From positions 682,001-746,000 of the forward strand of contig CATKHK010000007.1 of assembly GCA_949751835.1 (NCBI GenBank): a DNA stretch of 64,000 bases, written 5' to 3'. Numbering within the stretch: the stretch's first letter is position 1; the number at the start of each line of letters is the position of its first letter. The position numbers and the translations under genes were made by a program. Of the stretch, positions 1 through 64,000 are shown piece by piece. Below the pieces are notes generated by a model. The model had not been told where the DNA came from and did not search any database. It worked only from the letters and a program-made list of their open reading frames with translations. The DNA is from Blepharisma japonicum (lineage: Eukaryota > Ciliophora > Heterotrichea > Heterotrichida > Blepharismidae).

Positions 1-1066
1 CAATAAAAATAAATATATATATAGCAAGACTTGTAATAGATATTGATAGTAAAAGTGTATATTTTCTTCCAAGCTTTGTATTTATTAGATATGATGCTAA
101 AAATGCACCTGGAATTCCTGATGCTTGTTGGATTAATATTATTGTGTATTTTACTGCAATAGAAAATTGTCCTAAAAATCTAGGCATGAATAAGGATAAA
201 CTAAAATTTCCAAAGAATGTCATAAAATAAATAATCGATATAGAAATAGTGGATTTTACATATCTTTTTGAAAAAATAGCTTTAAATCTAATAGGAGCTT
301 TTTCGAGATGCTGCTCATCAACACATTCTGTAGAATAAAAAGTAGTTGGAGGAGGGCTTTTATTGTTAATTTTTGCTATTTTTGTTAGCAACTCTTCAGC
401 TTGTGAATATTTGGCTTTTGATGCTAAGAAAACAGGAGTTTCATCCAACCCTATTCGAAATATTGACATTAAAATATGGCTAAAAAGTACAATTATTGCC
501 ATAAAGCTTCAATCAGACAAATAATTACTGTGTATTATTTCAATTGAAATAGCACAAAGAGCCAAAAACATTCCACCGATAGAAAGGCCTGAGGTTAATT
601 TTGTGACAAAATTAAAATTTTTTGTAGGGCAAAACTCTTTAAAAAGGACTGGATTAATTACCATTTCTCCTGTTCCTCCAAATCCTAAAGCAAAGCATAA
701 AACTAAAATAACAAAAATATTGTCATTAAAAATTCAAAATAAATAGACAAAAATAAATATAATACTGATTTTTTTGATTGATTTAGCTCTCCCTTGGTGA
801 TCAGAGAGATATCCTCAAAAATAGGAGCCAATAAAGCATCCTAATTGAAATAGAGTTCCCATTAACCCCTTTTGAGTATTACTAGCCCCATGCTCAATTG
901 CATAAATAGCTGCAAAATAGGCAATTGAAAGATTTCTCAATTGAACATTAAAATTTGACTAAATTAAAAGTACGAATATGCATTGCCCAAAAATAGACCA
1001 ATGGTACTTTCCCCAGCCAATTTCATCTAAATAGTGTGTGGTCATTTGAGTAGATGCTTGCACCAT
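1..1066 (-). CDS. MFS transporter, SVOP/sugar-porter type (3' end outside window)
   Basis: Twelve-helix membrane transporter of the major facilitator superfamily. The frame starts at the ATG at 1066-1064 and, with UGA as Trp and one 15-nt intron (973-959) removed, runs open to the window edge (about 349 codons). After the second predicted helix it shows GYLSDHQGRA, the MFS motif A (GxLsDxxGRr). Further on, DETPVFLASK matches the conserved loop after helix 6 of sugar-porter/SV2-like members, and NTKLGRKYTLL matches the repeated motif A of the C-terminal half. Substrate cannot be told; organic ion, sugar or vesicular transport are all possible. The last helices lie outside the window. Family call is strong, subfamily call moderate. 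Confidence 0.85.
959..973 (-). other. 15-nt intron in the MFS gene
   Basis: On the minus strand the coding frame hits a stop unless GTACTTTTAATTTAG is removed. Removal joins GQCIF to SNFNVQLRN in frame and restores the first transmembrane region. The length and GTA...TAG borders match the minute introns known in Blepharisma and Stentor. Confidence 0.85.
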
Positions 1067-1420
1067 TTTTGGAATTTATAAAAGTTTTAAAAATTGTTGA
1101 CCTATTAAGTTAGCAATAAAATTAAATTTAATGTAATTTATTAATGAGCTATGATCATAATTTGCATGATTTATATATTTTAGTTATGTGAGTTGAAATG
1201 AGAATATAAAATATTGGTCAAAGGAAATTTCTATATAAAACCATTTTTTAAACCCATAAAAATAAGAGCTCTAATCATGTTTGAGCATTCTATGATAATC
1301 TGAACATTTTTATTTTGAATTCAATATAAATTGAAAATAAAAATTTTATTTATTATAAGTGCATAATAAATAATCAAACATTAAATCAAAATCATATTGG
1401 AGCTTGAAGAAAAAGAGCCA
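1067..1420. other. Intergenic region between divergent genes
   Basis: About 350 bp of AT-rich DNA between the start of the MFS gene and the first ATG of the HTH-repeat gene. No RNA gene, repeat or further coding frame is visible. It must hold both promoters. Confidence 0.5.
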
Positions 1421-2407
1421 ATGATGCAAGCTTTCAAGCGTTTCATGGAAATAGAAAGAGAGGTCCAAAAACGATTCCAAATTTTTATTCAAAGCTTCGA
1501 AAACGATATGCACACATTTTTCCAACAATATCTTCTACCTCTCTCAGGTGCTAAATTACCTATATCCTCAAAACCTATAAGTATTGAGCCTTCAAAATTT
1601 GAACCCCAGCTCCCTGTAAAACGGCCCAAAGAAAAAGAAAATTTTTCTTTTCCCCAATTGTTACCACAAAAAAAATCTCCGCCTCAACCCAGGCGAGACT
1701 CAGAGCTTAATTCTTATATGGAATCATTAAAGTCAAGGGTCAGAGAACTTTACCAAAAAAACATTTCTCCTTCTTTTATCTCAAAACTCTTCAATCTGAA
1801 CCTAGAACTTGTCCATTCCTTAGGAGACTGAAAACAAGTCCCTGGAGAAATTTCATCGAAAATGATAGAAATGAAAAATGACTGCTTAAAACTCAGAGAA
1901 AAAGGCTTATCATTAAAAGAAATAAGCAAAACTGTGAGAATTCCTAAGAAAAAAGTATTAATTTTATTTGGAGAACTGACACCTATAGACTTGTTAAAAT
2001 CTGCTGAAGCTAAAAGATGCGTTGTTAATAAAATAGCTGAAGGAGCATCAAAAATCGCTTTATCACAAGAAATTGGAACACCTGTTTATAAAATTCAAAA
2101 TTGGGTAGATAAAGTTTCCAATGGCAGAGAGATTAGTGATGAAGACTCAATTCGTTCTGAAGGAGAAATTTCTCGAGAAACCATCCGAAACTCTATCTTT
2201 CACTACTACCAAACTAATAGCAAAGACCAGGCCGCTTCTATTTGTAACCAAAAGCCTGAAAAAATAGCCCAATGGGTCGACAGGTTCGAAAACGGCACCG
2301 ACATTGAAACCATCAAATTCAAAAAATCTACCCCACAGCCGTTCCCAGAATCCTATGAAAATCTCTCAAATTCTTTAATTTCTGATTTTTTCAAAAAATC
2401 ATATTAA
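1421..2407 (+). CDS. Protein with four helix-turn-helix-like repeats
   Basis: Not recognised as a named family. The 328-aa protein begins at the ATG at 1421 (an in-frame stop lies at 1382) and reads through one UGA-Trp at 1829-1831. The first 100 residues are charged and Pro-rich. From residue about 103 the protein carries four similar blocks starting near 103, 150, 200 and 256. Each looks like a Fis/Psq-type helix-turn-helix: a first helix, a Gly or polar turn, a helix such as LKEISKTVRIP or IALSQEIGTP, and a closing aromatic (IQNWVDKV, IAQWVDRF). A DNA-binding regulator, or a domesticated transposase DNA-binding region, is the natural inference; no nuclease domain is seen. The kinesin gene starts 18 bp after its stop. 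Confidence 0.7.
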
Positions 2408-2425
2408 AATAATAATTTTTTATAA

Positions 2426-4831
2426 ATGGAAAGAGCGTCCTTAAAAATCTATGTCCGTGTCAAAGCTGAAGAGCATAACGACACAATAACAACTTCTAAA
2501 GATCTTCATGAAATCAAAATTTCTGACGCCCAAGAGCGAGCAAGCCACACTTTTGATTTTTATAGGGTTTTCTTGCAAGACTCTAATCAAGAAGAAATCT
2601 ATGATACAACGTGCAGACCGCTGGTTGACCATATGATGGATGGTTTTGACGCCACACTATTTGTGTATGGGCCGACAGATTCTGGAAAAAGTTTTACATT
2701 GTTTGGAGGCGAAGGATTCCATAACCGTGGGATGTTTTTAAGGGCGATGGAAACGATTTTTGAAGAGTCTCAAAGATTGTCTTATCAAAAGGATATCAGA
2801 ATAAAAATGCAGATGTTGGAACTATATGGAGATAAAATTAGGGATTTGGGCTTAGCGTATAAAGATGCACATGCAATTAATGTTTTTCCAAACCAACAGC
2901 TGGATATTGAAGAAAGTATGGGGAGGGTGATGATAGGCTCAGCTTCAGAGTTTGAGGTTAGGACTCCTGATGAAGCTAATGGAGTTGTAAACCAAGGATT
3001 CGAATTAAGAGCTGCTTGTGAAGCAAAATCTGGAAAATATTCCACAAGAGCACATACAATTATTGCTATCACTTTAAGCCAAAAATATAAAACAGCTGAA
3101 TGGGATCAGCTAACTAGCAGCACACTTTACTTTATAGATTTAGCAGGCTCAGAAAAGCCAAAAACTCGTAAAGGAAAAGAATTTTACGAGTCATTAAATG
3201 CAAGCTCAAGCTTCCACGCTTTAAGCAAAGTCCTAGCTACCTTAAATTCAAGCCAAACTTCATACAGAGACCACAAGTTGACCAGAATTCTTGAAAATGG
3301 GATGTCAAATAATGCTATGATTTCCATGATTGTATGTGTAAATCCAGACAAGGTGCAGTTTGAAGATACTTTAGCATCACTTACCTTTGCAGACCGATGC
3401 AAGCCACTTACAGCCGGCGGTGCTGCCTTTTTTGCATCTGATAAATTGACAGGAAATGAGGTCGATATGAAAATAAAATTATTGCAAGATGAAAGAGCTG
3501 AACTTAAAGAAAAATTAAGAAAAATCGAAATGACACAAGAAGAGCAGCTTAAAAAAATCGTGGATATGCTAGGAATTGAAGGAGATGTGGACACCCTGTT
3601 ACAAGCCCAACCAGGATCTAGAGAGCTTGCTAAAATAAATCAGCAAAAAGAAGCTGTTCAAAAAGTTGACACTTTAATAAAGAAAAATAAAGAACTTGAA
3701 AAAAAAGTTGAAGAAAATAAACAAATTTTTGAAAAAATAAAAAAAGCAGAAAGTCAAAGCCAAGAGCAGCATTTAAGAAAAGTTTTGGAGCTGAAGGATG
3801 AGCTGGCAAGGCTTAAAGAAGAATTAGAAGAAAACAAAGCAAATGCGCATCATAATCAAAATGAGCAGATGGACACCAAAGCAGAAGAACTGCAAAGAAT
3901 GCTAAGTAATTCGCATAAGTTGGTAGAAGAAAAACTTGCTATTGTGCATAATTTACCTAAAGCAATGCAGGCAATTGGAAAATTGCCTTCAGCTCAAGAT
4001 ATGAAGGAGCTTGGGAAGTTAGAGGTGGAAAAAGAGTTTGAAAAAAGATTTAGAGAACAGGAAAGAAACCATCAAAAACAGCTTGAAAGTGTAAAAACAC
4101 AATATGAGCAGCTTGTTAAAGAGAAAGAAACAATGCTTGCTAATATGGTAAAAAATTTTAAAGAAAATAGAAAGACGAAAAAAGATGAAATTTCAGCTTT
4201 GAGGAAAGAAATGACGCAGCTATATGAACTTATATCAAACCAGAAAAAGGTGCTAAATAACATTGAAAATGGGAAATATAATCAAAATTTGAGAAAAGTT
4301 TATATTCCTAAAGATATGATGCCTGAATTCCCAACCCCTGAAACTTTTCCTCATCTCTTTAAATCATTTCAAAGGGAAAAAACAGAATCTACTCTTCCAG
4401 CTCGTAAACCTACAGTAAAACAAGAAAAATCCGAAATACAACCTTCAGGCAGAAAAGTCGGAAATTATTGTTTGGTAGCTGATATGTCCACAGTTCCTCC
4501 AAATGAAGCAAAAAGGCTTGTAGAAAATCTCCGAGAACTATATAAACAATCTGAATCTGAGCTTGAAAATGCTAAGAAAAATCAATCTTCTATCCAAGAA
4601 CAAAGAGCTGCTCTTCAGGAACAAATTAAAAATGCTAAAGAAGAACGTGACCGATATAGAGAACTTTATTCAAAAGAAATGAAACAAAAATGTGAAGCGA
4701 AAAGTATTATTGAAATTCAAAGAAAAACCCTTGAAAAAAATTACCTATTAAGCAATGAAAGAGGACAGTCAAGATCTTCAAATGTTAGACCTACAACCGG
4801 AGCAAATTTAAGAAGAAATAAAATAGAATAA
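2426..4831 (+). CDS. Divergent kinesin motor protein
   Basis: ATP-driven microtubule motor of 801 aa. The motor domain occupies about residues 5-330. The P-loop reads GPTDSGKSFT (82-91) in place of GQTGSGKTxT; switch I reads STRAHTI in place of SSRSHxI; switch II is intact (FIDLAGSEK); and the HKLTRIL segment is present. The usual INKSL block is replaced by NASSSFHALSKVLATL. From about residue 350 the chain is long charged coiled coil (two main blocks) with a basic, Ser-rich tail. No in-frame UGA is used. The motor is N-terminal, so plus-end direction is likely, but the subfamily cannot be assigned. The SPIRAL1-like gene converges on it 41 bp downstream. Confidence 0.93.
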   Translation: MERASLKIYVRVKAEEHNDTITTSKDLHEIKISDAQERASHTFDFYRVFLQDSNQEEIYDTTCRPLVDHMMDGFDATLFVYGPTDSGKSFTLFGGEGFHNRGMFLRAMETIFEESQRLSYQKDIRIKMQMLELYGDKIRDLGLAYKDAHAINVFPNQQLDIEESMGRVMIGSASEFEVRTPDEANGVVNQGFELRAACEAKSGKYSTRAHTIIAITLSQKYKTAEWDQLTSSTLYFIDLAGSEKPKTRKGKEFYESLNASSSFHALSKVLATLNSSQTSYRDHKLTRILENGMSNNAMISMIVCVNPDKVQFEDTLASLTFADRCKPLTAGGAAFFASDKLTGNEVDMKIKLLQDERAELKEKLRKIEMTQEEQLKKIVDMLGIEGDVDTLLQAQPGSRELAKINQQKEAVQKVDTLIKKNKELEKKVEENKQIFEKIKKAESQSQEQHLRKVLELKDELARLKEELEENKANAHHNQNEQMDTKAEELQRMLSNSHKLVEEKLAIVHNLPKAMQAIGKLPSAQDMKELGKLEVEKEFEKRFREQERNHQKQLESVKTQYEQLVKEKETMLANMVKNFKENRKTKKDEISALRKEMTQLYELISNQKKVLNNIENGKYNQNLRKVYIPKDMMPEFPTPETFPHLFKSFQREKTESTLPARKPTVKQEKSEIQPSGRKVGNYCLVADMSTVPPNEAKRLVENLRELYKQSESELENAKKNQSSIQEQRAALQEQIKNAKEERDRYRELYSKEMKQKCEAKSIIEIQRKTLEKNYLLSNERGQSRSSNVRPTTGANLRRNKIE

Positions 4832-4872
4832 TAATGTAATTCAACAAATATAATAAATAATGATTAAAATAT

Positions 4873-5757
4873 TTAACCAAATATGAAATTAGTTTTCCCA
4901 CCAGGTGGAGCATGGACTTTTACTGATGTTTTCACATTTAAATCAGTTTTTCTTGATTCATCATAATCTCTTTCTTCATTTCTCTGGTATCCTCGTCTAT
5001 CTATTGGAGATCTATCAGAGCTTTCTTTATAATACCCTCTATCTTCATAAGGGTCCTTATTGCTCCTTCTTCTATCATTCTGCCTTCCTTCATTTTCATA
5101 ATAATCTCTTTGGCTTCTTTGAGGTTTTTCTTCAACATATTCATTATTTTTTCTATTTCGTTGAGGCTCTTCGTTATAACCACGATTTCTTTGATATGGG
5201 TCTCTAGGTTCTTCATTGTATCCGCGGTTTCTTTCTTCATTATAACCACGGTTTCTTTCTTCATTGTACCCACGATTTCTCTGATATTGCTCCCTTGGCT
5301 CTTCATAGTCTCTATTTCTTCCACCTCTTGGTTCTTCATAATAATCCTGTTCTCTAGCATTTTCATATCCACGGTCTTGGTTATAATTCCTTTGAGGCTC
5401 TTTATAATCCCTTTGGTATTGGTCATAAGCTTCCTCATTTCGGTTTTTCCGATTTTGCTGCCTTGATGGGATTTCTTCATAGTTGTCTCTTGATTCATAT
5501 TCTCTGTCTATATCTCTTTGAGGCTTTTTCCTGTCATAATTTTGATTATAAGCAGGTTGGTTTCGTTGTTGCCGCTGTGGCTCTGGGTCTGAGAAAATGC
5601 TAGATTGCATTTGTTTTAGGTGCTGCTCTGATTTTCGCTTTGCTGGAGGATCACGTTGGGCGCTCCAAGCGAGGCTGATAGATGAATTACCACCTGGGGC
5701 AGCATGTACCTTCACTGAGGTGTGATCGGTGTTGTATTTGTAAGTGTCAGCGTCCAT
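4873..5757 (-). CDS. SPIRAL1-like microtubule-binding protein with charged repeat core
   Basis: The 294-aa protein has a related motif at each end: TSVKVHAAPGGNSSISLAW near residue 14 and TSVKVHAPPGGKTNFIFG at the extreme C-terminus. Both match the KVHAAPGGGSSLxYLF signature of plant SPIRAL1 proteins, also seen in looser form in the animal HN1/Jupiter family; these proteins bind microtubules, notably plus ends and lattices. Between the two motifs lies a very polar low-complexity region rich in R, N, Y, E and Q with tandem RNRGYNEE units (about residues 160-205). Start is the ATG at 5757. The link to microtubules is inferred from the two motifs; convergence with a kinesin gene may be chance. 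Confidence 0.6.
   Translation of the reverse strand: MDADTYKYNTDHTSVKVHAAPGGNSSISLAWSAQRDPPAKRKSEQHLKQMQSSIFSDPEPQRQQRNQPAYNQNYDRKKPQRDIDREYESRDNYEEIPSRQQNRKNRNEEAYDQYQRDYKEPQRNYNQDRGYENAREQDYYEEPRGGRNRDYEEPREQYQRNRGYNEERNRGYNEERNRGYNEEPRDPYQRNRGYNEEPQRNRKNNEYVEEKPQRSQRDYYENEGRQNDRRRSNKDPYEDRGYYKESSDRSPIDRRGYQRNEERDYDESRKTDLNVKTSVKVHAPPGGKTNFIFG
5160..5300 (-). repeat. In-frame 24-nt tandem repeat (RNRGYNEE units)
   Basis: Inside the SPIRAL1-like gene, consecutive near-identical 24-nt units encode RNRGYNEE or close variants, four in a row with imperfect flanking copies (RNRGYNEEPQ, YQRNRGYNEE). Some changes between units are silent, so the array is not brand new. Confidence 0.75.
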
Positions 5758-5963
5758 TTTTAATTGTTAATTTTTGAATTATTTTGCAGATGATGAATTT
5801 TGACATGACAGATTTTAATTTATTTTATAATAAATAATTACAAAATTAAGAATTATTTTTAAAAATAAACTGAATTATTTTAATTTAAATAATAATTATT
5901 TTATCTTATTAATATTTAATGTAAAAAGTCATATAAATAGTTATATATTAAATCATTATAAAG

Positions 5964-6713
5964 CTATTTCCGAAAAGGAGACATAAATATCATAATTCCT
6001 GCCATCAAAATTAACAAAAAATAAATAATTTCCAGCTTCTTCACCTGTTTAACTCTTTCAAATCTTGACCAACCTGTAGATTCCATATATATCACTCCAG
6101 GGCCTTTTATTTTTAAAAATGCCCAGTCATAAAAATACAAATTAGTGAATGATGTTTGAGTCGATGAGTGCGTAATTTTAATATCTTTTGAAAACGCTAC
6201 AAGTGAATTAAATGCAACTGAAATTTCTTCATCAACCCCAAGCCTTTTTTCAGTCAATAATCCAGGTGTTTGAATGAATAAAATTCCTTCCCCACTCATC
6301 TCTTTTCAGTTTTCTTTTTGTAAAAAGACCATTAAGTCACTTTTTTCTTGCATTTGAATTCCAGATGTAAAAGCTAAAATTGTATTTGATCTTGCGCATA
6401 AAATATCTCCAATAATCTCTGGATTGACAGCAAATATTTTTCCACCTGACGGCTTACTCAAACCAACATATTCTACAGCTCCTTTTCTGTTTTTAAGCCT
6501 ATGATTGAAATTATTTTTTGATGAAAAAACTTGAGTGAATTTATTTCAGCAACTTTGCTTTAGTTTTCTGATAGAGAGTTTTCCTGATGCATATATAATA
6601 TTTTGGATTTGTGTATATACACTTTGGTTCTTTAATAAGATAAGTTGTAGGGATTGATCGTTATCGCCTAAGACTGAAAAATTATATTGGTCTTTCTGAA
6701 GAATTTCTTCCAT
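5964..6713 (-). CDS. AIM24-family protein with C-terminal membrane anchor
   Basis: The 249-aa protein starts at the ATG at 6713 and reads two UGA as Trp (SCWNKF, ENWKEM). The pattern fits the AIM24 (TRAP-like beta-sandwich) family: a SGGKIFAVNP segment, FTSGIQMQ, GEGILFIQTPG, the VAFSKDIKIT strand, and the closing KIKGPGVIYMESTGW, which matches the GPGxVxLQS element of the family. A hydrophobic stretch near residues 228-243 followed by PFRK looks like a tail anchor. In yeast, AIM24 is mitochondrial and linked to cristae organisation; localisation here is not shown by the sequence. Family call is moderate. Confidence 0.6.
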
Positions 6714-6852
6714 TATAAATGGATTCTATAAGTATATAATAAATACAGCATCATTTTCCTAAAATACATAAAAATACATTTAATATTAACTTGAACTACT
6801 TAATTTATTTCTCTAATGCAGAACCATATTTTATTTATCCAAATACACAAAA

Positions 6853-7848
6853 ATGGGACTTATAGAATGCTGCTTCGGCTGCTTCACGATTTTTGGGTGC
6901 AGATCGCGCATGGTAAGATTTTTTTCTTTTTTTCCTCCAAAGCCAGCAAGCTATGAAATTGTTACTGTTAATGATGAACCTATGATATTTCTTAACAAGC
7001 AAACTGATAATATGATCAACCTACCCTGACTAAAATTCTCAGTTGCATATCTCGAAACTGAAGAAAACGAAACTATTCCAATACTTTATATAAAACATGA
7101 GACTGCCTATTATACTGTTATTTTTAGTCATGGAAATTCTGCAGATATTGGGATCATGAGAAATTATTTAATAGAATTCTCAACACAATTAAACGTTAGT
7201 GTAATTATATATGAATACACAGGGTATGGACAAAGCACAGGCAAACCATCAGAAAAATCACTATATGCCGATATAAGAGCTGCTTATAATTATACTATTA
7301 ATAACCTAGAAATTCCATGAGACCGGATTATCCTTTATGGTCACTCAATTGGATCAGGCCCAACTTGTGATTTGGCTTCAGAATTTCCTGTAGGTGGAAT
7401 TGTGCTTCAAAGCCCTATCGCTTCAGGCCTACGTATTTTTTCGAAAAAACTGAAAAAAAGCTCAAAATATGACCTATTTAATAACATTGATAAAACTCCA
7501 TTTATAAGGTGCCCTGTCTTTATTATTCATGGCACTCTTGATAAAGAAGTCCCAATCAGGCATGGTCAATGACTCCATTCAAAACTTAATTTGCCATACC
7601 CTCCTTATTGGGTTCCTGGAGCTGGGCACAATAACATCGAAATCCTCCACAAACAAGAATTTTTCAGTGCTCTACGAAAATTTATTATAGATTTAAATAA
7701 ATTCCATAAAAGCGAAAATTCAAATAATTATGACAGCCTCAAGCCTCTAAGCCCAAGATCCAATCCTCAAGAAACCTCCAAAGTAACTTATTGGCCTACA
7801 AGCTCAGAGGTAACTGAGCCTCAAAAGGATAACACAAATATAAATTAA
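6853..7848 (+). CDS. ABHD17-type alpha/beta hydrolase (probable protein depalmitoylase)
   Basis: Serine hydrolase of 331 aa; three UGA are read as Trp. The N-terminus MGLIECCFGCFTIFGC is a cysteine cluster like the palmitoylated N-terminus of animal ABHD17 enzymes, which attach to membranes and remove palmitate from proteins such as Ras. The fold signatures are SHGNSADIG (oxyanion region), YEYTGYGQSTGKPSE, nucleophile elbow GHSIGSG (Ser165), HGTLDKEVP (Asp230) and GAGHNNIE (His259), so the catalytic triad is complete. The C-terminal 60 residues are polar and Ser-rich. The p24 gene starts 7 bp after its stop codon, an extremely short spacer. Confidence 0.9.
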
Positions 7849-7855
7849 TATAAAT

Positions 7856-8443
7856 ATGCTGATTTTAATTCCATTTCTTATAATCTCATGCCAAGCCTCT
7901 TTTTTCACACTTCCACCAAGGGTTGATACGTGTTTTCAGCTGTCTACTGCTAAAGGAAGCGATATTTGGGGCGCTTATGTGATTTCTGGAGAAGGAGACA
8001 CTAAGGTAATCACTAGGGTTCATAAGCCAGATGGGATAATTATATGGCAAAACCCAAGGGACACAAGAGAAGGTAGTTTTGATTTTGTCTCTGAAAATGG
8101 AGGGAAATATAAGCTTTGTTTTAGGACTATGGACTCTTTAGCGAAAACTATAAGCTTTGATTTTAATTCACAGGATAAGACTCAATTTAAAGAATTACCA
8201 AAGGAAGAAGAAATTGGGCCGATAAATGAAGGGCTTACCAAGATGAATAAAGAGCTAGATAAAATATATAGAAATATTCACTTTTACCAGAGAAGAGAAA
8301 AAGTGCATAGAGATTTGGCAGAAAGGACGTGTGATAGGGTGCTTTGGACTGTGCTAATAAAGATAGCTGTACTTGTCTTGATATCTTTCTCACAAATATA
8401 TATGTTGAGGAAGTTTTTAGAGCCAAAAGGAAGCAGGATTTAA
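7856..8443 (+). CDS. p24/EMP24 (TMED) family cargo receptor
   Basis: Type I membrane protein of the early secretory pathway, 195 aa. It has an N-terminal signal peptide (residues 1-14), a GOLD domain (about 20-105) with the two expected cysteines (DTCFQL and KYKLCF), a coiled-coil stretch with the family-typical RRExVHRDLAERT region, and one membrane span near 165-186. The tail ends FLEPKGSRI: the aromatic is there, but no dilysine retrieval signal is visible. Members cycle between ER and Golgi in COPI/COPII vesicles. It is only 7 bp from the upstream stop, so its promoter probably overlaps the ABHD17 coding end. Confidence 0.88.
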   Translation: MLILIPFLIISCQASFFTLPPRVDTCFQLSTAKGSDIWGAYVISGEGDTKVITRVHKPDGIIIWQNPRDTREGSFDFVSENGGKYKLCFRTMDSLAKTISFDFNSQDKTQFKELPKEEEIGPINEGLTKMNKELDKIYRNIHFYQRREKVHRDLAERTCDRVLWTVLIKIAVLVLISFSQIYMLRKFLEPKGSRI

Positions 8444-9228
8444 TAGATAACAAATATCATATAAAATTGTTGATGAATTAAATAGGATTATTGAAGTGTA
8501 AAAATGAAATTATATGATGCAAGCAAGCATAAAGCTTTAATTTAATTTAAAGAGTTCTATTGGCTTTATCAAAAACTACCAAAATTGAAAGATATATGAA
8601 ATTTATGACTGCCTTCAATTACTTGAAATCATTCAAAATATAAAAAAACAAGTAAATAATAGTTTTGTAGAAAAATAATCGACAGTATATATCATTTATA
8701 TTAAATTTATTTTCCTACCTAAAATCCTGCACATTATAGATTAATCACGAATTTTCATAGGATTTAATAAAAAAAAAATTATGATAAGATAGCCATATAC
8801 AATAATGCAATTAATGCCACTTTTTACTCCAAAATAAGATTTTGAAAAAATAAATTATTATGATAATAAGCTCAATTTAGGAATAAGTTATTTATTATAA
8901 AGAAAAAATCAAACTCAGTATCGTTTAATATTATTAGCTCTCTATTATAAAATTCTGATCTAAGAAGCATTCTCCATTCTAAAAGAGACCAAACTTTCTA
9001 AATTTAATATCCAGCCAGCAATAAAGAAAAGCACACTATTTTAATTAAAAGTGATTGTTTATATTAGTAAGGGCGAAACCATCCATTTTTGTGCTACCAT
9101 CTATCTATGAAGCAATAATCTGTTAAGCAGTCATTTTATTACATAAATCTGCTTAATTACCAAAATTATTATTCATTTGCATTTTGATTCATTCTTAATA
9201 GCTTTATTTTTAATACCTCATAAAAAGA
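8444..9228. other. Gene-free AT-rich stretch
   Basis: About 785 bp with no supported coding frame, tRNA-like arm or clear repeat. The short minus-strand frame at its left end is antisense to the p24 gene. The right end is the 5' flank of the PP2C gene. Confidence 0.5.
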
Positions 9229-10626
9229 ATGGGCAGTTGCAATTCCATGAGCAAAACAAAAAACTCAATAAAACCCCAAATCTCACAATCAATCGACAAA
9301 CGAGAATTTCCACGCACAGGACTAGTAAAAATTAAAAAAAGAAATAATGTTGGCAAGGTTACAAGTGCCCATGACCTCAGTTTTGAACTAACCGAACCAA
9401 AATTTGTAATTTCCAAGCTGCTCAATTTAGGTGACCAAAGAATATGGGCATCTGCTTGTATTCTCCCTGGTTTAGACCCTCACAAAGAGCAAGACAAAAA
9501 ATGCCAGGATTTTTGCATTTTTGCCTGTGATGGGGATAGCATTTTTCTAGCTGAATTTGACGGGCATGGGCCAGTAGGTGAAAAAGTGGTCGAATTTTGT
9601 GGAAATATTGTCCAAACTGAATATAATTCCTCTAAGCTTTTATATCAAGTAACTGTCATTTAGGCAAATCCTCCAGACTTTTTGACAAATATAACACTTA
9701 AATGTGATGAAGAGCTCAGAAAACCATCAAGTGGGGTCGACGTCACCCGCTCTGGCAGCACCGAGGTCCTTTGCCTTATTCATAATAACACGATTTTTTC
9801 CGCAAGTGTAGGCGACTCACGTGCAGTTCTCGCTACCACCTGCCCTCCTCTTCGTCCCCCAGCCCCACAAGCAGCAATTAATAAAGAACGCCAGCTCTTA
9901 GAAGAAGCCAATAAGCGTAGAAACAGCGTGGTAAACCCACTAATCCATAGCGTGCAGCTTACAAAGGACCAAAAACCTGAAGATCCTGACGAATTAGCAA
10001 GAATTTATAAAGCTGGAGGAAGAGTCCAAAGACTGACTGACGAGCATGGTAATAAAATTGGTCCTTATCGTGTATGAGAGATGAATGCGAATTCTCCTGG
10101 ACTTGCTATGTCCAGATCTATAGGAGATACCATAGGTTCAAGGCTTGGAGTTATTGCAAGCCCTATAACAACTGTCCATCATATGAGTGTTGGGGATGAT
10201 TGTTTTGTGATAGCTGCCTCTGACGGGGTATGAGATGTTTTTGAAAATAAAGACGCTGTGAATTTTGTGGAATATTATAGAAATAAATGCAAAAGAGATA
10301 TTACTGAAAGACCACATGTAGATAAGGTTAGCTATGAAAATACATGTATAGCACATTTATTATGTGAAGAAGCAAGAATGAGATGATATGCAATTGTTGG
10401 GGAGGAGGATGTGCTGATTGATGACATTTCGTGTGTGATTATAGAGTTTAGAAGCGAAAGTGTAGGGATTACGAGGGAATCTGGAGTACTGCCTGACGCA
10501 AATACGCAACAAGCTATGAATCCTGAAGAGCATAATCAGCTGAAAAGAGCTCCAACCACTCATGATGTTCAAGTGAGAGACCCCAGAAGAGGCTCAGTTG
10601 TTACGGATAGAATTGAATATGAATAA
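9229..10626 (+). CDS. PP2C-family Ser/Thr protein phosphatase
   Basis: Metal-dependent phosphatase of 460 aa encoded by two exons (9229-9648 and 9664-10626) with UGA-Trp codons in the second. Visible PP2C motifs in order are EFDGHGPVG (metal-binding Asp and Gly), SASVGDSRAVL, LAMSRSIGD, ASDGVWDVF and IDDISCVIIEF, which supply the metal-coordinating acidic residues of the family. The N-terminus MGSCNS fits an N-myristoylation site with an adjacent Cys for palmitoylation, so membrane attachment is likely, as in several ciliate and apicomplexan PP2Cs. A polar tail of about 60 residues follows the domain. Confidence 0.92.
9649..9663 (+). other. 15-nt intron in the PP2C gene
   Basis: GTAACTGTCATTTAG interrupts the frame in phase 0 with a TAG at its 3' end. 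Without it the protein stops before the catalytic core is complete; with it removed KLLYQ joins ANPPDFLTN and all later PP2C motifs fall in one frame. Confidence 0.93.
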
Positions 10627-10967
10627 TTAATTTTTAATCAAAACGACGCCATTAGCTAAGAGTATAAAATTAAAAATGCAGCTAAATGATCCGTAGATAG
10701 TCTAATTACACTAAAGTAACGAATATTCAATGAATTTAATTAAATGACATTTTTTTGAAAAATTGATAATATAATTTTATTACGTAAAGCTATTTTATCT
10801 AAGTATTTTCTCTTTTAAATTTTAAATAAGCGCAATCATTCTTATTTTTATTCATCAAAACTATTTAACTAAAAAAGTTTTATCACTAATAGTCATTGCT
10901 GATAAGAAATAAAATTTATTAATTTTCCAATTATAAATGGCTATTTGACTATATCTAAAAAATTATT
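10627..10967. other. Convergent intergenic region
   Basis: About 340 bp of AT-rich sequence between the ends of the PP2C gene and the CH-domain gene. Nothing beyond probable 3' UTRs is visible. Confidence 0.5.
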
Positions 10968-13388
10968 TTAGAAAAGATTGCTTTTTTTATGTTCTAATCC
11001 TTCTCCCCACCACGTCTTACGGTTATGATAAACTTGCTTGATATCTTTAAGCAAGCTTCTTATAGCATTCCCATCACCTTTCAATATGTCTTCATCTACA
11101 AACATATATTTGCTGGGAAAACTCGGCTTCTTATAAAGATTTTCTAAGGCTTTCCTAATATTATGCAGTGCTGCAGCAGAAGTTTTGGGATTCGAATGAA
11201 GCCCATTTAAAGGACTTCTTTCTAATTTTTCTATAATTTCACACAAGATTTCTCCACTTCTGAATTCATTGATTATATTTTTGTTTAAATTTGGGCATGC
11301 CACTCCTAAGCCTTCGATCCATTTTTCTAGCCCTGAGCTTTGTGAGTCAAAAAATTCAACTTTTTTTGTCTTATTAATTTTTAATTCGCCTTCACCTCGA
11401 TTCATCCCATAATTTTTTAAGCTTTGTGGCTCAGGAATTATTGGATTGTTGAACTTAAAAGCCCCTAAATAAGGTCCATCAAAATAATAATTATCTCCTT
11501 TTCTTGGTGGTAAACCATCAGCAAACCTATGAATATCTTCTAAAAGTCCTAAAATTGTGCCTAAATCGCCTTGATTTATTTGTTTTTCTTTTCATGTGTG
11601 TCTTTGTGACATATCTACATCATTTCTTAAAATATGCAGACTTTTCCTTATATTGCTTAATGCTGCATGATCTGTTTTTGGGTGTTTTATTATATCAATG
11701 TCTTTATGAGGAAATAAAAGTTCTATAAGCTCTGCTAGAAGTACCCCATTTCTCATATTAGAAGCGACTTCTAAGATAGAGCTAATGCTTTTGTTGATGA
11801 GGCCGAGCGATTGAAGTCAGGCCACTAGTGATGAATCAAGCTTTTTAAGCGCAATGGTGTCATAAGGAAGGTCATTTGTTTCAAAATGCTGAGGAGGGAT
11901 TTTTCTATAAGTAACCATTAAATATCAAAATACAGGCCATAAATAGTCTTTTTTGCCTATACAAATATCATCTCTATAATAATCTAGTCATTTAGGGATT
12001 TCATTATGCTCTTCAATTATTTTTAGTGCCTTTGTGAAATTTTCTCTGATTTCTGATTCACCTCTTGGGGTGTAATTGCATTTAATTTTTTTTCTTATAA
12101 TTACACTCAAAAGTTCACATATTAACACCCCATTTCTGAAATTATCCCTGTCCTGCCTTTTATCAAACTTTAAGTGGTTTTCTAATTCAAGTGCTGTTAT
12201 CCATTCAATTACTTTAGCTTTCATTTCATCAGTAACTCTTATTAGCTTAGGAGATTTTATTTGCTCAACAACTAGGCTTTGCTCTTTTGGCGAAACTTGC
12301 CCGAGATTTGATTTACTGTATCCTCTTTTCATAGTCATTTTTGGGCTTGATAAGTTTCTGGGGGGATTTTCTTGAGGAGATGCATTGCTACTTTTGGCTA
12401 TTTGCTTATGCAAATACAGAGATTTTATGTCGTTTAAAATCCCAAAAATCGCCTCTTCAGAGCCATCATGAATTTCTTCAGCTGCCCACAAGTGATCTGA
12501 ATTTATTTTTGGGAGACTTCTTAAGTATTCTAATCCTTTATTGATATTAAATAAATGTGAGGTAATTGATTTTGCAACTCTTTGGATCCCTTTAATAGGC
12601 TCATTTCTGCCTTCTAATCTATTAATTAAATCGCATAAAAGACACCCACTTTTCATTTGGTCAATTAAATCATAAATAGTAGCTGTTTTCCCCAAAAGTT
12701 GTAAAGAAATAATCCACGTCAAAATTTTCTGTTTATCATCTTCTCTAATCCTTGATTTTTTTTTAATTTTTTTTTGAGATTGGTTTGATTTTTCTAAATT
12801 TGCCAAAGAATGAGATGCTGATCTATAAGGCGAAACAGCCCCTAAAGATCGTCTTCTTGATAAAGGTGATTTTTCTATCACCCTTTTTGTTGGGGTAACA
12901 TCAATTTTCTGCTGAATTGCTGGAACTAAATCGTTTAACTCAGGAGGTTTACCTTGCTTGCTTTGTTTTCCTCTTGACTGAGGAGTAATATTTAGTGTGA
13001 TTTCTCGTTTTACAGGCGAACTTTTAAGACCAGAAATGTTGCCTGAGCGAATCCTATCTGAAATGATTTTAATTATGATGAAAAGAACTCCTTCATCATC
13101 CAAAATTTCTTGGGCTCGAACTAATTGCCATTCAGGAGGCAGCCAAAGTTTAATTTTACGCAAAATAGTTTCCCAGTTCCATATTTCTGATTCTAAGCCG
13201 TTGCTTTCTAAAATACCTTCCATGTGGTCTTTGCCTTCAATATATGCGATTATTTCACTAATAACTTGTCCGGAGCGTAAATCATTGAGTGTTTCAACTA
13301 AAGGGCAAATAGGAATGGGGAAAGTGTTGATCCAGTCAATTAACATTTGATGTTCTGTTGAAAAGATTCCTAAGCTAGCTTGGGACAT
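10968..13388 (-). CDS. Protein with five calponin-homology-like domains
   Basis: A single 806-aa frame once UGA is read as Trp (among others at 11988-11990). Five copies of a CH-like helical domain can be seen at about residues 10-115, 218-330, 394-495, 513-625 and 681-790. Each has the CH hallmarks: a first helix with a Trp (LIDWINTF, ILTWIISL, VIEWITAL, VAWLQSLG, LEKWIEGL), a G-x-(L/I)-(L/I)-(C/A)-(D/E)-(L/I)-I segment such as NGVLICELL or SGEILCEII, and a closing DI...Y helix. Domains 1 and 2 are joined by a basic, Ser-rich linker. CH domains bind actin or microtubules; multi-CH proteins act as cytoskeletal crosslinkers or flagellar/basal-body components. Function here is inferred only from the repeats. 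Confidence 0.72.
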
Positions 13389-13792
13389 TAATTTTTTTGT
13401 AAAACTTATTTTGAAAACTTAAATCAGTTAAGCAGGATATTCACCTTGATAATTTTTATTAGAGAATTATTATAAAATATCCACTTTGATACTGAGAAAT
13501 TTTAGTATATAAATAGAGAATGACTAACTAGACTTGGAAGAAAAATTTTTAATGGGTTATATAAGATTTAATTTAATTAAGCAGCTTTAATGAGATCTAT
13601 AGGAGTCACTTTTTGCTTCTGCTGTTATCATGATGTAAAAAAGCAATTTTTCTATCGAGAAATTAACAATAAATATGTTTATAAATAATGATTTATATCA
13701 ATAAAAAATTTAAAACTATTTTCTTATTTAAATCACTTTTTTATAACAGACTACATTACTTTTCTTATTTCACTAAATTAATAATTAAGGAC
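13389..13792. other. Intergenic region upstream of the CH-domain gene
   Basis: About 400 bp between the 3' end of the kinase gene and the start of the CH gene. A short plus-strand frame here is antisense AT-rich noise. No RNA gene or repeat seen. Confidence 0.5.
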
Positions 13793-15259
13793 TTAAGAAA
13801 TTTTGTGCATCAGATAGACTTTGAGTTCTTCAAGCCCAATTTGACCATCTCCATTCTTATCAGCTTCAAGCAAAAACTTTTCCCAGTCTGAATCTTCTAT
13901 GTCAGGGATGCTTTCTTTCAATTCTTTCAATGACAATTTCCCATCTCCTCCTTGGTCATACATCTTGAAGGCACTTTCCAGCTCATTTTTCTCAAAAGCA
14001 GACTTCCAATCCTTAGAAGCTGTCACAAATTCGGTATAATCTAAAAATCCACTTCCATCACTATCGATTTTCTTCAGTACTTCAGAAATCCCAGGCGGTG
14101 TTGTTATTCCTAGCTCTTTATACCCTTCCAAAATTTCTCTTTGGCTTAATTTTCCATCCTTATTTTTATCCATCTTACTAAATAACTCTGCAAATTCTTT
14201 GTCTTCTTTAGCGCTGGTAACTTGTGAACTGATAAAAGTCATTATAGATTTTTCTAGCTTTCCTTGGGCATGAAATTTGCCTAGATTTCCAAGTGCATCA
14301 GTGCTGAGTGCAGTTTTTGGTAGCTCATTATTGATGTAACTCTTAAACCATGCATGATTTAACACCTGCTCAGCATTCAGCCTATCCTCTGGGTCAGTAG
14401 CCAACATACTTTGGATTAGACCTTTTGCATCTCCAGAAACCGAATTCCATACTGGCTGCCTAAATGTCAGATTCCCTTGGGTAATAATTTCAGCCATCTG
14501 CTCAACATTTTCTGCAAAAAACGGTGGGCTTCCACATAGCATGATATATAAAATGACCCCAGCACTCCAAATGTCACATTTCTCATCATAAGACCCTGTA
14601 AAAGTCTCAGGAGCCATATAAAAGATAGTCCCAACTGCTTGATTCAGCTTATGATGTGGCTGCAGTTTCTGGGAGATTCCAAAATCAATAACTTTTATTT
14701 TTGCGTCTGGATCATTGTTTTCTAATAACAGGTTTTCTGGTTTTAAATCTCTATGGACGATGCCGTTCTTGTGGCAATAATTAATAGCACTCATAAAGTC
14801 ATAGACGTATTTTGCAGCTGTTTTTTCAGATAAATTCTTTTCTTTCAAGAGTTTGCCGAATAAGTCGCCACCTGTTAAAAATTCAGTGATAATGTAATAA
14901 CTTTTCCTAGACTCTATAAGCTCATACACCTTCATTATGTTTGGATGATCCAAAGTTCGCAATATCTCTACTTCAGAAAGCATTTGGGCACTGGCTTCCT
15001 GTGTCATTTTGCTTCTTGGCAGCTCTTTCATAGCTCTTTCTATATTAGTTCGCTTATCAACAACTTGATAAACTGTTCCAAAACCTCCGCTACCAAGTTT
15101 TTTTAGTATGGTGTAATGATCTTCAACAGCACCTTTCTTTTGTGACACAAAATTAGCTTTACTAACATTTTTCTTCTTGGCTGGTGAAGTTGTTGTCCCT
15201 GGCAGAGTAGAGTTTTTCTTTTGCTGAGGATGATCAAGCTTTGAGTTACAACAGCCCAT
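13793..15259 (-). CDS. Calcium-dependent protein kinase (CDPK)
   Basis: 488-aa kinase with built-in calcium sensor. The N-terminus MGCCNSK fits dual myristoylation/palmitoylation. The kinase domain spans about residues 50-306: glycine loop GSGGFG (56-61), catalytic Lys in AMKEL (K78), HRDLKPEN (170-176), DFG (192-194), APE (216-218). A junction/autoinhibitory segment (about 320-350) leads to four EF-hands with loops at 364-375, 399-410, 435-446 and 467-478. Three loops look canonical; the third (DQGGDGKLSLKE) is slightly unusual. This is the classical CDPK layout of ciliates, apicomplexans and plants. No UGA-Trp is used, as in other probably well-expressed genes here. The start is the ATG at 15259. 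Confidence 0.96.
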   Translation of the reverse strand: MGCCNSKLDHPQQKKNSTLPGTTTSPAKKKNVSKANFVSQKKGAVEDHYTILKKLGSGGFGTVYQVVDKRTNIERAMKELPRSKMTQEASAQMLSEVEILRTLDHPNIMKVYELIESRKSYYIITEFLTGGDLFGKLLKEKNLSEKTAAKYVYDFMSAINYCHKNGIVHRDLKPENLLLENNDPDAKIKVIDFGISQKLQPHHKLNQAVGTIFYMAPETFTGSYDEKCDIWSAGVILYIMLCGSPPFFAENVEQMAEIITQGNLTFRQPVWNSVSGDAKGLIQSMLATDPEDRLNAEQVLNHAWFKSYINNELPKTALSTDALGNLGKFHAQGKLEKSIMTFISSQVTSAKEDKEFAELFSKMDKNKDGKLSQREILEGYKELGITTPPGISEVLKKIDSDGSGFLDYTEFVTASKDWKSAFEKNELESAFKMYDQGGDGKLSLKELKESIPDIEDSDWEKFLLEADKNGDGQIGLEELKVYLMHKIS

Positions 15260-15472
15260 TTATATCCAACTGATTTTTGATGGAATAATCAGAATAATTA
15301 AGGATTAATATTTATAAAATTTAAAGTTATAATTAGAATATATTTTTCTGTAAAAATTACTCTAAAATAAGAGAAATATCAGCAAGTTAATCATACCTTT
15401 AATTTAGCAATATTTTAAAGACATTATGAAATAAACTAAAAATCATAAAAATTTTAGTCTAAAGAGATAAGC

Positions 15473-16111
15473 TTAAAAAATATTAAGTCTTGCCAAAGGT
15501 CCGTGCTGGGTGATTTCTTTGACGTTAATTCCATCAGGGACAAGTCTGCCTTCAGCTCTAAGTTGTTCGTATTTTTCAGTTGTGTGCTTTGTGAATCCCC
15601 ACTTATCACTTTCAATAATTCTTTGTCTGCCTGGGAACTTATATCTGGCTCTGTTTAAGGCTTCATTAGCATTTTCCACATCTCTCTCCTTGACTCTTAC
15701 AGACATGATGACATCTCCTATCCTGACTCTGGCGACTTTTCCTGTAGGTTTGCCGAAGGCACCTCTCATTCCCATTTGTAGCCTATCAGCACCTGCGCAG
15801 GAAAGCATTTTGTTGATTCTTAAGACGTGCCATGGGTGGCATCTGATTCTGAGGTGGAAACCTTCTTTTCCTGTCTTCTTCAAGAGGTATTTGTTGGCTG
15901 TGATACGGGCTGCTTCAAGAGCTTCTGAGGAAAGGTTTTCATTTTCGTCTGAAACGAGATGAATACACTTAGGGAAAAACTCACAATCAGCCTTTTTGAA
16001 GCCATTGTCATAGATTCTGATTCTTGGATCAGGGACACCACGGCAGTACCTGGATTTTGGATAAGGTTTAGTAGATAAGTACCTATAACACCTTGCAGGT
16101 CTACGTCCCAT
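15473..16111 (-). CDS. RPL10: 60S ribosomal protein L10 (uL16)
   Basis: Large-subunit ribosomal protein near the peptidyl-transferase and P-site region, 212 aa as in other eukaryotes. The start [13 protein letters not shown] is the universal N-terminus; an upstream GTG gives only three extra codons and is not used. Family blocks are visible: [56 protein letters not shown] and the C-terminal KWGFT. No UGA codon in frame. Its 3' end and 35 bp of downstream sequence reappear at 20408-20536. Confidence 0.98.
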
Positions 16112-16466
16112 ATTTACCACTAATTATAAATAGATAGCATAAAGAGATTAAATAGAGCCTAGCTAATCATTTTAAGAAATGGCATTTAATTATAATTGCA
16201 ATAAGAAAATATTCAATTTAATAAAAACCTGAAATAATCATCTTAAATATCATCGGATTTATCTTTTATAAGCTATTTAATTTAATTATTCTTAATTTGT
16301 ATTAAATTTTGTGTTTTTATTATATTTTGAATTATACTTTAGATTTATTTCTATTTTAAGTGTTATCTAAGCTATCTTTTAATTATTTTTGAGAGAGAAT
16401 CAATTTTAAGTTTTCACATTTTTCTATCACAATGTCACCTGCACAACAGGAACTGTTGAAATAAAT
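16112..16466. other. Divergent intergenic region RPL10 / S28 peptidase
   Basis: About 355 bp of very AT-rich DNA between two divergently transcribed genes. No coding frame or RNA gene is visible; it should hold both promoters. Confidence 0.5.
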
Positions 16467-17912
16467 ATGAGGTTGATCATTTTGCTAACTTTCATTTGCT
16501 TCTTTGCAGCAGGCAAATTTACTGATGAGGAGTCATCTTCTCCTTTAACCGATATCAGTTCTTACACTCAAGCTACATTTTCTACTTACATCGATCATTA
16601 TAGCGCAATGCCAAACAAGTTTTCGATGAAATATTATTATAAAACAACTTATTGGAACGAAACTGGGCCAATTTTCTTTTTCTGCGGAGGAGAAGGCCGA
16701 ATTGAAGTATTCCTCAACAGCACTGGATGGGTTGATGCCCTGGCAGAACAAATGAACGCCATCGTTGTTTATGCTGAGCATAGATATTTTGGCAGTTCTC
16801 TTCCATTTGGAAATAAGTCATACACCAAAAATAGCTACACCAAGTATCTTTCTCCACATCAAGCTATGGCAGATTTTGCTTATTTGTTGACAAGTTTGCG
16901 AGCACAATATAATAATACTAAAGTTGTCACATTTGGAGGTGGCTATAGTGGGATGATATCAGCTTGGATGAGAATTAAATATGCCAATGTTGTCGATGGA
17001 GCTGTTGCAAGCTCAGCACCAGTAAATCACTTTTATGGCACAGTTGATCCAACAGAGTTTTACCACATAGTAACGAACGATTATCAAGCTGTTGATCCAT
17101 CCTGTCCTGCATATATACGTACAGCTTATGATTATATCACTAATATGACGGATTACCCTACAACTTATTTCAACTTGACAATGCTTTTCGAGACCTGTTA
17201 TCCTATAATCACTCCAGGTGACATGTTCAAGCTCAAGAAATGAATTCAATATGCAATGACTTTTATGGCAATTTCCAATTATCCTTATAAAAGCAATTTT
17301 TATAATCCATTACCAGCATACCCTGTAACTCAGGCATGCAATTTATTCAATGACGTTGAGATTGACGACATTTGGGCTGTATTAAAAGCTGTAAAAGATG
17401 CTGCAAATATATATTTCAATTATACAGGCCAACTCGAATGTAATGATCTCAATAATTTCGTACAAGGAAATTTCGGGCCAGGAAATGGTTTAGATTATTT
17501 GAGCTGCACTTATTTAAATGTTCCAATTGGATCCAATGCTACCAACTCAATGTTTGGAAATATTCCATGGGACCAAACATGGTGGAACTCTTATTGTGTC
17601 TCCACATGGGGAAGAAGCCCAATCCTTAACTATGCTACTGTCTATTTTGGAGCTACAACTGACAGCCAAACTAAGTGGTATTTAAGAGACGCAACGAATA
17701 TTATTTTTTCAAATGGATCACTCGACCCTTGGGTTTCTGGAGCCATCACAAAAAGCATCAACCCAACTGTGCTTGGCTTTGTTATGGCAGGAGCTGCTCA
17801 CATTGCTGACTTGAAAGCTCCTAATGTTAATGATCCAGTAGAAGTGACAAATGGAAGGGCAATTATTAAAGGAGCAATAGTATATGCCCTTAGCGAAAAA
17901 ATTCCAGAGTAA
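16467..17912 (+). CDS. S28-family serine carboxypeptidase-like protein with altered nucleophile motif
   Basis: Related to lysosomal Pro-X carboxypeptidase, DPP7 and PRSS16; 481 aa with one UGA-Trp joining its two halves. A signal peptide covers residues 1-16, so it enters the secretory or lysosomal route. Family blocks are GPIFFFCGGEG (67-77), AEHRYFGSSLPFG (103-115), the SNGSLDPW segment with Asp420 and GAAHIADL with His445. The nucleophile elbow, normally GGSYGG or GGSYPG, reads GGGYSG (157-162): the expected Ser159 is Gly and a Ser sits at 161. The enzyme may be inactive or may use a shifted serine. Its last seven codons and stop lie inside a duplicated segment (see 17889-18846). Confidence 0.88.
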
Positions 17913-18846
17913 ATTCTTATTCTAATAAGCTTTCTAAAATAACGGCCATATATTAATTTTATTGTTTTTTATTATTAGCATTGGGCGAGTCTAAAAAACA
18001 TAGGAGCAACTGAAGGACACGCTTCATCCATATGATCATAAGGCTCAATGCTCGAATAATCATCTCCAAGGTTAATCCTCCTATAAGCTGATAATATGGA
18101 ATTTCTGGATCTTGATCAATACAATTTTGAGGTCTATTTGCATTTTTGTCAAAAATATTTAGTGAATACACATCTCTCGGCGTAAACTCTGTTGCCTGCA
18201 GCATCAAATTTCCAAGTATACCTGCTCTTTTATACAGTGCTATTACAAAGCTGGATCATACATAAGTATATCCATCAGGATAAACCCATCTCTCTTCTTC
18301 CACTGCAACCATTAATTCTAGCAGGGGGTCATCCCTCTTTTTCCTGCTTCGATTTCAAGCTCAGGAATACTTAGCCCTTTAGTACTCAATCTCATATTCA
18401 AAGCCAGCTCAAAAATGCTTTCTATTGCTTTTGGCATTATTTTTGCTGCTGCTTGGAATGCAATGCTTGCAAGTTCAGGGGAAACTATAGGAGGATAATT
18501 TAAAGCTGGGGGATCAATCAGCCAAACATAAAGCTATGAAACCCATAAGGCATCCCTTCAACAATTTAAACCACTCATAAGCGGGTGTCTCATTGAAAAG
18601 GGCTTGAATTTCAGGTTTTAATGGCAAAGCAACGACATTGAAACTGGCATCTTCAGCCCATTTAATTCAGGTTTCAAATTTATTCATTTGAATCCCTGTT
18701 CGCAGTCAGTACCAGCCAGCTTGGCTTTCCAAAATATAGAGCTCTTTTTCTCCATTTTCTTCAATCCAAAGAGCAACTGTGCTATGCACTATACAGCTGC
18801 CACTTCCATCATAATCATCTCATCAAGCCCATCCAGCCTTGTGACA
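17889..18846 (-). repeat. Arm 1 of a ~0.96-kb inverted duplication
   Basis: This stretch, read on the minus strand, matches 21991-22957 at high identity (long identical runs with scattered substitutions and small indels). The homology covers the last half of the permuted-papain-like hydrolase gene, its 3' flank, and the final 24 nt of the S28 coding sequence including the stop. The two arms are inverted and about 3.1 kb apart. Confidence 0.9.
17959..18846 (-). pseudogene. Decayed 5'-truncated copy of the permuted-papain-like hydrolase gene
   Basis: Homologous to the C-terminal half (from about residue 273) of the intact gene at 21176-22870, in opposite orientation. Homology begins abruptly at VTRLDGLDEM and nothing resembling the first 270 residues precedes it. 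Several single-base and short indels shift the frame (for example near the region matching MTLLELT, and a 7-nt loss near LIGNYRI), and the codon for the presumed catalytic Cys reads TGA (Trp in this code). High identity indicates recent duplication. It lies tail-to-tail with the S28 gene. Confidence 0.88.
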
Positions 18847-19053
18847 AAAAATTTTTTAATATTAATAAAAAATTATTTTGTATAAATTGGGATTGTTTAA
18901 ATACTATAAATTTATATGATCAAACAAAATTCGTTCACGAAGGGTAGTTAATTATCAAATTTTATAGTGCTATAATTAAAAGAATAATTTATTTTACTAT
19001 GAAATAAAACAATATCTGAAATATAAAATTTTTTAGATTTTAAGATGAATAAA

Positions 19054-20328
19054 TTAACTATCATTAAAATATGCTTTAAGATAGTCTGCAACTGCAAATT
19101 TATGACTTGGAGCATTCAATGTTATAGCCTCACCTTTAGTAACCCTCTCTCCTTTTCTAAGGCCATACCCTCTTTGAGAATATAGCAAATTATGTCTAAG
19201 TAGCTCTATCACTACATCTTTACCGAATTCCTTATCAAGATCGCTTCTAAGAACAAAATCTTGTTTTACTAGCTTTTTATATATTGCTATTAATGCTTTC
19301 TCTTCATCTGGTTTTAATATTATATTTGATGCAGATATATAAGGCAAATCTAAGGATAACCTTTCTTCTCTATATTCTATTATTTGATCTTCAGTTATAG
19401 TTTCATCTCCATCGCCTAAAAGGTCATTTATTTCGAGGATATTTCCCCCATGAAATTCGTAGATCATTTCATGAAATCTCTCAGGAACTTTTCTCATTTT
19501 CAAATAACAAAATACTTCCTCTTTAGAAAGTCACCCAAGATAGAACTCCCGATATGCTCCACTTTTTAAATTACAATTTTCTTTGAAGTGGCTGACAAGA
19601 AAAGAATCAGTAGTGGCTAAAAGTACTGAAAGTTTATTCTCTTCCTTTGATTTTCTGACCAAAAAATCAAGAAAAGAATTGACAAATTCCTGATCTTTCT
19701 CATTTCTTACCTTATTAAATTCGTCAATAAATAAGACTAAATTAATTTTGGAAGGCAAGAAAATAAATTTATGATAATTTTCAATAGCTGCTTCAAGTAC
19801 TTTAGTAAAATTTTTACCAGTAATTTCTCTTGGATTTACCCTTGGAGATGCATGAAGATAAGACTCTATGTTTTCTATCCAAGGAATTGAAGTCTTGATA
19901 TTAATGCCATTATTTGTTTCGTTTTTATCAGAGTATGCATTTTTAAGGTGCTGCATAAAAGTAAGATGCGTATTAAATGATGTAGCCAGTTGTGAAATCA
20001 AATTGTCATCTTCGCTATTTTCTACTCTCATTGTGCGCATGTTATGAGTAATTGGGACGAATTGGTTCAAGTCTTTGAGCATTTCTTTAACGAGAAGTGA
20101 TTTCCCACAATTTGGAGGGCCAGTTAGAAAAAAAATTCTTTTATCCTTCCTTTTCAATAAGTTAGATAATTTACTCATTTCTTCCTTTCTGTAGAAAAAG
20201 TCATCACTTGGCTCATAAAATCTCTGGAGATCTGCTAACCCACTTTCTTTGTAATCTTGCGAGGAAGAGCCAAACATTCTTGCTTTGATGCCAGAGCTTC
20301 CCCAGAATTTCCTGATAACCATCAGCAT
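19054..20328 (-). CDS. Archaeal-type (ATPase_2-like) STAND P-loop ATPase with winged helix
   Basis: 424 aa, joining two frames through one UGA-Trp (YLGWLSKEE). The N-terminus has a FYxRxxEMxxLxxLL box before the P-loop, as in the ATPase_2/MNS branch of STAND NTPases. Walker A is GPPNCGKS (70-77) and Walker B LVLFIDEF (197-204), followed by a sensor-like segment LSVLLATTD. The C-terminal 120 residues are helical and look like a winged helix (KLVKQDFVLRSDLDKEFG, then HNLLYSQRGYGL). Related proteins are common in archaea and scattered in amoebae and ciliates, with unknown roles. ORC/Cdc6-like ATPases are the alternative, but the pre-P-loop box favours ATPase_2. Expected location, nucleus or cytosol, is not shown. 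Confidence 0.75.
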
Positions 20329-20407
20329 ATTTAATATATCAACAAGTTAATATCCATTTAATTTGGGGCTAATATAAGAAAATTATCAAATCAAATTTTA
20401 AGTTTTT

Positions 20408-20536
20408 AAAAATCATAAAAAAATTAGTCTAAAGAACAAACTTAAAATATATTAAGTCTGGCCAAAGTCTGTGCTGGGTGATTTCTTTGACGTTAATTCC
20501 ATCAGGGACAAGTCTACCTTCAGCTCTAAGTTGTTC
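20408..20536 (-). pseudogene. RPL10 3'-end fragment
   Basis: Matches 15438-15568: the last ~30 codons of RPL10, its stop region and about 35 nt of 3' flank, same orientation. One base is missing near the QHGPLARL codons, so the frame is shifted. The upstream 85% of RPL10 is absent. A 5'-truncated retrocopy or a small segmental duplication would both look like this; a short A-rich run at its 3' border (about 20403-20410) is compatible with the former but not decisive. Confidence 0.85.
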
Positions 20537-21175
20537 TCCTAAACAATTAAATTGAAATTATATCAAAATCATGAAATAGCTTATTTTTGTTAATTTAAAA
20601 AATTCTTATTTATAAATATTAATTGTAAATGAATAGGCATTGATACAGTGAGATATGGAATAAATTTATTATACAAGTTATAAATGTGTTATAATTATTG
20701 CAGCAATATAAAGAGCCTGTTTGGCACTTTTAGTTTATTTTCTGAGGAATACTGCTGCTTCAAAGGACTTTATTTGCATGTATGATTATGAAATTTTCCC
20801 AATAATGACTTCATTTTTTATAGAATTTTTGGGGAAAATTGAAAATTATCTGCATTTTTTATAAATATTTATTGATGCAATAAATCTTGTAATCTTGAAC
20901 TCTTTGGTATCTCTCTTCAATATTTCCAGTATTAAATTTTCATTATCATAACATCATTATCTAAACATTGAAATTCAGAAATATATACATCGAGATTTTA
21001 ATTACAGCAAATTATCATAAAATTCTTTCAATAACTGCATTTTGATGCTTTAAAAAATATAATTTCTTTTAATTATGTATTATTTTTCGATGCCTTTTAT
21101 TTACTGTATTAATTATTAAAAGATTTTAATAATAAAATTTGAAATAAATTCCGGTCATACCATTTTATAATTAAA
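20537..21175. other. Gene-free, very AT-rich stretch
   Basis: About 640 bp with no coding frame or RNA gene that I can support. It is the upstream flank of the intact hydrolase gene. Confidence 0.5.
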
Positions 21176-22870
21176 ATGTCTAAGGTCTTTTATTTTATAT
21201 GTATGATTGCAATATCATTATCAAGCCCGTATCTTTTTGGTAAAGATTATAGTGTTGAAAAGTCTTTTATGGGTGACACCCAATACTCGAAATTCATAAG
21301 TCCTTTTGAGAAGCACACTATTGTGTATTTTAAGGATTATAACACTCTCAGCACACAGCTAATAGAAAAATTGACAGGAATTATTGCTTCTGGGAAGCAT
21401 CTCAATTATAATTTAGATTCAATAACTTGTCAGTGAGGAGAAGGACCTGATTTCATAAGATTTTTACCCACATTTAAAGCTGCAGCATTTATTGGACAAG
21501 GTACAGTCTCTTTTTCTAACCACTGTTTTCAAGAAAATACCATCGAAATAACAGCTTCTTCAGATACCTCAATTACACTCACATTACAATCCAGCAAATC
21601 CTCAAGCTTTCTCTGTTATGACACCTATCTCATTGCCATATTGAATCAATTTCATATAGAAAATGCTGAATTTCATGGCAAACACTCCATTACTTTTAAT
21701 AATCTTACTCCAAATGATATATATGATATTCAACAAAATGGTGTTAGGGTGTTCACCTTTTGTGATGACCTTAGAAATTTAGTTATAGATTTAGCTATGA
21801 CCCTTGAGCTATTTGCAGGAGGTTTTACTACAAATAAATGGCTTCCTATAATAGGATCTCACGTTACATGGTGAATGGAAGAATCAAATGTGAAATTTTT
21901 AAAAGAAGCTATTAATTATACAATGGTAAAAAGAGAAAATACAAAAATTACACTAGAAAAATCACAAATAAAATCAGGCACATTTTTAGCTGTCACAAGG
22001 CTGGATGGGCTTGATGAGATGATTATGTATGGGAGTGGCAGCCGTGTAGGACATAGCACAGTTGCTCTTTGGATTGAAGAAAATGGAGAAAAAGAGCTCT
22101 ATATTTTGGAAAGCCAAGCTGGCTGGTACTGACCGCGAGCAGGGATTCAAATGAATAAATTTGAAACCTGAATTAAATGGGCTGAAGATGCCAGCTTCAA
22201 TGTCGTTGTTTTACCATTAAAACCTGAAATTCAAGCTCTTTTCAATGAGACTTCCGCTTATGAGTGGTTTAAAACTGTTGAAGGGATGCCTTATGGGTTT
22301 CATAACTTTATGTTTGGCTGAATTGATACCCCAGCTTTAAATTATCCTCCTATAGTTTCACCTGAGCTTGTAAGCATTGCATTCCAAGCAGCAGCAAAAA
22401 TAATGCCAAAAGCAATAGAAAGCATTTTTGAGCTAGCTTTGAATATGAGATTGAACACTGAAGGGCTAAGTATTCCTGAGCTTGAAATAGAGGCAGGAAA
22501 AAGAGGAATGACACTGCTAGAATTAACGGCTGTAGTGGAAGAAGAGGGATGGGTTTATCCTGATGGATATGCTTATGTATGCTCCAGCTTTGTACTAGCA
22601 CTGTATAAAAGAGCAGGTATACTTGGAAATTTGATGCTGCAGGCAACAGAGTTTACGCCAAGAGATGTGTATTCATTAAATATTTTTGACAAAAATGCAA
22701 ATAGACCTCAAAATTGTATTGATCAAGATCCAGAAATTCCATATTGTCAGCTTATAGGAAATTATAGGATTAACCTTGGAGATGATTATTCGAGCATTGA
22801 GCCTTATGATCATATGGATGAAACGTGTCCTTCAGTTGCTCCTATGTTTTTTAGACCGGCTCAATGCTAA
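21176..22870 (+). CDS. Secreted permuted-papain-fold (YiiX/NlpC-P60-like) cysteine hydrolase
   Basis: 564 aa after reading several UGA as Trp. A signal peptide (residues 1-16) points to secretion or a lysosome-like compartment. The first 230 residues match no family I recognise. The C-terminal half has a GHSTVALW block (His293) and a YVCSSFVLALYK block (Cys469). His-before-Cys order and the surrounding pattern (ILESQAGWYWPRAGIQ, MPYGFHNFMFGWIDT) fit circularly permuted papain-fold hydrolases of the NlpC/P60 superclass, which cleave peptide or lipid amide bonds. The family call is by motif only. A decayed partial copy lies inverted beside the S28 gene. Confidence 0.6.
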
Positions 22871-22957
22871 TAATAAAAAAACAATAAAATTAATATATGG
22901 TCATTATTTTAGAAAGCTTATTAGAATAAGAATTTACTCTGAAATTAATTCGCTAAG
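21991..22957 (+). repeat. Arm 2 of the ~0.96-kb inverted duplication
   Basis: Counterpart of 17889-18846. Beyond the hydrolase stop codon the homology continues about 87 bp and ends with a relic of the S28 3' coding end (CGCTAAG on the plus strand), after which the two loci differ completely. Confidence 0.9.
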
Positions 22958-23687
22958 CATTTTATTATAATTATTTTATCGCAAGATAGCCAAAGAATTT
23001 TTCTTTTGCATTAATCATGCTTATTTTAATTGCCATTTTTAATAGTTGATCACTTAATAATATCATTGGAATGGTATAAAACCCTTTCCTAAAAGTTTAT
23101 ATAAACTTTATATGTTTGAGCTATCTAAAATTATTTTTGGTTGATTCAGGAGAAATGTACTAATTTTAAGAGAGTTATAACAGGTTGCAAATATTAAGTA
23201 TCTCAGTTACCTGACTTGAAAAAATTAATTTTAGAGCCGATGCTCTCTTAAAATAATTTTATTTATCATTTATGAAATATTTTTTTATTGTTATTTCATG
23301 GCTTGAAATTTTGTCTTGAAAGTCTCTTAGAAGTTACTGAAGAGAACTTTAATTATCGATAGTTTTTTACTTAATTCAATTACATAATGCATTTGCAGGG
23401 TATCAAATACATCTCATATTGAAGTCAAAAAAAAACCAAAGAGTGCAATAAGCCCAACTAAAAGAAGTTTGCCTAGATTTTAAAGAAAGAAATTGATTAT
23501 AAATATTCTGTTATGGAAATTAATTTACAATGAAAATCTTATTAATTTTTTCCATCGAAAATCTAAAATCTTATTTAATAATTTTTTATTATTGAATATT
23601 TAATTAATATTTTCTTACATTGTCAGACCTAAATTTTTTCTAGCAAGAATATAATATGCTGTGGCTTGATGCTATTAAAATTTAAAA
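22871..23687. other. Intergenic region with a 12-bp inverted repeat
   Basis: About 815 bp without a supported gene. The first 87 bp belong to the inverted duplication. A stem-forming sequence lies at 23163-23254 (listed separately). Confidence 0.5.
23163..23254. repeat. Possible hairpin: 12-bp perfect inverted repeat
   Basis: ATTTTAAGAGAG at 23163-23174 is the exact reverse complement of CTCTCTTAAAAT at 23243-23254; the 68-nt interior holds a further short CAGGT/ACCTG pair. It could be a structured RNA, a minute inverted-repeat element, or chance in AT-rich DNA. Confidence 0.35.
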
Positions 23688-24218
23688 ATGTCCATTATAG
23701 ATGCTGTGAGCTGTATGCTCGAAACTTATCTCGACCAAACAGCCCTAAGCAGCTACTCCAAAACATTTTTCCATTCCAAAAAAATTCCCAGGATTCCTAT
23801 CGGCAGCTATATCAATAGGCTGAAACAATATATGAAATGCTCTCAAGAATGCTATGTTTTAGCACTTATTTATATAGACCGAATTTCTACGAAACACAAT
23901 AGCTTTATAGTGAACTCTTTGTGCATTCATAGGCTGATTTTAGCAGCAGTCATGGTTTCTGCAAAGTTTTCAGAAGATAAATTTTACAAAAATTCATACT
24001 ACGCTAAGGTAGGAGGAATTTCTTGTACAGAGATGAATAGCTTAGAGCATGAATTTTTGATTATGATTGAATTTAACCTTTATGTCTCTGAGAAGGAGTT
24101 TCAATTGTACTTGTCGACACTTATCAATAATTTTGGTATAAGCCAGAATGAGATTGAAGATGATGTAGATAAAAATCGTCCAGAAATAGTCCAAGAAGAG
24201 TTGATAGCAAAAGTATAG
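23688..24218 (+). CDS. Pho80-like (P/U-type) cyclin
   Basis: 176-aa single-domain cyclin ending in TAG. The core fits the Pho80/cyclin-U family: a helix with PRIPIGSYINRLKQYMKC, CYVLALIYIDRIS, the SLCIHRLILAAVMVSAKFSEDKFYKNSYYAKVGGIS block, and EMNSLEHEFLIMIEFNLYVS. This is close to the entire domain; there is almost no flanking sequence. Family members pair with CDK5/Pho85-type kinases and act in phosphate signalling, morphogenesis or the cell cycle; ciliates carry many of them. Confidence 0.93.
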   Translation: MSIIDAVSCMLETYLDQTALSSYSKTFFHSKKIPRIPIGSYINRLKQYMKCSQECYVLALIYIDRISTKHNSFIVNSLCIHRLILAAVMVSAKFSEDKFYKNSYYAKVGGISCTEMNSLEHEFLIMIEFNLYVSEKEFQLYLSTLINNFGISQNEIEDDVDKNRPEIVQEELIAKV

Positions 24219-24623
24219 GGTAGATGCACAGTTTGAGTATATATAATCTAATAATCTAAATTGATGATATCAATTCAAGCTGAGTTATTGGTTTTTTTGG
24301 TTGCAAAAATTATGAAATGGAGTCCAATAGTTAATTGAAATAAGTAAATAATTAAATTTTCACTATATTTTCTTGAACTTAAGTATTTTCTATCTGCAAG
24401 GCAAAATATTTCAATATATTTGAATGATCTTTTTCTGGACAAAAGAAAATTTCACAATTACCTATCCAAAATTTAGGTGATTTTTCTTAAATTAAAATGA
24501 TTATCGATTCCAATAATTTAAAAATTCTCTAACTTAATATAAAAATCAAATAAACGAAATTATAAAGCAAAAATCAATAAAATACTCTATTTAATTTATC
24601 TTCCGAAATTAATTTTACTATAA
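24219..24623. other. Convergent intergenic region
   Basis: About 400 bp between the cyclin stop and the end of the next minus-strand gene; nothing supported beyond probable 3' flanks. Confidence 0.5.
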
Positions 24624-26309
24624 TTAGCAGAGAACAACATCTAAAAATCTATTCCACTCACTCGGTTTCTGTCTTTGTATTGCAATCGACAAATTTGTGA
24701 TTTTTGTCAAAACATGGTCCAGGTTATCAAATTTCGGGTTTATTATTTGTGTTCGTGATTTTTGGTTCACTTTTTCTCCAATAATCATCATTTCTAATAA
24801 TTCTGCATATTCCTGCACTGATGAACTTGCTAATTTCCCTAGCTTGTAGCTTCTTTTCAGCCTTTTAAACACGATTCCAATTTCTTCATGCTCTTCATAA
24901 ATTTGAGGACAAAAATGTTTACAAATTCCTTTGTCATCGTCTTCAAGGCATTTTAATACGAGCAGTGACGGAACACTTACAAACAGTTGTGAGTCTGAGA
25001 ATTCAAGCTGCTCTTTAAAAGTAGGGTATTTTTCTGTATTCTTTTCTATTAGGTTATAAATATGCACTACTTGGTTACACCTTTTTGAATTTAAAATATA
25101 CTCTTTTCCACGTTCCCAACTTCCTTCAAAATTTGTCAACGCTTCAACCAACTCTGGATTATTTTTCAGCTGCGGATCTACCACTTCAATATTTTGGTCA
25201 TATTTTCTAAATAATGTCCTAAATGCAGTAAAAGCTTGTCTAATCTTGTCAGCTAATTTTCTTATAGGGTGACTCTGCATAGGGTGCATCCTCCTAGAAA
25301 TTCCTTCAGCAGCTAACAAAATATTCAGTGATAAATCGTCTCTGCCTTTTCCTTCAACATTTGCAACTGAATTAATTTTTCCAATAATAACTACAAACTT
25401 GTCACGCAAACTATTGAATTCTTCTGAGTCTAAAGTGACTCTTCCTCTGGCTTTTTCTTTAACCTCAATAAGTGACATTTCTCTTTCTAATTCAATTGCT
25501 TGGGTTATAAAACGTCTTGCATCAGTCTCTATTACCATAAGTTCATGAACGTATAAGTGCTCAAAATCTACTCAATTCGTATCAAAATCCTGCAGCGCTT
25601 CAGTTAAATCACTAATTATTTCTCCCACAACTCCAGTCGAAGTCTCTTCACAAATCCTATTATAAATTTCTCTAAAAATATGCTGGATTTTACAAAAAGA
25701 GTGAAATAATTTACTTCCTGCATCCAAAACTTCGCTTGAAAATAAATATTTTTCTCCATTCACATACAGGTAGGGAAACCCTTCTTGCGCTGAATCTAAT
25801 ATTTCTGTCAGGAAACAAAGGGTTCCTTCTTTATACAAAACTTGATAAGCTTTAGAAAAGGCTTTCCTATAATCCCGAGATACACAATTTACTTTAAAAA
25901 CCTCACAGAGTCTTTCGATTTGATTTAAAAATTTTTTGCATGCTCTTTGGCCTTCTTCTGAGTCCAGGTCATACTTTTGGTCTTGATTTTGTATTAATTG
26001 TGAAGCGCATATAACTGTATGCTCTAATAAAAGGAAATCAGAAGTTCGGCGAAACTCTTCAATGTCACTTAGAGGCCGTGCTGGAGCTGTGGAAGCTCTA
26101 AGGGCCATGTGTTTGCTTGAAATTTCTTCAAGAGACATGATATCTTCTTTGTCTGATGAATTGTTGTCACTGGAATTTTCTTCAGATTCAGAAGAATCAA
26201 GCGGGTCTCCACTAAAATTTTGTTGGCTTCTGGGTGAGGTAGGGCTAGCTGAAAACTCAGCGAGACTTTCATTGTTTGAACTTTGGTATTCGGAGAACTG
26301 GTTTTGCAT
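24624..26309 (-). CDS. Unrecognised helical protein with acidic Ser-rich N-terminus
   Basis: I do not recognise the family. The 561-aa frame joins two halves through UGA-Trp (FDTNWVDFEH). The start chosen is the ATG at 26309 (MQNQFSEY); an ATG at 26438 would add 43 hydrophobic, AT-rich residues that look less like protein. Residues 1-70 are Ser/Glu/Asp-rich and disordered, with likely phospho-sites; the rest is mixed helix, without membrane spans, Cys/His clusters or a P-loop. A repeated theme of long amphipathic helices suggests an all-helical scaffold. Confidence 0.75.
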
Positions 26310-27303
26310 TATAGTTTTATTAGGTTTAACGCAGGCAAAGAAAAAATTGAAGGTGATTTTTAGAAATAATGTGAAAAGGTGAAGAATAAATTGAGGAGAT
26401 TTTTTAATGCATAAATTAATTAATTTATTTAATTTCATATAATTTGAGAGAGCAAGCTTTTAATTTTTTATAAATTAAAAGGATTAGTTTAATTATTTAA
26501 AATATTATTTAATTTATTAGTAGATGTAATTTATTAAGATTTTTATCATTGAGTATCCAGATACAGCTTTCTGTCTTTAAGAATTGAATTTTGGGAAATA
26601 AAATATTCATATTCCAGATTTGTTATTGCATCGTTTGTTTTTTAATAAAGGAGAAATTAATAATAGAAAACTCAACTGCTTATTGGAAATACTATTAATT
26701 AATATCTTTTAAGATTAATTTTGATATCCTCGATTGCAATCTGGTTATATGAAAAAGATTATTGCAGTAATATTGTGATTATTATTTTGATCGTCACTGA
26801 CAACAGAGCCCATATCTCGCTCCCTTCTCTTTGGGTAAGAAAGCTAGATGAAAATTCTCATTACAGAGAAATTTTAGAAGATTCCAAGGGTTTGATATCG
26901 GTAACGGATATTTATAGATTTGAAACTTTTATGAAGGCAAATTTTAGGTTGCTTCAGTACTCAAAAACCCAATGCTAGAACTTTAGCTGGAGATATTTGA
27001 CTCAAAAAGACGAAGAGGAAGAAATCCATTCTTTAACTGATAAATTACAGAATTTGGGTCAATGTAAAGGGTGATTGATGCTAACCCCTAATGGGAGAAA
27101 TCGATATCAATGATTGATCTGAGTGAAATCAATTTGAACTCCCAAATCTTATGATTTGACTAGTCCAATTATTTTTATTTAAATAGTTATTAGCTACTGT
27201 TTAAAGTTATAGTTTTGAATTAAGCTAGAGATATTTTACAAATTAATAGAATGGGGCTTCATTATAGTGCAGTAATTAAGAAAAATTTAAATAGTAATAA
27301 TTA
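26310..27303. other. Gene-poor stretch with a possible gene remnant
   Basis: At 26721-26976 a plus-strand frame encodes a protein-like segment (for example SLPSLWVRKLDENSHYREIL). It ends at TAG, but the same frame then continues open for about 70 codons with several UGA-Trp. No 15/16-nt intron that would remove the TAG is visible. I read it as a possible decayed gene, not a supported CDS. The rest is AT-rich DNA. Confidence 0.35.
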
Positions 27304-28122
27304 ATGGTTGAAATTAGTACCTATCCTATAGAATTGTCCCAAAAAGTTCAGGAATGTTTTAATATAGCACACCATCTGAAACTGAACAAAGAATACTCCA
27401 AAGCTCTGCAAGAAATCAAAAAAATTATAGCTATGAAAGACATAGAAAATAAAGAGGTAATGAAGGGATATTTGGAAATTTTGCAGATAAATATTGATTA
27501 CTTAAATGATGAAGACACCATAAGAAAATGAAGAGAGCTCAGCAAACCATCTGATGGACTTCGGGCCAAGGGATATCAAATAAATTTTTGCCTAGAGGCA
27601 GCTCTAAACGCCCTTTATTATGCTCAAAAGGTAATGAGATGGATGATTTGAAAAAACAGGCTCCAGGAATTTCGTTTGTGGTCTCTTTCTATCATAGCTT
27701 TGTTTAGAAAAGCATCAGGCTTTTTTCTAGAAATAGCAAAAATCTATCATGAGTTGGATCCTTATAGCCCACCTAAAAGTACGCTTACTTTATCTTCAGG
27801 CCATTTGCGTATTTCCTTTTGCAATCTTGTTAATTTTGCTAATGCTTTATTACCTCAGAATAAATTAATCCCAGATATAGTTGACGCTGTTTTTCCATTG
27901 AATAATAATGTCTCTCTTGATGGGGGTCCCAATGAAAATTTTACAATACCTGACATCAATTTGATTATAAATGATTATAGAGCAGAACTGCAAAACATCT
28001 TAGAATTCAAATCTAAATTGCTAGAAGAAGTCTTAAATTACCCCAACACGAAAATAGAAGCAAGAGTAAGCCAGGAAATGGAGAGCATTAATTCTGTAGT
28101 AGAAGTATTAAATATTAGATAG
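27304..28122 (+). CDS. Unrecognised 272-aa protein
   Basis: No family recognised. Starts at ATG 27304, reads two UGA as Trp and ends in TAG. The N-terminal half is helical with a TPR-like look (FNIAHHLKLNKEYSKALQEIKK, then a second helix pair), while residues about 140-190 form a Pro/Ser segment (LDPYSPPKSTLTLSSGHLRIS). No signal peptide or membrane span. It sits alone in a gene-poor, duplication-rich stretch. Confidence 0.65.
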
Positions 28123-28976
28123 CAATTTATAAGGTTTACAATTAATATTAAAATCGAGTGATGTTACCTGTCAATAATGATAAAAATAATAAATAGTTAC
28201 TGTAAAATTTGGAAATGAGAAATGCTATTATTTAATTTCCGATTTTAAATCGGCTTTAGCGTTAGAAATACTGGAAAGGCTTAGAGATAGCCTCTATATT
28301 AGTTTAAAGAATTAATCTGCAGGGTTTTCTGTATAATAACAGATACATGTGGCATCTCATCTAAATGGGAAATTAAGAGATAATTAGTTTCAAAACCTTT
28401 ATAAGAATTTAATTTTTTGAAGCCATTATATGAACTGATATTTGATAACATTAGAATATTGTAAAACTTGCAACGGAAAGAAAACAAAAATTTTAATGCA
28501 CACAAAACAATAGATTTATATTTATAATTAACTGAATAGTAAAACAAGTTTTTAGGAATGCTCAATATTTTTTAAATATATAATAGCTACCTTATGCATT
28601 AATTTAAGTGATCAACATCATTTAACTGATTTTTGACCCCCTTTTTAAAGATTAAACATAACAAAAAATTTCAGTTAGGCACTTATTATTCGAATAAAGC
28701 AGATGCTAAATAAATAATCATAATCCTCTAATCATTATACTAAATTTCTACTATATATTTTCATATTAGATTTAATATTTTAATTCATTAACTATTAATT
28801 AAATAATTTCAAAAGCCAAATGTAAAAATCACCATAATAATTAATTTTTTATTTTTATAAGAAAATAATCAAGTATTCGCAGCATATTTGATGTAATAAA
28901 GATGATCATATATTTGATTTAATGGGGCTACCTAAGCCAGCCTATAAAGTGAGCCATTAAAAATTTAATTGTAAAA
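28123..28976. other. Gene-free AT-rich stretch
   Basis: About 850 bp with only a low-complexity minus-strand frame that I do not support. No RNA gene seen. Confidence 0.45.
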
Positions 28977-30156
28977 TTATATGGAGCAAATAAGTGAAAT
29001 CAATTTTTAAATTAAAGAGCTTAGCAAAGAATTAAATCTGTAGAAATTTTAAAAGCCCTTCATCAAGCATTTGCTCAAAAGTTAAGCAAAACCCAGACAG
29101 CTATTCAATGATCGGAGTCCTCAGTTTTTTCTCTGATCTTCTTTGCAAGTGGGATCTCCTTGTCCTTTGGTGGGCATGAAATTTCAAGCTTGAGCGCTTA
29201 AAGCTAACAAGCAACTGAAATTCCTAGTAACTGAGAAGATTTATCCCAATCATAAATGATGAAGAGGAAAAATATAAACTACCAGAGAGGATAAGAAAAA
29301 TAATTGAGGAAATTTCAGTGTCAATGAATGACAATATAGCCCAAATTAGTTAGTTGAAAGAGCCAAATCTACAACTTTGAAATAAGATAAAGAAAATGAG
29401 GCAGTTATTGCTTCAAAAAATAAAGAAATCGCTGTAATGAGTGATAGGATTGAAAGACTAAAGTGGACAATTGATATAGTTGGGGAACTTAATCTGGATG
29501 ATTTTATGAAAAATTTATTTAATTAAAGAGCATGCTTAAACTCAAGTTAAAAAAATTGAAAAAGAAAATAAAGCTTCTCAACCTGAAGAGAAAAAGAGGA
29601 TACTTCAGACTTGGAAAATAAGAACTTGGAGAAAGCAAAAATATATAAAAAAATCCAATTAAAAGAGCCTGAAAAATTAGAAAACTCAATAATGGTTAAA
29701 ATAAAGAAAATTTGTAAAAAATTTCAGAGAGTGGAGGGATCAGCCCGCAGATTAGACAAGAATTATAGAAGAAAATAGTGAAATAGTAGGTGAAAAGGAT
29801 AAAAAATATATTGAAATAGTAAATAAAGCATATAAAAGAGAACAAAATATGGAAATTCAGCATCATCAATCAATTGTTGGAAATTATGATGACTGAAAAA
29901 GTTTAAAAATACTTTGAAAGATAAAGACAGCAAGCCTCTTAGACTGGGCAATGAATAAATAGTGCATTTATATCAATACTGCTCATATGATCAGAGACAA
30001 ATGATTAATATTTTGAAGTATTTTATAGGAATCGACAAAGAGATAGATGAAATAAACAGAAATGAATGATTAAATAATTTCTTATATAAATTTAAGAATA
30101 AATATTCAATTTATTGATTAAAAAGTTACTGCTCCTATGTGTCTAATCATACTTAG
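28977..30156 (+). repeat. Direct repeat copy 1: decayed coiled-coil gene plus relic of an NDUFAF6-like 3' end
   Basis: About 1180 bp, closely matching 32477-33660 in the same orientation. The plus strand once encoded a Lys/Glu-rich coiled-coil protein (for example SDRIERLKWTIDIVGEL and KTLKDKDSKPLRL-like segments), now with stops and frame shifts, some shared with copy 2, so decay began before duplication. The last 39 bp, read on the minus strand, give SMIRHIGAVTF and a stop: a relic of the C-terminal codons of the gene at 33622-34488. Confidence 0.88.
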
Positions 30157-30191
30157 GAGTCAGAATTTAATGGAAATATAATCGTAAGAAT

Positions 30192-31412
30192 ATGAGCACC
30201 ATCAAATGCAATTGGGCAAAATGCGACCGAGAAGTTGAGTTTTCATGCAACTGCGCTTCCATTAATAAGCATTTTTGCAGAAAACACTGTAGGCACCATT
30301 GCATAATTAGTAAAGGACCTCATCATCCAATCTCATTATTTTATGAGCCTGCTGAAGCACAAAAGAAGCGATCCTTAGCTTTCTTGAAGAAGAAAAATCA
30401 AAAATTGAGGACTCTTTTTTCTCAAATAAGTCCTGCTACTAATGAATTCAACAAAAAACTTAAAAATATAGATATCTCAAGAAATAAAACAGCTGAGATG
30501 TTGATTAAACGAATCAATTGAGAATTAGAAATCGATTTCAAAGCAACTTGCTCAGCATATCAGACAAATACTAGTCTCCATGACCCACCCCTAATTCAAG
30601 CTAACCAAGATTATCTTAATCCTTATCAGCAAAAGACATCTCTTTATACATTCATGGAAGATTTATTTAGCACAGCTTATTTAATGATTTATAACACTAG
30701 TTATGAACGCATAAATTTCCACAAATGGCAGACTCTTCAACAACTAAACTCTGTCACTTGCATAGCTCAACTTCCAAATGGCAAGCTATTCTGTCTTGGT
30801 AGTAAAACTCCACATTCTGGAAATACAATTCTAATTGATATGAATGGTGGCGCCGAAGTGTTGCCATCTGGAACTCCTTGCAGATGCTCATCATGTATCT
30901 ATTTCAACAGCAGTGTCTATTGCTTTGGATGATATGATAGAATAGCTATAAATCTAGCTAGTAGATTTGATTTGGATCAAAAGAGATGAATTAAATTAAC
31001 TCCTATGCCAAAAGCTGATTGATTTTGCAATAGTATAATATTTAATGGGAATATTTTGATTTCTGGATGTAAAAATAGAAATCTTTTGTTATACTCTATT
31101 GATATTGACTCTTTCTCGACAATTCCTTATGAGTTTGCAGAAGATAAAAGAAAGCTACTGGCAAATACAGACAGACTGTATTTGATTGAATGCAATGGTG
31201 GATCAATATATGAAAGCGAAATTGGAAGTGACACAAATTGGAGACGAATAGCAGACTCAACAATCACAATTTCATCTAGTTTAGTTTATTGTTTATATAA
31301 TAAAGGAAGAATATACATTGGAGAAAGTAGTGTGGGTTATTATGCATACTACAAGTTTGATTTGAAAGAAAAGAGATTTATTACTTTAGAGCAATATTGT
31401 GTCTCAATTTAG
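30192..31412 (+). CDS. Kelch-like beta-propeller protein with N-terminal Cys/His zinc-binding segment
   Basis: 406 aa once UGA codons are read as Trp, ending in TAG. Residues 5-36 carry a dense Cys/His set (CNWAKCDREVEFSCNC, then HFCRKHCRHHC) resembling a B-box-like zinc finger. A coiled coil (about 55-110) follows. Residues 150-400 look like degenerate kelch/propeller repeats: paired strands with SSCIYFNSSVYCFGWYD, NSIIFNGNILISGC and SSLVYCLYNKGRIYIGES. Proteins of this layout form a large ciliate family of unknown role, possibly ubiquitin-ligase adaptors; that role is inference. It lies between the two direct repeats. Confidence 0.7.
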
Positions 31413-31884
31413 TTAGTTAAAAGTAGCTTTTAAGCTTTTAAATATAAAATGCTGATGATTGTTAATGCTTTATAATAAATGCTACTTCTGCAAATAATCC
31501 TGCGTATTTTCTTTGTGTAATATCCTAACTTGCACTCATTTAATTTAAAACAGCCAAATTTCAGAACTTAAATTAAAATTAGGATAAGAACTTATCTAAA
31601 AACTATTTATATTATTTTTAATCTGTAACTGCTTTTCATCATTTTCTAATTTATAATGACCATTTTTGGGCCTAAATAGTTGAAAAGATCTAAATCATGA
31701 TACCCGCTAAGCTGGAATAGGTTAAGGTTCTTATCCTCGTATTAGTAGAGCTTTATTTTCGCTAATTGAATGAGCAAAAAAAAATGAAAAAAGTATCTAT
31801 CTATCTATCTGCCGATCTTTTGGTTTAAGAAAATTTACCTAAGACATTGAAGGACAGAAAAATTCTATAAATATATATTTTATT
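31413..31884. other. Non-coding stretch with inverted repeats and a short microsatellite
   Basis: Contains a possible 157-bp inverted-repeat element (31581-31737) and four TATC units at 31794-31810. No coding frame. Confidence 0.5.
31581..31737. mobile_element. Candidate small terminal-inverted-repeat element (MITE-like) or structured RNA
   Basis: AGGATAAGAAC at 31581-31591 is exactly inverted as GTTCTTATCCT at 31727-31737. A second, inner pair (AACTATTTA at 31601-31609 and TAAATAGTT at 31673-31681) is nested in register, so the element can fold as a long imperfect stem. No transposase and no clear target-site duplication are seen. Short non-autonomous elements of this size occur in heterotrich genomes; this one is a candidate only. 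Confidence 0.35.
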
Positions 31885-32313
31885 CTAGAATAATAAGGTA
31901 ACCTTCACATGTGCTAGACCTAGTATCTTAGGTATTTCTCGTAAAAAAGGAATTATTAAATTTTTGGTCTTTCAAACTAATCTGGATTCTGTATAATCAT
32001 TTCGCCCATTTATAAGTAAGCAGTAATTACTATGTGCTCTGTGCTTGAAATTCTTTTTTGAATTTTTTCTTTTTGAGTAGCTAACTGTATCATATTTACC
32101 AGGATAAATCCTGTCTTTGCCTCTTTCTTCTGACAATAAGAAAATGTAAATATCATCTAAAGTCTTTTTACCGTGTGAAAGGGGGAGGAGTCCATTATTT
32201 ATCTCTTCTATTTTTTGCTTATTAAGAATTCCTTTATGAATATCCTTAATTTTAGTCACTTTGTCTAAATTTCTAGTCCTCTTTATTAAAATTTTACAGT
32301 ATTTTAGAAAAAT
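31885..32313 (-). pseudogene. Orphan open frame without a start, probable gene remnant
   Basis: A minus-strand frame opens after a TAA near 32312 and runs to TAG at 31885 with one UGA-Trp. It has no ATG near its beginning and matches nothing I recognise. It encodes a basic peptide (segments KTLDDIYIFLLSEERGKDR and SYSKRKNSKKNFKHRAHSN). It may be the tail of the truncated OTU-like gene just upstream, shifted out of frame. Confidence 0.35.
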
Positions 32314-32341
32314 CTAATCTTAATTGCTATGTGAATGATAT

Positions 32342-32476
32342 TTATAGAAGTAAAGAGTTACTAAAAGTTTCAACATAAACTTTCTTGTCTAATGGAATAG
32401 ATGAAGTGCTATTAATTTTAGCTTGCTGGGGCTCAAAATCATCAGGAATAAGTACATCATAATGATTATTATGTAT
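32342..32476 (-). pseudogene. C-terminal remnant of an OTU-like cysteine protease gene
   Basis: Minus-strand frame YIHNNHYDVLIPDDFEPQQ ending at TAA. The NNHYDVLIP block matches the catalytic-His region of OTU-domain proteases. Everything upstream (the Cys-containing part) is missing because direct repeat copy 2 begins exactly at 32477. This is a truncated relic; the call rests on one short motif. Confidence 0.45.
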
Positions 32477-33660
32477 ATATATGGAGCAAATAAGTGAAAT
32501 CAATTTTCAAATTAAAGAGCTTAGCAAAGAATTAAATCTGTAGAAATTTTAAGAGCCCTTCATCAAGCATTTGCTCAAAAGTTAAGCAAAACCCAGACAG
32601 CTATTCAATGACCGGAGTCCTCAGTTTTTTCTCTGATCTTCTTTACAAGTGGGATCTCCTTGTCCTTTGGTGGGCATGAAATTTCAAGCTTGATAACTTA
32701 TGCTAAAACAAACAACTGAAATTCCTAGTAACTGAGAAGATTTATCCCTAATCCTAAATGATGAAGAGGAAAAATATAAACTATCAGAAAGGATAAGGAA
32801 AATAATTGAGGAAATTTCAGTGTCAATGAATGACAATATAGCCCAAATTAGTCAGTTGAAGGAGTCAAATCTATAACTTTTAAATAAAGATAAAGAAAAT
32901 GAAGCAGTTATTGCTTCAATAAATGAAGAAATCACTGGAATGAGTGATAGGATTGAAAAACTAAAGTGGACAATTGATATAGTTGGGGAGCTTAAATTGG
33001 ATGATTTTATAAAAGAAATTTATTTAATTAAAGAGCATGCTAAAATTCAAGTTAAAAAAATTGAAAAAGAAAATAAAGCTTCTCAACCTGAAGAGAAAAA
33101 GAGGATACTTCAGACTTGGAAAATAAGAACTTGGAGAAAGCAAAAATATATAAAAAAATCCAATTAAAAGAGCCTGAAAAATTAGAAAACTCAATAATGG
33201 TTAAAATGAAGAATATTTGGAAAAAATTTCAGAGAGTGGAGATCAGCCCACAGATTAGACAAGAATTATAGAAGAAAATAGTGAAATAGTAGGTGAAAAG
33301 GATAAAAAATATATTGAAATAGTTAATAAAGCAGATAAAAGAGTACAAAAAATGGAAATTCAGCAGCATCAATCAGTTGTTGAAAATTATGATGACTGAA
33401 AAAGTTACAAAAATACTTTGAAAGATAAAGACAGCAAGCCTCTTAGACTGAGCAATGAATAAATAGTGCATTTATATAAATACTGCTCATATGATCAGAG
33501 ACAAATGATTAATATTTTGAAGTATTTTATAGGAATCGACAAAAGAGATAGATGAAATAAACAGAAATGAATGATTAAATAATTTCTTATATAATTTAAG
33601 AATAAATATTCAATTTATTGATTAAAAAGTTCCTGCTCTTATGTGTCTAATCATACTTAG
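32477..33660 (+). repeat. Direct repeat copy 2
   Basis: About 1184 bp, same orientation as copy 1, with the same decayed coiled-coil coding content (longest surviving frame about 32940-33167). Its left border cuts the OTU-like remnant; its right 39 bp overlap the last 12 codons and stop of the NDUFAF6-like gene. Confidence 0.88.
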
Positions 33661-34488
33661 CAAAATCCGAGTCCAAGGAAGAGAATTATTGCTGATTTTA
33701 AAGATATCAAAATTGCTTTTCTCTAGTTGGCTGTAAAAATGATCACATTGTGATAGTGGTAAAAATGCAATATTTGTGTATTTCTGCAGGCTTGGCAGCA
33801 TTTCTCTAGCTTTTTCCATATTCTGTTTACCATAAGCAGCAACTTCTAAAATTACGTCAAAAAATTGTTCGGGGATTTTTTCTTTTTGGTCCTGATCATC
33901 CATTGCTACACTTATAGGAAGTTTGTATTTTGTTAAAAGTTCTTCTGGGAAATAAAATCTGCCGTTTGCTGTATAATGCTTAGATAGTAGCAATAAATCA
34001 CTGACTCCCCAAGCTCGGCCCGCAAAAGTTGCAGCTGTAAACTCTGTTTCTCCAAAAAGTCCAAATAATTCAAGCAAAATATAAAAAGTCATTGTGTAAT
34101 TATTGTCAATAAATCTATCAAAATGTTGCCAAGTCTTAATTTCTTGGTCTTGAAGCCTGCCTCTTATCATCCTTTCAAAATGGCTTCTTCTTACAGTCGA
34201 GTATTTTCTGAGCTCACAAAGAGATATTGATAGAGGCTCTCGAGCTGGTCTTAGTTCTCATATATCATTAAGATTGGAAAGCCACCATGCAAGCTTAGAA
34301 GCCTTAAGAGTTGGGTTTGTCACTGTTTCTTGAGCTTTTAATAATTCGAGTCTAAATGAGTGGACTGCAAAATAGAACTGCCGAAGCTCAGCAGGAATGA
34401 ATTTTCCATGAAGAGAAACTCCAATATCAAGAGAGCTAGCTTGTTTTTCACAATATTCTAGGGCTTTCCAGGGCTCGAAAATACTCAT
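33622..34488 (-). CDS. NDUFAF6-like (squalene/phytoene-synthase-fold) complex I assembly factor
   Basis: 288 aa; UGA-Trp joins the two halves (LNDIWELRPAREPLS). The pattern follows NDUFAF6: FYFAVHSFRLELLKAQETV, KLAWWLSNL, REPLSISLCEL, the helix WQHFDRFIDNN, a FAGRAWGVSDLLLL block, FYFPEELLTKY and the C-terminal ALPLSxCDHFYSQLEKSNFDIF block. The Asp-rich substrate motifs of true phytoene synthases are absent, as in the animal protein, which acts in mitochondrial complex I assembly. Start taken as ATG 34488; an upstream ATG at 34539 would add 17 residues and may form part of a targeting sequence. The last 12 codons lie in repeat copy 2. Confidence 0.8.
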
Positions 34489-34590
34489 TTTTAACAATTT
34501 ATAGCTATTACATTCATTAAGAATATAAAATATGTACAACTAATTAATGATAATTCACTAATCATGAATCATCAAAATGCTGTAAATCAT

Positions 34591-34780
34591 AATTTCTTGA
34601 TTTTGAAATCAATATCTTACCATCCTTTCAAAATAGTCTCTCTTTTCTGTCGACTACTTAAAGTTCGAGATATTATAAAGCTTTTCAAAGTTTGAAAGTG
34701 CTCATATAAAAGCTTAAAATGCCATTGTGATCTTTAGTGAAACTAAGTTTTAGCTCTTACATTTATATCTAGCTCTCATA
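34591..34780 (-). pseudogene. Decayed partial copy of the NDUFAF6-like gene
   Basis: Aligns, with many substitutions and small indels, to about 34140-34340 of the neighbouring gene; the clearest shared block is ATCCTTTCAAAATRG with CTGTCGA/CAGTCGA following. No frame survives. It is an old tandem fragment sitting between the NDUFAF6-like gene and POLD2. Confidence 0.55.
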
Positions 34781-34866
34781 AAGTCATCAATACAAGAAGA
34801 TATTTTGCGATGTTTATATTCAATTAACCTAAACAGCAAATATGTCCCGCTTTGCTTCTAAATAAA

Positions 34867-36180
34867 ATGTCAGCTCCCGCGAAAGGCAGATCTATCAGCT
34901 ACTCCTATGAATTCCTCGGATCACGATTTGAGTCAAAACTCGACTTCACAGCTCAATATTTTAACTTATACCGATCAAGACTTAATGCTTTACATTGGAG
35001 ATCAATCGACACTGCAAAAGCTCAGCGGGATGTTCCAATTTTGCACCAAATAATGGAACTAAAGCCAGACAATGCTTGCATAGTATCCGGCGTTATTGTA
35101 AGAAATCACAAAGCAAGGCCTTCTATTATAGAAAAATATATAGCAAAAGTCGGGACTTTGGAACCTCGTCCAAGCTGTTTTGGTAGTTTTTGTTCTGAAA
35201 AAGACGAAATTTATTTAGAAGACGAAAGCGGAAGAGTTCTATTAGATTTCAGGAACTCAGAAAGTGACTGAAATGACTTAATCACAGGAATCGTAGTTGC
35301 CGCCTATGGAATTTTGCGAGAAAACGCAGTTTTCGAGACACTTTCTCTATATTATCCACAAGTAGACAGACCACTTCCGCTAGAAAAAGCAGGCGAGGAG
35401 TATATATGCTTTGTATCAGGCTTAGAAATTGGTAGTCCTTATTATGATATGATTCTTCTGCATCTCCTAGCTCAATTCATACAAGGAAATTTAGGCTCTC
35501 AATCCTATGATGAAGCTAGCAAAATTGTAAGACTTGTAATATTAGGTGACTCAATATATAAGCCAGACACAGCCAGGACTGTAGATAGAAAAGCAATAGG
35601 TGACCAAGTCGTCAGAGGATTTACAGAAATTAACGAATCCTTGAAATTTCTCGACACTTTTCTAGCTGAATTAGCAGGGACTATTCCAGTTGATATTATC
35701 CCTGGAGAAATGGACCCTTCAAACTGCTCTTTACCTCAGCAGCCATTAAATCCTTATTTATTCCCTATAGCGAGCAGGTATTCTGCATTGCAATCTTTTC
35801 CTAATCCATATGAATTTACTATAGATAAATGCAGAATTTTGTGTACGGCTGGACAAAATATTTCTATGTATTCACATTATGCTCCGCCTGATAAGACTTT
35901 TGCTGAACTTATGGCTCTTAATGTGAAACATAGACATATAGCTCCAAATGCACCAGATGCATTGCAGTGTATTCCTATGCAGGATAAAGACCCATTTATT
36001 TTGGATAATTTACCACATTTGTATGTAGTGGGGAATTTAGGGAGTTATCAGACAGCTGCGGAAGATGGGGTTAAGCTGGTAGCTGTGCCGAGGTTTTCAA
36101 GCCCTGGGCATAATATTGTGCTTGTGAATAGGTTTACATTGGAGTCAAAAACAATATCATTTGAGTCAATGATTGATTAA
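34867..36180 (+). CDS. POLD2: DNA polymerase delta small (regulatory) subunit
   Basis: B-subunit of replicative DNA polymerase delta, 437 aa. One UGA-Trp joins two frames. The N-terminal OB-fold region carries the YxxRLxxL and EDESGRVxLDF blocks typical of POLD2. The inactivated phosphodiesterase domain follows: ICFVSGLEIGSP, LVILGDSI, VDIIPGEMDPSNCSLPQQPL, CTAGQNI and the C-terminal HLYVVGN block. The catalytic metal ligands of active phosphoesterases are replaced, as expected. It tethers the catalytic subunit to POLD3 in the nucleus. Start is the ATG at 34867; an upstream TTG adds only five codons. Confidence 0.96.
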
Positions 36181-36257
36181 TTAATTAAAAATATGCTTTA
36201 TAGCAGAATGAAGCCTTTGCTTATAGAAATTCCTAAGATTTCTGCGAATTAAATATT

Positions 36258-39200
36258 TTAAAGTTTAATAATGTTATTAAAATTTGATTTTTGCCTCCGG
36301 ACGCCTAGGTAGCGTTTTCTTTTGGACTTTTTGTCAATCATACTCCAAGCTCTTAGTTCTTCTTCTCATTCTTCTTCATCATCAGATTCGGAATCATTAT
36401 GGTTTACTTCTGAGTGGTATCTAATAGTGCTTGGAATTGTGTGTTGATCTTCTAGAGATCTTATTCTTTTAAATTCTAAATCTGTGAAACTCTCAATGCG
36501 CAAATTAGAAGCAAGTTCTCTTATTTTTGCTGGTAAGTTCATACATTCTTTAAGCAAATTCGACTCTAAAAGATCTTGAGAAATAGTATTTCCAACATTA
36601 TAAGGGATCACTTCTTTTCTTGATAAACTTCTATCAAGGCATGCTAAAAGCATAGATGATGATTCCAATGGTTCTAATGGCTTTATTTCAATTTTTGTAT
36701 AAGGTGACTTTACACACATTTGGGAGCTTGTAATAACCAAACTTAATTTATATACCTTCAATAATAGCTCTATTAAGCTTGAAAACTGATGGTTTGCTTC
36801 TTTAAGCACCTCATCACAATCATCCAAAATCAGCAAAATATTTTTATTCTTAAGACTTTTTTCATTTTTTTCATCTAAAGACACAACCCACCCTTCTCTT
36901 TCCAAGCACTCATAAAACTTAGCAAAACTCTTCTGATCTTTTAAGCTAATCCAAAAAGTCCCATCATTATATATATACCGTGAATTCACAAAGCTCATCA
37001 GCTGCTTCACAAGTCTTGATTTCCCTACACCTTTTTGTCCGACTATATGGACGATTTTTTTATCAAAAAGTTCTTGGATAATTTCAAACATAAGCTTGTG
37101 GCGGCCTATTAAATGATTTTTCTTTTTATTTATATTTGTAGGAGGGGTCGGATGAGTCATATCTAGAATTCTGCCTGGATTAAGCAAAGATTCACTTGAA
37201 AGGATATTGTGAATGGAATTTCGGAATAATGCCACATTGCCGTTGCCTATTAAAATTGGGCCTTTTCCAAGATAAAGTTTGGGGCGATTTTTTGAGATTC
37301 CGCTGAGATGTTGGAATAAAATTTTGTTTTCACGAATAAAATTATCGCTGATGTTTTTGCTTTTTTCTCAGGCTGAATATAATGTGTGGCCTTCTATAAT
37401 AGAAATATAAAAATTTTCACAGAATAGTTCAATTGCCCTCTCAAACATCATTTGAAGCTGCACTATATGCTTATACATAGGAAATTCTTCATAATCAAAG
37501 CACAATATATGGCTTATTCCTAATTGAGTATTTAAATATAGGCCAAGGTTTGCTGAAAAGGGCATAGCTAAAACTATCAAATCAAGCCCTGGTCTCTCAT
37601 TGCTTGGGCCAAAAAGAAGATCCATCTCAGATACTCTTATAGGATCTGCATAAAATCGATTTGATTCAAGTACAATTGCATCCTTTTGAGGCATATTTGA
37701 AGAAAAATGTAAAACTCTACACCCTTCTTTAATGTATTTTTTAAAATTTTCACGTGTGCCTATATCACTTTTAATGAAAAAGCTTTTATTTTTCCTTTGA
37801 AGATTTCTAAGCAAGCTTGATTTAAATTCCGCAAAATAGCTCGATATAATAAAATCTGCTCCATAATGTCCTGTAGCTATATCAACAGATACCAATGGAT
37901 AAGCCCTCAACAATACAATCACATTATTAGTCCTTCTTTTAATTCTGTCAAAAATTAAATTTAATTTTTCTTTTATTTCAATTTCTTTATTCCTATCCTT
38001 CAATAATTTTGCAATATCAAGAGCTTTCATTCAGACTTCTTCTGCATTTACAAACATTTCATTGCAAAAATACATTTCCCCAAGAATATAATAATTTATT
38101 TCCTCAAGAGCTTTTAAATTAAGCTCACTGAAAACTTTTCCTGAAAAAGTGAGAAAATCGATCATTTCTTCATGAAAAACATTAAAAGAATGTGCCCATT
38201 TGCAGTAGGCCAGATTTATTCTAGCTAAAACTAGTTTGTTTGGCCAGCCATTTTCTGAATCACATTTATTTCTAGCTATTTTAAACAGCTCTTCTATATC
38301 CCCAAATCGTAGACTTCCTTTAGATTGTATCATTGCCATAGCTTTTAATAAATAGCACTCAGATAAAGAGTCGTTAATATTCTGGCATTCAAAATAATGC
38401 CTTGCTTTATCGATTTCTTTATTGACCCGTTCCATTCTGATTTCTTTTTCATAGGTTAATTTCATTGCGCTTCAGGTCAGTCTGAATTTGAAATTTAAAG
38501 AATCATCAACTGCAAAAGCTTTTAAGCACTTTTTGGCACTGTTCAGAAGAGCGAAACCTTCTTTTTTCTTTCTTAGTAAAAATAAGGTGCAGATTGTGCA
38601 TTGGCTGATTTCGAAGATCAAGTTTCCTAGTTTAGGGTGTTTGTAGCTATGAAAAATTGTTTTAATATTATTTTCATTAATAAATTCCATAAAATTAGCC
38701 TTCATATTTTCAAATAAGATTTGTGGCAGTAGCTTAGAATTTGTGACACTTGCAAAAATGTCTTCGTCATGGTCTGGGTTTGAGTAAAGTTTTCATGTAG
38801 AAACAGGTGATAAAGCATTAGAATTTATCACTGATTTCATTGTAGCTGAGCATGCTATATTTGGAACTTGACTAATAGCTTCCATTAGAGCTCTAGAAAG
38901 GCTTGCCAAATATTCCATACATATTATAAACGTATTTTGTATAGAAGATGGCTGGTTAAGCATTTCATGCCTTAAATAGTTTTGGACTTTGTCTGAAACT
39001 ATCACGATCTCATTTAAAGAGCCGATAAATGAGTTTTTTCGCGAATTTGAAATTTTTGTGGAGTGGCTGACTGAGAGGAGATTTTCATTTGAGCTGGAAA
39101 ATATTTTTTGGCGCTTCAGAGGGCTATCATATCCTTTATAACTATCATAATAAATATTGCTATCACTTAGCTTTATTTTTCCAAGTCATTCTTCACCTTC

Positions 39201-41378
39201 TTCATACTCTAAAAGCTGTAATGCATCATGCCAATGTTTTGTGACCTTAAAGCAGATTAGCCCAAGATGCTCTCTGAAGACTCCGGAAGGGAAAATAGAT
39301 AGTAAATTGATAATTTCAAAAGACTCAGGCTTTCGATTCCTTAAGTATGTCAACGATAAATATACAGCCCTACTATCTTCATTTCTCCCTAAAATTGTAT
39401 GACTATTTGTGTATTCTTCAATAAATTCATCAACTGTTTTATCTTGTAATAAAGGCAAACTCTGAAGAAGTTCTGATGGTGATTTTTTTACCACGTTTAG
39501 CAGCTTATCTAAATCCTTCGCAATTTTATGACAAATTTCAGGATTTGTATGTAAAATTTTTAAAGCATTGGACTTTGACATTTCTTTTATCTCAATTTTC
39601 GCCTTGTGGTCGGTATCTATAGGCTTTTCACTAACTATCCAAAACTTCGGAAATTGTGTCCTTTCTATTAGTGACCGAATTTTGTTTTTCACTTTATCAT
39701 TATAATGAGCCAGATTTTCTCCTATATTATCAAGGATAATTAAGACATGCAAGGAATCAATAATTCTAGCGAGCTCTTCCTTGCTTTTTTCTCAAGAAAT
39801 ATTTAAACTTTGGGCGATTGTTGTGTTTATAGCGCTAGAGTTACATTTTCCTTGGAGGTCGATATATATGACTCCATGCTTGAAAAGTCGCCGCTCACAG
39901 GCATAGATGGAAGCACTTTTTACAAGCAAAGATTTTCCCATGCCAGATTTTCCATATACAAAGACAATTCTACTATTTTTTGTTAGGTCCAGCAGCTTCC
40001 TAATATCATCTCCTCTTCCTATTATTTTCTGTTTTACCAGAGGTGGCTTAAATGTAAGCTCAAACCCGCAAAGTTCTTTTATTTCTGTTTCTTTTCTTCC
40101 TGAAAACAGCACTAAATTAGCAGACTCTTCATCAGCTTTAAGCAGCTTAAATTTCATAGCCTCATGATGTGGCACCTCTTGTGAGCAGCAACAAATAACC
40201 CATGATCCTTCCTTAACTTCCATCTCAGTCGGAATTCTCGTATTGTTGAACTTCATAGTAAATTTTTTCCCCCACTCGCATTCAATCTTATGTCTAGCAT
40301 CATAAAGTCTTCTTTCACACCCACAGCTTTCATCAGGACTGTGAGATCTATGATCATTACTTCCTTTTCATAAGCAGTTCCTTTTATGATTATGTGCGCA
40401 GCAACAAGTATTATGCATACCAATTTTCACACTGTTTTTGGCTTCTAAAAAAGAGTCATTTATAGTCCTTCCCATCAGAAGATTTCGGTAGAAACTTGAA
40501 GAAAATTCAATTGCGGCGTCATCTAGAATTTTGCATTGGTCATGGATTGTAATGACACATTTTATACCAGCTTCTAAAAACACGTTGCCGATTGCTTGGG
40601 AAAAGCATGCACTTACGATTACAATACAAAAATATTGAGAAAAAGGCTCTAATATTTTTTTCAGTCTGCTTCTGTCAACTTCATCGACCATTCCTAAGCA
40701 TTCGCTGTCTTCAAATGCCAAGACAAACTCATTTGACCTATTTTTCTTATAATAACCATGGCAACTTATGTGGATTACTTTAGGCTTGCATTCTAAAATC
40801 TCACTTAAATGCTGTAGAGTGGCAGTCTCAAATCGGATTGACGCATAGATTTGGTTCCTTTCAAAAGCATCAAGGATTTTTCGCCTTTCAGCGTTAAAGT
40901 CTAAGTTTCAATTGTCGCATTCTTTTACTTTGAAAGCTCCATCTTTCAAAATTAATGGTGCCGCATAAAGCATGCATATGTCAATAATTTCGGAATTTCT
41001 TTCAGTAACTGGCTCGATTATTTCTTCTACGTTTCTTTGGACAGTTAGATTTCATATGTCGTCTTCTATATCAGCGACTCTATAAAGTAAATGGCCGACT
41101 TCGCTTTTCTCTGAGTTTTTTATTTGTATCTCTATATCTTCATCGTTACTAATATCAATAATAGAATCTTTTTGGAGTTTTCTATATGCGCCTATTTCTT
41201 GATCGTAAATACTAAGTATTGTATCTTTATCTACATAAGCTTGATATTCAATTAATAGATCCAAAATATCAGTATAGCCTATACAGCTCTGCTGCAAAAA
41301 ATTCTCTGGGACTGGAAAACCATATGTTTCGGTTCCTGTGTTTATACTTCCAACGTCGTAGGAGTAAAGCACCCACAT
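36258..41378 (-). CDS. Tandem CHAT-protease / STAND-NTPase protein (NLR-like)
   Basis: One 1706-aa frame with at least ten UGA-Trp. Order: N-terminal 110 residues unrecognised; CHAT caspase-fold protease (about 125-310) with KVIHISCHGYY (His207) and VSACFSQ (Cys258), then AGIKCVITIHDQ and the FYRNLLMGRTINDSFLEAK helix; Cys/His-rich linker (325-400); IGRGDDIRKLLDL box and P-loop GKSGMGKS (476-483), Walker B LIILDN (about 546-552); helical, partly TPR-like region to about 1110; second CHAT-like domain (about 1117-1380) with HFSSN where HGxx is expected and LAMPFS where SAC is expected; IGRHKLMFEII box and second P-loop GQKGVGKS (1447-1454) with LLILDDCDE. Ends in an acidic/basic tail. CHAT proteases fused to NTPases act as signal-triggered proteases in bacteria and fungi; a ligand-gated immune or cell-death role here is inference. 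Confidence 0.88.
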
Positions 41379-41423
41379 AACATAAAATATTTGGCTATCA
41401 AAATTTCATATTTCTTACAAATC
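41379..41423. promoter_or_regulatory. 45-bp divergent intergenic region
   Basis: Only 45 bp separate the ATG of the CHAT-STAND gene (minus) from the ATG of the MGGC protein (plus). Both promoters must overlap or extend into coding sequence. No specific motif is recognised; the sequence is AT-rich. Confidence 0.5.
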
Positions 41424-42563
41424 ATGGGAGGCTGCAACGAACGTGAGACTGTTTTTGAAGAAGAATCAGTGCGAGATCTCAGAACGCAAATGGTAATTGA
41501 GTACCTAAAGCAGCGTAAGCTAATGGTAAAAAATCTTAAAACGCGTAAAACAACTGAGGAGTCAGAAAGTGGTGATGAAAACAGCACGTATTCAGAAGAC
41601 GAAAATAAATCAGCTGAAATCGCACCAATGCAAAGGAAGGAAACAAGAAGGTCGGTAATAGAGGAGCAAGATGAAGCAATCGAAGAAGAGAAAATTCAAA
41701 AAATTGAATTTGCTCCAGCAAAAATGAACCAAGAAGCAAAAACTGAAGAAGTCGTCATAGGAGCTATTGACATCTCACCTGTGAGGCCGAGCTTGGAAAT
41801 CCAAAATATTCCCTATGTCGCTTCTTTTAGACCAACAAAAAAGCCACCTGTAATAGAAAAAATAATCCAAGATGCCCCACCAAGGCCAAGTTTAGGAATC
41901 CAAAAGATTCCTTTAGTACATTCTATAAAGCCAAAAAAGGCTGAAGAGCTTAAAATTGAAAATTTTTCAATCCAGACGTCAGTATCCAGACCTTCGCTTG
42001 GTCTCGAAATCCAGCCAATAACCGTTTTTGAGCCAATTCGGGCGACAATTCATTCTCCTATAAAATTTGAGGAAATTGTAAAAGAAATAAACCAATTAGA
42101 AGAAAGAGATTTTTCTCCTTTGCCAAATGATAAAAAGCCTAAGTTTAAAAAGCTTAAAGAAATCTGTGTAGAAGACTTATATGTTTTCCAAGAAGATATC
42201 AATGAGCCTTTACAGCCTGATATAAAAATCCCTGAAGGAGAAGTCGAAGAGGACATAATAATGATGAAAACTCCTATCATCACAGTAGAAGCTCCTGCCA
42301 AGCAAGAAGCAGGCGTAGAGTCCGCAGAAGAACAAGTCATCGATTTCCAATTTTCTCCAGAAATCCCATCCAGAGATTCTGAAGAAATCAGTATGAGAGA
42401 TAGCTACTCCGGGGCCAACGTATTTGTTAAGTCTCGCAAGCGTATTCATATGTTCAGAGAAAACCCGAAACCTTTAACACCCGAGCTCCACAAGCTGAAT
42501 TTAGAATGCAGACTTACCATTGACGAAGAAGCCCGGAAATCAATCGAAAAAATGAACAAGTAA
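41424..42563 (+). CDS. Disordered, probably N-acylated protein with three RPSLxIQ repeats
   Basis: Not a recognised family. The 379-aa protein starts MGGCNERE: Gly2 and Cys4 fit myristoylation plus palmitoylation, so membrane attachment is likely. The rest is acidic and low in hydrophobics apart from a repeated element VRPSLEIQNIP, PRPSLGIQKIP and SRPSLGLEIQPI (about residues 118, 155, 192), each followed by an aromatic/basic stretch (VASFRP, VHSIKP, ITVFEP). Repeated short linear motifs suggest a docking scaffold. The start was chosen at ATG 41424 rather than the TTG-led extension. It shares a 45-bp divergent spacer with the CHAT-STAND gene; co-function is only a possibility. Confidence 0.75.
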   Translation: MGGCNERETVFEEESVRDLRTQMVIEYLKQRKLMVKNLKTRKTTEESESGDENSTYSEDENKSAEIAPMQRKETRRSVIEEQDEAIEEEKIQKIEFAPAKMNQEAKTEEVVIGAIDISPVRPSLEIQNIPYVASFRPTKKPPVIEKIIQDAPPRPSLGIQKIPLVHSIKPKKAEELKIENFSIQTSVSRPSLGLEIQPITVFEPIRATIHSPIKFEEIVKEINQLEERDFSPLPNDKKPKFKKLKEICVEDLYVFQEDINEPLQPDIKIPEGEVEEDIIMMKTPIITVEAPAKQEAGVESAEEQVIDFQFSPEIPSRDSEEISMRDSYSGANVFVKSRKRIHMFRENPKPLTPELHKLNLECRLTIDEEARKSIEKMNK

Positions 42564-42627
42564 AAATTAAAAGTTGAATAATTCTAAAAATGCTTATTTG
42601 GGCATAAGTCCATAATTAACCATAAAT

Positions 42628-42876
42628 ATGCAGAACGAGGACAAAAAGATAGTTGATCTTTACATCCCAAGAAAATGCTCTGCAACCAACAGACTGGTCG
42701 GACCTAGCGATTATTCAAGCGTTCAATTAAACATAGCTGATGTGAACGAAGATGGAGTCGCCCTCAAGACAAACCAAACTTTTTGCATCTCAGGAAGAGT
42801 CAGAAGACAAGGATTTGCTGATGGATGCCTTAACAGGCTTTTCAAAGAGAAAGGACTTTTAACTTTCGCTAAGTAG
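42628..42876 (+). CDS. RPS21: 40S ribosomal protein S21 (eS21)
   Basis: Full-length 82-aa eS21. It begins MQNEDKKIVDLYIPRKCSATNRL, the universal N-terminal block, then DYSSVQLNIADVNEDG and ISGRVRRQGFADGCLNRLF. Ends in TAG. A small-subunit ribosomal protein on the solvent side. No UGA in frame. Confidence 0.97.
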   Translation: MQNEDKKIVDLYIPRKCSATNRLVGPSDYSSVQLNIADVNEDGVALKTNQTFCISGRVRRQGFADGCLNRLFKEKGLLTFAK

Positions 42877-43081
42877 TTTAACACTTCCTTCATATAAACT
42901 GGCCTACATTAAAACTCTCATAAGAATTGATTGAATTTAAGCTGAGTTATGAAAATTTCTTTCGTAATTATTGAATCAGTGTGATACCTTAATTCCAAGG
43001 GATTTAATATAACCTAAAAAAGGTAGTTTATGAATAAGTTTAGATAAATTAGAATTTAATCTCATAAATAAGGATAATAAA

Positions 43082-44578
43082 TTAATTTTGTGAAAGCTGA
43101 AATGCAAATTGTTTGAGATTTACAGGCTCCCCTATGTAATGCAAAAATAAAATCGTATTCGAGTGCCTACAAGCTGCAATTTGTTGACTATCAAGAATTT
43201 TGTCAAAATTTACATTAATTTCATGATACTCCAAGCTTGGATTTGCCAGCATTATTTCATACAAATTAGAATAGTGGCAAAAAAGTGGCCGAATCACGTT
43301 GAAATATCATTCTTTTGAGCCTTTTATAGGAGACACAGTTAAACGCTTAGTTTTATAGTCAGCCAAAACATAGTGAAATACCTCAATGTCATGTTCAGGG
43401 AAATAAGTTGGCTGATATTTTTTTGTTTCTTTTTCATCTGCTACTGACTTAGGAGAACCAATAGGAGAGCTTGCTACAGACCTCGACTTTCTTATAATTT
43501 GCTGGTCATATGTTCTGGAAAGCCTTTCTTTATGCTCATTTACCTCTGGCTTAATGATTTTTTTCTGGTACTCTTCTTCAAGTTTTTCGAAAATTCCTTT
43601 ATCATCCAGTTCTTTACAGACCCTTAAACCTTTGTCTACAAACCATGGATCGTAGTCCACAGTCCCATCAGTCAAAGCTTGAAGTACAATGCATAAAACC
43701 CCGGCTTTTACAGCAACTAATGCAATAACTTTTTCTTGTTTCCCAATTTTTATTTTACTTGTTAAGGTAAATTGAGGGAATGTGTTGGTTCTGACAAACA
43801 AAGTATTAGCGTAATACAGCTTCATGACCTCTTTTATGTCATTTTCTGGCAGGTTTCCTGTAATAATGCAGCCTCTATACATAAGCATAACTGAAGTAAT
43901 AACAGCAGATGGAGAATCTAATGTCAAAATCTCATGAACGATAACAGTTTTATCTAAATATAATAAATTCAAACTATCCTGAATATCCATCCTCACCTCA
44001 ACAGAAACTGGCAGCACAAGTGAGCTGCAGCCTAGTGCTAATGGCAAGCACACCTGTGGATAAATAATCGGAGACGTCGAGAAATCCTCATCTTCATATA
44101 AAATATATGGATAAATCCTATAAAACAAACAAATAAATACCGGATCCAGGGCTTTTTTCAGCTTGTCATTCATATCAAGCTTAAGCGTCATTAAGTCTCT
44201 TTGGCTCATACGGCCGCTTCTGCCGCTTCTGGGCGTCCTTTCGCTAATAAGCTCATCTGTTACACTTGGGAAATTGTCAGGCAAAGGGTAAATATTTTTT
44301 ATTCAAAATAAAGCTTCTTTAAAAATAGATGTAAGAATTGTATCTGAAATGGTAGGAATTATTATAGCAAGATAATAGTTTGGGTATAATAAATCTATTG
44401 CAACTTTACAGTTGGGGTATGATAAAATCTGGAAACTCACTATAGGAAATGGGACTGTAAACGAAATTGAGGCGCTTAATGGGTAGAGATAGACAGGCTG
44501 GTCTGGAGAACGGCTACTTAATATGACTGCTGCATATTCGCTTGACCCACTTACACAGCGACTCATAAGGTCTTCCAT
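43082..44578 (-). CDS. Longin-like protein (CCZ1/INTU/HPS superfamily, tentative)
   Basis: 498 aa after joining three frames through UGA-Trp. Two regions have an alternating strand/helix longin look. The clearest is about residues 190-260, where a strand with VMLMYRGCIITGNLPENDIKEVMKLY resembles the "own-subunit" loop of CCZ1/Inturned/HPS4 proteins, which form Rab-GEF or ciliary-polarity complexes. A polar, Ser-rich linker (about 345-390) precedes a final alpha/beta block. No catalytic motif. The superfamily call is tentative; a Mon1/Ccz1-type Rab-GEF subunit or a CPLANE component are the main options. Confidence 0.45.
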
Positions 44579-44859
44579 TTTATGATTTTTTTAAATTAAG
44601 TAAATAACTTTTCTCTGCAGTTTTTTTCTGTGCAATGTTCTATGAGAGCTTGAAACAAAGCAGTAATAAGGATAAATCACTGAGAAAATGAAATAAGGAA
44701 AAATGATTTTTGGGAAAATTTGATAATAAAAATAATTAAAGTTGTTGAATTAACACATTCTCCAGTGCACCTCACAGCTCGTAAAATCATAAACTTAATC
44801 AAGTTTATCTAAATCTCTTCAGGGGCTTTGCGAACCATTAATTCATATTTGTAAAGAGG

Positions 44860-47800
44860 ATGAGCTTTTACTCTGGCTCTGACGATAATTCTGACTATGG
44901 CGGGTTTGAACCGCAGGTCAGCTCAACTCGCAGGTCTTTAAGACAAAGACCTCAAAAGAAGTAATGAACTACGCAGGTACACTGAGATAGACTCTGATAG
45001 CGAAGACGAGATAGCAGGTGAAGAGACTTCTGAACTGGAAACCTGGCAGGTCTTCCTTAATCCACCCATTGACCAAATCCTCGGTTTCTCAAATGACAAG
45101 TACCTCGTCAAATACAAAGACCGCTCATACATCCACCTCAAATGGCTCACTGAGGAGGAAATCATTTCTGAGGGTCGCAATGGCAAACTTAAGCTCAATC
45201 GCTTCCTGAGGGAACGCATGAATCGACTTCCTGAAGAAGAAGGCAAATTCTTTGACCCAGCCTTTACAGACGTCGACCGGGTATTATTGACCACAGAAAT
45301 CTTCCCTGTTGTCCATCCCCGACAGGCAGCTCTCGTAACTGAGCGGTGGCAAGGGAAATGTGCAGGAATTCTTAGCAAAATCATGAATTTTCGAAGAAAT
45401 GAATTCTGCTACGCTATACCTTTCTTATACCCTATTGAGCAGTCAGTCAATGGTGGAGCTGAGTATTACAAGAAGGTAAGGTACCCAATTGACTTTGTAA
45501 CTATCCATAATCGCTTATACAATGGTTACTACACTTTGTCCATGGAATTTTGGAAGGACTTGGGCTTTGTCTTTAAAAACTGCCAATTGTTTAATCAAGA
45601 TAGAGAAGCAGACATCAGGATCATTGGAGACACATTGAGGCAGCTGTCAGTTCACCTTTACAAACTCTGGCATGGCAGCACCACCGATGCAGGGCGCTAT
45701 ACGCTCAAATGGGTCAGTTTGGTTCCCAATTATGACGTGACAAGTCCAGAGTTTCTTCAAGTCGATTTAGAAGCTGAAGAATTCACCCAGCAAGACGAAG
45801 AAGAGGATTTTAACTTAAATGAGCATCATTTGACTCAAGAAGAGCTAGCCCAGATACAACTCGAAGGTGAGACTGACAAGCTCTTCCTCGTCAAATGGAA
45901 AAATTTATCATATAAAGACTCCACATGGGAATCAGAAAGCTTAATCAACAATGCCGCTAAAATTTCTGATTACTACAGGTTTAACCGTGCATTAGACACA
46001 CAAGCACGCCAAGAAATGACTGATTTAAACACAAATTTCACCAAAGTTATGAGCTACCTCTCTGCAGATGAAGCAAATAAGCGATATAGAGGCTATGGAA
46101 ATTCACAGTTAATCCATTTATTGGACTCTATTGACTTCCCTACTTTTGACTCAAGGACGCAAATCCAGCAATTTATTATGTCGCCTGGGTTTAAGGACGG
46201 AAAACACCTCAGAGAGTACCAAGTTTTTGGGCTAAATTGGCTGCTCCGAAATTGGAGCGTCAAAAGAAATAGCATTTTGGCTGATGAAATGGGCTTAGGG
46301 AAAACAGTCCAAATTGTAAGTTTTATTAATACTCTAGTAAACTCTTATAAATTAAGAGGCCCATATCTGGCTATAGCACCGCTTTCGACACTTGCTCATT
46401 GGAAAAAGACTGTTGAGGACTGGACAATGCTGAACTGTGTGGTTTATCATGACCCTAATGGCTCTGAAGGCAGAGAATATTGTAATAAATATGAAAATTA
46501 TTATATAGACATAATGAAAAGGGGAGGAATCAGTGAAAAATCAAAGCTGGTGAAATTCCATATAATGGTCACTTCGTATGAAGTCTTCATGCAAGATTAT
46601 AACAAATTCTTCGTCGATATCCCATGGCAATTGATTGCTATTGACGAAGCTCATCGACTGAAAAACAAACAAGCCAAAATTTTAAGCTTTTTAAGAGAAC
46701 TTCCTTGTAGGAGATTTGTATTAATGACTGGGACTCCTCTTCAGAATAACACAGAAGAGCTGTGGTCACTTTTGAATTTTATTCAGCCTCAAGATTTTGC
46801 TGACCTGAGTAATTTCTTATTTAAATATGGGAATCTTGAAACCAAAGACCAGGTTGAGCAGCTTCAAGAGAACATCAAGCCCTATCTACTCAGAAGGCTT
46901 AAAGAAGAAGTAGAAAAGTCAATCCCCCCTCTTCAAGAAACCATTATCGATGTAGAACTTACAAATATTCAAAAAACCTATTATCGTGCCATTTATGAAA
47001 GAAACCGTTCCTTCTTATGCAGAGGCACCTTAACGCCTCAACTCACCAATATGGAAATTCAGCTGAGAAAATGCTGCAACCACCCCTATTTAATCAAAGG
47101 TGTTGAACAAAGCCACGCTGCAGGACTTATCAGTGATGATGAAAAAATGAAGCGCATGATCGAAAGCTCAGGAAAAATGGTTCTTCTTGACAAGCTCCTC
47201 CCCAGACTAAAAGACCAAGGCAAAAAAGTTCTTATTTTTTCCCAATTCACCCAGATGCTGAATTTGATAGAAGAATACTTACGAATGAAGTACTATAAGT
47301 TCGAAAGGCTGGACGGGTCAGTCAAAGCTACAGATAGACAAGCTTCTATAGAAAGATTTAACACAGAAGAGCAAAATATTGACATTTTCTTATTATCAAC
47401 TAGAGCAGGAGGGCTCGGAATTAATTTGACGTCAGCCCAGGTTGTCATTATTTTTGACAGTGACTGAAATCCTCAGAATGATGTACAAGCTACTGCAAGA
47501 GCCCACAGAATTGGCCAGAAACAAGAAGTCCAGGTATACAGGCTAATTACAGCAAGAACTTATGAAGCTGAAATGTTTGAAAGAGCTTCAAGAAAACTAG
47601 GGCTTGACCAAGCGGTCTTTGCAAGAGATAATAAAGCTGAAATTGAGAATCTGCTGAAATTTGGGGCTTATAGCATATATGAAGAAGATTCAGGCAGAAG
47701 CCAACAGTTCATTGAGTCTAATATTGACCAAATATTGCAGACCAACACTAGAATAGTGGACTACAATTTAATCAAAAATGCTTATTCCTTTTCTAAAAGT

Positions 47801-49189
47801 TCTTTTGTGTCACATGGGTCAGATACTAGTATAAATATTGATGACCCTAATTTCTGGAATAAAGTGTTGCCTCCACAAACGTCGCTCTCGTCTAGACTAT
47901 TAACCAAGCTGAATGATCGCAGCTTTACGGTGGAGTCACAAGGAGAAGAATTCATGCAAGAATTAGAGCTAGCGGTAAATGAGGTGATGGCGTCAAAAAC
48001 CAATATAGAAACGCATAATATTGAAGAAGAGGAAATTCTCACGTCTTTATTGTTCCAGGTCACACAGACTAAACAGTTTGCAAAAGGGACGAGACAACTT
48101 GCACTGCAGTGGATGAACGAGCTTACAAGACCTTTAAGAAATCGATCAAGTAGAAATAAGCCAGATTCTCCACAAATTATGAGCGAAAGTGAAGATGAAA
48201 GCGGCGAAGAAAAAAATAGAAAAAAAATCACAAGCTTCGGAGGGACTGGAATCATATGTGCTCATTGCGAAAAAGAAGGCTGTGGATGAATTTGTGCTGG
48301 CCCATGCAAAAGAGGATATCATGATCAGTGCAAAGATAAAGAGCTGGACTTAAATCATGACTCAAATCTTCCTGAAGATGAAGAAGATAACGTAGCTGAA
48401 CACTTAGGCTGGAAATGTCACGACTGCACCAAAAACAAAGCTGCTTGCTTTGTATGCAGCAAAAAAGGACCATTCGCAGGACACCAGAAAGAAGGCAAAA
48501 ACTATGAAATCGTCGTCAAATGTTCCCTTAACAACTGTGGAAAATTTTTCCACCTTTCCTGCTTAGCAACTAAGCATAAAAAACGCTTTATTTGTCCTTG
48601 GCATTACTGCGGGATCTGCAAAGCTTCAGGAAACTCTAAATCCTTGCTTCAGTGTTCTCGCTGTCCTAATGCATTCCATTTGCGTTGCTATACTAGAAAA
48701 ATAGTCCGACTCAACAAAAGGTACATTGTTTGCCACCAGCATAAGCAGCCACAGCGGCCGCCAATTTATCCATCCCATAAAGCACAGCACAAAGAGAACG
48801 TAAAAGCACTTAAAGAAAAATTAAGCGAGCTATGGAATAAATACAGCCATTTGAGCATAACTGAAGAAGAAAAAAAGGCTGGAGAGCCAAGGAAAAAGAA
48901 AAAAGTCGCTTCAGAGGAACAGGCTAATGAAATTTATCAGAAATATGGACTGTGCTTACCAGAGGATTTTGACTATAAAAATTGCAGAGATGAGTGGTGC
49001 AGATACTGTGGGGCGAGGAAATCAGCTTCTTATGGACCTGGACCCTGGGGGAAGAAGATGCTTTGTATGACACATGCATCTGCTTGGAAAAACAAAAAAA
49101 CATTAAATTTGTCAAGTTATAAAGACGCGCCTGAGGTTCCAATTGATTTGTCGAAGAACACTGAGCTCAATTATTTGCTAAGGTTATAA
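44860..49189 (+). CDS. CHD-like chromatin remodeller: chromo-bromo-chromo-SNF2-PHD
   Basis: Two exons (44860-44960 and 44977-49189) encode 1437 aa with UGA-Trp at conserved sites such as IIFDSDWNPQND. Domains: chromodomain-like (about 55-110, ending YIHLKWLTEEE); bromodomain (about 160-268, with PFLYPIEQ, YYKKVRYPIDF and FKNCQLFN); chromodomain 2 (about 330-375, LFLVKWKNLSYKDSTWES); SNF2 ATPase with DEMGLGKT (Walker A, about 470), IDEAHRLKN and helicase C motifs (STRAGGLGINL, RAHRIGQKQEVQVYRL); acidic linker; and a C-terminal Cys/His-rich PHD cluster (about 1127-1290) resembling the NSD-type PHD/ePHD arrangement, plus a last Cys motif (CRYCGARK). It slides nucleosomes using ATP and probably reads methyl- and acetyl-lysine. 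The bromodomain between chromodomains is unusual. Confidence 0.93.
44961..44976 (+). other. 16-nt intron in the CHD-like gene
   Basis: GTAATGAACTACGCAG interrupts codon 34 (phase 2). Removal bypasses TAA/TGA and links the ATG at 44860 (MSFYSGSDDNSDYGG) to the first chromodomain in frame. Sixteen rather than fifteen nt, the second allowed size class in Blepharisma. Confidence 0.85.
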
Positions 49190-49207
49190 TAGATAATTTT
49201 AATTATT

Positions 49208-49615
49208 ATGTCAATTTTTGGAGGATTTGGGACAAGAGCCCAAGAGAGTCAGTACAATTATTTGGTCGCCGCTTTGATAAACTTATTGCAAGCCAAAGCA
49301 AATGGGCTATTAAAAGGCACTGAAACTGTAGATGAATTATTTAAGCAGCAAGCCATACAATTATATGATGCCATGGTAACATTTGAAAGACATAAATATT
49401 TATTACCAAAATTTTCAGAAGCGTATAAAGGAATGATAGATGGATTTAAGGTGGAGACTATGAGTGAATTACGATCAACAAATATTCAAGAATTGCATAC
49501 ACCTTTGCTATCTGTTGAGCTTAATGATCCTGAAAGAGATGAGTCAGGAAATCTAGTATCGGCCAAAAAAATCAAAAGAAAAATCACTATTCTTAAAAGT
49601 AATAGACCTAAATAA
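49208..49615 (+). CDS. Unrecognised small helical protein
   Basis: 135-aa protein starting MSIFGGFGTRAQESQYNYL, 18 bp downstream of the remodeller stop. The first 90 residues predict as two or three helices (YLVAALINLLQAKANGLLKG, ALYDAMVTFERHKYLLP), the last 45 are charged and include KKIKRKITILK. No signal peptide or membrane span. No family recognised; ordinary codon use and a complete frame support a real gene. Confidence 0.7.
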   Translation: MSIFGGFGTRAQESQYNYLVAALINLLQAKANGLLKGTETVDELFKQQAIQLYDAMVTFERHKYLLPKFSEAYKGMIDGFKVETMSELRSTNIQELHTPLLSVELNDPERDESGNLVSAKKIKRKITILKSNRPK

Positions 49616-49867
49616 GAGTGTAAATAATAATAATTGAAACAAAAGAATCTGTCTCAATATAAATTATTAAAAATTATTTAGATTTTAAGATAATGCTTAA
49701 AAACATGCAGCTTAAAATTAATAGAAGGAGTCAGCTTATTTGATGTTGAAATAAGCTTAAATTTTAATTTAAAATAATTTTGATTTTCGTTAAATTTTAA
49801 GTATCCAAAAATGGATACATTTTTTATGTATCTTGAGTAAATTTCAATATCATTAAATATTAATAAA

Positions 49868-50293
49868 CTAGCACTCTTGAAATGCCAAACTTTCAAGATG
49901 ATGATCTCATTCATCGATGCTTATTAAAAACTCGCTTTTTTCAGCGCTTTCTGTGTTACTTGTTTCTGAAGCTTGTCCAATTTCTTCAAAAATCCCTGTA
50001 TCTTGGCTTAGAGTAATATCTGTATTCTCGATGAACTCATCAAAAATACTTAAATCAACGCAGCATTGCACTGCAATCTCTTTTTTGAGATTCTTTTTTC
50101 TTGGCTTTTTTGGAACAAAATTTTTTGCGTTTACCTTTTGATGATGGGATCTGCATTGATTGGCGGACCTTGTCCCCACAAACTCAGCGACTTCAGCTCA
50201 GGACCCATAATTTTGAGTCATAGCAAGCTTATATCTTTCATGTTCTGATTTTGTCCAGCGTCCTTTAGTGAGAGTAAGATTTTCAGTAGACAT
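49868..50293 (-). CDS. SHAQKYF-type MYB/SANT domain protein
   Basis: 141 aa; two UGA read as Trp (NYGSWAEVAEF and DEWDHHLES), ending in TAG at 49868. The N-terminus KGRWTKSEHERYKLAM...GTRSANQCRSHHQKV is a one-repeat MYB of the SHAQKYF class (consensus GRWTxEEHxxFLxxLxxYGxxW...TRTxxQVRSHAQKYF) with Trp at both expected sites. A basic stretch (KPRKKNLKKE) then an acidic tail (DLSIFDEFIENTD, GIFEEIG) follow, as in small transcription regulators. It probably binds DNA; the acidic tail could be an activation region. Confidence 0.85.
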
Positions 50294-50474
50294 ATCTAAT
50301 ACAATAATTTAATGTAAAATTTTTCTTAATTTGCAATAAGTGATTAAATATATTTTATAACCCAATCTGTTTACTATTTTCTATAAGAAAAACGCCCTTG
50401 CTTTGATTTCTTAAGTTTTTTAATTTAAATAAATCAAATTAATTAGATTTATAAAGGTTTACTATAAATATTAG

Positions 50475-53168
50475 CTAGGAATTAAAAAGTTGGCACAAGT
50501 GGATATAGTCTACACACTGGTCAAGCTCTTCAAATCTCTGTGAAATCAACAGTAAATTTGCTATATGAGTCGTGTCAAACCCAAGCTGCCTATCATTTAA
50601 AATTGTTTTAAAAGTATCACAATCAATTTCACCAGTGTTATCCTCATCCCACTGCCTCAAAAAATCAAATAAATCAATATTCCTGTCATCTAGGTGATCC
50701 CTCATATCAACAATCGCATCCAGCTCTGCTATAGATAAATAAGAAGTCGATAAATTTGTATTTTGCTCAATCGAGCAGCTTGATAATAAAAAAAACAAAT
50801 GACTTCTCTTCTGGTGCTGGTCAGCAAAGCAACTTGCACAAAAATGGATTCTACAGAGTTTGCAAAGCCTATCAGCAAGTCTCCCACACTGTTCACAGTT
50901 ATGCCAATTTTCTTCTCTTTGTGTGCTACTTCTGTTTCTTGCTGAAGATATAGCTTCTTGGGCCTCTTGAGCTTCTTGGGCTTCATGAGCTTCTTGGGCT
51001 TCTTTTTTCAGTCTGTTTTTCAGCTTCATAGCTTTATTCATCTTGAAAAGGCTTTGAATTTTGATGGCTGCGTCATTTTTCTTGTTTTTTCTATCAATTA
51101 CGAACTTTTTGAAATTTCTTGTAATTATTCTTGCAGCAGAGGCCCTTCTTAGCCTTTCTTTTCTATACCTAATTCTTCTCAAAAATCTTTTAACTCCAGC
51201 TTGGATAATAATAATTGCAATAAGCTTATTCTCGACGTCCAATTTTTTCTCTACAATCTCCAGCTTATCTTTCTTAATGCTTTTTTTCGCAATTTCTGCT
51301 TGTTTGTTCTCCACATTTGAGAGTAGATATGCAGTCGAAATATTTTTATCAATAAGCTGCTGCTTTAACCCATTAACTTGCATAGACTGTTGAGGTAATT
51401 CATTTTCCAATTGATTTCAGACTTCTTCTTTCTCCGCTGACAATATTTTCACTTTTTCTTCGAGCTGAGTCGAAATTGATGTGTTTGGGGTTCTTTTAAT
51501 ATTTAAGTCATTTATCAACTTTTCTAAATCTTTTATTTGCTGAATTAATTTTTTTTCTGAAGGAAGCTTTGTGCTTAATTTATTTACCAAGTTTGGGATA
51601 TCTTTTTTTAGCATTCTCCCTTTAAGTCTCATATCTAAAATTTCCTCTTCAAATACAATAGGGTTATTTATGTCAAGATTTCCTACAATGGCTCGATATT
51701 CTTTTTGTACAGCCAATTTTGGGTTCAAAATAGTGATGAATTCTTCATTAGAAATCACTCCATCACTATTTTTATCAAGCTCTTGTATCATTAGCAGCTT
51801 ATCTTGGTCAGTCAATCTCACTTGAATTCTGGGTAGCCCATCTTTGATTTCTGCTAAAGTAAGAACTTTGTCGTTATCACTGTCCAGCTGCTCAAAAATA
51901 TCCTGGATACTTGCTCCTTGTTTTTCGATTTTTTCTATAACCACATCTAAAGGATTTTCTTTCAAAATGTCAGCAGTTACGTCTTCTAGCTTTTCAATGG
52001 TATCATAAATCCCTGTTTGTGGCATCATCCCAGCTCTTATGTATTTTCCATTGTTTACTTTAACTACAGCTTTTGTGGGCTCTAAAATTTTGATTTTCTC
52101 TTTCAATTCATTCTGTTTGACTAACTCTTCATTTTTTGTGTCATTAAGTTTTAGCTGTTGTTGTAGTAGCTCTTTATACTTTTTACAAAGTTTTCTGGTT
52201 TCTTCATGATAATCGATTTCTCCTCTTATGCAGTCTTTCCCGCTTGTTAGAATATTTTCTGATTTTTCTGTGTTTTTAATCTCTTCTTGGACTTCTTTTA
52301 TGATAAATTCTTCACTGATCATTGAGGAAAGTATAGTTAAAGCTTGCAACATAGAGCCTGATAGAGAGCCAGCTGATAATTTTCCTTTACCTCCTGTAGT
52401 ATCATTTTCAGCTAGCTGATGCAATTTGTATCGTTTTTCACCTAAACTGCGAGGCTGGGGAACTGGAGGTGGTGGAGGTTCGAATTTTTCACGTTTTTCG
52501 ACTGGGGGAGGTTTATTGTACTCCCTTTCACGTTTTATAAGATTTTTTTGAAGCTGCTTCATGTCTTCGATTTCTTTTTGTGCCTTTGCCTTATTTTCGT
52601 TCATAAATGGTCTTATTGCGTTTAAGGATTCCTTGTGGGCTTGCTCTCGATTTACTTGGTCTTGTTTTCGCTGAATTGAGCTCGATATTGATTGAGACTT
52701 TTCAAGCTTATTTAAATTTAGATTTGTAGATGGAGCAGCACCAGGAGCTGCTGATTCAGTGCCTTTTACAGGTTTTTCTAGCTGAAAACCAGTAAAAGCT
52801 TCTGTTTTCTTTTCTTTTGGCTGTGCTTTTTTTGTTACTTGCTTCTTTGCTGGTATTTTAGGCGGATTTGGCTTTTTTGTAACCTTTTTTTGAGATTTTT
52901 TAGCAGCTTCTTCTTGTTTTAATTTATTCAACGCATTTTGGGCTTTAATCAAGCGGTCTTCTTGCTTCTTGATTTCTTCGTGAGTTGGCTGTGATGGGCT
53001 TTCTTCAAATGATCGTTCACTAATTGCTTTGACTTCAGTTTGGTATCGAGATGGAGGTAAGTTAAGTTCAACGCCTGGAGGTAAATCTCTGTTAGAAGCG
53101 GAGACTGAGAATGATATTGAGTCATCTTCGAATTCTTCTTCTATATAGTCTATATCTTCATCGCTCAT
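50475..53168 (-). CDS. EF-hand / IQ / B-box coiled-coil protein
   Basis: 897 aa; the two halves join through one UGA-Trp at 51417-51419. Residues 1-50 are acidic; 60-220 basic, coiled coil; a Pro-rich stretch (220-240) follows. EF-hand loops lie at 429-440 (DSDNDKVLTLAE) and 465-476 (DKNSDGVISNEE). Three IQ-like motifs are at about 652, 677 and 699 (IIIIQAGVKRFLRRIRYRK and similar), then a repeated EAHEAQEAQEAQEA stretch (723-739), a B-box-like zinc finger (758-790, CEQC...CKLC...CASC...H) and a last EF-hand (837-856, WDEDNTGEIDCDTF). Such proteins are usually basal-body or cortical calcium sensors in ciliates; that role is inferred. Confidence 0.85.
50940..51005 (-). repeat. In-frame 12-nt repeat (AQE/HEAQ units)
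   Basis: Several imperfect tandem copies of a 9- to 12-nt unit in the EF-hand/IQ gene encode EAQEAHEAQEAQEAQEA. A short coding microsatellite. Confidence 0.7.
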
Positions 53169-53310
53169 TATATTTTAAGGAAATTTAAATAAACCCATTT
53201 AATCTAATTTTAATACAGAATTGTTTATTTAATAAGATTTTTAAACTGGTATAATTTCAACACAAACAAATTCAATTCAGCTAAGTATTACTTGAAGAAT
53301 TAATGCAAAT

Positions 53311-53535
53311 TTACCTATTGGCAATTATTGCACGATTTCCAAATAACTTAAAAATTGCATCTTGTTTTAGGAAGCTATATTGGAGCAATGCGGTAATGTT
53401 AATTAAGATTATAGGTAAGCTGCAAGTGATGCCAAATTGAACCAAAGACAGCAAGCCATGTAGGTTGGAGAAGCTAGGATATAGAACAAAAGAGCAAACT
53501 AATGCTATTAGTGGCGATATGACTGGATCTGGCAT
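53311..53535 (-). CDS. Possible small hydrophobic membrane protein
   Basis: 74-aa frame starting with ATG at 53535 and ending in TAA. It has two hydrophobic stretches (residues about 5-22 and 34-52) and a basic end (KLFGNRAIIANR). Base composition here is higher in GC than the flanking DNA, which favours a real gene. No family recognised. Confidence 0.45.
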   Translation of the reverse strand: MPDPVISPLIALVCSFVLYPSFSNLHGLLSLVQFGITCSLPIILINITALLQYSFLKQDAIFKLFGNRAIIANR

Positions 53536-54048
53536 TACATTATTCCAATATGACTCTTATTATTTATTTTAACCTTTGATCAAATAATTATAATTTAAAA
53601 GAAAAATCAATTGCCAAACTCACAATTAAAAATATATTAAAATAGAAAAATAATTTACAATACTTGTTTTAATATCTTCAAGTTTTTATCTTTCAATAAT
53701 GATGCATTTGCATTTTTTGCAGTTTACTTACCCAACTCCTGATTCCCCTAAAATTAATTAAATAGGCTATTCGTCTTAAAAAGCCTTCTCAATATCATAT
53801 TAAAGCCGATTTTCAATCTTATTTATCTTCCAAACCTTTTTTTAGCTTAATATAATCGTACCCCAAAAATTCAAAATCTATTCCAATTTTTGAATTTTTC
53901 CTCCACTAATCAAAATCACTTATGCTCCTATTCTCCCCCTCAAAATCTAAGACCAAACCCTTTCACTTTGTTTTTTTTTGCGGTTCTTCTGCCCCAATCC
54001 CCAGACATGCATATTTGCTTATCGAGATACTTCAGATATATTTAAAAA
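53536..54048. other. Upstream region of RRM1
   Basis: About 510 bp without a gene. The last 200 bp on the plus strand are pyrimidine-rich, a composition change from the surrounding AT-rich DNA. No recognised motif. Confidence 0.4.
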
Positions 54049-56475
54049 ATGGAGGGAAATAGATATGTAATAAAGCGAGACGGTTCGCGGCAAGAGATAA
54101 ACACCGAGAAAATCAGAATAAGGCTAGAAAAGCTTATGGAAGGCCTAAATCACGAGTTCATCAACTTGGATGTCGTAGTAAAAAAGGTTTCAGAAGGAAT
54201 TTATAATGGTGTCTCTACTTCTCAACTGGACAATTTAGCAGCTGAGACCTGTGCTTACATGAACATAGTCCACCCTGACTATTCTTTATTAGCTGCTCGC
54301 GTTGTGGTGTCAAATTTGCATAAAATGACTAAATCAAGCTTCTTTGAAGTGATCCATAACCTGCATAACATGACTGACAGCTTGGGCAGACCCGCGCCAC
54401 TTATAGCAACTGACGTTTATGAGTTCATACAGGCAAACCAAGAAGCACTTGAAGCTGCTATTGATTTTAACAGGGACTTTGCCTATGACTACTTTGGGTT
54501 CAAGACTTTGGAGAGAAGCTATCTGTTGAAGATTGATGGAAAAATTGCTGAAAGACCTCAGCATATGCTGATGAGGGTTTCTTGTGGAATCCACTTAGGA
54601 GATGTGGAAGCTGCAATAAACACTTATAACCTGATGAGCCAGAAGTGGTTTATCCATGGATCGCCAACTTTGTTCAACTCAGGCACTCCAAACAACCAAA
54701 TGTCTTCATGCTTCCTGCTTACTATGCAAGATGATAGTATTGAAGGAATCTACGATACCTTAAAGCAATGTGCACTAATCAGTAAAAGTGCTGGGGGTAT
54801 TGGACTCAGCGTTCACAATATCAGAGCTGCTTCTTCTTATATAAGAGGCACCAACGGGACTTCTAACGGTTTAGTTCCCATGCTCAGAGTTTTCAACGAT
54901 ACCGCCAGATACGTTGACCAAGGTGGCGGGAAAAGAAAAGGAGCCTTTGCCATTTACTTAGAGCCTTGGCACGCTGATATCTTTGAGTTTTTACTATTAA
55001 GAAGAAATACCGGCAAAGAAGAACAACGAGCAAGAGACTTATTTTATGGACTTTGGATACCAGACTTATTCATGAAAAGAGTTGAAAGCAATGGAAACTG
55101 GACTCTTATGTGTCCAAATGAATGCCCAGGACTTAGCGATGTATGGGGCGAAGAATTCGATGAGCTCTACCAACGATATGAAGCTGAAGGAAGAGGCCGA
55201 AAAACAATTAAAGCACAAACCCTCTGGTCAACCATCATTGACAGCCAAACAGAAACTGGTACCCCTTACATGCTTTTCAAGGACCATGTCAACCGTTACT
55301 CTAACCAGAAGAACCTTGGCACTATTAAGTCCAGTAACTTGTGTACAGAAATAGTCGAGTATACCTCAAAAGACGAAATCGCAGTCTGCAACTTAGCCTC
55401 AATTGCACTAAATAGATATGTGATTGACAGAAAAGTTTTTGATTTCCAAAAACTTTTTGAGGTAACTAAAGTTGTGACCTACAACCTTAACAAAATTATT
55501 GATAGGAATTTCTACCCTCTCCCACAATGCTCGAGATCTAATCTTAGACACAGGCCAATTGGGATTGGTGTACAAGGGCTTGCTGATGCTTTTCTGCTAT
55601 TAAGACTTCCATTTGAAAGCCCTGAAGCAATGCAGCTGAATAGAGACATTTTTGAAACTATTTATTTTGCTTCTTTAACGGCTTCAAATGAGCTTGCAGA
55701 GAGATATGGCCCTTATGAGACTTATGAAGGGTCACCTATATCCCAAGGTCTTTTCCAATTCGACATGAGAGGGATCACTCCTTCATCTCGCTGGGATTGG
55801 GACACCTTAAGAGCCAAAGTTGCTAAATTTGGAGTAAGAAACTCCTTATTGGTCGCCCCAATGCCTACAGCCTCGACTTCCCAAATCTTAGGTAACAACG
55901 AAAGTTTTGAGCCTTATACTTCCAATATCTACACCCGCAGAGTCCTTGCAGGCGAATTTGTCTGCTTAAACCCACATCTTGTAAAAGACTTAATAGAAAG
56001 AGGCCAATGGACTCACAACGTAAAGAACAAAATCATTGCAAATAACGGCTCAGTCCAAGATCTCCACGAGATTTCAGCTGATTTAAGGAAACTTTACAAG
56101 ACCATTTGGGAAGTCCCTCAGAGGACACTTATTGATATGGCAGTCACAAGAATGCCATTTATAGACCAAAGCCAAAGTTTAAATGTATTTATTTCAGAAC
56201 CCAGTTTCGGGAAACTTACGTCTCTGCATTTTTACTGCTGGAAACGAGGCCTGAAAACTGGGATGTATTATATGAGATCAAGACCTGCCGCAGACGCTAT
56301 TAAGTTTACAGTTGACGTTGAGAAATTGTTAATTTCTAGCGGATTTAACACAAAACTTGCAGAAGATTTTGCAAACGATGAAAACTCAGACCCAAACCAG
56401 CCTTTGCAAGAGAAGAAAGGGAAAAGGGTTAATTCAAACGCAGAAGAAGAAGTGTGTATTTCATGCTCTGGTTAA
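54049..56475 (+). CDS. RRM1: Ribonucleotide reductase large subunit (class I)
   Basis: 808-aa R1 chain that makes deoxynucleotides with the R2 subunit. The N-terminal ATP-cone begins [13 protein letters not shown]. Active-site signatures are [14 protein letters not shown] (catalytic Cys with the flanking Asn and Glu), NLASIALN and [15 protein letters not shown]. The C-terminus ends VCISCSG, the redox-active Cys pair that is reduced by thioredoxin/glutaredoxin. All Trp codons are UGG; no UGA is used in 808 codons. Confidence 0.98.
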
Positions 56476-56560
56476 TTTTAATTAATCTTGAATTATTATG
56501 GTAAATTTTGTGTTAAATTTTAACTAATTTTCAACTATTATATAATTATTAGGGTAAATT

Positions 56561-59080
56561 TTAAAATCTCATATCAATTCTTGGCTCATGACCGAGAATT
56601 GAAGAGTCACTTTTGTCCCAGTTTTTGTTGAAATCAAAATAAAATTCGACAGGGGAATATTTGAAAAGTCCTTGAGTGTGGTCAAATATAGCTGCGCTGT
56701 AGGAGTAGCTTAAAAAGTGCTCTTTAGGAGAAAAGGTTCGGAATTCTAAGCTGCAATCGTCAAAGGTAGAAGGGATTATTTGGTGATAAGCAGCACCTAA
56801 GGAGACTGCATAGTCTGGAGCAGCAACTTTATTCCCAAATGCGTCAAGTGCGTGCTTTTGGACTGTTTGGAAGCCGAGGTCAAGCCTGTGTGCAATAATT
56901 TCATTAACCGCCTGGTCTCTTGACAGTTCTGAAGACACAAATGACTGATAAGGCTGGCTTGAGCCCAAATCTTCAGTCCTTGGCCAAAAATCAGTCGTAA
57001 GCGGTAGCAATAACGGTTCTAATATCGCATTCCATAATGACTCATAATACTCCAGGGCATCTTTATTATACAAGCTTGAATCCCCATCCAAAATACTTTC
57101 TGGAAACTCAGTAACCAATGGAAAAGCTTGTCCCCATCTTCTTTTAAATGACGAAAACCTCTTTTTGTATATATGAGACGACATATGAGTATGCTCGGAG
57201 CCCATCTTAGGGTCACGTTCACTATTCCTAGACCAATCATGCATGCTGTCTCTTCTTCCGCTTTCCACACTGCCTCTTCTAGGCGACAGTGACATACTAT
57301 CTCCACTACCCTCACTCATTTTTCTCTTATTCAGCTCTCCTAATAAAGAATTGCTGGAATTATTGATTTTTGGCATTGTTAATTTATCATTAGTCCTTCG
57401 GCTTCTAGGGCTGGCCAGATCATCAAAACTTCCTATTGCTAAATTCTCGTTTCCAGCGGATTTTATAAGGAAAAGACTTTTATTGAGAGTCACGTGGATT
57501 GTGGAGAGCCTGAATAAGGGGTGAAACTTGTGAGGACGCTCATGGGTGATGGTATGGACCGAGCTTTGAAGATTGCAAGTGCCTTCAAGCTGCACAAAGG
57601 AATAGAACCAATGGGTTCGGAACCAGTAGGGGCAAGTATAGTTTTTCACATTGTTTTCTTCACTTCTCATTATAACTTCATCGAAATCGTCGTCAATAGA
57701 AGAAACAGTGGGCTGGGCATCGTAGATTAGCATAGGGGTTGGGTGCATAGGTTTTCGCCTTAGACACATTACTTCGAGGGTAGCTCCAAAAGCTAATACA
57801 CGGACCTTGGTAAGTTTTATAAGTCTTTTATTGGTGTAGTAAACTGAATTTCCAGCTGAAATTACTATTAATTCAGCCCCAGTGTAGCTGCTTTTCTTTT
57901 CATTTTCTTGGATTTGCAAACGGTTTAAGGTAAAATTGATAGCTTCTAGAAAGTTTGTATTTTTTGATGACGCTAAAGTTGTAGAATAGTGAGTCAAAGC
58001 TGCAAGGGACTTGGACACATTATATATAAGTGATGGGTGAAACCCTTGAAATATTTCTGAGTTTTCATTGAATTTTTCTAACGGAAACAGCTGTAAAAAT
58101 GCATCCCCAGTTACCCCAGATTCGGTTTTCCAATTAATTAATGAAGGAAAGAACATAATTTCTCTTTTAATAATTTTCATAACGTCTTTAAAAGAATTCC
58201 TGATATCAGAAGTTTTCAAAATCTCTTTATAGACATCAATATATGGTCTCTTTTTCCCATCAACTTGATAGCCAATATTTCAAGCTTCATCAGTAGAGAT
58301 AGGTATAAAGACTCTGCAATAAAAAATGACGCTGATTTCATGAGAAGTTTTTTTGAGAATTTGCCTTTCAAAAGCAGTCATTAATAGAGAAATCATTTTT
58401 TCTCAGTAAAGCAGCCCGCTTGGGGAATGCTCCCACATTTCTTTGGACAGTTCTATTAATCATATAGTTTTGGCTGATTTCGACCTATACGTGATCTTTG
58501 TGTCTTTTGTGATAACCCCGCTTAACCCGCTTTTCCTTTCTACAATTAAATCACTTATTTCAGTCCTCACCCCATTTTTTGACAACCTTTGGCTTTTGTA
58601 TACAGCAGAATCCCTAAACGCTTGTGAAAGCTTCCACATTTCTCCCCTCCCCAAGCTTTGGTCTTTTATAGACACTAGAACCGCTTGTAGCTCATATTTA
58701 GCTAAATCGGGCCTTCTTACATTTACATCTAAATTCCTCAGATGGTTTATATTTAATACCGAAGCCAGCTGGGTGCTTATACTGAGCGTAATATTTGCTT
58801 TATTAGTCATTGAGGTCGATGTGACTTGTACCACAAATGGCTGTGCTGAATTATCATTTGGTATAATTTCCAAAATATCTTTATCCTGCACTCCATGGAA
58901 AACATCACTATTGATTATTAAATCTGCACTAGAAAACTGAGGGGTGTGGAACGTGGACTGGAAAACCTCATTTACCCACTCTTCAGCCTCATGCGACTCA
59001 GGCTGCTTTTCAGTCTTTTTCATGAAGTTTTTCCACCGAGACTTGACTGCTTTCTTATTTTTCCCATCATTTTTATTCAT
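56561..59080 (-). CDS. IML1: Short IML1/DEPDC5-type GATOR1 subunit
   Basis: 839 aa joining two frames through UGA-Trp codons. The N-terminal half matches IML1/DEPDC5: PDLAKYELQAVLVSIKDQ, GRGEMWKLSQ, RTEISDLIVE, the SAKTI-W-LIELSKEMWE segment, and then the vWA-like block ISVIFYCR. Two later blocks (RPHKFHPLFRLST and FLSYSYSAAIFDHT) also fit, with a Ser/Arg-rich insert (about 600-660) between. In yeast and animals this subunit represses TORC1 through Rag/Gtr GTPases when amino acids are scarce. The protein lacks the DEP domain and C-terminal region of the ~1600-aa homologues. Its ATG is 9 bp downstream of the GDI stop. Confidence 0.85.
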
Positions 59081-59089
59081 TTTAAGAGA

Positions 59090-60472
59090 TTAACTATCTA
59101 CTTGTTGAGGTTGGGCCACTTGAGGTCTGAGGGTGGTTTCTAAGTTGATAGGCTCGCCCATCATTCTTTCCCAAAGGTTCAGCACGTCGTCGCAGGCGCT
59201 TTCAAAGTGTGAGGTGGCATCATAAGATTTGCTGACGAAGAGGTTATCAGCTCTGCCGTCTTCTGTAGGCTCAAAGGTGTCGTAAACTTTAATGAAAGAT
59301 ACAAGGACGTCTCCTATTAGTTGGTAAGCTGGCTGAAGTTCGGCTTCTGGGGCGTCAGTTTCGACGCTGGTACTGCAAATTGCAATGTAATAGCCTTCAG
59401 AGCAGACACAGTGAGAGCTGGACATAAAAGATACATAAATATCATTGCGTCGTCCTACTTGGCGCTGTGGGATTATAATTTGACCTGAAGGAGCATTGTC
59501 GCTGTTAGGAACTGGGTGGTTGAGGATGCAGATAGCTCTGATGACTCTGCCTGTAGATCTTGCTTTATTGAGGTTTAATACGTAGGAAGGGTCACATAAA
59601 ATCAATGGAGCTCTGGCCACTTCGCCTTCAGCCCTAACTCCACAGACCTTACCGTCTTCTCCAAATAGGATTTCGTCAATTGGCTTATTTAGCATATAAG
59701 TACCCCCATATATAGCAGAAAGCCTGGAAAACCCTTCAGCGATACCACCAATACCATAGACTGGATATAAGAAAGGAGAATTCCCATACAACCCAATGCT
59801 GTCCATGTATAGCTTAGCTTTCATTGCCAAATCGTGGCTTGGCTGGTCCAAAAAGGCGTCACTAGTATAAAGCGCAACAGCGTGGCCTATAAAATCAATG
59901 GTGTTTTCTTCCAGTCCAAATGCGGCAAACAGTTCTCTGCCTGTCTGTCTCTGTAAATTCATGTTTTTATGCGTCGCTGGGTCATTTGGTTCGTAGTTTT
60001 GGACGAATTTAAAGAATTTCTTGCATCTTCGCTTCTCAAAGAGCCCCATAAGGTCGCTTTTAAGGGCTTCAGAATCTGTGGCAGGGACTTTGTGAACCTT
60101 GGCTTTGGCTTTAGAAAAGACGCCGCCTGCTGAGACTTGCATGACATAGGAGCCGTCGACACATTTCCATTCCAAGTTATTGGCGACTGTCTCTGTATGG
60201 AGAATAAGCTTTACAAGTTTGCCGTTTGCCATGGTAAACTTAGGGATAAGATCGACGTTCCATTCTCTGTTGGCTCCAAGTTCTGCAGGAGGTTCGGTGC
60301 CTGGGTAGAAAACTCTATAAAGATTCGTCAAGTTTAATGATGCTGTTTCACCTCCGTAAAAATTGTTACGGTCTAAATGCAATACTTTCTTGCCGTGAGC
60401 AGACAGCAGGCCAGAAATTATGCATTCTGTGAGTCCTGTTCCCAAGACTATAGCATCGTATGTTTCTTCCAT
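59090..60472 (-). CDS. GDI1: Rab GDP-dissociation inhibitor
   Basis: 460-aa GDI, the chaperone that extracts prenylated GDP-Rabs from membranes and recycles them. FAD-like N-terminus YDAIVLGTGLTECIISGLLSAHGKKVLHLDRNNFYGGE, then the Rab-binding platform and prenyl-binding residues; blocks YKVPATDSEAL-like, IDFIGHAVALYTSD, YPVYGIGGIAEGFSRLSAIYGGTYMLNKP and GRADNLFVSKSYDATSHFE are all present. No in-frame UGA. GDI rather than the escort protein REP because the length and the IDFIGHA segment fit GDI. Confidence 0.97.
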   Translation of the reverse strand: MEETYDAIVLGTGLTECIISGLLSAHGKKVLHLDRNNFYGGETASLNLTNLYRVFYPGTEPPAELGANREWNVDLIPKFTMANGKLVKLILHTETVANNLEWKCVDGSYVMQVSAGGVFSKAKAKVHKVPATDSEALKSDLMGLFEKRRCKKFFKFVQNYEPNDPATHKNMNLQRQTGRELFAAFGLEENTIDFIGHAVALYTSDAFLDQPSHDLAMKAKLYMDSIGLYGNSPFLYPVYGIGGIAEGFSRLSAIYGGTYMLNKPIDEILFGEDGKVCGVRAEGEVARAPLILCDPSYVLNLNKARSTGRVIRAICILNHPVPNSDNAPSGQIIIPQRQVGRRNDIYVSFMSSSHCVCSEGYYIAICSTSVETDAPEAELQPAYQLIGDVLVSFIKVYDTFEPTEDGRADNLFVSKSYDATSHFESACDDVLNLWERMMGEPINLETTLRPQVAQPQQVDS

Positions 60473-60535
60473 TTTCTATTACAATAGATTAACAACATCC
60501 ACAAAAAGTTTTAAAATTTAATCACCTCTATTTAT

Positions 60536-62695
60536 TTAGTCTTCATCATTACCTTCTCTGCGAAGTTTTTCTTGATAGCTCATCTTCAGCTCTTCAAGTG
60601 CTCCAGGGTCAACAGGTTCCAGCCTATTAAACTCCATCGAAAACTCTCCTTGTCCTTGTGTATTTCCTCTAATTTCACTTGCATAACCAAACATTTGTGC
60701 TAATGGTGCTTCTGCAATAATCCCAGCAGTCCCATCAGCCCTCGTAAAAGTATCCTTCACAATAGCTCTTCTTTTAACAAGTCCATTAATAACAGTAGCC
60801 TGACAATCATGAGGGGCCGTAATTTCTACAGTCATAATAGGCTCTAGCACAGCAGGTTTCGCATTAGGAAAAGCCAATTTAAAAGACTGCTTTGTGGCGG
60901 TCATAAAAGCATTAGAGTTAGAATCGACCACGTGGGTTTGGCCATCAACCAGGACATATTGTAAGTTAAGCACTGGGTAGCCAACCTGCGGGCCTTTCTT
61001 GCAGCACTCTAAGAATGCTTTTTCAATTGCGGATTTGAATTCTCCTCCTATATTGTTACCAATAGTTTTGTCGAGGAATCTGCTTGGGACAAGCTCGCCT
61101 GGCTTGAGGTCTGGGATTGGCTCAATATACCCTTGGACTCCAGCGTACTGTCCATTGCCTCCTGTCTGTTTTTTGTGCAAATAGTTAAAATCAGCTCGGC
61201 CATGGATTGTTTCTCTATAATTCACAGCTGGAGCGCCTAGTTCTACTGGTAAATCAAATTCCCTTCTTATTCTTTCAGCGTAAATTTGTAAATGCAGCTC
61301 TCCCATACCAGAAATAATAGTTTCATTACTTTCCTCGTCTACTTTTACTCTAAATGTAGGGTCTTCTCTTTGGAATTTTGTCAAGGCTTTATTAAACTTG
61401 ATCCCTGCATTTTTTTCAGTTGGTCTTATAGATAAAGAAATTACAGGCTCAGGTACATACATAGACGACATTGCGTAGTTTACAGTCCCATCAGTAAAGG
61501 TATCCCCACTATTACATTCAATGCCAAATAATGCACAAATGTCGCCAGCTTCACTTTCAGTGATTTCTGCCATTTCATTAGCGTGCATTCTGACCATTCT
61601 AGAAATTTTGGTTCGCTTTTTTGTGGATGTGTTGATTATATAGTCGCCCTTTTTTAATTTACCTTGATAAATACGGATGTAAGTAAGCTGGCCAAAGCGA
61701 TTTTCTTCAAGCTTAAAGGCAAGGCAAACTAAAGGTAGTTTTGGGTCGATTTTTAGCTCAACTTTTTCTTCGTTATTGTTAAGGTCAAGTCCGATGTTTT
61801 TTACTTCATATGGATTAGGCAAATAGTCAGCCACCGCATCAAGGACAAGCTGAGCGCCTTTATTTTTATAAGCTGAGCCCATAAGAATAGGGGAAAACTT
61901 TAGGGCAATTGTGGATCTCCTGACTGCGTCTTTGATTTCTTTATCCGTAGGCATTTCTCCATTTAAAAACTTGTCACCTATGAAATCGTCTACATCAGCT
62001 AAATTTTCAACTAATTCTTGTCTAGTTTGTTGTGTTTTTTCTAGCATGTTTTCAGGGATAGGCATTTCTGTTGGGATTTCTCCCCATCTCCCTTGAAAAC
62101 TATATGCTTTCTTCTCAATGACATCAATAATCCCACTAAATGTATCTTCTTGTCCAATCGGCAGCTGGATCAAGGCAGACCTCACTGGGATTTTTTGCTT
62201 TATTGAGTTATAAGTCGTTAAATAGTTGGACCCAGCCCTGTCCAGCTTATTAATAAAAGTTAGCCTGGGCACATTATATCTCCTCATCTGTCGGTCTACA
62301 GTCATAGTTTGACTTTGCACCCCGCTTGCGCCACACACAAGTAGAACGGCGCCGTCTAACACCCTTAAAGCTCTTTCGACCTCAATAGTAAAATCGACAT
62401 GTCCTGGGGTGTCGATAAGGTTAATATTGATATCTTTCCATTTACAGTATGTGGCTGCACTTTGGATTGTGATCCCTCTTTCTCTTTCGAGCTCCATGGA
62501 GTCCATTTTGGCTCCGACTTTGTCATTGCCTTTAACTTCATGGATCTCTTTGATTTTTCCTGTGTAAAAAAGGACTCTTTCAGTGAATGTGGTCTTTCCG
62601 CTGTCAATATGGGCAGAAATACCAATGTTTCGAGTTCTGGTCATATCGGAGAAGGAACGACGAAGAAGAGGGAATCGTCGAAGCCACACCTGCAT
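60536..62695 (-). CDS. GFM1: Mitochondrial translation elongation factor G (mtEF-G1)
   Basis: 719-aa translocase GTPase. A basic, Arg/Leu-rich N-terminus (MQVWLRRFPLLRRSF) looks like a mitochondrial targeting sequence. GTPase motifs: AHIDSGKTT, DTPGHVDFTIE, NKLDR; then domains II-V including HLHKKQTGGNGQYAGV and the MFGYASEIRGNTQGQGEFSMEF C-terminal block. The first methionine after the presequence is followed directly by TRTRNIGISAHID as in the family. No UGA is used. Mitochondrial rather than cytosolic eEF2, which is longer and has the diphthamide loop. Confidence 0.97.
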   Translation of the reverse strand: MQVWLRRFPLLRRSFSDMTRTRNIGISAHIDSGKTTFTERVLFYTGKIKEIHEVKGNDKVGAKMDSMELERERGITIQSAATYCKWKDININLIDTPGHVDFTIEVERALRVLDGAVLLVCGASGVQSQTMTVDRQMRRYNVPRLTFINKLDRAGSNYLTTYNSIKQKIPVRSALIQLPIGQEDTFSGIIDVIEKKAYSFQGRWGEIPTEMPIPENMLEKTQQTRQELVENLADVDDFIGDKFLNGEMPTDKEIKDAVRRSTIALKFSPILMGSAYKNKGAQLVLDAVADYLPNPYEVKNIGLDLNNNEEKVELKIDPKLPLVCLAFKLEENRFGQLTYIRIYQGKLKKGDYIINTSTKKRTKISRMVRMHANEMAEITESEAGDICALFGIECNSGDTFTDGTVNYAMSSMYVPEPVISLSIRPTEKNAGIKFNKALTKFQREDPTFRVKVDEESNETIISGMGELHLQIYAERIRREFDLPVELGAPAVNYRETIHGRADFNYLHKKQTGGNGQYAGVQGYIEPIPDLKPGELVPSRFLDKTIGNNIGGEFKSAIEKAFLECCKKGPQVGYPVLNLQYVLVDGQTHVVDSNSNAFMTATKQSFKLAFPNAKPAVLEPIMTVEITAPHDCQATVINGLVKRRAIVKDTFTRADGTAGIIAEAPLAQMFGYASEIRGNTQGQGEFSMEFNRLEPVDPGALEELKMSYQEKLRREGNDED

Positions 62696-63044
62696 ATTTT
62701 ATTAATAAAATTCACGATGATCATTCATTTTGGTGAAGAAGAGCTTAAAATAGAGAAGCGATTAAGGCATTATAGAGATTTATATTGATTAAATTAAAAA
62801 TATTTAAATTGAAGCAAGACCAAATAATATGAAATTAAAAGATATTCTGACTAATTAATAGGATTATCTTTTGCTGAAAATTAATATCATATCTGTCCTA
62901 AAATTTCGTCCTTAACTCTGAACTCTCCACCTTCAAGTATCAGGCACTACTGGATAGCCGAATTTCGATAACAGGATATATTATAAATTATCAGAATTTT
63001 TATATTCAAAATTTTAATAAATTATTATGTTTAATGAATGAAAT
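62696..63044. other. Intergenic region upstream of GFM1
   Basis: About 350 bp; a plus-strand frame overlapping GFM1 is its antisense shadow. No RNA gene or repeat seen. Confidence 0.5.
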
Positions 63045-64000
63045 TTAAATTTCATCCAAAATTACCAGCTTCGTTTTAATTGAGTTTATGATCATTTCAT
63101 TCACTTGGTCTGCAAAATCAAGCTTTTTCACGTTGTGAGGGTTTATGACACCTAACTTAACTTCACTTTCCTTTGCAATTTTATCAATTTCATTTGCTTT
63201 ATCCTTTAATCTTGCAACTCTTTCTACTTTTGGGATTGTCTCGTCCAAAATATCGTCTCTAAAATTCATTTTCATTATTGGGATATCAGGAGTCTTTGAA
63301 ATATCTCTTAAAACCCTTTTATCAGCTAAATAGTCAGTATAAATAGGCTCTCTTTTCTTTTTAGGTTCAGGAATCATGCTATTTTTCTTTCATTTTCGCT
63401 TCATAAAACTTCCTCTAGATTCAGTATCAGAGCTGGTGTCTTTTTTGATACTCCAGCTTTTAGAAGACGAGGTAGATTCAGATGTTTTTATGATAGAAAC
63501 GTGACGAGATTTTTCTAAATATTTTATTTCTTTAAGAGGATCTATTCTTGGAGGGAAAATTTCTCTGACAATTTCTGAGTATTGGATTCTTTTGGCTAAG
63601 TGCAATTTTTTCGCTTGCTTTGACTTTTCTTTTTCCTCTTTTAGAAGCTTTTCCTCTTCAATAATCTTAGCTGTGAATATTGATTTCTCTGATAATGCTG
63701 AGGAATTTATTTTATATTTTAGGGATTGGTTTTTTAAATCTTGCATTCTTCTTAAATCATGCTCCTTTTTCAGTTCATCATGATACTTCATATAAGATAA
63801 AAGTTCCTGATGATTTAGAGGCTTATGCAAAAGCTTCAGCTTAATTAATTCATTTTTTTGCTTTTCTTGGTTCTGCATCAAAATCTCATTCTCATACGAT
63901 TTTTCTATTTTTTGAAATAAAGGCTCTTCTGAAATGACTTTTCGATAGTCTTTTTCACCAATTTCTCTCAAAGTCGCAATTTCCTTTTTCCTTCTTTCTG
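63045..64000 (-). CDS. Coiled-coil protein (5' end outside window)
   Basis: Frame open from the right edge to TAA at 63045, with one UGA-Trp (KRKWKKNSMIPEP). Highly charged (Lys/Glu) coiled coil up to residue about 150 of the visible part, then a Ser-rich segment and a final helical part (RLKDKANEIDKIAKESEVKLG). The upstream end is E-R-R-K-K-E-I in frame at the edge, so the start lies outside. Not assigned to a family; long Lys/Glu helices suggest a cytoskeletal protein. Confidence 0.7.

What the first reader, a model, noticed from the sequence alone, without database searches (positions are those of the whole stretch)
36258..41378. A tandem CHAT-protease / STAND-NTPase giant: a candidate ciliate NLR-like signalling protease
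Seen directly: a single open frame (UGA as Trp) encodes two modules, each a CHAT-like caspase-fold domain followed by an IGR-type box and a P-loop NTPase. The first CHAT has the His and Cys motifs (KVIHISCHG, VSACFSQ). Known: CHAT proteases fused to TPR or NTPase modules act as triggered proteases (TPR-CHAT in type III-E CRISPR, fungal NLR-like proteins). Inference: a ligand-activated protease whose NTPase switches assembly, possibly in self-recognition, conjugation or defence. I know of no described tandem CHAT-STAND architecture in ciliates.
Basis: partly seen in the sequence, partly recalled or inferred. Interest (0 to 1): 0.92.

Follow-up and report, generated by a model that had tools for sequence, protein, structure and literature searches.

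The report
Ciliate NLR-like protein, twin CHAT modules
A large ciliate gene appears to join a caspase-like protease and its molecular switch to a second copy of the same pair whose protease has lost its catalytic residues, which makes it a plausible self-contained alarm protease in a group where such systems are little known.

Summary
Confirmed, with one addition. Minus strand 36258-41378 is one unbroken 1706-codon frame (TGA as Trp). A 15-nt intron in a nearby gene and TGA at conserved Trp positions fit a Blepharisma-type heterotrich. CHAT1 (aa 126-335) is a real CHAT domain (Pfam 2e-13) with His207 and Cys258. Two STAND-type P-loop NTPases lie at aa 446-640 and 1420-1640. The second CHAT is invisible to Pfam and to my CHAT HMM. 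Profile-profile comparison still beats 150 shuffles and 75 decoy tiles, and an AlphaFold model built with CHAT relatives in its alignment matches the solved SAVED-CHAT protease best. Its catalytic His is Asn1228 and its Cys is Pro1273, so it is a pseudo-protease, though its own NTPase keeps both Walker motifs. A moderately confident helical array precedes it. Single-module CHAT-NTPase proteins are known in fungi and were found here in bacteria (13 of 94 CHAT ORFs carry a Walker A motif). A tandem live/dead arrangement was not seen there, nor in print by my five searches. Most likely it is an NLR-like triggered protease regulated by its own pseudo-protease half. Ligand, substrate and activity are untested. 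New variant of a known kind.

The parts
36258..41378 (-). Whole open frame, 1706 aa, ATG to TAA, 10 TGA read as Trp
41019..41378 (-). N-terminal region aa 1-120, no family above cut-off; AlphaFold block pLDDT 26-74
40374..41003 (-). CHAT1, caspase-fold domain, aa 126-335
   Evidence: Pfam CHAT 2e-13 and 1.3e-13; bacterial relatives; Foldseek 8tl0 1e-9
40758..40760 (-). His207, predicted catalytic His (HISCHG)
   Evidence: alignments; position
40605..40607 (-). Cys258, predicted catalytic Cys (SACFS)
   Evidence: alignments; position
40179..40421 (-). Cys/His-rich stretch aa 320-400 at the CHAT1-NTPase1 junction (10 Cys, 6 His in 81 residues); possible metal site, unproven
   Evidence: count; low AlphaFold confidence
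39459..40043 (-). STAND-type NTPase 1, aa 446-640: IIGR box 452, Walker A GKSGMGKS 476, Walker B-like LIILDN 546
37929..38741 (-). All-helical, TPR-like array, aa 880-1150 (twelve helices)
   Evidence: AlphaFold block pLDDT 39-77, mostly 50-70; Pfam TPR_2 only E 0.072
37194..37922 (-). CHAT2, divergent CHAT-like pseudo-protease, aa 1153-1395
   Evidence: profile comparison with controls; AlphaFold blocks for aa 1180-1349 at pLDDT 83-93 apart from one at 66; Foldseek 8tl0 5.5e-6
37695..37697 (-). Asn1228 in place of the catalytic His
37560..37562 (-). Pro1273 in place of the catalytic Cys
36459..37121 (-). STAND-type NTPase 2, aa 1420-1640: LIGR 1423, Walker A GQKGVGKS 1447, Walker B LLILDDC 1515

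Best explanation
It is a ciliate NLR-like protein of the CHAT-STAND kind. An N-terminal CHAT cysteine protease with an intact His/Cys pair is joined to a nucleotide-switch NTPase. The same chain goes on through a helical array into a second CHAT-NTPase module whose CHAT has lost both catalytic residues but whose NTPase keeps its nucleotide-binding motifs. The most likely working: a ligand or disturbance sensed by the helical regions changes nucleotide state and assembly; the two CHAT folds or neighbouring chains come together, the pseudo-CHAT holding or positioning CHAT1; and CHAT1 cuts a downstream protein. Shown by computation: domains, order, catalytic residues, their loss in CHAT2. Inferred: nucleotide switching, assembly, protease activity, the regulatory role of CHAT2, and any link to defence or cell death.
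For: Pfam CHAT and STAND matches. His and Cys conserved in CHAT1. CHAT2 above all 150 shuffles and all 75 decoy tiles, aligned in register with Asn and Pro at the catalytic columns. Foldseek best hits are chains of the SAVED-CHAT filament 8tl0 for both modules; for module 1 plant resistosomes and CED-4 are also high on the list, among many ORC, Cdc6 and RFC ATPases. NTPase 2 keeps Walker A and a DD Walker B although CHAT2 is dead, which argues against plain decay. CHAT followed by NTPase in the same order in bacteria. CHAT effectors in fungal NLRs, and a fungal TPR-CHAT that activates a gasdermin, as reported in PMC12881547 and PMC10197012 (passages).
Against: No winged-helix domain could be shown after NTPase 1 (profile of two rows, score 14.5; the five best of 100 shuffles reach 14.6-17.5), and Pfam shows none there. 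The helical array is only weakly TPR-like and of moderate confidence. NTPase 1 has LDN rather than LDD at Walker B. Pfam and my own HMM miss CHAT2, and one hhalign setting gives it only 35% probability. The CHAT2 model was built with CHAT relatives in its alignment, which leans it towards that fold. In the module 2 fold search the hits after 8tl0 are general AAA+ ATPases. No executor or substrate was recognised among 17 window proteins scanned, but 6 of these 17 had no Pfam match at all. No ciliate relative was available, so conservation of the dead state is untested.
Confidence: 0.6

Rival explanations
1. CHAT2-NTPase2 is a decaying duplicate without function, carried along behind a normal CHAT-NTPase-helical protein.
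For: Loss of both catalytic residues; protein ends soon after NTPase 2 with no repeats.
Against: Frame open over all 1706 codons; Walker A and Walker B of NTPase 2 intact; CHAT2 still recognisable as a fold.
Confidence: 0.15
2. The CHAT domains are not proteases in use but scaffolds or cytoskeletal/cytokinesis parts, as suggested for the metazoan TPR-CHAT protein TTC28.
For: The human TPR-CHAT homologue is linked to cytokinesis (PMC12314368, passages); neighbours include ordinary genes such as a DNA polymerase delta subunit.
Against: CHAT1 keeps the full His/Cys pair; the partner domains are STAND NTPases, the usual switch of signalling proteins.
Confidence: 0.15
3. CHAT2 is not a CHAT domain but another alpha/beta domain that happens to resemble one; only the first module is CHAT-NTPase.
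For: Pfam and my CHAT HMM find nothing there; BLASTP to CHAT1 is E 0.019; hhalign probability is 35% with one setting.
Against: Scores above all 150 shuffles and 75 decoys; the same register from hhalign and MAFFT, into which the weak BLASTP match also falls; Foldseek best hits to 8tl0; same position before an IGR box and NTPase.
Confidence: 0.07

Closest known systems
Fungal NLRs with N-terminal CHAT protease (PMC10197012, PMC12881547; passages seen)
   Same: CHAT protease and NLR switch in one chain; caspase fused to the receptor
   Different: No tandem module or dead second CHAT in the passages seen; no gasdermin gene recognised near this one
Cyanobacterial CHAT-NB-ARC ORFs (L030 Lyngbya, L073 Nostoc)
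   Same: CHAT then NTPase, same order; L030 also has an FVGR box before Walker A
   Different: One module only; a winged helix found in L073; TPR-like (L030) and WD40-like (L073) repeats visible by eye; no Cys/His-rich stretch by the pattern used
SAVED-CHAT protease filament 8tl0
   Same: Best fold match for both CHAT domains; also the only PDB sequence hit of the whole protein, E 0.019
   Different: Sensor is SAVED, not a STAND NTPase
Type III-E TPR-CHAT (Csx29, Craspase; PMC9729208, passages seen)
   Same: CHAT protease with His/Cys pair under allosteric control
   Different: Activated through a CRISPR effector; no NTPase and no second CHAT mentioned in the passages seen
Metazoan TPR-CHAT proteins (coral expansions, TTC28; PMC12314368, passages seen)
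   Same: Eukaryotic CHAT with helical repeats
   Different: Long TPR array then one CHAT; no NTPase described in the passages seen

Membership tests
CHAT protease (PF12770), first domain | Sequence match to the family model | tested here: met
   2e-13, 50.9 bits against cut-off 24
CHAT protease (PF12770), first domain | Catalytic His and Cys | tested here: met
   His207 and Cys258 aligned with the conserved columns; geometry not measurable, no coordinates given
CHAT protease (PF12770), second domain | Sequence match to the family model | tested here: not met
   No Pfam match to aa 1140-1400
CHAT protease (PF12770), second domain | Caspase/CHAT fold | tested here: met
   Foldseek best hits 8tl0 with profile evidence; the model is biased by its alignment, so met with that reserve
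CHAT protease (PF12770), second domain | Catalytic His and Cys | tested here: not met
   Asn1228 and Pro1273
STAND NTPase | P-loop NTPase core with Walker A and B | tested here: met
   Both domains above Pfam cut-offs for AAA_16, NACHT and NB-ARC; Walker B of NTPase 1 is LDN
STAND NTPase | C-terminal winged helix / MHD region | tested here: inconclusive
   Not found by Pfam or by a two-row profile from L030/L073
NLR | Sensor made of superstructure repeats | tested here: inconclusive
   Helical array at block pLDDT 39-77; TPR_2 E 0.072
NLR | Ligand-triggered assembly and immune or death output | not testable with these tools
   Needs protein and cells
Craspase TPR-CHAT | Partner Cas7-11/gRAMP | not testable with these tools
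   Whole genome not held

The most novel reading that the evidence does not exclude
The protein is a built-in protease/pseudo-protease pair on one chain, each half under its own nucleotide switch: a single-polypeptide counterpart of caspase-8 with cFLIP (recalled comparison), in which the dead CHAT controls when the live CHAT fires, evolved in a single-celled ciliate as an innate alarm.
Probability: 0.3. Interest if true: 0.75.

Novelty: new variant of a known kind. Interest (0 to 1): 0.57.

Why it matters
CHAT proteases tie together bacterial anti-phage defence, fungal gasdermin-driven death and separase. An NLR-like CHAT protein in a heterotrich ciliate would extend the kind to a distant lineage of single cells that eat bacteria. 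Its dead second half gives a direct test of whether pseudo-proteases regulate CHAT enzymes. My searches of the open PMC library returned no paper for CHAT domain with Blepharisma, ciliate or protist plus caspase, or for STAND NTPase with ciliate and CHAT, and none for six names for tandem, inactive or NTPase-fused CHAT.

Tried and rejected
Own-genome search: no genome is held for this window, so paralogues could not be counted; within the window tblastn found no second copy. A viral-contig scan with CHAT1 found nothing. Megablast of 34000-44000 against plasmids found nothing. phmmer of aa 1140-1400 against PDB sequences gave only E 0.37 to an uncharacterised protein, 5x4h. A broad paper search on NACHT, NB-ARC, STAND and ciliate words gave 864 papers, of which I looked only at the 15 listed titles and abstract starts and used none.

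Rejected: a winged helix with an MHD-like motif after NTPase 1, which I thought I saw by eye, because the profile test fell within the shuffles. Undecided: whether the two modules arose by internal duplication. The NTPase tree of 14 rows is unresolved (12 of the 13 fusion ORFs plus the two window domains), and NTPase1-NTPase2 similarity (39.7 bits) is no greater than NTPase 1 to a bacterial protein (53 bits). Considered and rejected: a tandem in Scytonema L038 (two Walker A motifs, one CHAT); no second CHAT by profile. L080 has two CHAT hits in one ORF, but the ORF begins at the end of the stretch held and has no Walker A.
Full report
What is there. The frame lies on the minus strand, 36258-41378: 1706 codons, ATG to TAA, 10 TGA read as Trp. 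The nearest in-frame stop upstream is a TAA at 41415-41417, 13 codons before the ATG, with no ATG between; the divergent neighbour's first ATG is at 41424, leaving 45 bp between the two starts. The host is a ciliate of Blepharisma type. TGA sits at the Trp of the SNF2 motif DSDWNPQ in the CHD-like gene and at a Trp aligned with a Trp of lysosomal Pro-X carboxypeptidase. A PP2C gene is interrupted by a 15-nt GT...AG stretch with an in-frame stop (9649-9663). PMC9942806 (passages) reports UGA as Trp and mainly 15 and 16 bp introns for B. stoltei. The exact species is not shown: no genome is held for this window.

First module. Pfam finds CHAT at aa 163-317 with E 2e-13; a weaker hit is PADLOC SAVED_CHAT, 8.6e-4. 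tblastn against plasmids finds 71 records that match some part of the protein (40 listed); the best are CHAT proteins at 32% identity over aa 162-325. With ten plasmid relatives, His207 and Cys258 fall in invariant columns. In the alignment of 78 of these 80 plus CHAT1 and CHAT2, 79 of 80 rows have His and 78 of 80 have Cys; CHAT2 has Asn and Pro, and one bacterial row has Ser for Cys. His is largely guaranteed, since the scan pattern and my filter required the HG box; Cys was not required.

NTPases. aa 446-640 and 1420-1640 match AAA_16, NACHT and NB-ARC above cut-off and each other (E 8e-9). Both have an IGR box and a complete Walker A. Walker B is LIILDN in the first and LLILDDC in the second. 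Foldseek on the model of aa 1-700 (mean pLDDT 66.3) gives CHAT protease 8tl0 in the first five ranks (1e-9), then Cdc6/Orc1, a wheat resistosome, ORC, another plant resistosome and CED-4 among many ORC and RFC ATPases, so the fold search alone does not single out NLRs.

Second CHAT. Pfam is silent, and a CHAT HMM built from the 11-row alignment finds only CHAT1 in the protein. BLASTP to CHAT1 is weak, E 0.019, though its match lies in the register found below. hhalign of the 11-row profile gives score 35.5 with one match-state setting (probability 82%) and 32.6 with another (35%). Of 150 shuffles the best reaches 23.9; of 75 tiles from 20 other window ORFs the best reaches 20.1. MAFFT, run two ways, places Asn1228 and Pro1273 in the His and Cys columns. 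AlphaFold of aa 880-1640 with 46 of the 78 bacterial rows and CHAT1 gives mean pLDDT 71.9, with blocks for aa 1180-1349 at 83-93 apart from one at 66. Foldseek ranks five chains of 8tl0 first (5.5e-6; TM-score 0.33 by the target's length), then general AAA+ ATPases, with the Dark apoptosome and Avs4 further down. Atomic geometry could not be measured.

Between the modules. Twelve helices, block pLDDT 39-77, precede CHAT2; the best family hit is TPR_2 at E 0.072. A Cys/His-rich stretch follows CHAT1, with 10 Cys in 81 residues against 10 in the 319 before it and 23 in the 1306 after it. It may bind metal; this is a guess. A winged helix after NTPase 1 was tested and not shown.

How it compares. 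Of 94 CHAT ORFs (150 aa or more, from 90 loci), 13 carry a Walker A motif, in every case after the CHAT. L030 is CHAT-NB-ARC by Pfam, with TPR-like repeats visible by eye; L073 is CHAT-NB-ARC-APAF1-like winged helix, with WD40-like repeats by eye. Only one of the 13, L038, has two Walker A motifs, and no second CHAT shows there by profile. The HMM used for the count also misses CHAT2 in the window protein, so a dead CHAT elsewhere could have been overlooked; the single Walker A in the other 12 is the stronger argument against a tandem, and ORFs cut by a contig end could hide one. The set is the best 80 of a capped scan plus ten plasmid stretches, not a census of bacteria. Fungal NLRs with CHAT are described in PMC10197012 and PMC12881547 (passages), coral TPR-CHAT expansions in PMC12314368 (passages). 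No open-PMC paper held both Blepharisma and CHAT domain, STAND NTPase with ciliate and CHAT, CHAT domain with ciliate, CHAT domain with protist and caspase, or any of six names for tandem, inactive or NTPase-fused CHAT. The last search also misses the fungal papers, so it is sensitive to wording. Most subscription papers, and preprints, are not held.

Working. The live CHAT1, the two nucleotide-binding modules and the helical array fit a triggered protease. The dead CHAT2 with an intact NTPase 2 fits a regulatory partner better than a relic, but without relatives this cannot be settled. Pairing of CHAT1 with CHAT2, ligand, substrate and output are inference. Pfam scans of 17 other window proteins show no recognisable gasdermin or other executor; 6 of the 17 have no match at the thresholds used, and some window ORFs were not scanned.

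Noticed in passing
window 9649-9663 (+): A 15-nt intron-like stretch GTAACTGTCATTTAG with an in-frame stop splits a PP2C phosphatase frame; Pfam PP2C E 6.9e-32 in the downstream part.
   Followed up: partly
window 41424-42563 (+): Divergent neighbour whose first ATG gives MGGC, a possible myristoylation/palmitoylation start (recalled motif), without Pfam match; 45 bp separate its start from that of the CHAT gene.
   Followed up: partly
window 45218-49189 (+): A CHD-like remodeller that joins bromodomain, chromodomain, SNF2 helicase and NSD-type PHD fingers in one chain.
   Followed up: no
window 19054-20328 (-): A protein matching the mainly archaeal ATPase_2 family (6.5e-17) in a ciliate gene neighbourhood.
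   Followed up: no
window, several genes: TGA is absent among 23 Trp codons of five conserved genes (kinesin by Pfam; kinase, ribonucleotide reductase, GDI-like and EF-G-like named by eye) but makes up 10 of 20 in the CHAT gene, perhaps an expression effect. The five were picked by eye; other conserved genes do use TGA, such as the CHD-like gene (2 of 22) and the IML1 gene (3 of 15).
   Followed up: no
L080, first 296-aa ORF: A Fischerella CHAT with Ser in place of the catalytic Cys (NASYS), preceded by the end of another CHAT in the same ORF: a possible bacterial pseudo-CHAT tandem, cut by the end of the stretch held.
   Followed up: partly
L001 2304-7046: Three CHAT genes in a row (the third on the other strand) near TIR and caspase-family genes on a Ti plasmid.
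   Followed up: no
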